From Acidobacteriota bacterium (GTDB taxonomy: Bacteria > Acidobacteriota > Terriglobia > Acidiferrales > UBA7541), in contig QHYM01000314.1 of NCBI GenBank assembly GCA_003223295.1, positions 1 to 36,427 on the forward strand: DNA of 36,427 bases, given 5' to 3'. Position numbers and translations under genes: made by a program. The notes beneath the pieces are model-generated. The model did not search any database and had not been told where the DNA came from. It was given only the letters and a program-made list of their open reading frames with translations. This document shows, piece by piece, positions 1 through 36,427 of the stretch (position 1 is its first letter; each line of letters starts with the position of its first letter).

Positions 1-762
1 CGCGGCGAGCTGCGTCCCGGCATGCGGGTGGTTGAGTGGACGGGAGGAAGCACCGGATCTTCGCTGGCGATGGTCTGCGCGATCAAAGGCTACCGCTTCA
101 CCCCCATTTCCTCCGATGGATTTGCCCACGAGAAGCTGCAGACCATGCGGCTTTTCGGCGGGGACCTGGAGGTTTTTCCGGCTCCAGGCGGCAAGCTTGT
201 GCCGGAGCTTTACCAGAGCATGAAGCGCCGTGCGGAAGAACTGGCCAGGGAGCCGGGCACGTTCTACACGGACCAGTTCCACAACGCGGACGCGATTCGC
301 GCGTACATGGGAATCGGCCGGGAGCTGGTCGAGCAAGCGGGCACGGGTTTGGCGGCGTTTTGCGGCGGAGTAGGCACTGCGGGGATGATCGTGGGCGTAT
401 CGCGCGCGTTGAAGGAGGCCGGATGCAAAGCGCGCATTGTGGCGCTCGAGCCGGCATCTTCTCCGGCTCTCACCACGGGAAAAGGAGGTCCGCACCGCGT
501 CGATGGCATCGCGGCAGGCTTCCGGCCGTCGCACCTTCAGGACGGCGAGTTCGACGAAGCGCGCACGGTTGAGGAGTCCGCGGCCCGCGAAATGGCGCGG
601 CGCCTGGCAAAGGAGGAAGGAATCTTCGCAGGCACGTCCTCTGGCTTGAACGTCACCGCGGCGCTGCAACTGGCACAGGAATTGGGGCACGGCAGTACCG
701 TCGCAACAGTGGCGGTAGATACGGGATTCAAGTATCTCGCGGGGGATTTGTATCAGAGCTAG
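1..762 (+). CDS. PLP-dependent cysteine synthase family protein, 5' partial
   Basis: The frame is open to base 1, so the true start lies upstream; an internal ATG at 22 is not the start because the preceding in-frame residues (RGELRPG) fit the family. The family makes L-cysteine from O-acetylserine or a related acceptor and sulfide, or carries out related beta-replacements, in the cytoplasm. Visible motifs are GGSTGSS just after the left edge (the substrate-binding loop, usually TSGNTG), GGVGTAG (phosphate-binding glycine loop) and GTSSGLN near the C-terminus. The PLP lysine lies upstream of the window. The N-terminal loop differs from classical CysK, so a divergent cysteine synthase or cystathionine-beta-synthase-like member is possible. 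A small hairpin (TCCCGA/TCGGGA, 781-797) follows the stop. Confidence 0.88.
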   Translation, partial: RGELRPGMRVVEWTGGSTGSSLAMVCAIKGYRFTPISSDGFAHEKLQTMRLFGGDLEVFPAPGGKLVPELYQSMKRRAEELAREPGTFYTDQFHNADAIRAYMGIGRELVEQAGTGLAAFCGGVGTAGMIVGVSRALKEAGCKARIVALEPASSPALTTGKGGPHRVDGIAAGFRPSHLQDGEFDEARTVEESAAREMARRLAKEEGIFAGTSSGLNVTAALQLAQELGHGSTVATVAVDTGFKYLAGDLYQS

Positions 763-863
763 GAACCGAAGATGTTGGGCTCCCGATCTGGTCGGGATAG
801 ATTCCGCCCAGCGCTACATTTGAACCTCGGAGAGGGGCGAAGAGCAGAGAGATTTCTCTCTGC

Positions 864-932
864 GCAGGCCGACGCTTTCATAGGAGTGAAAGCGTAAGAA
901 GAAGAGTCGGCCTGCTCCGTTCGAAATGACAG
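864..932. repeat. nested palindromic intergenic repeat ending in GATGACAG-like motif
   Basis: The 212-base gap 763-974 has no gene. GCAGGCCGAC (864-873) pairs with GTCGGCCTGC (906-915), and inside it GCTTTCA (874-880) pairs with TGAAAGC (887-893), giving a two-level hairpin. Just upstream AGAGAGA/TCTCTCT (846-861) is another dyad. The right end (918-932) matches 13 of 15 bases of 23744-23758, so this looks like a dispersed intergenic repeat. It lies between a rightward and a leftward gene that converge, so it could also help end transcription. Confidence 0.55.
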
Positions 933-974
933 GGTTGAGGTGGGGGCAAAAGAGGGTGTAAGAGCGAGAAGAAG

Positions 975-1667
975 CTATTCGGAGGCACCGAGGGGGAGGA
1001 AATACTGAGTGCCTTTGACGGGATCTTGAAGGCGCCGCAGGAGCTGCTGGAGGTCGTCGCTGCGTTCGACGAAATCGATTTCCGAAGTGTTGATGACCAG
1101 CAGGTCCGAAGCCGAGTAGCGGAAAAAGAAATGTTCGTATGCGCGGGCGACTTCCTCGATGTATTCGAGGGAGATTTGCGATTCGTCGCGCGAGGCCTTT
1201 TTGGCGATGCGCGCGCGAAGAACTTCGGGCTTGGCTTGCAGGTAGATCACAAGGTCAGGAGCAGGAAGATCCGCGGTGAGAAGTTCGTAGTAGCGCTCGT
1301 AGAGCTTGAGTTCCTGATCGTCGAGATTGAGATTGGCGAAGATGCGGTCCTTTTCGAGGAGGAAGTCGGAAAGGATCAGGCCGGGAGCTTCGACAGCCAG
1401 GCCTTCGCGCAGGTGCTTTTGGCGCTCGATGAGGAAGTACATCTGAGCGCGGAAGGCGGCGCCAGGCTTGGCTTTGTAGAAGTCGGCGAGGAAAGGGTTG
1501 TCCTCGCAATCGAAGATGCGGCGCGCGTGTAGGCGCTCGGCGAGGATGCGCGCGAGCGTGCTCTTCCCGACGCGCAGCGGGCCTTCAATAACGATGAAGC
1601 GGGGAGGCTGCGGGCCGCGCTGGGGAACCAGCGCGCGCTTGGCGGCCGAGGAGTCGTTGCCAGGCAT
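975..1667 (-). CDS. deoxynucleoside kinase
   Basis: A 230-residue protein of the dNK/dCK/dGK family, which phosphorylates deoxynucleosides with ATP for dNTP salvage in the cytoplasm. The Walker A loop GPLRVGKST is at residues 29-37. The ERQ at about 81-83 and the EKDRIF segment at about 105-110 match the family's substrate-binding and DRS-like motifs, and an arginine-rich lid (RARIAKKASR) lies near residue 150. The length fits bacterial dNKs once a roughly 20-residue basic N-terminal tail is allowed for. The start is the ATG at 1667. No strong ribosome-binding site is seen, but a perfect TATAAT lies about 40 bases upstream. The sequence does not show which deoxynucleoside it prefers. Confidence 0.9.
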   Translation of the reverse strand: MPGNDSSAAKRALVPQRGPQPPRFIVIEGPLRVGKSTLARILAERLHARRIFDCEDNPFLADFYKAKPGAAFRAQMYFLIERQKHLREGLAVEAPGLILSDFLLEKDRIFANLNLDDQELKLYERYYELLTADLPAPDLVIYLQAKPEVLRARIAKKASRDESQISLEYIEEVARAYEHFFFRYSASDLLVINTSEIDFVERSDDLQQLLRRLQDPVKGTQYFLPLGASE

Positions 1668-1705
1668 CGTTGGACGCGCCCCGAGCGGATCAGGGCGACG
1701 CGCGA

Positions 1706-1711
1706 ATTATA
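1706..1711 (-). promoter_or_regulatory. -10 box of the deoxynucleoside kinase gene
   Basis: On the minus strand this reads TATAAT, a perfect -10 hexamer, about 40 bases before the kinase ATG. No convincing -35 hexamer is seen at 16-18 bases. Confidence 0.5.
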
Positions 1712-1826
1712 GCAGACTTGCGCAAGCGCGTGGCCCGCGCGGCGGCCAGGATGGCTTCGAGCGTTGCTGTGAGAGAGCTTCTGGCGCTGTTGCGCCGCAA
1801 ATCCGCGGATACTACGCTACCGCAAA

Positions 1827-1906
1827 TGTGAAAATCCTTTCACAAAAACGGGCTAGTACTCGCGTTACATCAGTGGTAAACGGAGGGTCCAGAGGAGTGT
1901 ACTAGC
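1827..1906. promoter_or_regulatory. dyad-rich leader/operator region upstream of the 2013 gene
   Basis: The gap 1668-2012 holds no gene. TGTGAAA (1827-1833) and TTTCACA (1838-1844) form a dyad with a 4-base centre. GCTAGTAC (1852-1859) and GTACTAGC (1899-1906) form a second, wider inverted repeat. A weak -10 (TATAGT, 1951-1956) and a palindrome GGACTTGCAAGTCC (1978-1991) follow before the next gene. These look like operator or leader-RNA elements; no specific regulator can be named. Confidence 0.35.
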
Positions 1907-2012
1907 GAAAATGTGACCAAAGGTCCAGTGTTTGTTGCCCTTTAGGCCAGTATAGTCGGCACATCGCGAGTGGGGCTGGACTTGCAAGTCCACTGGCAAG
2001 ACTGAGGTGGCA

Positions 2013-2591
2013 ATGGTCCTCGCTACGCTCCTTTTATTGTGTCCGATTCTGCAGGCCGACGACGCGGCGAAGGTTGCAGCCGCTGCTAATGCAAATGTCG
2101 AACGGCAAACCCTTTCTGTAACGGCCTCTCACGACATTTCTAAAGATGCGACAGCCGTACCGGCCTTGCCCTCCGCGCCGCAGCCAAAAGTAAAGCCGGA
2201 GGTTGAGCCCGTGGCGTTGCGCTCCGCTGCGCAGCCCTTTGAGCCGGTCAGGTCGGTGAGGCGGCGGCCGGGCGAAACGCCGAGGCAACGGAAGGTTTGG
2301 TATGGGTTGATGGCCGCGGGACACGCGGGAGCTGCGTTTGACGCGTGGTCCACGCGGCGCGCGATTTCCGGTGGATACGGCCAGGAGTCGAATCCCTTCC
2401 TGAAGCCGTTTGCCAGTTCGAATGCGATTTACGCCGCGACGCAGGTGAGCCCGGCGTTCATGGATTACCTGGGCAAGCGCATGATGGTCAGCCAGAATCC
2501 GTGGATTCGAAAGTTGTGGTGGGTGCCGCAAGTGGCGGGAACGAGCATATCGTTCGTGGCCGGCGCGCACAACGTCGGCGTTGTGCACTAA
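2013..2591 (+). CDS. secreted or membrane-anchored hypothetical protein
   Basis: A 192-residue protein of unknown function. I chose the ATG at 2013 because GAGGT ends five bases upstream; a GTG at 2007 would add two residues and lies inside that ribosome-binding site. The N-terminus (MVLATLLLLCPIL) is a short hydrophobic export signal, followed by an Ala/Pro/Lys/Val-rich linker to about residue 85. The C-terminal half carries a DAWSTRRA...GQESNPFLKPF signature with hydrophobic segments to the end. A D..T...G..E.NP pattern is reminiscent of DUF5658-like membrane proteins, but that link is only tentative. It stands alone, with its own terminator at 2721. Confidence 0.75.
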   Translation: MVLATLLLLCPILQADDAAKVAAAANANVERQTLSVTASHDISKDATAVPALPSAPQPKVKPEVEPVALRSAAQPFEPVRSVRRRPGETPRQRKVWYGLMAAGHAGAAFDAWSTRRAISGGYGQESNPFLKPFASSNAIYAATQVSPAFMDYLGKRMMVSQNPWIRKLWWVPQVAGTSISFVAGAHNVGVVH

Positions 2592-2645
2592 AAAGAACGT
2601 TATGCACGAGAAAGGACGCTGAGCCGCAATAATTCAAGGATTTCA

Positions 2646-2673
2646 GTAGTGGGCCTGTTTGAAGGCGCACTAC
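2646..2673 (+). other. stable hairpin in the 3' region of the 2013 gene
   Basis: GTAGTG (2646-2651) pairs with CACTAC (2668-2673) and GCC (2653-2655) pairs with GGC (2664-2666), separated by a G/G mismatch, with an 8-base loop. There is no T-run, so it is not itself a terminator. It sits between the stop codon (2591) and the terminator at 2721, in a 3' UTR or a separate small RNA. Confidence 0.4.
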
Positions 2674-2720
2674 CAAGAGTTTCCTCTAAGCCCTGAACAG
2701 CCTCAATCCCGCAATAAGAA

Positions 2721-2759
2721 GCGTCCCGGCGAACCCTCCCGCCGGGACGCTTTGCTTTT
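2721..2759 (+). terminator. strong rho-independent terminator
   Basis: GCGTCCCGGC (2721-2730) pairs perfectly over 10 bases with GCCGGGACGC (2741-2750), followed by TTTGCTTTT. It ends transcription from the 2013 gene. The opposite strand has only TTCTTATT after the stem, so it would work less well for the convergent TonB receptor gene. The group II intron remnant starts right after the T-tract. Confidence 0.88.
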
Positions 2760-2760
2760 G

Positions 2761-3460
2761 GTGTGCTGAGCATGATCGACAGCTTGGCGGTGCAAGTCAC
2801 AACGTGATGGACGTGAAGTGATAAGCAAGTCGGCGAACGAGTGATGAGTAGCGTGACGCGACTCCTCACGACGAAGCTCAAGCTGCGAGTGAACAGGGAG
2901 AAGAGTGCGGTGGCTCGACCATGGGAACGGAAATTCCTGGGATTCAGCTTCACGAATCACAAGCAACCGAAGAGGCGCTTGGCGCCGAAAGCGGTGGCCC
3001 GGTTCAAGGAGCGAGTTAGGGAACTTACGCGTCGGACACGGGGGATAAGTCTCGCCCAGATGGTCCAGGAGTTAACGGAATATCTCCGTGGATGGATCGC
3101 GTATTTCGGGCGATGCGAAACCTCGAGCGTGCTCGAGGAACTGGCGCAATGGCTCCGACGTCGACTTCGGTCGATGGTCTGGAAACAGTGGAAACGAGGA
3201 ACTACAAGAGATCGAGAGCTCCGCAAGTGCGGCATCGCTGCGCAGGAAGCCGCGCAAACCGCCGGCAGCTCCGATGGACCGTGGCACTTCGCAAACACTC
3301 CCGCGCTAAAACTCGCTCTGTCCAACGCCTACTTCGCCTCGCTCGGACTTCCCGAGCTCACGGCTCATGGTTAGCTCAACCCGCCGAACCGCCGGATGCG
3401 GACCCGCATGTCCGGTCGTGTGGGAGGGGAGGACGGGTAACCGCCTCCCCTATCCCGACT
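2761..3460 (+). mobile_element. internally deleted group II intron with both RNA ends
   Basis: The 5' end reads GTGTG (2761-2765), matching the group II GUGYG start. At about 2784-2797 comes a GCGGTGCAAGTC segment like that found in domain I of many bacterial group II introns. This is fused to the C-terminal third of the reverse transcriptase (to 3374). The 3' end holds a domain V-like hairpin (about 3391-3415, CCGGATGCG/CGCAT..CCGG with a two-base GT bulge) and a domain VI-like stem (3422-3456) with an unpaired A at 3452, 7-8 bases before the putative 3' end, as expected of a branch point. Most of domain I and the reverse transcriptase N-terminus is missing. Insertion right behind a terminator is the habit of bacterial class C introns; class assignment is inference. 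Confidence 0.75.
2817..3374 (+). pseudogene. ltrA: group II intron reverse transcriptase/maturase, C-terminal remnant
   Basis: Only about 180 residues remain of a protein usually over 400 long. The remnant begins near GERVMSSVTR, after the YADD catalytic motif, which is gone. It keeps the thumb start (NREKSAVARPWERKFLG) and the maturase-specific domain (about LTEYLRGWIAYFG) and ends in GLPEL, the usual C-terminus of this intron type; no HNH endonuclease is present. Upstream, in-frame stops at 2805 and 2814 and a likely small deletion near 2815 break the frame. A GTG at 2841 could start a 177-residue protein. Without the palm domain it cannot reverse-transcribe; residual maturase activity cannot be excluded. 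Confidence 0.85.
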
Positions 3461-3470
3461 AAAAAACGGG

Positions 3471-6400
3471 CTAGAACTCGACGCGCAAACCGAACTGAAT
3501 CCAGCGCGAGCCGGTGTTGCGGTTTGCGGGAATCAATTGCGTGTTGACGACACCGAAATTGGGAAGGTTCGTGGTGTCGAGGGTCGGGTCAAGGAATGTG
3601 GGGTGGTTGAACGCGTTGAAAAAGTCAAAGGAATATTCGATTCCAAGATTTTCGCGAATCTTGGTGACTTTTCCGAGACGTAGATCGAGGTTTTTGAACC
3701 AGAAGCCACGCAACGGACGGCTGCGGCCCGTCGTGGTGTCGGAGGAGAGAAGAATTGGGCGGAACTCCTTGAGAGCGGCCGAGGGATCCTTGAAATAATT
3801 GATTCCAGAACCGCCCGAGGCCGCGTCGCTGCTGGTACCCACACCGTTCGAACCGGTAACGCCAAAATGTACTCCGCCGTTGAGCGAACTGGGATTGACG
3901 AGCGGGATTTCCCCGGTCGGGAAAGCGAATATGGCGCCGCCGCCGAAGACCTGGCTGCTCTCCTGCACGACAAGAGGAATACCACTGCTGAAGCGGACGA
4001 CGCCAGCGGTGTACCAGCCACCAAAGATTTTGTTGAAAGCCTCGTGGCTGCTGCCGAGACGGTGTCCCTTGCCAAATGGCAAGTCATAGTTGAAGGTACC
4101 GTTGAAAACATGAGTCCGGTCAAATAAAGACGGGCCGTACTCATATCCCGGATGGAAGCTGGTAGCGTAATAGCTGGCCGAGTTCTGCACCGCGCCCACG
4201 GTGTCCAGGGATTTCGAGAACGTGTAGTTCATGTCATAGAGCACGCCATGCCAAGGGCGGTTGCGCAGCGTGACTACCAAGGCGTGATAGTTCGAATAGT
4301 CTTTGTGCGACCGCATGAAAAGATCGAATACCTGCTGATTATTGAATGTGGGGAGGCCGGTGGGAGCTTTATTGGGATCCGCCGGATCCGGCAGGCCAGA
4401 GAAGCCTCGAACGCCATCAATGAGCAAGAAGAGGTTGGTCACGTTGCCATTGATGAAGCCCGCTTTATTCAAGTTCACAAGGCACTCAGTTGCGGTGGAT
4501 CCGCAGACTTGGCCTGGACTTGTCGGCGTGGCCGTCACGAATGTAAAGCCGGCTGGCAGATTTGGAAGCTGATTCTCAAACCAAGCTTGCGGAGCAACAG
4601 TGGTCTTGTTTCTCAAGGCCGTCGCGACAGCATCGAAAGCCTGCGCGAACGTCTGACCACTTGTATTGTCCTTGAAGAAATAGGGAACTGAGTTCAGATT
4701 GAAACTGCCCGCCAGATTGCGGCCCAACCTGCCGATATAGCCAATTTCCAAAATGTTCTGACCGGGCAGTTCGCGCTGAATTGTGAAATCGATCATGTGG
4801 CTACGACCAACCTTAAAGTCGGGATCATTTTGGAAACTGAGAAGTTCGCTGAAGCCGGGAGAGGGCACGATTGGTGAGCTTAGAGTGCCCGGATTCGGCG
4901 GCACGGGGATGGCGCCGTCAACTCCAACGCGAAAACTCGAGCCGCCTGGGCTGCTGTCAATGCCACAATTCCCCCCCCCGGGTCCGGTCGCCGTGCAATC
5001 CGGCGTAACCAGGTTAATGGTCTGTGCAAAACCAACACCCAACATAGGAATTATGACGCTTTGGACCGTGTTTACGCGGTCGTACCCGATGCCGTAACCG
5101 GTCCGGATCACGGTTTTTTTGTTTCCAAAAAGATGGCCCGGAACGCCGCTGCTGAAGCTAGGGTTCCAAGCCAACGAAAGACGAGGCGCCACGTTTCCGT
5201 AGTCGACATTGAATACGTCATTGCGGCCAGATTTTGTCACGGGGATGTAAGAAAGCGTAGGGTTGAAGATCTGGCCATTGAGGGCAGCCGCCATTCTCTG
5301 TTTGAAGTAGTCGGTGGTGTCCAGGATCTTGTCGCCGGTGTCGTGATTCGCAATGAGCGTCTGCTGATTGTGCAACTCGTGAGGAGTCGTCTGCCAGCCA
5401 TAACCTAAACCGTAGGTCAGCGTTAACGAAGAGTTCATTCGCCAAGAATCCTGTACAAAAAACTCGTACATCCGCAGTGTAGTCTTAGCGATCAGCGTGG
5501 TGCCGAGGGGTTTGGGATTCAGATTGCCGTCGCGAACTGCCAAGACGCCCACGTTGTCGATCAAGCCCAAAGAGGAAGCGTACAAACGGTCCCAGCGCTG
5601 AATGTCAGTGGGAAGAAGACAATTCGTGGTAACAGCTGGGATCGCCGGATTGCCACCCGAAGCCGGTATCGGGGGTGCACAGGTCGGCGGTCGATTCCGC
5701 GAATCTCCTTGCAGCAGGTTGACATCAGAGTCCATTGCAGCAACCAGCGAATTCAGAGAGCCAACTACTTTGTCGTCACGGTCGTGAATCGTCGGCAGCC
5801 AGCGAATGTCCGCACCTGCAGAGAAAGTATGTTTGCCTTTGGTCCAGGTAATCATGTCGTTGTACTGTTTGCTGCTATCGTAGATCGCCTGGTGACGGGC
5901 ACGCTGGGTATCCACGTCCACGATCGTGTCAATGAAGCCCGTGGCGGCCAATCCGGGCGCCAAGGCGACGGGACCATCGGCAGAATTTGTTCCTGGGAGG
6001 GCCAGTTGTGACGCCGAACTGCTCGGCCGGATGACCGTGAAATCCTGCCGGGCTCGGATCCACCCAGCGCGAAAACTATTTGTGAGATTAGGGCGAATCT
6101 GCCAATCCAAGCCGCCGTATTCCCCATCCCCGCGAATGTTGGAGGCGCTACTGTTAATAGGAGCCGAGCCGCGAAGATCCACTTGGCCGCCATTCGGGGC
6201 GACATTTCGTGAATACATGTAGCGGCCAAAAAATTGAACCTTGTCAGTGAACTTGTGATCCAGACGGAAGGAAACGAAATCCGTCTTTAGCGGTGCGCCG
6301 AGGTTCAAGCGATCGCCGAGGGTGTTCACTCCATCGCCGAGGGTCGCGTCAGTGCCTTTAGGCATCATCCCCCATAGCTGTGCGATCGTGGGGCTGATCC

Positions 6401-7553
6401 CCATACCCCTGGGATCGCAGGGAAGATTCAATGGCTGCCCATTCTTATCTGCTCCGCAAACACTTGCGGAAGCAAGATTATACGGAGTTGTGTTCCCGCC
6501 CAGGCAGTTGCCGTTGGCGTCGAAACCTTGGGAGCAATCCTGGAATTGTAAGGTGCCTTGTCGAAGCAAATCGCTCGGCATGAGGCGGTTGGTCTGTAAC
6601 GATTGTGGGAATCGCCGCAATTCGTAATTGGAGAAGAAGAACGTCTTATCCTTCCTGATGGGTCCACCGAAGAAAACTCCGCCGCGGTTGTCATGCGTGG
6701 GCGGCTTCTTGATCTTGTTGCGATTATTGTCCCAGGAGTTGGCGTTGAGCGTAGAGTTCTGGTGGAACCAATATGTCGAGCCATGGAAACTGTTGCTGCC
6801 GCTCTTGCTAATCACGTCCACTTGCCCACCGGATGAACGCAAGAACGTTACGTTTTCGTTGGTAATTTCCGCGCGGAACTCATCGATGCTCTCCACTCCA
6901 ATGGGAATGATGGGTTGCTCGGTAGCTCCGCCGGAGATCACGTTGTCGGTAACATCGATGCCGTCCATCACGATACTGTTCTGGTCGCTGCGGGCACCGG
7001 CAATCGTGCCGCCGTTATTGCCAAAGCCAACCTGGCTGCTGTCATAGGGAGTGGAGCCGGGCTGAAGGGTCAAAAGTTCGCTGGCATCGCGGCCCAGGGT
7101 CGGGAGACGGGTCATCTGTGTGCCGCCAATTACGTTTCCAATCGTGGCATCGGCGGTTTGGAGCTCAGCGACGGCACCCGCCGAAACTTCGACGGTTTCC
7201 TTGCCCGAGCTAACTTCGAGCTTCGCGTCGTAGGTGTAGCTTTTGCTGACGTCCAACTTGATATTGGAAAAGGTTGTCGTAGCAAAGCCAGCTTTCGAGA
7301 TCTTAAGTGTATAGGTGCCCGGGGCGGTGTTGGGGAAAACGTATTGCCCCGCAGAATTCGTAGTCACCGTTTTGGTTTCGTTGGTGGCCGTGTTCGTCAA
7401 TTCAACGTTTGCGTCCGGGACGACGGCGCCACCGGGGTCGGTGACCGTTCCTAGAACCAGGGCTGTGCTGGCAGTCTGAGCCCAGGCTGGCGCAGCGGAA
7501 AAAAATGCGACCAGCAAGACAAACGTAACCACAACGTTCTTAAACATTTTCAT
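3471..7553 (-). CDS. TonB-dependent receptor with carboxypeptidase-regulatory-like domain
   Basis: An outer-membrane receptor of 1360 residues, for TonB-driven uptake of an unknown ligand. The start is the ATG at 7553 (MKMFKN), preceded by GGAGG at the right spacing and followed by a clear signal peptide ending AWAQ; the frame is open further upstream but that part is not protein-like. Residues of about 30-110 form a CarboxypepD_reg/Ig-like domain (GTVTDPGGAVVPDANV). A plug region follows (LPTLGRDASELLTLQPG, then VMDGIDVTDN), then a long beta-barrel ending in FGLRVEF, a C-terminal aromatic fitting BAM-dependent insertion. Proteins of this Oar-like architecture are strongly expanded in Acidobacteriota. 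A run of nine C (4971-4979, nine G in the mRNA) encodes part of a Gly stretch. It stands alone, with a dyad-rich upstream region. Confidence 0.93.
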   Translation of the reverse strand: MKMFKNVVVTFVLLVAFFSAAPAWAQTASTALVLGTVTDPGGAVVPDANVELTNTATNETKTVTTNSAGQYVFPNTAPGTYTLKISKAGFATTTFSNIKLDVSKSYTYDAKLEVSSGKETVEVSAGAVAELQTADATIGNVIGGTQMTRLPTLGRDASELLTLQPGSTPYDSSQVGFGNNGGTIAGARSDQNSIVMDGIDVTDNVISGGATEQPIIPIGVESIDEFRAEITNENVTFLRSSGGQVDVISKSGSNSFHGSTYWFHQNSTLNANSWDNNRNKIKKPPTHDNRGGVFFGGPIRKDKTFFFSNYELRRFPQSLQTNRLMPSDLLRQGTLQFQDCSQGFDANGNCLGGNTTPYNLASASVCGADKNGQPLNLPCDPRGMGISPTIAQLWGMMPKGTDATLGDGVNTLGDRLNLGAPLKTDFVSFRLDHKFTDKVQFFGRYMYSRNVAPNGGQVDLRGSAPINSSASNIRGDGEYGGLDWQIRPNLTNSFRAGWIRARQDFTVIRPSSSASQLALPGTNSADGPVALAPGLAATGFIDTIVDVDTQRARHQAIYDSSKQYNDMITWTKGKHTFSAGADIRWLPTIHDRDDKVVGSLNSLVAAMDSDVNLLQGDSRNRPPTCAPPIPASGGNPAIPAVTTNCLLPTDIQRWDRLYASSLGLIDNVGVLAVRDGNLNPKPLGTTLIAKTTLRMYEFFVQDSWRMNSSLTLTYGLGYGWQTTPHELHNQQTLIANHDTGDKILDTTDYFKQRMAAALNGQIFNPTLSYIPVTKSGRNDVFNVDYGNVAPRLSLAWNPSFSSGVPGHLFGNKKTVIRTGYGIGYDRVNTVQSVIIPMLGVGFAQTINLVTPDCTATGPGGGNCGIDSSPGGSSFRVGVDGAIPVPPNPGTLSSPIVPSPGFSELLSFQNDPDFKVGRSHMIDFTIQRELPGQNILEIGYIGRLGRNLAGSFNLNSVPYFFKDNTSGQTFAQAFDAVATALRNKTTVAPQAWFENQLPNLPAGFTFVTATPTSPGQVCGSTATECLVNLNKAGFINGNVTNLFLLIDGVRGFSGLPDPADPNKAPTGLPTFNNQQVFDLFMRSHKDYSNYHALVVTLRNRPWHGVLYDMNYTFSKSLDTVGAVQNSASYYATSFHPGYEYGPSLFDRTHVFNGTFNYDLPFGKGHRLGSSHEAFNKIFGGWYTAGVVRFSSGIPLVVQESSQVFGGGAIFAFPTGEIPLVNPSSLNGGVHFGVTGSNGVGTSSDAASGGSGINYFKDPSAALKEFRPILLSSDTTTGRSRPLRGFWFKNLDLRLGKVTKIRENLGIEYSFDFFNAFNHPTFLDPTLDTTNLPNFGVVNTQLIPANRNTGSRWIQFGLRVEF

Positions 7554-7779
7554 GATGCCTCCACCCACTAGACGAGTTGGCGGAGCGGGATAATGCTCTA
7601 ACAGGCCTGCGCCCTGAATGCGCAGGACCTGCGTGAGGCAAAGGCAACGAGAGTCTCCCGCGGCACAAGCGGAACGAATCCGCCTGAAACACACACCCAG
7701 ATTGGACACATGGAGAGACTTGCAGCCGCGGAGAGACCGTGCTTTTGTTTCACTCGCAGACCCACTCGTGCAAACTGTG

Positions 7780-7906
7780 GGTGTGCAATACACCGAGAAA
7801 CGGATGGCTGTCAACAACTAATTTGTTGCATCGAAAGAATGGAAACGTTTGTTGGCCTGGCGACAGCGGCACGAAAGCGTTTGCAGCTTAAGGTCAAGCT
7901 GCAAAC
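7780..7906. promoter_or_regulatory. cluster of dyads upstream of the TonB receptor gene
   Basis: The gap 7554-8033 has no gene. Four dyads lie close together: GGTGT/ACACC (7780-7794), CAACAA/TTGTTG (7812-7828), the palindrome AAACGTTT (7843-7850, with a TGGAAACG left half resembling LacI-family operators) and an 11-base perfect inverted repeat GTTTGCAGCTT/AAGCTGCAAAC (7879-7906). None has a T-tract. They are best read as operators for the leftward receptor gene or as a leader structure; the regulator is unknown. Confidence 0.4.
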
Positions 7907-7994
7907 ACAACTGGCGATGAGACTTGCAGGAGAATTAGCGCGAAAAGGAAACAGTCAAGTGAAACACCTGTTTCAGAAGTGCCTAAAACAGAGC

Positions 7995-8019
7995 GGGGTG
8001 GCAGTATTCCTGCCACCCC
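7995..8019 (-). terminator. terminator hairpin after the beta-propeller gene
   Basis: GGGGTGGCAG (7995-8004) pairs perfectly with CTGCCACCCC (8010-8019) around a 5-base loop, 15 bases after the stop of the 8034 gene. On the minus strand a TTTT follows six bases after the stem, so it is a fair but not ideal intrinsic terminator. Confidence 0.6.
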
Positions 8020-8033
8020 TTGGCGCAAGAAAC

Positions 8034-9080
8034 TTACTTGCCCACAACGACGATGACGAAGGAATCGGGCTTCATTTTGCCGCGGCGCTCCCCGGGAGCG
8101 GGAGGATCAAAATCCGCGGCAGGCATGAAGATGTTGTGGGTCTTCAAATCCAGGCCCATGGTACGCGCGCTTCGCTTGGTGGGAACGTTTTCCACGATCG
8201 TATATTTGTCGGGCGAATCTTCATGGATAACGGTGAGAACGCCTTCGCCGCAAGAAGCGAAGAAGGTATCTGTTGCCGCGTCGAACGCGGCGGCGTCCGG
8301 GCCATTGCCAATTTCCGGCGTGGCCACAACCTTGCCCGTGTCGGCATTCACCACGACAGAAACTTTGTCGTCGCATACGGCGTACAGCCGGCGATTCTTC
8401 ACGTCCATGGCGAGCCCGGAAGGTGATTTGCACGGTGCCAGCGGCCATTTGTGGAGTTCTTTGAGACTCTGCGCATCAAGATGATGGAGCTCGGAGGTGT
8501 CTTCGTTGTTCACATAGATCGTGCCCTTGCCATCTGCGGCCGCGAATTCAGGCTTGCCTCCCAGAGGAATTGTTCCAGCGACGGTGCCGTCCGCGGCGTT
8601 GATGGCGGTGGCATTTTTTCCGCGGCCGTTGAACGTGAAAACGCGTTTGGTGACCGGTTCGTAGAGAATCGCGTCAGGGTTCGCATCCGTCTTGACGGTG
8701 CCGATCGCTTTCAGTGTCTTCAGATCGAAGATGGTGACACTGTCGCTGCGGCCGTTGCTGGTGAATCCGCGGCCGAGGTCGGTGGCGATGGCGATACCGT
8801 GCACGCCTTGCGTATCAGGAATATCGCCAACCACAGCGTAGGTGTCCGCGTCCATCACCACGGTGTGGGTTCCGCGGGAGATGTATACGCGGCGGGCGCC
8901 GCTGTCAACGTACACGTAATCCCATCCGCCTTCACCGCCGAGTGGAACGGTCTTTATTACTTTGTAGCCGGAAGCGCCGGGCGATGGCGCGGCGGAGAGT
9001 GAGTGCGATGCGACTCCGAAAAGAGTCGCAAGAAAAACTAAACCGGTCAGTCCAAGAAAATTCAGTCTATTGCGCATCAT
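8034..9080 (-). CDS. exported YVTN-type beta-propeller protein
   Basis: A 348-residue exported protein. The ATG at 9080 (MMRNRL) is chosen: it is preceded by GAGGGAT and followed by a hydrophobic signal peptide ending near SLSAA. The mature part is a run of 40-45-residue blades typical of YVTN/NHL/LVIVD propellers: YVYVDSGARRVYISRGT, GIAIATDLGRGFTSNG, AILYEPVTKRVFTFNG, SGLAMDVKNRRLYAVC and AAFDAATDTFFASC. Such proteins occur in the periplasm or on the cell surface; the ligand is unknown. It lies 130 bases after the S9 peptidase gene in the same direction and may share its transcript. Confidence 0.88.
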   Translation of the reverse strand: MMRNRLNFLGLTGLVFLATLFGVASHSLSAAPSPGASGYKVIKTVPLGGEGGWDYVYVDSGARRVYISRGTHTVVMDADTYAVVGDIPDTQGVHGIAIATDLGRGFTSNGRSDSVTIFDLKTLKAIGTVKTDANPDAILYEPVTKRVFTFNGRGKNATAINAADGTVAGTIPLGGKPEFAAADGKGTIYVNNEDTSELHHLDAQSLKELHKWPLAPCKSPSGLAMDVKNRRLYAVCDDKVSVVVNADTGKVVATPEIGNGPDAAAFDAATDTFFASCGEGVLTVIHEDSPDKYTIVENVPTKRSARTMGLDLKTHNIFMPAADFDPPAPGERRGKMKPDSFVIVVVGK

Positions 9081-9210
9081 TTGATCCCTCAATGAGTTTG
9101 CAATCCTTGTCGTAGGCTGCAAAGCCAGACTAGTTCTAAACCTTAGAACATAAACACAACATAAATGGCCGCGAGGTGGTTTCGGCCTTGCGCGCTTCTC
9201 CCACGCGAAA

Positions 9211-11286
9211 CTACGATTTCGCTTTGTGCTGCTCGAACCATCCCGCGACATACAGCATCTTGGCAATGTGGTGGCTCGGGCGGCGCCCGATGCCGTGCGG
9301 TTCTTCCGGAACTCGGACAAGTACCGTGTCGATATTCAGCAGCTTGAGAGCTTCGTAGAACTGCTCCGCTTCGGAAATCGGCGTGCGATAGTCGGCTTCG
9401 CCGGTCATCACTAGCGTGGGAGTTTTCACTTTGGCGACGAGATTCGTGAGCGACCGCTGCATGTACTGCTCGGTGTTGTCCCAGGGATTGCCGGGGAACC
9501 AGTATTGCGCGACAAAAGGAATGTCGGACGTCAGCACAAAGCTGTACCAGTTGATGACTGGATAGAGCGAAGCCGCGGCGCGGAAGCGCTCGGTGTGTTC
9601 GATGGTCCAGCAAGTAAGCACGCCACCGCCGCTGCCGCCGGTCACAAAGAGATTGTTGGTGTCGATGTAACCTTTCGCCACCACTGCGTCCACGCCGCTG
9701 TTCAAGTCATCGTAATCATCGCCCGGGTAGGCGTGATGAATCAAGTTGGCGAATTCTTCGCCGTAACTCGTGCTGCCGCGGGGATTGGTGTAGAGCACGA
9801 CGTAACCCATCGACGCCCAGACCTGTTTTTCAAAATCGAAGCGGTCGCCGTAATCGCCGAAGGGCCCGCCGTGAATCTCCAGGATCAGCGGATATTTTTT
9901 CGAAGCGTCGAAATCCGGGGGATGAACAATCCAGCCCTGGATCTTGCGCTTGTCTTTTGAGGACTCATACCAGAATTCGTCCACGTGGCCGGGCTTTTTC
10001 TGCGCGAAGAGGTCTTCATTCATCGAGGTGAGCACTTTCATTGCGCCGTTGTTGACGATGGCGATGTTGCCGGGATCATCGGTACGGCCATAGGTTATGG
10101 CGATAAGGCCGGTGCGCGCGAGGGAGAAGGAGCCGCCGCCGTAGGCGCTGGTGCTGGAAGAAACGTGATCGGTAGTTTTCTTGCAATTCCCGTCGGGGGA
10201 GCAGAAGCCAATCTTCGTGTCGCCTTGATCGGCATATTGGAAATACACCCCGCTATTGTCGGGCGCCCACTGCGGCCCCTGAATGTCGCGGTCGAGTTTC
10301 TCGGAAATGGAGTGGGAGCCCGTGCCATCGCGGTTCATCAGGTAAAGCTTGGTGGTTTGGTGGCCCTGCAGGCGGTCGTCGAAGCCCGTGTAGGCGATCC
10401 ATTTTCCATTGGGAGAGACGGCCGCCGCATTGTCGGGGCCTTTGCGATTGGTGAGCGCACGGAGTGCCCCATCAGCGACGCTGAATTCGTAAACTTCCGT
10501 GTCGAAGTAGGCGTGGTCCGATTCCGGATGGCGGTTTGCGGAAATGATCAGAAACTTGCTGTCGGGAGTCCAATCCGCGCGCACCGGTCCCCATTCATTG
10601 CCGCCATTCGGGAAATTGCCGTTGGTGACTTGGCGCGGTGCGCCGCCATCCGCGCTGACGACAAATACTTGCATGTAGCCGGGCTTCAGGTAGCCCGCGC
10701 CATTGAAGCGATAAACTAGGCGGTCATAGGCCGTCGGAGGATCGGCCCACTTCGCGCCTGCAGGTGGACTGGGAAGATCGGCGAGATGTGGACCTTTGCC
10801 AGGAACCAGTGCCGAGAAAGAAAGCATTCTTCCATCGGGCGACCAATTGATGGCGTCCGGCGAGTTCTCGAGATTGGTGATGCGCGCGGTCTGGCCCGTG
10901 TCCATCCAGCGGATGTAAATCTGCGGCTTGCCGTCCGCGTCGGAGAGGTAAGCGAGGCGCGTCCCGTCCGGCGACCAGCGAGGAGACGAGTCGCTGCGGT
11001 TACCGGTGGTCAGGGGGCGATGGTCGGAGCCGTCGGAATTGATAATCCAGAGATTCGAATAGCGTTTGTCCGTCGAGGCGTCCGCAAACCGACGCACGTA
11101 GACGATTTTCTTTCCGTCGGCGGAAATTTGCGGGTCCGCGGGGGTTTGGATTTGAAACTCATCCATGGCCGTGAGCTTGTGCGAAGCGTCCTGCGCTCGC
11201 ATTGACGGAGTAAGGCCAAGGATCAATGAAGCAAAAAAAGGACTGGCCGCAGTCAGAGTAGGAATCAAGCGCGCTTTCGATGTCAT
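9211..11286 (-). CDS. exported S9 family prolyl-oligopeptidase-like peptidase
   Basis: A 691-residue serine peptidase with an N-terminal signal peptide (cleaved near SMRAQD) and an ideal AGGAGG before the ATG at 11286. Residues of about 45-400 are a PD40/WD40-like propeller with repeated WSPDG and SPNGKW motifs, which gates access to the active site in this family. The C-terminal alpha/beta hydrolase domain carries the triad Ser552 (GGSGGG), Asp632 (GEADYRTP) and His664 (EPHGIG), with the oxyanion-side motif HGGPFGDYG at about 472. It probably cleaves short peptides in the periplasm (S9C or dipeptidyl-peptidase-like). The nucleophile elbow GGSGGG, rather than GGSYGG, is a modest deviation. 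Confidence 0.94.
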   Translation of the reverse strand: MTSKARLIPTLTAASPFFASLILGLTPSMRAQDASHKLTAMDEFQIQTPADPQISADGKKIVYVRRFADASTDKRYSNLWIINSDGSDHRPLTTGNRSDSSPRWSPDGTRLAYLSDADGKPQIYIRWMDTGQTARITNLENSPDAINWSPDGRMLSFSALVPGKGPHLADLPSPPAGAKWADPPTAYDRLVYRFNGAGYLKPGYMQVFVVSADGGAPRQVTNGNFPNGGNEWGPVRADWTPDSKFLIISANRHPESDHAYFDTEVYEFSVADGALRALTNRKGPDNAAAVSPNGKWIAYTGFDDRLQGHQTTKLYLMNRDGTGSHSISEKLDRDIQGPQWAPDNSGVYFQYADQGDTKIGFCSPDGNCKKTTDHVSSSTSAYGGGSFSLARTGLIAITYGRTDDPGNIAIVNNGAMKVLTSMNEDLFAQKKPGHVDEFWYESSKDKRKIQGWIVHPPDFDASKKYPLILEIHGGPFGDYGDRFDFEKQVWASMGYVVLYTNPRGSTSYGEEFANLIHHAYPGDDYDDLNSGVDAVVAKGYIDTNNLFVTGGSGGGVLTCWTIEHTERFRAAASLYPVINWYSFVLTSDIPFVAQYWFPGNPWDNTEQYMQRSLTNLVAKVKTPTLVMTGEADYRTPISEAEQFYEALKLLNIDTVLVRVPEEPHGIGRRPSHHIAKMLYVAGWFEQHKAKS

Positions 11287-11431
11287 CGGGAACCTCCTCG
11301 CGGGGGCTGAGTTAACAACGCGAAGGTCCTTCTGTCAAGGCGCGGGTTGCGGGAGATGACCTTAGGCCTCTGATTCTGTCACGTCGGGTTTGTTGTTCAA
11401 TAACCGATGGAATGGTACGGGCATCGATGAA

Positions 11432-11437
11432 TATACT
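11432..11437 (+). promoter_or_regulatory. possible -10 box upstream of the alkyltransferase gene
   Basis: TATACT lies in a locally AT-rich patch of the gap 11287-11526. No good -35 is seen. This gap otherwise holds only the ribosome-binding site of the leftward S9 peptidase gene. Confidence 0.25.
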
Positions 11438-11526
11438 GACGAATATGTGGACCTTGAGAAAGAGTTAGTGCATGAGCCCAAAAGCCTGCCTGGCTCGAAG
11501 CTGCGGACTCTGGTTCGCCGCCTGTC

Positions 11527-11991
11527 GTGGTTCTGGTTCAGCTTCCTGAAGCAACGGCGCAAGCGACTGAATCTCGTATCGCGCGCAAGGCTGGCTCAAA
11601 GCAGCCAAGCGTGCCTCCCCAGGGAATTGCTGAAGTCATCGGGAAAATTCGCAAGCATCTTCAAGGGGAAGTTCAGGACTTTCGATACATCGCAGTGGAG
11701 CTGGACGGCGTAGCTCCGTTTGCGCGGCTGGTGTACGAAGCCGCCCGGAAAATCCCCGCGGGACAAACGCGAACCTATGGCGAAATTGCGAATATTGTGG
11801 GCCAGCCGAAAGCGGCTCAGGAAGTGGGACAGGCCCTGTCAAAGAATCCCGTCCCCATCATCGTCCCGTGTCATCGCGTCGCAGCTGCGGGTGGCAAGCC
11901 CGGCGGATTTTCTGCGCACGGCGGGCGCGCGACCAAATTCAAACTCCTGGCCCTCGAAGGCGCAAGCGTCAATCTCCAGCTCTTTCCTTGA
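11527..11991 (+). CDS. methylated-DNA--protein-cysteine methyltransferase (MGMT/Ogt)
   Basis: A suicide DNA-repair protein that transfers alkyl groups from O6-alkylguanine to its own cysteine. The catalytic IVPCHRV motif puts the acceptor at Cys115. The winged-helix DNA-binding part TYGEIANIVG...AAQEVGQALSKNP and the C-terminal GGFSAHGGRATK all match the family. The protein is short (154 residues); the usual N-terminal Ada/Ogt domain is replaced by a Pro/Ala-rich stretch. The start is uncertain: GTG at 11527 has no good ribosome-binding site, and the frame stays open back to 11476 without an ATG. It converges on the glycosyltransferase gene 46 bases away. Confidence 0.88.
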   Translation: MVLVQLPEATAQATESRIARKAGSKQPSVPPQGIAEVIGKIRKHLQGEVQDFRYIAVELDGVAPFARLVYEAARKIPAGQTRTYGEIANIVGQPKAAQEVGQALSKNPVPIIVPCHRVAAAGGKPGGFSAHGGRATKFKLLALEGASVNLQLFP

Positions 11992-12037
11992 TTTCGCTAC
12001 CCGCAATCAACCGACGAGAAAAGCCGTAGGTGGGCCT

Positions 12038-13942
12038 TTAGTGTTCCCAGGGGGGCTTGGGAGGTGGCCCTTGCGGCTTCTCAAAACTGCGGAAGGCGGT
12101 TTGCATCCATTCGAGGGCTCGCGGAATGTCGTCAGGATGCTGGTTCAAGTGCGCGAAGAAGCCTCGCATGTCGAAGGGGGCGCCGCCAAACTCGCGAAAC
12201 GCCGAAGGCAGCGGAGGTCCGCCGGGGCTGCCGGGCGCAGGAATGCGCGCGTGCAAGTGCACCGCGTACATGCTTCCTCCGGCCAAAGCCTCGTGCGGAT
12301 ATTGCATCAGCCACCCGCAGTTGTGCCCGTCCAGAATCATGCCCGCGGAAAGCGCCACCCAGTGTCCCGCATCGTCCGGGCCGGGCGTCTGACAATTCCA
12401 GACTTGCGCTTGTGGCACAAACACGGTGGGATCTGAGAAGCCATACTCATCCAGGGCAATTCTCTGGAGTCCATGTTGTTCCGCAAAGCGCTTCACTTCC
12501 GGGAGCGATTGGTTCCAATCCACATTGGAATCGTTGACCAGAGTGTAGGCAGGGCGTCCCATGCTTAATGAGTTGATGAAGGGAAAGTAGTAAGGATACG
12601 CACGCACCGCCGTGACGAGGCAACCGGCAGCAAGAGCGGCCACCGCTACGCTTCCCATCGACAACCCGCCAAGCATCCGGGGCACCGGGGCGAGCAGCAA
12701 GATCAGCAGCACCAGGGGAACACTGAAATGGCGGATGCTAATATCGAGCGGGCTGAGCATGCACAGGCCTGTAAACACAAGCATACTCACCCAGAGGACG
12801 CGCCAGTGCGTCGCTTGTTGCGAAGGGATTGCAGGAACGCTTGTTCCGCCGCGCCACTTCCAGCCAAGTACAATCAACAGAGACAAGAGCAGCAAAATCA
12901 AAAACGCCAGGGTCGATTTCAACGCAAACACCACTGGAAAGTAGAACCACACGCCGTGCGGATAAGACTGCCCGAGAATAAATGTTGGCCGCCTCCCCGT
13001 CAGCAGCACCCAAAACACTCCGCGCAGATACAGCACCGGAGGCAAAAGCAATCGGCGAAAGAAGAGCGCCACCGGGCCGGTTCCCAGCCGGTAGAGCGCG
13101 GTGGTGGGCTGATGCCAGGAGAAGACGGCGTAGAAGACGTACACAATCAGGGCCGCGCACAAGATGCCCATGAGCGTTGCCCGCCAGCGCGTTCGCCGCC
13201 ACGCACGCGCCTCGGCTTTGCCTTCGGGCTGCCCAGGCACGGCGCGCAACCGGAGGCTCAGGGCAAACGCCACGAACGCAAAGAACAAAACCCCTGCCGT
13301 AAACTTCGATAACAACGCTCCTGCAAGGCTCAACCCGAAGAACAGCACACTCTTTCTGCTCGGCTCCCACCACACTTCAGCAAATGTCCACAGTGCGAAC
13401 AGCGAGAACAGCGCCATGGCTATGTCTGTGTGCACCAGAGGCCCGAAAGTCAGAAACGCGGGCATGCTGGCGTACGCAGCAAGGCAGAGCAGGCCGCCCC
13501 CCGCGCCTCCAAACCGCTTCGCGAACACGTGTATCGCGCATCCCAGCACCAGCGTTAGCAGCAGCATGGGCAACCGCGCCCACATGAGCACAGCTTTCGG
13601 GTCGTTCCATTTGTCGAGCAGCCATTCCCCGAACACCCACTGCCCCATGTACGCCGGGAAAAATTTGTCGCTGATGGTCCACGAAATGTGGTTATAGTCC
13701 GCGCGGACGCCACGGAGTACCAGGGGAATGGCCGCCAGAACCTTCGCCAGCGGTGGGTGCTCGGGATTCATGCGCAGATCGAGCCTTTGCAAGTAGCTGA
13801 CGCCCGCGCCGATGTGGGACACCTCATCGACGGTGACGGACTCTCGCCGCGCGGCGCCGCCCGCCAGCACCGCCATGAATGCCAGCAGCAGGACAGCCAG
13901 CAGGGCGCTGAAAAGGCCCGACTTCTTACTTTCTGAATTCAT
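12038..13942 (-). CDS. GT39-like integral membrane glycosyltransferase
   Basis: A 634-residue polytopic inner-membrane protein of the PMT/ArnT-like (GT-C fold) class, which moves sugars from a polyprenyl-phosphate donor to a protein or lipid on the outer face of the membrane. Hallmarks are the acidic pair Asp39-Glu40 in the first periplasmic loop (TVDEVSHIGAG) and the NPEHPPLAK motif at about residues 59-67. About a dozen hydrophobic segments follow, then a soluble C-terminal domain (VNDSNVDWNQSLPEV onward). I chose the ATG at 13942; a GTG at 13966 would add eight residues. The acceptor is unknown. Confidence 0.87.
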   Translation of the reverse strand: MNSESKKSGLFSALLAVLLLAFMAVLAGGAARRESVTVDEVSHIGAGVSYLQRLDLRMNPEHPPLAKVLAAIPLVLRGVRADYNHISWTISDKFFPAYMGQWVFGEWLLDKWNDPKAVLMWARLPMLLLTLVLGCAIHVFAKRFGGAGGGLLCLAAYASMPAFLTFGPLVHTDIAMALFSLFALWTFAEVWWEPSRKSVLFFGLSLAGALLSKFTAGVLFFAFVAFALSLRLRAVPGQPEGKAEARAWRRTRWRATLMGILCAALIVYVFYAVFSWHQPTTALYRLGTGPVALFFRRLLLPPVLYLRGVFWVLLTGRRPTFILGQSYPHGVWFYFPVVFALKSTLAFLILLLLSLLIVLGWKWRGGTSVPAIPSQQATHWRVLWVSMLVFTGLCMLSPLDISIRHFSVPLVLLILLLAPVPRMLGGLSMGSVAVAALAAGCLVTAVRAYPYYFPFINSLSMGRPAYTLVNDSNVDWNQSLPEVKRFAEQHGLQRIALDEYGFSDPTVFVPQAQVWNCQTPGPDDAGHWVALSAGMILDGHNCGWLMQYPHEALAGGSMYAVHLHARIPAPGSPGGPPLPSAFREFGGAPFDMRGFFAHLNQHPDDIPRALEWMQTAFRSFEKPQGPPPKPPWEH

Positions 13943-14148
13943 TCCGTTAGGACCCCTAAGCCTCACTCACTCCGACATGACAGTCCGGCAATCATAAACC
14001 TATTTCGGAAGGCGGCTTCGAGTGTTTACCAGAAGGCACCATCTTCTGTGTGTCAGTGTCTAACAATTAGGTCCGGCTCATGCCAATTAGAGACATCGAC
14101 CTTAGATCACTTTGGTAGTCCCTTTCCCCGAGCAACAAAGTATTTTTC

Positions 14149-14532
14149 TTGTATTTCTGCGGCGTCTTGGTTTATACGCTCTCGCTTTGCTCATATGTGC
14201 TCTTTCACGTACGCTCTCTTAAGGGTCAGCTTAAGACGGAAAATGCAAAGGCCGAAGGGCCCTCTGTCGACGTCTTGACGAGACGCCTCGCGAATCTGCG
14301 GCAGCTTCATCTCTTCACCCTTTATTTATTCGGATTCTGCATTACGTTCAATGTCCCCAACGCATTCGTGACTCTTGGACTCGCTAAGACGTTGCCTGTT
14401 GCTCAGTACATTCAGGGACTCACATTCCTTTTCTACTTTGATACGCCAATTTTCATGGGCTTCCTGCTGTTGCACTCCCTGCAATGGGCGGCCTCTGTCC
14501 GTCTCGATTCCTTTGTCCGACGACGCAGCTGA
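14149..14532 (+). CDS. small multi-pass membrane protein, start uncertain
   Basis: An ORF of up to 127 residues of unknown function. It has hydrophobic segments near the start (FCGVLVYTLSLCSYVLF), in the middle (LFTLYLFGFCITFNV) and near the end (FLFYFDTPIFMGFLLL), with a charged loop between the first two. No ATG fits; TTG at 14149 is the first usable start and there is no ribosome-binding site, and the frame opens only after a stop at 14116. The stretch 14040-14530 is visibly richer in A/T than its neighbours, suggesting recent acquisition or a decayed gene whose 5' end is lost. Confidence 0.45.
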   Translation: MYFCGVLVYTLSLCSYVLFHVRSLKGQLKTENAKAEGPSVDVLTRRLANLRQLHLFTLYLFGFCITFNVPNAFVTLGLAKTLPVAQYIQGLTFLFYFDTPIFMGFLLLHSLQWAASVRLDSFVRRRS

Positions 14533-14606
14533 GTCAATGCCCGATGAGTCGGCCAAAACGGACAATTGCAGGAGGCGCGATAGGCGAGGCTCGGAGCGGT
14601 GACACT

Positions 14607-16397
14607 TCAGGGCACGACCGGAAGAACCATCGCCGAGGGATGGGCCCTGTCGTGATAAATCACGTTCGTGGCTTTGACCATGCGCGTGGCGCGGGCCTGT
14701 TCCTCGCCGGTGTTCAGGTTGCGGTCGAAGCGCGGGAAATTGCTGCTGGAAACCTCCAGCCGCAGCTTATGCCCTGCAAGAAACACATTGCTGGTAGCCC
14801 ACAGATCCACCGTGATGTGATACGTTTCGCCGGGATTAGCCAGCTCCGGTTTCTCTTGCGAATTGCGGTAGCGCAGCCGCAGGATTCCTTCGGTCAGATT
14901 CTGGGCGAATCCATTGGGCCAAACGTCCACCAGCTTTCCGGTGAAATCCGTGTCCACGGCCGAGCTGCTTACATAGAGATCCAGCGAAACGGGGCCGGTC
15001 ACTTCCGTATCTTTGGAGAACGCTGCCGTGGTGTATACCAGGACGTCGTTGCGCGCCTCAGCCGGCCGCTGATCCTCCGGCCCGATTCCCGTTGGCAGCG
15101 GCCCACAACAGAGCGGCCCACCAATGGTCGGCACCGCATCGCTCGGATCGTAGACATACTGGTCGGTCTTTTCCTCTGCTGGCGCCGTGGGATTGAGCGC
15201 GCCATTTCCGCTCAAGCTATTCGCCGAACCACCAGAATGGAGGTAATAGCGCGTGCTCTTGGCGCGGGCCAGCGGCCAGTCGTCTTCGTCGCGCCACTCG
15301 TTTTTTCCCATGACGAAAATCCTGACCGGCTTCTCTTTCTCAACACCGTTGGCCTCGCCCTTCAGCAGCCAGTCGTACCACCGCAGCATCACGTCTTCAT
15401 CATCCGCCGGCAATTTTTCCCCGAAGTCCACCGCGCCGATTTTTCTGCCGCCGCCCGCGTGTCCTCCGACCGTGACCGCCAACCTTTGGCCGTTTCGCGC
15501 CGCTTCCGTGCCTGCCTCTTTCTTCAACCGCACGTAGTTGCGCAGTGTTCCGCCCAGAAAAATGTCGTACCATGCGCCCACTCCGAAGACCGGCACCTGG
15601 ATGTCCGTGTAGTGGTCTTCGATCGACCAACGCTTCCAGTAATCATCAAAATTCGGGTGCGCCAGCCAATCAGTGAAATACGGCGCAACTCCTTCTGTCT
15701 CTGGCCCCTCGAGCACCGGATATCCCCGCAAGGGCAAAATCTTTGTCCATGCGAGCGCGCTGTTGTTTGTTTCCACGCGCCGGCGCATGGTGTCCATTGC
15801 CAATCCCGTGGACCACGACTCATTGAACCACTGTTCGAACGCACCACCCTGGTAAGTCCACCCATCGTGATAATTCGACGCGGTCACCGTGGGACAAATC
15901 CCCGCGAGGTGCGGGGGCTTGGCAATGGCGGCTAGGTACTGCGTCGCGCCCACATAGGACCCGCCAAACATTCCCACCTTCCCGTTCGAATAGGGCAACG
16001 CCGCCGCCCATTCCACGGTGTCGTAGCCGTCCAGCGATTCATTCTTGAAGGGGTACCATTCCCCTTCCGAAGTGAACCGTCCGCGGACATCCTGCGCAAT
16101 GACGACGTAACCACGCGCCGCGGCCCGCAACCCGAAGTTAATCGTTCCTGTCTTGTCATACGGCGTGCGCACCAGCAACACGGGGAATTTCCCCTCAGCC
16201 TTCGGCCGGTAGATATCCGCCCGCAGGGTCGCTCCGTCGCGCATCTTAGCCGCGACGTTTCGTTGCACGGTCACTTCATATTTCCCGGTGTCGGCGCGGT
16301 TCACAGGCGCGAACTGCGACGCAGCAACCGTGAAAAAGAAAGCAGCCAGAATTGCCTGGCTTGCCAAGCGAGAAATCCCTCTCGATGTTCCCTTCAT
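14607..16397 (-). CDS. exported CocE/NonD family alpha/beta hydrolase
   Basis: A 596-residue hydrolase of the X-Pro dipeptidyl-peptidase S15/CocE class, acting on esters or acyl-peptides. The start is ATG 16397, with AGGGGG nine bases upstream and a signal peptide to about residue 35. The nucleophile is Ser147 in GGSYVG. Asp278 in GAWYDIF and His313 in VGGHAGG complete a likely triad. A C-terminal jelly-roll domain of the PepX_C type starts near residue 440 (GPVSLDLYVSSSAVDTDF). It is transcribed away from the HEFGH-protein gene across a 383-base gap in which I see no other gene. The substrate cannot be told from sequence. Confidence 0.92.
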   Translation of the reverse strand: MKGTSRGISRLASQAILAAFFFTVAASQFAPVNRADTGKYEVTVQRNVAAKMRDGATLRADIYRPKAEGKFPVLLVRTPYDKTGTINFGLRAAARGYVVIAQDVRGRFTSEGEWYPFKNESLDGYDTVEWAAALPYSNGKVGMFGGSYVGATQYLAAIAKPPHLAGICPTVTASNYHDGWTYQGGAFEQWFNESWSTGLAMDTMRRRVETNNSALAWTKILPLRGYPVLEGPETEGVAPYFTDWLAHPNFDDYWKRWSIEDHYTDIQVPVFGVGAWYDIFLGGTLRNYVRLKKEAGTEAARNGQRLAVTVGGHAGGGRKIGAVDFGEKLPADDEDVMLRWYDWLLKGEANGVEKEKPVRIFVMGKNEWRDEDDWPLARAKSTRYYLHSGGSANSLSGNGALNPTAPAEEKTDQYVYDPSDAVPTIGGPLCCGPLPTGIGPEDQRPAEARNDVLVYTTAAFSKDTEVTGPVSLDLYVSSSAVDTDFTGKLVDVWPNGFAQNLTEGILRLRYRNSQEKPELANPGETYHITVDLWATSNVFLAGHKLRLEVSSSNFPRFDRNLNTGEEQARATRMVKATNVIYHDRAHPSAMVLPVVP

Positions 16398-16780
16398 GCG
16401 TTGCCCCCTGCGTACTCTCGATTGTTCACGGCAAGTTTTGGAGCCTAGGTTGTCTCTCCCGCTCTGTCAAGATGAACTCAAGGTCCGTGGAATGTTCGCC
16501 AAGCCGGTTGGCTGGAGGTTTTCTAAATTTAACAAAGTTACCGTCACAGGTTATCCGTAGAACAAGCGCATCCGCGCGTTCAAGCGGTTCTGTTGTCACT
16601 TAACGTCCTGCTGAGAATCTTTCCAGAAATGTTTGAGGTGATTTTTGTTTCGGGGCTTCGTCTTCCCAATTAGTCCCGGATCGAGGTTCCACCGCTCCTT
16701 GAGCAGCCTCCGGTTGACGGCCATCAGGAGAGTCTCAAGAGCGGTCTGTGGTGAGTTACACGTCCGGGCGGGAGATCCTG

Positions 16781-17692
16781 ATGTTTACCGCTCGCAGGAG
16801 CGTTCAGGCCGTCGCTGCTGTTCTCGTCGTGTCCAGTGTTGTCAGCCTACCCGCGTTTTCGCAGTCGGCGCAGTTTTCAAGGGTGGAGGCGCGTTCCCTC
16901 CATGCCTTGAGGCTTTCCGCATCCGCCAATCCTTGCTTGCACAATTCGAATCGTTTTGTGGTTGGGGTGCCCGGTGACGCTTCCAAGGATAATAGCCCGC
17001 TCTTTCCATGTGATCGCCCTATTTCCAGTGCGATACGCGAGATGCCTGTCACCGTAGCTCCCTGCAATCCATCAACTCAGGCGACCATCCCGTGCTCAGC
17101 TTCCAGTGACGCGGTGCGCGATGACCTGAACACCATGGGAAAGCAGGGCCAATCAATCCTTCGCGCGCGCGACAAGGTGCTCGAGATCCTGCAAACGGGA
17201 AACGCCTGCACCGCCTGGTATCGCACCAAAGAACCTGATCCCGCTTCCGCCTTTCGAACCCTCACTTTCGCGCTCGACCGCGATGGAGAAAGCTATGTCC
17301 GAAAAATCCTGGAATCGGGCGGAATCGAACTCATCCGCAATCCTTACGTTGCGCGCGTTATGCAAGGCGGAGGACTCAACTCCACCGTGAGCATCAACTT
17401 GCACGGCGCCTTCTTTTTCCCGATGGCAGGTGTGGTCGAAGATCGATTGGAAGGCGGACCTTTGAGTTTCCGCGGGGCACGCCCGATCCAGGTCGGGCCT
17501 TACGCCGGCGGCACATTCCGCGCGCAGGTCGTCGCGCTTCTGCATGAATTCGGGCACGTTATCGACCTGTTGCCCGCGGATCACGACGACTATGAAGGCA
17601 AATCCAGGCAAAACACCCTGGACGTGCTGCAGGCTTGCCGCGCCGAAGTGGAGTCCAAGGAGAAGCTGCACACGCTCTCGGCTTCTCGCTGA
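16781..17692 (+). CDS. exported protein with HEFGH zinc-peptidase-like motif, function unknown
   Basis: A 303-residue protein. ATG 16781 is chosen over GTG 16748 because GGGCGGGAG ends six bases before it and a clean signal peptide follows (cleavage near AFSQS). Cys residues in the mature N-terminal half (NPCLHN, FPCDRP, APCNPS, IPCSAS) suggest disulfides outside the cytoplasm. The motif HEFGH (His255-His259) in LLHEFGHVIDLLPADHDD is the HExxH zinc signature; acidic and His residues just after it could supply a third ligand. A conserved-looking tail (RQNTLDVLQACRAEVE) follows. Metallopeptidase activity is plausible but unproven. I do not recognise a named family. Confidence 0.8.
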   Translation: MFTARRSVQAVAAVLVVSSVVSLPAFSQSAQFSRVEARSLHALRLSASANPCLHNSNRFVVGVPGDASKDNSPLFPCDRPISSAIREMPVTVAPCNPSTQATIPCSASSDAVRDDLNTMGKQGQSILRARDKVLEILQTGNACTAWYRTKEPDPASAFRTLTFALDRDGESYVRKILESGGIELIRNPYVARVMQGGGLNSTVSINLHGAFFFPMAGVVEDRLEGGPLSFRGARPIQVGPYAGGTFRAQVVALLHEFGHVIDLLPADHDDYEGKSRQNTLDVLQACRAEVESKEKLHTLSASR

Positions 17693-17817
17693 GCTACAGG
17701 GTCTACCGGGCATGCGCGGTCTTGCCAGCCACTCCGGGCCCTTCCGTATACGCCTCGATACTTAAACAGGATGAAGCGGTTGGCGGACGGGCCTCACTAT
17801 CCCGATAGACCCCAACC

Positions 17818-17930
17818 CATAGGAACCGGCCGTCGTTATCAGAACCCCGTGCCTCCGGCCCTTGTTCCTATGAGTTCGCGGGTTTAGGGCGGAGGCATTT
17901 CTTGGGAGAGTTATGCCTCCGCCCGCTAAA
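17818..17930. repeat. complex inverted repeats between convergent genes
   Basis: The 333-base gap 17693-18025 has no convincing gene. CATAGGAAC (17818-17826) pairs with GTTCCTATG (17864-17872). Next to it GGGCGGAGGCAT (17887-17898) pairs over 12 bases with ATGCCTCCGCCC (17913-17924); flanking TTTA and TAAA bases can extend that stem if two bases bulge. Neither strand has a strong T-tract. It may be a two-way terminator, a dispersed palindromic element or a structured RNA. Confidence 0.5.
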
Positions 17931-18025
17931 ACTTCTCTCCACAATTCGTCCCTCGTTTTTCGCCGCTTCCCATTTTATGTAGAACGGCAGCTAAGCGCAC
18001 GCCGCAGAACGCTGAGAGTCCGGCG

Positions 18026-18316
18026 CTAATTTGTCCGACGGCGCGCCAGAAGGTGTGCGAGCAACGCAAAGATTGCGTAATAAAACGCCGCGTTGCTCAC
18101 GATCGCAATGCGCAGGAACCAGCCAAACGTCCACGCGAGGGAGCCGTGGGTATCGGGCATAATCAGCTCGGCAATCTTCAAACCTGGTGAGAGCAGGACC
18201 AGCAGTGGGACCGGCATTTCTGCTTCCAGCGGCACGGCGACCGCCAGCGCCAGGAAACCTGCGATCAGGCCCAGCCCTCCGAAAAGCAGGTTGCGAATCA
18301 AGCGGTGTTGCGGCAT
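18026..18316 (-). CDS. small integral membrane protein
   Basis: A 96-residue protein of unknown function with about three hydrophobic segments: residues 8-30 (LLFGGLGLIAGFLALAVAV), a short one around PVPLLVLLSPGL, and 68-90 (FLRIAIVSNAAFYYAIFALL). It ends in a basic tail (ARRRTN). ATG 18316 is the only sensible start; no strong ribosome-binding site is seen. It is transcribed away from the amidohydrolase gene. Confidence 0.65.
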   Translation of the reverse strand: MPQHRLIRNLLFGGLGLIAGFLALAVAVPLEAEMPVPLLVLLSPGLKIAELIMPDTHGSLAWTFGWFLRIAIVSNAAFYYAIFALLAHLLARRRTN

Positions 18317-18508
18317 TACGATTCATTCTAGTCCGGTTCCGACGCATCTCCCTGAGCGAACACCTCGAAGTTGCTTTACATCGAAACTCTGAGACTCGAG
18401 TGAAAACTTGGCGGCTCGAATGGAATGGGCGTAGGAAAGGATTCCCGGTCGCGTGGTAACGCCCTTGTGGGAAGATACGTCTTTACCATCGTGACCACGA
18501 GGAACTTC

Positions 18509-19657
18509 ATGAGACTCCGCCGCACGGTAACTCTTGGCATTGCAATTCCCGTCGCCATTGCTGCTTTGTTGCTGGCGCGTGTCCACGCAAGAGCGCTGCA
18601 GCAAGATCAAAGCGCAAAGAAATTCTCGCAAGTCCCGACCATCGAGGAATATCAGCCAAAGTCCACGCTGGTCACCAAGGAACACAAAGTCGAGCGGGCA
18701 AAGTTTCCGTTCATTGACATTCACAGCCACCACTGGAATCCAACCGCCGAGGAAGTGGACCGCCTCGTGCGCGAAATGGACACCATCAACTTGCGCGTGA
18801 TGGTGAACTTGAGCGGCGGCACCGGGGAGCAGCTGCGGCAAACGGTTGCGACGATGAAAGGGCGCCACCCGGACCGCTTCGTGGTCTTCGCGAACCTGAG
18901 TTACGACGACATCAACACACCCGGCTATGGCAAGCGCGCGGCGGCGCGGCTCGAGCAGGACGTCAAGAAGAGTGGCGCGCAAGGGCTGAAAATCTTCAAG
19001 AATTTCGGGATGGACCTGAAGTACGCGAACGGCGAGCGCGTGCACGTGGACGATCCGGAATTCGATCCGGTGTGGGACAAATGCGCGGAGCTGGGCATTC
19101 CCGTGCTCATCCATATCGCGGAGCCTTCGCCGTTTTTCGATCCCTGGGACTATCACAACGAGCGCTGGCTCGAGCTAAAGCAATTTCCGGGACGCGCGCG
19201 TCCGCCGGAGAAATATCCGCCGTTTGAAACGCTGATGACCGAGCGCAACCACTTGTTCGCCAAGCATCCGAAAACGAATTTCATCGCCGCGCACCTGGCG
19301 TTTCACGGGAACGATCTTGAACGCCTGGGAAAAACTCTCGACTCCCTCCCGAACATGTATGTGGATATCGCGGCGGTGCTCGCCGAACTCGGGCGCCAGC
19401 CGTATTCCGCGCACGATTTCCTGGTGAAATATCAGGACCGCGTGCTGATGGGCAAAGACATCTACGACGTGAACGAATACAAGTGGTATTTCCGGGCGCT
19501 TGAAACGCGCGACGAGTATTTCGAGTATTACCGCCCGCGGCATGCCTTCTGGCGCATTTACGGGTTTCAGGTGCCCGACGAAGTGCTGAAAAAAGTGTAT
19601 TACCAGAACGCGCTAAAGCTCGTGCCGGGGGTCGACGCCAAGGCTTTTCCCGATTAG
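18509..19657 (+). CDS. amidohydrolase family protein (amidohydrolase 2)
   Basis: A 382-residue TIM-barrel metal-dependent hydrolase or decarboxylase. The ATG at 18509 follows GAGGAA; an N-terminal hydrophobic stretch (about residues 7-24) suggests export or anchoring. The metal-binding HxH is His72/His74 in DIHSHHW; later barrel His and acidic residues appear in VLIHIAEP, FIAAHLAFHG and MGKDIYD. It resembles the aminocarboxymuconate-semialdehyde-decarboxylase/dihydroxybenzoate-decarboxylase branch, but the substrate is not evident. Its last 17 codons reappear in diverged form at 22190-22240, downstream of the permease gene. Confidence 0.88.
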   Translation: MRLRRTVTLGIAIPVAIAALLLARVHARALQQDQSAKKFSQVPTIEEYQPKSTLVTKEHKVERAKFPFIDIHSHHWNPTAEEVDRLVREMDTINLRVMVNLSGGTGEQLRQTVATMKGRHPDRFVVFANLSYDDINTPGYGKRAAARLEQDVKKSGAQGLKIFKNFGMDLKYANGERVHVDDPEFDPVWDKCAELGIPVLIHIAEPSPFFDPWDYHNERWLELKQFPGRARPPEKYPPFETLMTERNHLFAKHPKTNFIAAHLAFHGNDLERLGKTLDSLPNMYVDIAAVLAELGRQPYSAHDFLVKYQDRVLMGKDIYDVNEYKWYFRALETRDEYFEYYRPRHAFWRIYGFQVPDEVLKKVYYQNALKLVPGVDAKAFPD

Positions 19658-19715
19658 CCAAGCGGAAAGCGCCAAACGGGATTAGAATCCTTGCGCCCTT
19701 TCCAGGAGGACTCCC

Positions 19716-22181
19716 ATGCCGATGGGCTTATTTCTCCAAGACCTGAAATACGCAGTGCGGCTGCTTGGAAAGGCCCCCGCATTTACCGCCGTGGCCGTGC
19801 TATCGCTCACGCTGGGGATTGGCGCGAACACCACGATCTTCACGGTGGCAAAGGCCTTCTTTCTGGAATCGGTGCCGGTCAAAGACCCGGGCCGCATGGT
19901 CAGTCTTTATTCGAACGCCCAGAGCCGTAAGGGCCCGCCGCAGGAATACCTCCCTACGCCCTACCTCAACGCTGTGGATTACCGCGAGAAAACCAATGTT
20001 TTTTCGGGGTCCTCCATCGCGATTTTCACCGGTGTCAAGTTTGTGATTTCTGGCAAGCAAACCCAGCAGCTCTTCGCGGAGCTGGTGAATGGAAATTTCT
20101 TTGACGTGCTCGGCGTCCAGCCTTTTCTCGGCCGGGGATTTTCGCAAGCCGAGGACGCTTCGCCCAGCCCCGTGGCCGTAATCAGCAACGCGCTGTGGAA
20201 CACGCAGTTCGGCGCCGACGCGGGAATTCTCGGTCGAACGATTCAGCTGAATCAGCAAGACTTCACCGTGATCGGCGTGGCGCCGGGCGAATTGCGTCGC
20301 GTCGGCAACCTGGGCAGCCCCGATGTGTGGATCCCCATCTCCATGCGCGACCAGATGCTCGACGGCGTGCAAAAGCAGTTTCTCTATGACCGCGGATTCC
20401 GCATGGCCGCCATGGTCGCGCGGCTCAAGCCGGGAGTAAATCTCAAACAAGCGCAAATCGCCGTAAGCGCGCTCGCGGTGGATCTCGAAAAAGAGTATCC
20501 GAAGCAAAACGGCGGCCGCAGCGAAATGCTGGTGCCCATCAACGAAACGGCGATTCCGCCGCAATTGCACAATGTCTTCGCGAAGGCGGGCGCCTTGATG
20601 ATGCTGATCGTCAGCCTGGTGCTGCTGATCGCGTGCGCCAACGTCGCGAATTTGTTGCTGGCGCGCGCGACGCAACGGCAGCGCGAAATTGCCGTGCGGC
20701 TGGCGATGGGTGCGGGACGCATGCGCTTGATCCGCCAGTTGCTTACCGAGAGCTTGCTGCTGGCGCTCCTCGGGGGCGCGTTCGGAATTCTCCTCGGCTA
20801 CTGTGGCAAAAAAGTGCTCTCTTCACTTCTGCCGCCGGGCCTGGCGCGCAATTTAAATCTCACCCTGGATGGCCGCGTCCTCGTTTACACGCTGGGTCTC
20901 GCCCTGGTTGCGATAATTCTCTTCGGCTTGGTTCCCGCGCTGCAAGCTTCGAGAATGGACCGCATGGCCTCGCTGAAGGACCGCACAAACGCACCGGGAG
21001 GCAGCGCGCGCTGGTACGGCCTTCGTGGAGTCCTGGTCATGGTGCAGGTAGGGCTGTCGCTGGTGGCTCTCGCGGGCGCGGGACTGTTTATCCATAGCTT
21101 GCGGAACGCGCAGCAGATCGATCCGGGTTTCGAGGTGAAACACGAGCTGGTCATGTTCGTCAACCTCGGGGCCGCGCAATACCCCCAAGCCCAGGCGGAG
21201 GCCTTTTACCGTGACGTGGTCCAGCGCCTCCAGACGTTTCCGGGAGTTGCCGGCGCAAGCGTCGCGGACGCTGGGCCATTCAGCGGAGGACTTCAACGGA
21301 CCACGTTCACCGATGGCGTGGACCTTAGTGATCCCCGCAACGGCAAGCTGACTCCTTTGATCGCCGTTGCCCCGGACTTCTTTCGGACGGCAGGCATCTC
21401 GCTGCTGGGCGGGCGCGCTTTCGACGAACAGGACAACGAGAAGGGAGCGATGGTTGCGGTCGTTAATCGGGCCATGGCGGAAAACTTCTGGCCGGGAAAG
21501 GATCCGCTCGGCAAGCATATTCACTTCCTGGGGGAGACCTGGGACATCACCGTGGTCGGTGAAGTCAATACCGTCAAGTACCAGACGCTGGGCGAACCCC
21601 CGCAGGCGATTATTTACGTGCCGTTGAAGCAGCATTACGCGCCGGCTGTGACCCTTTACGTGCGAACCAAGGAAGATCCGGAGAAGGCGCTGGCGAGCAT
21701 CCGCAGCACTGTGCAATCCCTGATTCCTTCGGTTCCGCTGACGAACGTTCAGACGGTGGAGCAGACTTTGGTGCAATCGCTGACGGCGCCGCGCATTGGC
21801 GCCCAGCTTCTGGGCACCTTCGGCGTGCTGGCTTTGATTCTCGCGGCCATCGGAACCTACGGGGTGATGTCCTATTCGGTCAGCCAGCGCACGCAGGAAA
21901 TCGGCATCCGCATGTCCCTCGGGGCGCAGGCCCGAGACGTTCGCCGGCTGATCCTCGCGAGCGGCCTGGCCATGGTGTCGACGGGCGTCGCGGCCGGGCT
22001 GGCGTTTTCGACCTTGCTCGCGCGAGCGATGAACAGCCTGCTTTTCGGCATCGGCTCGTTCGATGCCCCGAGCTTCCTGATTACCGCGGCGCTGCTGATT
22101 CTTGTAGCCATGGCGGCGTGCTGGATTCCGGCGCGCCGCGCCATGCGCGTCGATCCCCTGGTGGCGCTCCGGTACGAATGA
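19716..22181 (+). CDS. MacB/FtsX-type ABC transporter permease, duplicated-permease family
   Basis: An 821-residue inner-membrane protein. AGGAGG lies just before ATG 19716, and a TAGAAT at 19683-19688 may be its -10 box. The order is an N-terminal transmembrane helix (about 15-40), a MacB_PCD periplasmic domain, an FtsX block with three helices (from about LMMLIVSLVLLIACANVANLLLA), a further periplasmic domain, and a second FtsX block ending in the typical ARRAMRVDPLVALRYE. This two-module single-chain form is characteristic of acidobacterial orphan permeases. No ATPase gene is adjacent, so either a distant ATPase serves it or it acts without ATP hydrolysis. Possible roles are antimicrobial, peptide or lipoprotein export. 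Confidence 0.93.
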   Translation: MPMGLFLQDLKYAVRLLGKAPAFTAVAVLSLTLGIGANTTIFTVAKAFFLESVPVKDPGRMVSLYSNAQSRKGPPQEYLPTPYLNAVDYREKTNVFSGSSIAIFTGVKFVISGKQTQQLFAELVNGNFFDVLGVQPFLGRGFSQAEDASPSPVAVISNALWNTQFGADAGILGRTIQLNQQDFTVIGVAPGELRRVGNLGSPDVWIPISMRDQMLDGVQKQFLYDRGFRMAAMVARLKPGVNLKQAQIAVSALAVDLEKEYPKQNGGRSEMLVPINETAIPPQLHNVFAKAGALMMLIVSLVLLIACANVANLLLARATQRQREIAVRLAMGAGRMRLIRQLLTESLLLALLGGAFGILLGYCGKKVLSSLLPPGLARNLNLTLDGRVLVYTLGLALVAIILFGLVPALQASRMDRMASLKDRTNAPGGSARWYGLRGVLVMVQVGLSLVALAGAGLFIHSLRNAQQIDPGFEVKHELVMFVNLGAAQYPQAQAEAFYRDVVQRLQTFPGVAGASVADAGPFSGGLQRTTFTDGVDLSDPRNGKLTPLIAVAPDFFRTAGISLLGGRAFDEQDNEKGAMVAVVNRAMAENFWPGKDPLGKHIHFLGETWDITVVGEVNTVKYQTLGEPPQAIIYVPLKQHYAPAVTLYVRTKEDPEKALASIRSTVQSLIPSVPLTNVQTVEQTLVQSLTAPRIGAQLLGTFGVLALILAAIGTYGVMSYSVSQRTQEIGIRMSLGAQARDVRRLILASGLAMVSTGVAAGLAFSTLLARAMNSLLFGIGSFDAPSFLITAALLILVAMAACWIPARRAMRVDPLVALRYE

Positions 22182-22189
22182 CAGCGGCA

Positions 22190-22240
22190 AACGCGCTGAA
22201 GCTGGTGCCAGACATCGACGCCAAAGCGTTTCCGCAATAA
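22190..22240 (+). pseudogene. 3'-terminal fragment of an amidohydrolase gene
   Basis: Starting nine bases after the permease stop, this reads NALKLVPDIDAKAFPQ then TAA. The intact amidohydrolase ends NALKLVPGVDAKAFPD then TAG (19607-19657). About three quarters of the 51 bases agree, with several synonymous differences, so it is an old or foreign homologue and not a recent copy. No other part of an amidohydrolase gene is present here. Confidence 0.75.
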
Positions 22241-22255
22241 GGGCTGAATAGAAGA

Positions 22256-22276
22256 AGTGGCGAGTGACGAGTGGCG
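22256..22276 (+). repeat. three tandem heptamers
   Basis: AGTGGCG, AGTGACG, AGTGGCG in direct succession, immediately abutting the LysE fragment. It is a short low-complexity run of the kind common between genes. Confidence 0.5.
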
Positions 22277-22326
22277 AAGTAGGCGCAAAGGGTGATCATG
22301 CAGAGGCCGGAGGCGGCGCGCTGGCG
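22273..22326 (-). pseudogene. 3' fragment of a LysE-family exporter gene
   Basis: On the minus strand this reads RQRAASGLCMITLCAYFA, against RQRTASGLGMIGLGAYLA at the end of the intact LysE gene (23032-23085). By eye 46 of 54 bases agree. The fragment has lost its stop and upstream body. It faces the amidohydrolase fragment, so the pair looks like the convergent junction of two former genes. Confidence 0.75.
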
Positions 22327-22359
22327 GACAACCACTGATGAAAAGACTCCCGGTGCGGT

Positions 22360-22365
22360 TAGAAT
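22360..22365 (+). promoter_or_regulatory. -10 box of the DUF433 gene, probably leaderless
   Basis: TAGAAT lies six bases before the ancestral ATG at 22372, so transcription would begin at about that ATG. No clear -35 is visible. Confidence 0.4.
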
Positions 22366-22371
22366 GAGGAC

Positions 22372-22964
<593 letters not shown>

Positions 22965-23013
22965 TGCGCGGGAGCAGCCTCGGAAGCCAGCCTGTGGAAT
23001 AGCTGTCCCACCG

Positions 23014-23637
23014 TTACTTGGAGTCGGCCAGGGCGAGGTAGGCGCCGAGGCCAATCATGCCGAGGCCGGAGGCGGTGCGCTGGCGGCGACGGAAACGGAC
23101 GCTGTTCTTCAGCTTGCGCTCGAGGGGAGAGGCCATGCCGACGACCACGAGGTCGGCGGCGGTATTCAAACTGACGGAGACGCAACCGAGCACGGCGAAT
23201 TGAAAGAAGACGTGTCCGTGGGCCGGAGCGACGAATTGCGGGATGAAGGAGAGGAAGAACAGCGCGGTTTTGGGATTCAACACTTCGGTGAGGATGCCCT
23301 GGCGAAAAGCGCCGGTGGATGGTCCCGCAGCTTCCACGGTCATTTCCGCGTTGCGCGTGAGGATCATGCGGATGCCGAGCCAGACGAGATAGGCGGCGCC
23401 GGCGTATTTGACGGTGTGAAACGCGACCGCAGAGGCCGCAAGAATCGCGGAGAGGCCAAGAGCGGCGGCGAAGACGTGGAAGAGTCCGCCAACGAAAGTG
23501 CCGAGAGAAGAAAGGATACCTTCGCGCTTTCCGCCGGCAAGGCTGCGCGCCAGAACGTAGAAAATGCCTGGGCCGGGCGTGATGGCCAGGAGCAAGGCAG
23601 CGGCGAAGAAAAGCAGCAAGCGATGCGCGTCGAACAT
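23014..23637 (-). CDS. LysE/RhtB family amino-acid exporter
   Basis: A 207-residue inner-membrane exporter of amino acids or related metabolites. The start is ATG 23637 (MFDAHRLLLFF). It has six hydrophobic segments and the family hallmark ITPGPGIFYVLARSLAGGKREG in the first loop. NPKTALFFLSFIPQFV is the second conserved block. The frame is open further upstream, but that part only translates the intergenic repeat. The promoter TTGCAC-17-TACAAT places the RNA start about at the ATG, so the mRNA is probably leaderless, which explains the lack of a ribosome-binding site. A diverged copy of its 3' end is at 22273-22326. Confidence 0.92.
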   Translation of the reverse strand: MFDAHRLLLFFAAALLLAITPGPGIFYVLARSLAGGKREGILSSLGTFVGGLFHVFAAALGLSAILAASAVAFHTVKYAGAAYLVWLGIRMILTRNAEMTVEAAGPSTGAFRQGILTEVLNPKTALFFLSFIPQFVAPAHGHVFFQFAVLGCVSVSLNTAADLVVVGMASPLERKLKNSVRFRRRQRTASGLGMIGLGAYLALADSK

Positions 23638-23643
23638 GAAGAA

Positions 23644-23672
23644 ATTGTACGGGGCGCGCGTAGCGCGTGCAA
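23644..23672 (-). promoter_or_regulatory. promoter of the LysE gene
   Basis: On the minus strand: TTGCAC (-35, 23667-23672), 17-base spacer, TACAAT (-10, 23644-23649), then six bases to the ATG. The spacing points to a leaderless transcript. Confidence 0.6.
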
Positions 23673-23730
23673 GATGTCTCAGGAGAGAAGGTCTCGACCA
23701 GGGGAGCCCGCCGGGGTTGAGGTCAAGCCA

Positions 23731-23758
23731 GGATCCCTCACTGCGTTCGGGATGACAG
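23731..23758. repeat. dispersed GATGACAG-type intergenic repeat
   Basis: This segment ends in CGTTCGGGATGACAG, matching 13 of 15 bases of 918-932. Its reverse strand translates to CHPERSEG, a peptide often mis-annotated because this repeat type is scattered through many bacterial genomes. It lies in the 534-base gap 23638-24171. Confidence 0.6.
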
Positions 23759-24048
23759 AGGCTGGTGTGGCGTGCAAGACGGCAGCGACTTGACGCGTCT
23801 ACGGCGCTCACGATTCTTTGTTACGTTACACGCCTCTGGCGTTCGGGCAAGAACCGCTCTGAAAGACCGGCCACTCCAAACGGAACATGGTGGTGGCGCG
23901 GGGATTATATAGCCTGCGGCAGCAATGGAAGTAATCCTTCGGCGATTGTGAACAGCGATTTATCGACGGACTGAGGGGGTTTAGCCTATCATTAGCGCCG
24001 CCTCGAAGGGGTTCGGGGCAAGCCTCAAGAGTCTGTGAAAGAAGACTG

Positions 24049-24110
24049 GCCTTCAGCGGCTAAAGCCTTCTGGGCTTTGCGGAGTCTGTGGCACGGCTGA
24101 AAGCCGTGCC
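24049..24110. repeat. REP-like palindromic pair upstream of glpX
   Basis: GGCACGGCT (24090-24098) and AGCCGTGCC (24102-24110) form a perfect 9-base hairpin with a 3-base loop. Just upstream AAAGCC/GGCTTT (about 24062-24078) is a second hairpin. There is no T-tract. The form suits a dispersed palindromic element; it will lie in or near the glpX leader. The rest of the gap shows no gene. Confidence 0.5.
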
Positions 24111-24171
24111 CTGACGAAGAACGTAGCTCGGCAGACCAAGACTCTGACGGGAAAAATCGGAGAGAAGACTC

Positions 24172-25158
24172 ATGGAAGAACAGCTTAGCCTGGATTTTCT
24201 GCGCGTGGTGGAGAACGCAGCGGTCGCAGCGGCACGCACGATGGGATTCGGCGACCGCCACAAAGCGGATGAAGTGGCGGTCGAGGCCATGCGCAAGACG
24301 ATGGACTCGGTGGAAATTGACGGGACGGTGGTGATCGGAGAAGGCGAGCGCGACGAAGCGCCGATGCTGTACATCGGCGAAAAAGTCGGGCTGGCGACGC
24401 ACGCGCCGAAGGCGCTGTTTCCGCAGGTGGACATTGCGGTGGATCCGCTGGAGGGCACGAACCTGTGCGCGACGGGAGCGCCCAACGCCATCGCGGTGCT
24501 GGCGGCCAGCGAGCGCGGCGGATTGCTGAACGCGCCAGACTTGTACATGGAAAAAATCGTGGTGGGGCCGTCGTGCAAGGGCGCGATCGATCTGGACGCA
24601 CCGGTGGCGGACAATTTGAAGTCGATTGCGAAACGGCTGGAACGCGACGTGGAGGATTTGGTGGTGGTGGTGCTAGATCGCGTGCGGCACGAGAAATTGA
24701 TTGACGAAATTCGCGAGGCGGGAGCGCGCATCCGGCTGATCGGCGACGGCGACTTGTCGGCGGGCATTTCCGCGGCGGTGGTGGGCACGGGCGTGCACGC
24801 GGTGATGGGGACAGGCGGCGCGCCCGAAGGCGTGCTGACGGCGGCGGCGCTGCGGTGCCTGAACGGGCAGATTCTGGCGCGGTTGGTGATTGGCAAGCCG
24901 GAAGACGCGGAGCGGCTGGGCAAAATGGGAGTGAAGGATCCAAAGCGCGTTTACGACACAGAAGACCTGGCGCCGGGGAAAAAAATGGTGTTCGCGTGCA
25001 CGGGCGTGACGGACGGGAATTTGCTGAAAGGCGTGCGGTTTTTTGGAGAAGGGGTGCGCACCAGCTCGATGATTCTGACGCTGGATGACCGGCAGGTACG
25101 GTTCATCGATTCCGTGCACCTGGAGAAGAGGCCGGACATCAAGGTGCGCTTCTACTAG
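24172..25158 (+). CDS. glpX: class II fructose-1,6-bisphosphatase GlpX
   Basis: A 328-residue cytoplasmic enzyme that removes the 1-phosphate from fructose 1,6-bisphosphate in gluconeogenesis and the pentose-phosphate or Calvin cycles. The metal-binding motifs are [11 protein letters not shown] (residues 56-66) and DPLEGTN (91-97). Other family blocks are [30 protein letters not shown] and [15 protein letters not shown]. The length is standard. The ATG at 24172 follows GGAGAGAAG. It appears to be a single-gene unit. Confidence 0.96.
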
Positions 25159-25168
25159 AAGAAGTCAT

Positions 25169-25193
25169 CAGTTCACAGTCGACAGTTCACAGT
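25169..25193 (+). repeat. tandem copy of an 11-mer after glpX
   Basis: CAGTTCACAGT occurs at 25169-25179 and again at 25183-25193 (14-base period). No terminator hairpin is clear in the 146-base gap 25159-25304. Confidence 0.5.
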
Positions 25194-25304
25194 TGAGAGT
25201 TAAGAAAAGGAAAGATTTAACACAGCATAGCGTGCGCGGAGAAGAAACTCAGCCAACACAGTTGCTCGCTACACGAACAAGAGAGAAATCAAACTAGAAA
25301 CGAG

Positions 25305-26996
25305 TTAGCGCTGGTCGCCGGCGATGGCCAGGAAGACGCTGTCATCCACGGGAACGGAGCGGCGCGTCAAGAGCGTCGAAGCCTTCGCGCCGGTCATGGC
25401 CACGTGTTTGGCCTCGCCACTCAGAGCGGGACCGGCAGGCTTTTCCTCGGTTCCGATGCCATCGCCGGGCCGCACAGAAATGCGTGTCGTCTTTGGCGTG
25501 CAACTCGTGCCGCTGTTAGGTGCGTCTGCGAACAGACGCACCCCGGGGCCGGAGAGGAACGCGTGGGGGCGAAAGCCGAGACAGGTGTCGCGAACAAATA
25601 CCTGGCGTAAGCCGCTGTTGGCCGCACCGGGGGAAGATTTTGCTTCGGCAGAAGGATGATTCGGGGAGTGGCTCGGCGTGACGGCGAGAAACGCGACAAA
25701 GCGACCCGAAGAGCTGATCGAAGGCAAGATACTTTCCGCGCCGACGAGCGCACCGCCAGAATCGGTGGAAACAAGAATCGTCGACGGCTTGCAAGAAGCA
25801 TCAGCACCGATACAGGTATCCCGCAAATAAACCTGGCGGCCCGGCGGCGCATTCACGACGAGATTGGTTGCGTCCGAGCTAAAAGCGACGTAACGGCCGT
25901 CGGAGCTCATAGAAGGCGTGTGGCTGTCGCCGGAAGCGGGGACGGTATCGCTGGCGGTGGAAAGCAAAGAGGTATGAGGCTGGCAGCTTGTGGAAGCACC
26001 TTCACAGGTATCGCGCAAGAAGATTTGAGCGTGCTCGTCCTGCACCGCAGTGTAAGCCACGTAGCGCCCATCAAGACTGACGGCGGGGGTTTCCTCGGCG
26101 ATGGCGGCCGTCGAATCGACGTTTGCTTGCGTCTTGGCGGCAGTCGGACAAGACCCGGACGCAGGTTGGATCGTGACGGTGGCTGCCGAAGAGATTGGGC
26201 TCGTGCCACCGCCGCTCCCAGTGCTGCCCGGAACGTTGGGAACAGGCGTTGAAGGGGGATTGGAAACCGTGACGGTTGCGCTGCCTGCGGCATTGATGTT
26301 GGCAGCCGGAATTGTGGCGGTTATTTGTGTCGCAGTGATCGTGGCTACGGTTGAGGTATAAGGAGTTAATTGAAGTTGCGACGAACCGAGTGTCCAATTC
26401 AGCGTGGAAAACTGGGTGTTGGTTGGGTCGCTGGAAGCCGGGACGTTAAGGAAGTTTGTCCCGGTGACGGTAATGGCCAGAGGGCTTCCAGCAACAACAC
26501 ATGTGGGGGAAACAGAAGTGACGGTAGGAACCGGATTGGGCGGATTGTTGATGATGAAGTTGATGGGATTGGAGAGGCCATTGCTGCCGGTGCCGTAATT
26601 CGAGTTAGGGTTAATCGTGTTGACCGTGGCCGTCCCGGGCTTGACGATCAGGGAGGCAGAGATCGTGGCAGTCAGCAAGGTAACGTTATTGCTGGTGTCG
26701 AGCGTTATGGTAGTGGTGCACGGAGCGGTTGTTGCGCCCGATGTCGAACTGGCAGGACATGTCTTGCCGTTCCACTGAACGAGCGTTTGTTTGACGAAGC
26801 CGGCTCCGTTCAGCGTCAATGTGAACGCTGGGCAGGTCGACATAGATGCACAGGTGGAAGCTGGGATTTGAGAAGGAGACAAGAAACTAAGGAAGGCGCC
26901 GCCCGGGTTCTGAAAGGTATTGCCGTAGTCGTTGCATCCCGCCACGGCGAAAATTGCCAAAAACGCGACAGCCATTGCTGTCCAAAACCGCTTCAT
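25305..26996 (-). CDS. lipoprotein with IPT/TIG domains and TolB-like repeats
   Basis: A 563-residue exported lipoprotein. ATG 26996 follows AAGGAG and begins a lipoprotein signal with the lipidated Cys21 (AVAGC). Residues of about 40-330 hold Ig-like IPT/TIG domains (VTSVSPTCVVAGSPLAITVTG then NFL) rich in Ser/Thr. The C-terminal part has three PD40-like repeats of the form DGRYVAFSS...VYLRDTC.GA..SC.P.T.LVST. The third repeat is interrupted by about 20 extra residues encoded by a palindromic insert (25515-25574). Likely an envelope protein; its partner is unknown. Confidence 0.85.
   Translation of the reverse strand: MKRFWTAMAVAFLAIFAVAGCNDYGNTFQNPGGAFLSFLSPSQIPASTCASMSTCPAFTLTLNGAGFVKQTLVQWNGKTCPASSTSGATTAPCTTTITLDTSNNVTLLTATISASLIVKPGTATVNTINPNSNYGTGSNGLSNPINFIINNPPNPVPTVTSVSPTCVVAGSPLAITVTGTNFLNVPASSDPTNTQFSTLNWTLGSSQLQLTPYTSTVATITATQITATIPAANINAAGSATVTVSNPPSTPVPNVPGSTGSGGGTSPISSAATVTIQPASGSCPTAAKTQANVDSTAAIAEETPAVSLDGRYVAYTAVQDEHAQIFLRDTCEGASTSCQPHTSLLSTASDTVPASGDSHTPSMSSDGRYVAFSSDATNLVVNAPPGRQVYLRDTCIGADASCKPSTILVSTDSGGALVGAESILPSISSSGRFVAFLAVTPSHSPNHPSAEAKSSPGAANSGLRQVFVRDTCLGFRPHAFLSGPGVRLFADAPNSGTSCTPKTTRISVRPGDGIGTEEKPAGPALSGEAKHVAMTGAKASTLLTRRSVPVDDSVFLAIAGDQR
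25515..25574. repeat. palindromic element inserted in frame in the lipoprotein gene
   Basis: GGTGCGTCTG (25519-25528) and CAGACGCACC (25533-25542) form a perfect 10-base hairpin with a CGAA loop. Where two sister repeats read RDTC.GA..SC, the third reads RDTCLG, then about 20 unrelated residues (including PGVRLFADAPN), then SGTSC. The extra DNA is about 60 bases, a multiple of three, so the frame survives. Confidence 0.6.
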
Positions 26997-27119
26997 TGCC
27001 ACTCCTTTTTGTTTTCCTGCAACCCCGAACACATGGGGGCCAACCTGTCCGGGCAAACTGCGGGGAGGCCGCAATGCCGGCGCACATAAGGGGGTGTGAT
27101 GCCAAATATGCGCGAAGCG

Positions 27120-27143
27120 TTGACCAAGGCAGAGCTTGGTCAA
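27120..27143. repeat. 9-base inverted repeat
   Basis: TTGACCAAG (27120-27128) pairs with CTTGGTCAA (27135-27143). It lies in the 316-base gap 26997-27312, between the leftward TPR-like gene (27313, upstream) and the lipoprotein gene (26996). No other feature is seen in this gap. Confidence 0.4.
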
Positions 27144-27312
27144 GAAAAACGTCCAAGGACCACCACACCTGCGCAGACGACCCTCTGCCTTGAACCACAG
27201 CGCTAACGCAACCCTACATGCTTACCATCCAGGGAGGGGGCAGGTCAATGCGCAACCCGCGCAGCCGAAGGTCAAGAAAAGGGGAAAATGTGGCCCGGTC
27301 GCCGTGAATGAA

Positions 27313-28293
27313 TCAGGAGGCCGCCGGCTCTTGTTGTAAGCCAAGAGCAGCGATGGACGTGCGAGCCAATTGCTGGATGCGCGCCTGACACTCGGGGTCG
27401 CGAACCGGCAAAGCTGCGGCCGCGCGATAACATTGCAGTGCGTGTTGCTTGCGGCCAAGCTTGGCGAAGAGGTCGCCGCGCGCCAATTGAAAGAGAGGGT
27501 TGGAGGGATACTTCTCTGCCAACGGGCTGATGAGGGTCAGGGCGCGCTCGTATCGCTGATCGTAACGATGCAGATTCATAGCCAGATAGAAGCGGGCCAC
27601 ACTGGGAGTGAGAGTGCCGTCGGCGATGGCCTGCTCGAGCAAACGCACTCCCTCTTGCTTCGAGCCTCCGGGAATGCCCATGAAGAAGCGCAGGATTTTG
27701 GCCATGGCGCTGAGAGTGTCCACGTAATAGTTATAGAGGCCGAGGCCAAAATCGGCGTCAGCGAGGCTGGGGTCGAGAACCTTGGCGCGAAGGAAATGTT
27801 CGCGAGCGCGGACACCGAAGCGGGCGGTGTTGCGATTTTCTCCGCGCAGAGCGTAGAGCCGTGCCGAGGCAGCATCAGCCATGCCCGCATAAAACTGCAT
27901 TTCCGCGGATTCCTGCTGCTTGATCTGTGCGGCGGCTAGCGAGGATGCTGTAGTCGCCAATTCAAAGTAGTGCTGATCGGCCGGAACTTTTGGGCGGCGG
28001 CGGGCATCGCTCATTCCATACTTAAACTCTGCGGCAGCACACCAGAAACGCCACCAGAGCGCATCCGATTCCAGTAGATAACCGAGCGGGTGATCGGGAT
28101 GCTCTTTTTGCAGGTGCTTCGCGGCTTCTTGGGCGCCGTCAAGGTCGAAAGAATAGATTTTCTCGAGGATGGCGGGGACTTCGGGCGGCAAGGGCAGTTG
28201 CCTGGCGTGAGCCGGGCCGAGTGAAAACGCCAGAAGGAAAAGACAAGCGATGCCGGCGCTGCGAAAAAACGCCAAGGGAGCCGTGATTTTCAT
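27313..28293 (-). CDS. exported TPR-like protein
   Basis: A 326-residue protein with a signal peptide (MKITAPLAFFRSAG then a hydrophobic core ending AHARQ). The mature part is all helical, with TPR-like 34-residue patterns: LEKIYSFDLDGAQEAAKHLQ, AREHFLRAKVLDPSLADADF, ALTLISPLAEKYPSNPLFQL and LAKLGRKQHALQCYRAA. Such domains mediate protein contacts, here in the periplasm. ATG 28293 is chosen for the signal peptide; no good ribosome-binding site is seen. It is divergent from the APC permease gene. Confidence 0.8.
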   Translation of the reverse strand: MKITAPLAFFRSAGIACLFLLAFSLGPAHARQLPLPPEVPAILEKIYSFDLDGAQEAAKHLQKEHPDHPLGYLLESDALWWRFWCAAAEFKYGMSDARRRPKVPADQHYFELATTASSLAAAQIKQQESAEMQFYAGMADAASARLYALRGENRNTARFGVRAREHFLRAKVLDPSLADADFGLGLYNYYVDTLSAMAKILRFFMGIPGGSKQEGVRLLEQAIADGTLTPSVARFYLAMNLHRYDQRYERALTLISPLAEKYPSNPLFQLARGDLFAKLGRKQHALQCYRAAAALPVRDPECQARIQQLARTSIAALGLQQEPAAS

Positions 28294-28434
28294 CCAAAGG
28301 AGTTTCGCACAAGGGTCAGCCCTTGCGCTGCAGGAGTTTAGGGTGTTCCCGGAGCGTTGCTGCAAATCCGACTCCTCCCTGAGCCTAATCAGCGTTAGGC
28401 GCTACGGAGCCCATTTGCTATCCTCGGCGGACTG

Positions 28435-29808
28435 ATGACGACTTCCGAAAAAGCGACAAGTCCCGGCCTCGAGCGTGGCCTGGGCCTGAAAGAAGCCGTT
28501 GCGCTGAACATGATCGAGATCGTGGGGATTGGACCGTTTGTGGTCAGCTCCCTGGTCATCCGCGCTATGGGTGGGCCGCAGGCGCTGATCGCTTGGTTGT
28601 TGGGAGCACTCCTGGCCACCCTAGATGCTTTTGTGTGGTCGGAACTGGGAGCTGCCATGCCCAAAGCCGGCGGCACGTACGTTTTTCTGCGCGAAGCCTA
28701 CGGCCCGGAGAAATGGGGCCGGCTGATGTCGTTTTTGTTTGTGTGGCAGACGTTTGTACAAGCGCCGCTTTCGATCGCGTCGGCATCGATCGGGTTCGCC
28801 AGCTACGCGGCTTACCTTCATCCACTCACGACGTTGCAAGCCAAAATGATCTCCGGCGGATTGGTGATATTTCTGGTGATTCTGCTGTACCGCCGGATCA
28901 CCACGATCGGAAAGATTTCGGTCCTGTTGTGGGTCGGTGTAGTGGGCACGATCCTCTGGCTGATCTGGGGCGGGGTGACGCATTTCAACGCGAAGATGGC
29001 ATTCGATTTTCCGCCGGGAGCTTTTCACTTGTCGTCGCTGTGGTTCGCGGGGCTGGGGTCAGCGATGGTGAAGACGGTGTACAGCTATTGGGGCTACTAC
29101 AACATTTGTCATTTGGGCGGTGAAATCAAGGATCCGGAGAAAAATATTCCGCGAGGAATTTTTCTTTCGATCGCGGGAATTGCGGTGTTGTACCTGGCCA
29201 TGCAGACCAGCATTCTGGGCGTGGTGCCCTGGCGGGAAGCACAGAATTCAAAGTTCATCTTCAGCACGTTTGTCGAAAGGCTGTACGGAACGCAAGCGGC
29301 GCAATTCGCGACGGTCATGGTTTTGTGGATTGCGCTGGCTTCCGTCTTTTCCGTTTTGCTGGGATATTCGCGCGTGCCGTATTCCGCGGCGCTTGACGGC
29401 AATTTTTTCCCGGTGTTCGCGCGGCTGCATCCGACAAAGCGTTTCCCGCATATTTCGCTGCTGGTGCTGGGAGGGCTCGCTTTTCTCTTTAGCGTTACCT
29501 TGAAACTGGAGACGGCGATTGCGGGAATTTTATCGATGCGACTGCTGGTGCAGTTCATCGGGCAGGCGATAGGAGTCATGGTGCTGCGGCGGCGCTGGGG
29601 CGTGGAACGATTGCCATTCAAGATGTGGTTCTACCCGCTGCCCGCCGTGCTGACGATGATTGGATGGGCCTGGCTGTTTTGGCAAACCGGAGCGACGCGG
29701 AAATGGGGCATCGCCGAGATTGCGCTGGGGGCGCTGGCGTTTCTGATTCGCGCGCGGGAAGTGCGACAATGGCCATTTGGGAGTTCACCGCCGGCAATTC
29801 AAGGTTAA
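28435..29808 (+). CDS. APC superfamily amino acid permease
   Basis: A 457-residue inner-membrane transporter with about 12 hydrophobic segments. The first-helix motif EIVGIGPFVVSS and the following GGPQALIAWLLGALLA match the unwound substrate-binding helix of the amino acid/polyamine/organocation family. SELGAAMPKAGGTYVFLREAYG is the conserved second block, and GGEIKDPEKNIPRGI is the cytoplasmic loop typical of LAT/YhdG-type members. The substrate is probably a neutral amino acid, not certain. The PIG-L gene follows 35 bases later, probably in one transcript. Confidence 0.92.
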   Translation: MTTSEKATSPGLERGLGLKEAVALNMIEIVGIGPFVVSSLVIRAMGGPQALIAWLLGALLATLDAFVWSELGAAMPKAGGTYVFLREAYGPEKWGRLMSFLFVWQTFVQAPLSIASASIGFASYAAYLHPLTTLQAKMISGGLVIFLVILLYRRITTIGKISVLLWVGVVGTILWLIWGGVTHFNAKMAFDFPPGAFHLSSLWFAGLGSAMVKTVYSYWGYYNICHLGGEIKDPEKNIPRGIFLSIAGIAVLYLAMQTSILGVVPWREAQNSKFIFSTFVERLYGTQAAQFATVMVLWIALASVFSVLLGYSRVPYSAALDGNFFPVFARLHPTKRFPHISLLVLGGLAFLFSVTLKLETAIAGILSMRLLVQFIGQAIGVMVLRRRWGVERLPFKMWFYPLPAVLTMIGWAWLFWQTGATRKWGIAEIALGALAFLIRAREVRQWPFGSSPPAIQG

Positions 29809-29843
29809 GAGTGGTCTCCGGGGAGGTTGTTTTGGGGCAACGG

Positions 29844-32453
29844 GTGAAACTTGTTCTTCGACGATTTGCAATCCTCATCCTGCTGTGCGGTGGAATCCCG
29901 GCGATCCCGCAAAAGCTTGCAAACGCGCAATTCCCACCAGCTCCCGGAACCGGTCCTGGGCTGCCGGAGACCGTGGAAGCGATCGAGCGCGGGCGCGTCA
30001 CCACGCGAATCCTTTACGTCACCGCGCATCCCGATGATGAGTCAAGCGCGGTGCTGACGTACCTGGCGCGAGGGTTGCACGCCGATGTTGCCTTGCTTTC
30101 GCTAACGCGGGGCGAAGGCGGGCAAAACGATCTTGGCCCCGAACAGGCGCCCCAACTGGGACTGATTCGCACGCAGGAACTGCAGGCGGCCACGCGCGGC
30201 TACGGCGTGAAACTGTACTTCACGCGCGCCAAAGATTTCGGCTTCTCGAAAACGCCGGAAGAAACCGAGAAAGTCTGGGGTGAACAGGTTCTCGATGACA
30301 TGGTTCGGGTGATTCGCAATTTCAGGCCCAACGTGGTCATCAATGGATGGGGCGGCGTGCACGGCGGACACGGGCACCATCAGGCTGCGGGGTTGCTCAC
30401 GCCGAAAGCGGTGCAACTTGCCGCGGATCCTTCTTTCCAATTGCACGGGCCGGCTTCCGAGAAAAAGGACTTGCTGCCGTGGGGCGAGCGAAAGCCGGTA
30501 GTGGTGCTGGATCTGGACCGGAGCGAAAAACCACAGGGTTACCTGCTGCCTCTGGATGAGACGTCGTCGCTTAATGGCAAAACCTGGCGCGAGATTGGTC
30601 TTGACGCCTTCGCGAATCATCGTTCGCAAGGAATTGCCGTGTTTCTTGGTTCGCCCTTCCTGCGGCGCCCCATTGCACTCAAGCGCGAAGATGGGGGCGA
30701 ACTGAATGCGGCGATGCTCGCACAGCCGCTGGGTCCGCTGGATGAGGATTACGAAGAGGGGAACATGGGCGTGGACCCGCTCATGCGCGCCGTTGATTCT
30801 GCTTTGGCGGCGGGGCGTGATGCCGCCTTACGCCTGGATTGGAAAGCGGCGGCAAGCTCCTTGGTGGAAGCCGGCAGGAAGTTGAATGACGTGCCCAAGC
30901 CGAATCCTGTCGCAAACACCCCGGAACCCCTTCTCTCGCTGGCACGCAGCACGGAACGCAAGCGCGAAAAAGTGGAGAACGCCTTGGCGCTCGTGGCTGG
31001 ACTGCGGCTCGACGCCACCGCGGACCGCAGCGAAATCGTTCCCGGAGAAACCTTCACGGTTCGCGTGGAGTCGCGTCACCGCGAGGGCATTTCCGGCGAT
31101 TTCAAGAAACCGGCGCTCCGGCTTCCACCGGAATGGAGCGTCGCGAAAGAAGAACCTGAATCCGGGAACGTGATTCGATTCACGGTGCAGACAACCCCCA
31201 AGCCGCCACGCATCGGTGACGGGCCGGCGGTGGCAATTCTCCCGGAGCCGCCTCCGCTCATGACCGCCAGTCAGGAAGCCGTGATGGGGGGTTATTCGTT
31301 CACCGTCGTTTCACCTGTAACCAGTGTGCGTTCGACTTCCACTCGTGTGGACCGCATGACTCCTCTGGTAGTTCCCCCGTACACGCTGGCAGTGGAACCG
31401 AAACAAGCCCTCGAGAATCTGACGAAGCCAAGAAAACCGTTTGATGTCCTGCTTCGCGTGCATTCCTATGCGACCGAGCCCGGCCAGGTACACCTGGGGC
31501 TCGTTGTTCCCAAGGGATGGAAGGGCAGCGCTCCCGTTGCACTGAAATTTAACGGCACCGGTGACCGCTACGCGCGGCTGACGGTCACGCCGCCGCAAAA
31601 ACTTGCCGCGGGCCGCTACAAGATCACCGCTTATGCCGAGAGAACTGCGGATCGTTCGCGTGGCCTCAAAGCAGAAAGATTCACTCTCTCGCTGGAGCCG
31701 CTGCCGACTCTGCCGACGGAGCTTTGGAGTGAGCCTGCGCAGTGCGTGGTACACGCGTTCGGCGTGCAGGTGCCGCAAAATCTTCGTGTGGGATACGTGA
31801 CTGCGGAAGGTGAACCCATACCGGACGCGCTGCGGCGCCTGGGCGTTCAGGCCGACATGCTGGACGCCAAGGAATTGGCCTTCGGAGATTTGTCGCGCTT
31901 CCGGGCCATCGTCGTGGGAGTGCGGGCGTACGAATTGCGTCCGGAGCTTCCCGGAGCGAACCAGCGGCTGCTCGATTACGTTTCGAACGGCGGCACGCTC
32001 GTCGTGCAGTACAACCGCGATTTCATCTGGGACAAACAGGAGCCCGCTCCTTATCCCGCGCTCATCTCGCCGCCGCTCCCGCCCGCGAAGGAAGGCGCTG
32101 CGCCAACGCCACGGCCTTTGCCGCGCATCACCGATGAGGATTCTCCCGTGAAGTTCCTGAAGCCCAATGATCCGCTGCTCAATACGCCGAACAAGATGGC
32201 GCAGGAAGACTTCAAGGGCTGGGTGCAGGAGCGCGGCCTCTACTTCTGGACGCAATTCGATCCCAAGTACACACCGTTGCTGGCGATGAACGATCCCGGC
32301 GAGCCCGAATTAAATGGCGGACTGGTCTATGCGCACTACGGCAAGGGCACGTACATTTACACAGGACTGGCGTTCTTCCGGCAATTGCCCGATGGCGTAC
32401 CGGGGGCGTACCGGCTGTTCGTTAACCTGCTCAGCGCTTCGCGAGCGAAGTAA
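29844..32453 (+). CDS. exported PIG-L family deacetylase with C-terminal amidotransferase-like domain
   Basis: An 869-residue protein. I chose GTG 29844, preceded by a GGGG stretch and followed by a signal peptide (ending near ANAQF); an ATG at 29769 would overlap the permease gene and lacks a signal. The zinc N-acetylglucosamine-deacetylase (LmbE/PIG-L) domain spans about residues 50-320, with AHPDDES (His62, Asp64, Asp65) and GVHGGHGHHQ (173-180) as metal ligands. The middle, about 430-650, is beta-rich and NEW3/Ig-like. The C-terminal 190 residues (VGYVTAEGEPIPDALRRLG, FRAIVVGVRAY, LLDYVSNGGTLVVQYNRDF) resemble a class I amidotransferase/ThuA-like fold. It may deacetylate amino sugars outside the cytoplasm. 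Confidence 0.9.
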   Translation: MKLVLRRFAILILLCGGIPAIPQKLANAQFPPAPGTGPGLPETVEAIERGRVTTRILYVTAHPDDESSAVLTYLARGLHADVALLSLTRGEGGQNDLGPEQAPQLGLIRTQELQAATRGYGVKLYFTRAKDFGFSKTPEETEKVWGEQVLDDMVRVIRNFRPNVVINGWGGVHGGHGHHQAAGLLTPKAVQLAADPSFQLHGPASEKKDLLPWGERKPVVVLDLDRSEKPQGYLLPLDETSSLNGKTWREIGLDAFANHRSQGIAVFLGSPFLRRPIALKREDGGELNAAMLAQPLGPLDEDYEEGNMGVDPLMRAVDSALAAGRDAALRLDWKAAASSLVEAGRKLNDVPKPNPVANTPEPLLSLARSTERKREKVENALALVAGLRLDATADRSEIVPGETFTVRVESRHREGISGDFKKPALRLPPEWSVAKEEPESGNVIRFTVQTTPKPPRIGDGPAVAILPEPPPLMTASQEAVMGGYSFTVVSPVTSVRSTSTRVDRMTPLVVPPYTLAVEPKQALENLTKPRKPFDVLLRVHSYATEPGQVHLGLVVPKGWKGSAPVALKFNGTGDRYARLTVTPPQKLAAGRYKITAYAERTADRSRGLKAERFTLSLEPLPTLPTELWSEPAQCVVHAFGVQVPQNLRVGYVTAEGEPIPDALRRLGVQADMLDAKELAFGDLSRFRAIVVGVRAYELRPELPGANQRLLDYVSNGGTLVVQYNRDFIWDKQEPAPYPALISPPLPPAKEGAAPTPRPLPRITDEDSPVKFLKPNDPLLNTPNKMAQEDFKGWVQERGLYFWTQFDPKYTPLLAMNDPGEPELNGGLVYAHYGKGTYIYTGLAFFRQLPDGVPGAYRLFVNLLSASRAK

Positions 32454-32536
32454 TCCAAGGGAACTCGGCGGCGCTCCTGCGTAACTTGGTCGTAACGGGG
32501 CGTGCTATCCTCTTGCCCGAGAGGGGCCAAACACGC

Positions 32537-33157
32537 ATGAAGAAAAAGTTCGCGTTGGATGCTGTTAGGGGAAGGTTGCTGAGAATCGTGATGCTGCTGC
32601 TGGCAGGAGCATTTCTGCTGGCAAACATTTCTTCCATGGCGGCGCAGAAAGACAAGAAAAAGAAAAAAGACGACGGCAAGTCAACCGGCAGCTCAAAGGC
32701 GGTCTTGCCCATGGGCGATGAGCAGCAGATTGATTACATGCTCTCGGAAATGCTGGGCGCCTGGCAGTTGGGCGACATCGAGAAGTTGCACTCCAAGTAC
32801 GCGGACGACGTTTCCATGGTGAATGGCTCATGGGCGCCGCCGGTCCTGGGCTGGACAAATTATCTGGCCATTTACCAGCAGCTGCATACCCGCTTGCAGC
32901 ACGTGCGCATGGATCGCTTCAATACTTACATCAAAGCGAATGGCAACATCGGTTGGGCCTGCTACCAGTGGGACTTTTCAGCGACAGTGGATGGGCAGCC
33001 GGTGCAATCGCAAGGTCACACGACAGTCGTACTGGAGAAACGCAACAATCAGTGGGTCATCGTGCACAACCACACGTCGCTGGTGCCGGGAGCCCAACCC
33101 TCTCCCGCGAACCCAACTACCCCTCAGCAAACGCCAGCAAAGCCAAACGGGCTCTAG
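32537..33157 (+). CDS. exported SnoaL/DUF4440-like (NTF2 fold) protein
   Basis: A 206-residue protein. ATG 32537 is preceded by GAGAGGGG and followed by a signal peptide (LLRIVMLLLAGAFLLANIS, cleaved near SMAAQ). A Lys-rich linker (KDKKKKKDDGKS) leads to an NTF2-like domain of about residues 55-180: IDYMLSEMLGAWQLGDIEKL, YADDVSMVNG, GWACYQWDFSATVDGQ, GHTTVVLEKRNNQWVIVHNH. A Pro/Thr-rich tail ends the protein. Members are enzymes or binding proteins; nothing here fixes the role. A possible -10 (TATCCT) lies about 35 bases upstream. Confidence 0.83.
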   Translation: MKKKFALDAVRGRLLRIVMLLLAGAFLLANISSMAAQKDKKKKKDDGKSTGSSKAVLPMGDEQQIDYMLSEMLGAWQLGDIEKLHSKYADDVSMVNGSWAPPVLGWTNYLAIYQQLHTRLQHVRMDRFNTYIKANGNIGWACYQWDFSATVDGQPVQSQGHTTVVLEKRNNQWVIVHNHTSLVPGAQPSPANPTTPQQTPAKPNGL

Positions 33158-33193
33158 CTGGCCGCGCCAGGGGCCATGCACAGACAAAAGGCT

Positions 33194-33478
33194 TCAGAAG
33201 TGCCTGAGGCCTTCGTAGATCCATAGCCCGCCGGCAAGCAGCAGAAGCACGCCCGAGAGGATGCCGCTGATGAGCAATGGACGAGACAGCGTATCGATCT
33301 TGGCAACCAGCTCGCGCTGCGCTCTGGCCATGTGTTCTTCCGCCGCGTCCAGGAAGATCTGATCGTCTTCGTGGCTGGATAAGACGCCGCGCCTGATGAG
33401 CAGAAGGACGAAGACGGCAGTGACAATCCCCCAGGCAATCAAGAGGTAAAAGATTGGTGGTGTAAGGGTATTTTCCAT
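33194..33478 (-). CDS. small two-helix membrane protein
   Basis: A 94-residue protein. ATG 33478 follows GGGAGG at good spacing. It has a hydrophobic helix at about 8-28 (IFYLLIAWGIVTAVFVLLLI), a charged helical middle (SSHEDDQIFLDAAEEHMARA) and a second helix at about 65-85 (LLISGILSGVLLLLAGGLWI). The function is unknown. A -10-like TATACT (minus strand, 33555-33560) and a leader hairpin GCCGGCC/GGCCGGC (33506-33527) lie upstream. Confidence 0.75.
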   Translation of the reverse strand: MENTLTPPIFYLLIAWGIVTAVFVLLLIRRGVLSSHEDDQIFLDAAEEHMARAQRELVAKIDTLSRPLLISGILSGVLLLLAGGLWIYEGLRHF

Positions 33479-33691
33479 GGCGACCTCCCGATGGAACCGG
33501 CCCACGCCGGCCGGGACTGCGGCCGGCAAGGGTATTGCTTGCTTCTAGCCGGGGAGTATAGCACCGCAAATCGAAATTTCTAGGGTTAACTATCACAAAA
33601 GCTGATGCAGGCTCAGCCTCCTCGTGCCCACGTTTGCCGGTGCACGCTCCGCGATTCGAACCTCCCCGCCCGCGGTTGGCCTTGCCTCGCG

Positions 33692-33720
33692 TTGACAAAG
33701 CAAAAGCCCGCGGGCAGAAT
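33692..33720 (+). promoter_or_regulatory. promoter of the tRNA-Leu unit, with palindrome in the spacer
   Basis: TTGACA (33692-33697), 17-base spacer, CAGAAT (33715-33720): a perfect -35 and a near-consensus -10. The spacer contains most of the perfect palindrome GCCCGCGGGC (33706-33715), a possible operator. The RNA would start near 33727. Confidence 0.6.
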
Positions 33721-33741
33721 TGAAAATGCCTCGTAAGTCTG

Positions 33742-33768
33742 GTTGGCTCATCAGGGCCAACTTTTTTT
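33742..33768 (+). terminator. intrinsic terminator between the promoter and tRNA-Leu
   Basis: GTTGGC (33742-33747) and GCCAAC (33756-33761) form a 6-base stem with an 8-base loop, followed by seven T (33762-33768). The mature tRNA begins seven bases later, so there is no room for another promoter between. Confidence 0.7.
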
Positions 33769-33775
33769 CACTCGT

Positions 33776-33862
33776 GCCCGAGTGGCGGAACTGGCAGACG
33801 CGCTAGCTTCAGGAGCTAGTGATCGCAAGGTCGTGGAGGTTCGAGTCCTCTCTCGGGCACCA
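33776..33862 (+). tRNA. tRNA-Leu (anticodon CAG)
   Basis: An 87-base type II tRNA. The acceptor stem GCCCGAG (33776-33782) pairs with CTCGGGC (33852-33858). The anticodon stem CTAGC/GCTAG encloses loop TTCAGGA, anticodon CAG, reading CUG codons. A long variable arm (TGATCGCAAGGTCG) is as expected for tRNA-Leu, with the T-loop TTCGAGT. Discriminator A and encoded CCA are at 33859-33862. Confidence 0.97.
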
Positions 33863-33973
33863 AACTCTCCTGTCGATTGAATCCTGTCTCTTCCAATGTC
33901 CGGTTGGCCTTTCGCGGCAAAATCCGCTACCGTGTTGCCGCAAGGCATTCTTGCCTTATTTCGAGGTCTCCCG

Positions 33974-34756
33974 ATGCTTCCGTATCTCCTCTTGCTCACC
34001 TTTCCCGAGTGGCAGCCACACTTCGCCTTTCTTGACACCGCGCGGGCCAATGAAATGATGGCCCTCCGTTGGTTGCACCTTGTCTTTGGGATCATCTGGA
34101 TCGGGCTGCTTTATTTCTTCAATCTTGTGCTGACGCCGGCAATGAAAAAATGCGATCCGCAGTTGCGCATCAGAATCTATCCGGAGCTGATGCCGGGCGC
34201 GATGGGCTGGTTCCGCTCTTCGGCGTTTGTGACTGTCCTTGTTGGCCTGCGCTATTTCACGATTCATCTGGCCGTGGATGCAAAACTTGCAGGTGATCGC
34301 TCGCTAATTGGCAAGTGGTTCGGCTGGTGGCTGCTGGTTTGGCTCCTTGCGTATGTTTTCATTTACGCGTTGCAGCTTCCCGCGAAAGGAATTCTGAATA
34401 GTCTTTGGGTGCGCGTGATTGGAATATCCGCCGTGGTGATTGCGGCATCCTGGGTTGTTCTCGCATTGAATGGCGGCCCCAATGTTTCAAACGCGCACCT
34501 CGCCATCAGTGTTGGCGGTGGACTCGGCTTGATCATGTTGCTCAACACCTGGGGCGTCGTTTGGCGCGTGCAGAAACGGCTGATTGCCTGGAGCCGAGCG
34601 AGCGCCGAGCAAGGTACGCCCATGCCCCCGGAAGCGGAGCGCTTGCTGCGCTGGAATTACTTAACGGCGCGCACTTCGTTCTGGCTGTCTTTCCCCATGC
34701 TTTTCTTTATGGGCGCCGCCAGCCACTACCCATTTCTCAGCACTGTGCCCCACTGA
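33974..34756 (+). CDS. multi-pass membrane protein, possibly urate-oxidase-N/PuuD-like
   Basis: A 260-residue polytopic membrane protein. ATG 33974 is chosen because GAGG precedes it at 8 bases; an ATG at 33896 lacks a ribosome-binding site. The block LRWLHLVFGIIWIGLLYFFN resembles the LRWLHV.AGI.WIG signature of the urate hydroxylase PuuD membrane domain (Urate_ox_N). ELMPGAMGWFRSSAFVTVLVGL and NTWGVVWRVQKRLI also fit that family, as do several His and Trp residues in the helices. No cytochrome c domain (CxxCH) is present. It ends 17 bases before rtcB, so they are probably co-transcribed. Confidence 0.75.
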   Translation: MLPYLLLLTFPEWQPHFAFLDTARANEMMALRWLHLVFGIIWIGLLYFFNLVLTPAMKKCDPQLRIRIYPELMPGAMGWFRSSAFVTVLVGLRYFTIHLAVDAKLAGDRSLIGKWFGWWLLVWLLAYVFIYALQLPAKGILNSLWVRVIGISAVVIAASWVVLALNGGPNVSNAHLAISVGGGLGLIMLLNTWGVVWRVQKRLIAWSRASAEQGTPMPPEAERLLRWNYLTARTSFWLSFPMLFFMGAASHYPFLSTVPH

Positions 34757-34773
34757 GTTTTTAGGAAACCCCC

Positions 34774-36006
34774 ATGGCGCACGACAAGAGCTATAACGTC
34801 ATCGAGATGGAGAAGGGTGTGCCCATTAAGGCGTGGACCAAGGGCGTGCCGCTGGAAGATCAGGCCCGCGCGCAGCTTCTGAACGTCGCGCAGCTTCCTT
34901 TCATCTTCAAGTGGGTGGCGGCGATGCCCGATGTGCACTGGGGCATCGGCGCAACGGTCGGCAGCGTCATCCCTACGAAAGGCGCCATCATTCCTGCGGC
35001 TGTGGGCGTGGACATTGGCTGCGGCATGATGGCGGTACAGACGGACCTGAACGCGCGCGATCTTCCCGACAATCTGAAAGCCATCCGCAGCGCAATTGAA
35101 AAAGCCGTGCCGCATGGCCGCACGAATCACGGCGGCCGTGGTGACCTCGGCGCGTGGCAGGAAATCCCGGCGCGCAATGCCGAAGTCTGGCAGAACTTAA
35201 AGACGGGCTACGACGCCATCCTCGAAAAGCACCCGAAACTGGATCGCGGAAACCAGGCGAATCATCTCGGCACTCTGGGAACCGGCAATCACTTCATCGA
35301 GGTCTGTCTCGATGAAGCGGACAACGTCTGGTTCATGCTGCACAGCGGTTCGCGCGGCGTGGGCAATCGCATGGGCAGCTACTTCATCGAACTGGCGCGC
35401 AAGGACATGCAGAAGTTTTTCATCAACTTGCCCGATAAGGATCTAGCGTATTTCACGGAGGGCACCGAGCACTTCAGCGACTACGTCGAAGCCGTGGAAT
35501 GGGCGCAGGACTTCGCTCGTTTCAACCGCGACTTGATGATGCAGCAGATCGTCAACGCGGTGCGCGATTCCGGCGAAGTGCGTCCGTTTGTCGCCGAGCT
35601 GAAGGCCATCAACTGCCATCACAATTACGTGGCTCGCGAACGCCACTATAACCAGAACATTCTCGTGACCCGTAAAGGCGCAGTCCGCGCCCGCGAAGGC
35701 GACATGGGCATCATTCCCGGCAGTATGGGAGCGCGCTCGTACATCGTTCGCGGCAAGGGTCATCCGGAAAGTTTCATGAGCTGTAGCCACGGAGCGGGCC
35801 GCGCAATGTCCCGCGCGGAAGCCAAGCGCCGCTTTACTGTGGAAGACCACAAGCGCATGACCGAGGGTGTCGAATGCCGCAAGGACGCCGACGTCATCGA
35901 CGAAACGCCGGCGGCTTACAAGCCGATCGAAGCGGTCATGGCCGCGCAGAGCGACCTGGTCGAGGTCGTCCACACATTGCACCAAGTCGTTTGCGTGAAG
36001 GGATGA
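34774..36006 (+). CDS. rtcB: RNA-splicing ligase RtcB
   Basis: A 410-residue cytoplasmic enzyme that joins RNA 2',3'-cyclic phosphate or 3'-phosphate ends to 5'-OH ends, using GTP and Mn2+, in RNA repair or tRNA ligation. Metal-binding motifs are GVDIGCGM (Asp80, Cys83), GTGNHF (His173), HSGSRG (His190) and the INCHHNY block (His282). CSHGAGR contains His339, the probable site of guanylylation. The length matches the family. ATG 34774 follows AGGAAA. No archease, rtcA or rtcR gene is near; the partner upstream is a membrane protein, an unusual neighbour. tRNA-Leu lies about 900 bases upstream. Confidence 0.96.
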   Translation: MAHDKSYNVIEMEKGVPIKAWTKGVPLEDQARAQLLNVAQLPFIFKWVAAMPDVHWGIGATVGSVIPTKGAIIPAAVGVDIGCGMMAVQTDLNARDLPDNLKAIRSAIEKAVPHGRTNHGGRGDLGAWQEIPARNAEVWQNLKTGYDAILEKHPKLDRGNQANHLGTLGTGNHFIEVCLDEADNVWFMLHSGSRGVGNRMGSYFIELARKDMQKFFINLPDKDLAYFTEGTEHFSDYVEAVEWAQDFARFNRDLMMQQIVNAVRDSGEVRPFVAELKAINCHHNYVARERHYNQNILVTRKGAVRAREGDMGIIPGSMGARSYIVRGKGHPESFMSCSHGAGRAMSRAEAKRRFTVEDHKRMTEGVECRKDADVIDETPAAYKPIEAVMAAQSDLVEVVHTLHQVVCVKG

Positions 36007-36072
36007 TTTCACGGGCGGAAATGAAAAAGGAGGCGGGCCAGGTCTGACCACCACCAGCGTTGAATCCATGTA

Positions 36073-36092
36073 ACTTATTGATTCTAATAAGT
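36073..36092. other. AT-rich dyad in the intergenic region after rtcB
   Basis: ACTTATT (36073-36079) pairs with AATAAGT (36086-36092) in a conspicuously AT-rich patch. The 317-base gap 36007-36323 has no convincing gene. The dyad has no T-tract and resembles a protein-binding or recombination site more than a terminator. Confidence 0.35.
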
Positions 36093-36323
36093 AATAGAAC
36101 TCAAGAAATTCGAGGAATCAAACAAACCGGACCCATTTTGGGCCCACGAGACGCTGATTCGGGCAGGCCGCGGCGGGAAGTTTTGGATTGCTAGGACAGC
36201 GATCGAGAAGTTCGCAGAACGAATTCGATGACGCTTCGCGCCAAAACGTCCTGAATGGCGCCGGAGCGCAGCCATTTCTAGCTGCGCCCCGGTTGAATGG
36301 TTGATGAGTCGACGCGAGCGGCT

Positions 36324-36427
36324 TTAGTCTCCGGCCGTCGCCGTCTTCATTTCTCCCGTCTGCTCGTTGACGGTTTCGGTGATTGGCAAGCGGAGGTCAA
36401 GCGTTTCCACGACGCTGCTTTCGTACT
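36324..36427 (-). CDS. C-terminus of an unidentified protein, 5' part outside window
   Basis: On the minus strand a frame open to the right edge encodes about 33 residues (YESSVVETLDLRLPITETV then NEQTGEMKTATAGD) and ends in TAA (36324-36326). The amphipathic beta-like start and the charged tail look like real coding sequence, but it is too short to identify. Confidence 0.45.
   Translation of the reverse strand, partial: YESSVVETLDLRLPITETVNEQTGEMKTATAGD

Follow-up and report, generated by a model that had tools for sequence, protein, structure and literature searches.

Restriction-modification systems have been described as inserting with long target duplication (Nobusato 2000 and Furuta 2010, via the available text of PMC3874152 and PMC3031569), and the 'long target duplication' papers that mention toxin-antitoxin (TA) systems concern, among the matches listed and in the portions available, restriction-modification systems or cite such work. 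Homology-facilitated illegitimate recombination is known from transformation and conjugation experiments (available text of PMC3240628 and PMC2884548). For rhs tips, a circular intermediate leading to C-terminal displacement has been proposed (PMC2935791), and T6SS effector-immunity modules have been suggested to undergo displacement by the same logic (PMC5361080), in the accessible parts of both papers. TA systems of the PIN-COG2442 or VapBC10 type have also been described (PMC3834315, in part); among the matches listed, no mobility by flanking gene tails was found in the PIN-COG2442 or DUF433 literature. The term DUF5615 was not found in the literature searched, most subscription papers lying outside its scope, and no paper joining 'toxin-antitoxin' with 'homology-facilitated illegitimate recombination' was found there. 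Similarly, a flanking-tail scar had no report for TA pairs among the matches listed, mostly without subscription papers.

The structure described here bears on how small TA pairs, lacking a transposase, move from one chromosomal site to another. It is a variant of a known insertion scar, noted around DUF433-DUF5615 TA operons in Acidobacteriota; the recombination step behind it is one that we infer.

Two repeated gene tails in the window

The window, the whole 36,427-nt stretch of DNA analysed, corresponds to contig C11 in a genome of 6.03 Mb that is fragmented into 481 contigs, and the closest named relatives of its amidohydrolase, all uncultured MAGs, belong to Acidobacteria 'gp2' and Candidatus Acidiferrum. 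A preliminary description had placed the end of an amidohydrolase and, on the opposite strand, the end of a LysE exporter between a permease and a TA pair. Both fragments are found where it put them (Table 1), and the identities it gave, 76% and 85%, are correct. The displaced amidohydrolase tail, which starts eight bases past the permease stop, matches the intact end at 39 of 51 bases through the stop codon and reaches 82% over 44 nt (19607-19650 against 22190-22233), the two copies translating to NALKLVPDIDAKAFPQ and NALKLVPGVDAKAFPD, each followed by a stop. The LysE tail repeat is 85% identical over 55 nt, and its displaced copy ends without the last codons and the stop. Repeats and layout also agree with the earlier statement that the permease and the TA pair are each bracketed by repeated gene ends.

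Compared with the whole genome at E <= 0.001, the junction DNA had the LysE end as its sole second match (E 4.1e-11); the amidohydrolase tail, a shorter match, fell below the E 0.001 threshold in this search. A copy of the amidohydrolase tail sought downstream, from 100 nt to about 5 kb past the gene, scored 24 in the window (at 22190), and the best of 75 other amidohydrolase loci scored 15. In our reading, two separate insertions displaced these native gene tails; we do not take the fragments for the remains of a single pair that was rebuilt or duplicated.

On the side of LysE away from the TA pair lies glpX. The DUF433 family is presumably the same as COG2442. Within positions 22611-22700, the DUF5615 frame differs by one base in length from the uninterrupted copy in a congener, G012; with its frame broken, the TA pair of the window is probably decaying. 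Elsewhere in the window, an ORF at 2841-3374 resembles the C-terminal portion of a reverse transcriptase/maturase, putatively that of a group II intron.

Table 1. Features of the amidohydrolase-LysE region, in window coordinates
Feature	Position	Strand	Basis
Intact amidohydrolase (Amidohydro_2, PF04909)	18509..19657	+	Pfam
Intact amidohydrolase tail, copied at 22190-22240	19607..19657	+	Repeat alignment
Insert 1: ADOP-family duplicated permease (TIGR03434)	19716..22181	+	Family match; relatives
Displaced 3' tail of the amidohydrolase (16 codons, then TAA)	22190..22240	+	Repeat alignment, translation
Spacer between the two displaced tails, with different sequence in place of the final LysE codons	22241..22272	+	
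Displaced LysE 3' tail, 18 codons, ending before the stop	22273..22327	-	Repeat alignment
Insert 2: DUF433-DUF5615 stretch between the two LysE tails	22328..23013	+	G012 joint
Antitoxin-like DUF433 gene (PF04255)	22413..22613	+	Pfam
DUF5615 PIN-like toxin gene (PF18480); compared with the G012 copy, the frame is interrupted close to the start	22611..22940	+	Pfam
Intact LysE family exporter (PF01810)	23014..23637	-	Pfam
Intact LysE tail, copied at 22273-22327	23032..23086	-	Repeat alignment

The two sites in related genomes

A LysE orthologue (76-95% identity) is present in 11 of 35 congeners in addition to the window genome, and an amidohydrolase lies convergent to it in two of these 12 genomes, the window genome (G000) and G025. 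At the G025 locus (L061, G025:C43), glpX again lies beside LysE and neither insert is present; this is apparently also the one locus with LysE nearby among 80 named amidohydrolase loci. The G025 pair makes a convergent neighbourhood plausible. The former convergent amidohydrolase-LysE pair of the preliminary description, and the adjacency that it expected in relatives, thereby stand in part: the two genes do converge in G025, but their stops are 958 bp apart, an ungapped pair was absent from all genomes examined, and we read the scars of the window as those of two insertions. Frames in the G025 gap read, by eye, like a broken retron-type reverse transcriptase; one 100 aa probe from this gap gave no Pfam match.

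Each insertion has a counterpart in one relative. In G031, the amidohydrolase is followed by the same permease (90% identity), with no second amidohydrolase tail and with no LysE match at E <= 1e-40. Besides the window genome, G031 was the only one of the 35 congeners with a permease match at E <= 1e-250, at most 27 candidates being scored per genome; in G018, an apparent degraded permease start, read by eye, follows the amidohydrolase, with nothing more of the permease. In G012, LysE is followed by the TA pair and then by a LysE tail. The left joint of this insert, where CGCTGGCGG meets ACAACC, is identical in G012 and in the window. The G012 tail matches the intact LysE end at 70 of 72 bases (97%) and runs to the stop codon, and is succeeded by different sequence in which there is no amidohydrolase tail. 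Since each scar or insert is found without the other in relatives (G012, G031), the permease and TA insertions appear to have been separate, and the shared joint suggests that the TA insertion at LysE is older than, or shared between, the window genome and G012. An empty site with the same flank was not found among these relatives, either for LysE or for the amidohydrolase.

The same layout at other genes

The two fragments mark the readable end of a broader pattern, and the same layout recurs at unrelated genes. A TA pair of this kind is found in G028 and G013 at the end of an OB-fold/HD gene, which we take to be YhaM-like here and in G027, with a copy of the gene's tail on either side; G027 has a more distantly related DUF5615 gene at the same gene, with a repeat of its own. 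An MFS-like gene in G003 (the name being read from the sequence) likewise shows the order gene, cargo, tail. At GGT, the most legible of the sites, filled and empty states are both observed. The G012 site (L225, G012:C443, 7465-10021) reads GGT, TA pair, tail, tannase, tail and native flank, such that a TA pair and a tannase/feruloyl esterase form two nested cargos with a displaced GGT tail after each, and in G019 (L218) GGT lies directly on the same native flank. The G025 site holds tannase-like DNA, its ORF split, without the TA pair, and in G018 a PepSY gene lies between GGT and the native flank. As both tannase and TA pair are found as inserts at this site, the cargo includes ordinary genes too.

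For the YhaM-like insert, an empty site with the same left flank was not found, this flank matching elsewhere in the relatives. Over the last 100 nt of the gene, 15 of 36 genome pairs (L219, L093, L221 and others) show an identity of 92% or more, and the next 100 nt are 75-93% identical between genomes, with another internal bin reaching up to 97%. The ends are thus more alike between species than most of the gene body, a likeness expected from exchange of tails, and the alignments suggest that tails may indeed have passed between species; the competing explanation is constraint on the DNA.

To measure recurrence, the 1.5-kb flanks on both sides of DUF5615 matches were compared, and a direct repeat was counted at a score of at least 22. 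The genus set consisted of 76 loci from 84 rows (7 weak rows left out, 2 neighbours merged), two of which lacked flanks, and the class set of 67 rows outside the genus, taken near the top of the matches listed with a few skipped, three of which lacked flanks. Bracketing direct repeats were detected at 30 of 138 loci (17/74 in the genus and 13/64 elsewhere in the class). By comparison, 2 of 500 random positions, drawn from 340 kb of stretches around other genes in the genus and not from whole genomes, had a direct repeat at this score (Fisher p = 2e-14 vs 17/74). Inverted repeats at the same score were seen at 0/74 genus and 1/64 class loci, and the threshold was reached by 0/598 cross-locus pairs in one comparison and 1/580 in the genus set, this single value (142.5) coming perhaps from related loci. 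The insertions of G000 and G012, and those of G028 and G013, were probably shared, so that independent events in the genus number fewer than 17. PIN-domain loci had a bracketing repeat in 2 of 29 cases, which is not significantly different from 17/74 (p = 0.09), and the enrichment may therefore extend to other TA pairs. One of the bracketed DUF5615 loci outside the genus (G299) lies within one contig of 6.2 Mb, so assembly error is unlikely to be the general explanation.

Of the 30 positive loci, 18 have an insert of 604-845 bp, about the size of one TA operon, the DUF433 partner being presumed at these loci selected by DUF5615. Repeats span 25-179 nt and differ from site to site in length and sequence, the G077 repeat being 98% identical over 137 nt. 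A repeat copy ends an ORF in 21/30 positive loci versus 10.4 expected with random placement, a count based on open frames of 120 codons or more, of which some may be spurious, with the expectation computed likewise. No conserved ends or terminal inverted repeats of TA inserts were recognized by eye in the insert ends examined. Away from TA loci, a scan of 400 kb of G028 and G019, which needs 11-base seeds and E <= 1e-6 and is blind to the window's own amidohydrolase tail, passed 11 short direct repeats; the five inspected included one gene-tail layout, with a VapC-type cargo, and one repeat at a gene start. With one gene-tail layout in 400 kb, the scar looks rare outside TA loci.

The VapC-type case lies in an unselected stretch (L230, G028:C1:120001-140000, 17838-19325), where a PIN gene of this type and its neighbours are bracketed by an 86% gene-tail repeat. 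Five DUF5615 loci (L095, L096, L110, L112 and L120), some with larger cargo, lie beside sequence that by eye resembles tRNA 3' ends; these are possibly ordinary tRNA-targeting islands.

Origin of the displaced tails and relation to known systems

Displaced tails differ in whether they most resemble the gene beside them. The YhaM-like tail of G027 shares 95-96% identity with the ends of G028, G029 and G008 but 86% with the gene beside it, at a bootstrap value of 1.00. For the GGT tail of G012 the identities are 92% with G018 and 85% with its own gene (0.92), and for the window amidohydrolase tail 82% with G008 and 76% with its own gene (0.81). The nearest relative is ambiguous for the amidohydrolase tail and for the YhaM-like tails in G028 and G013 (0.74 and 0.58). 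In G012, the LysE tail has the gene beside it as its nearest relative (96%), and the LysE tail of the window has decayed (70% identity with its own gene and 74% with G012, over 74 columns). Mismatches fell at third positions in 53 of 108 cases overall (p = 5e-4, the comparisons being non-independent), with an excess at p < 0.05 in 4 of 11 comparisons, nominal and likewise non-independent; these include the window amidohydrolase tail (6/8) and not the window LysE tail (2/8). Decay after insertion could give the same signal. A test for a body/tail mosaic in the amidohydrolase gave p = 0.004 in one of six comparisons and p > 0.05 in the other five.

We reject simple duplication as the source of every tail on account of the YhaM-like gene of G027, whose tail is closer to other species. 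The foreign-like tails of G027 and, less firmly, of GGT in G012 indicate that pure target duplication is not enough for every case, and the G012 LysE tail, closest to its own gene, indicates that pure replacement by a foreign tail is not general either. Homologous exchange with a related locus, which the preliminary description had invoked, thus retains a role insofar as some displaced tails look foreign, but not for a single rebuilt pair.

Given the anatomy, the TA/LysE joint shared with G012, the empty and filled states at GGT and the recurrence at unrelated genes, all of which are observed, we assign a probability of roughly 70% to the reading in which the fragments are the old 3' ends of the amidohydrolase and LysE, pushed off the gene bodies by an insertion at each tail. 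Each insertion would leave the order intact gene, cargo and old tail, the first cargo being the ADOP permease and the second a bare DUF433-DUF5615 TA operon. The cargo would enter by recombination, which we infer to use the gene tail as homology arm on one side, either from a linear piece whose far end is joined illegitimately or from a small circle holding cargo and tail; alternatively within the same reading, the cargo may insert and copy the tail, with the old tail left past the cargo. The host gene would stay whole because a complete tail arrives with the cargo or is copied beside it. The repeats may later drift or be exchanged between species, and the TA pair may persist because its loss would putatively harm the cell. 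A possible trace of the far joint is found in G031, where CAAACGCGCT lies just downstream of the permease: AACGCGCT is present both there and at the start of the window's displaced amidohydrolase tail, and such a match of 8 nt has a value of 0.001 in shuffles of 60 nt. It could be microhomology at this joint or, equally possible, a shared relic. Against the displaced-end reading, the amidohydrolase fragment is only 51 nt long, the permease of G031 comes without a second tail, neither an ungapped amidohydrolase-LysE pair nor an empty LysE or amidohydrolase site with the same flank was found in the genomes examined, and the G012 LysE tail fits simple target duplication better than a foreign tail.

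Among the alternatives, we consider insertion with long target duplication a credible contender, albeit at clearly less than even odds. Here the TA operon would insert alone and copy 25-180 bp of target, giving tails that are identical at birth and then decay, in line with inserts near the size of one operon (604-845 bp in 18/30), with repeats whose length and sequence vary by site, with the LysE tail of G012 (97%, nearest its own gene) and with the G077 repeat. It fits less well with the tails nearer other species' genes, firmly in G027 and less so at GGT in G012, and with the permease and tannase cargos, which are not TA pairs. Integrase-borne islands that use gene 3' ends as attachment sites leave the order intact gene, element and 3' fragment. 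This layout matches the one seen here, and some DUF5615 loci carry the tRNA-like repeats noted above, but Pfam assigns the two genes of the window TA insert to DUF433 and DUF5615 and reports no integrase domain in them, the LysE insert of 685-704 bp leaves little further room, and the repeats and insert ends examined vary between genes and show by eye no shared att core, so that a remnant of such an island is improbable. Old tandem duplication of the amidohydrolase-LysE segment with loss of most of one copy, the other origin offered by the preliminary description, would orient both tails as observed, but we reject it as highly improbable because each scar or insert occurs alone (the TA-in-LysE scar of G012 has no amidohydrolase fragment, and G031 has amidohydrolase and permease without a LysE match at E <= 1e-40), no second full copy was present among the relatives' loci compared, and the cargos were absent at both sites in these relatives except for the permease in G031 and the TA pair in G012.

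A more general proposal, which we advance as a tentative and rather doubtful one, is that the bare DUF433-DUF5615 operon (about 0.6-0.85 kb), with no recombinase, might be mobile across the class, preferring gene 3' ends, leaving a direct repeat of 25-180 bp, spreading between species by homologous recombination via the tail it carries, and guarded against loop-out by post-segregational killing. If about one in five DUF5615 loci keep a readable scar, then many genomes offer insertion sites, donor tails and joints for mapping, and simple counts would tell target duplication from one-sided recombination. For annotators, short gene-end fragments near accessory genes can be insertion footprints and not duplications.

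Compared with long target duplication by restriction-modification systems, as far as the available text describes it, the likeness lies in a selfish unit between variable direct repeats of about 100 bp with no known mobile element, and the corresponding hallmarks are present here as flanking direct repeats at 30 of 138 loci and as the empty single-copy GGT site of G019. Here, however, what is carried is either a DUF433-DUF5615 TA pair or a gene of metabolism or transport, gene tails make up many of the repeats, and in some repeat pairs a copy has its nearest relative elsewhere. An intermediate that is linear and joined illegitimately at its far end would match homology-facilitated illegitimate recombination (PMC3240628; PMC2884548, in part), with which the present scars would share one-sided homology, non-homologous joining at the far side and gain of foreign DNA; unlike in those experiments, scars alone are observed here, with a possible 8-nt microhomology as the far joint. 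As in PIN-COG2442 or VapBC10-type TA systems, in the portion of that literature available, a DUF433 antitoxin lies beside a PIN-like toxin. A circular intermediate would instead match the model for rhs tips (PMC2935791, in part). As in the displacement described there and for T6SS modules, old ends are shunted downstream by new ends and cargo, which may form strings, and an old 3' end does lie downstream of the cargo in the window, as do two displaced tails at GGT in G012. In the accessible accounts of those systems the tips or effectors change function, whereas here an ordinary protein has the same end whichever tail, new or old, encodes it, and the host gene is left unchanged.
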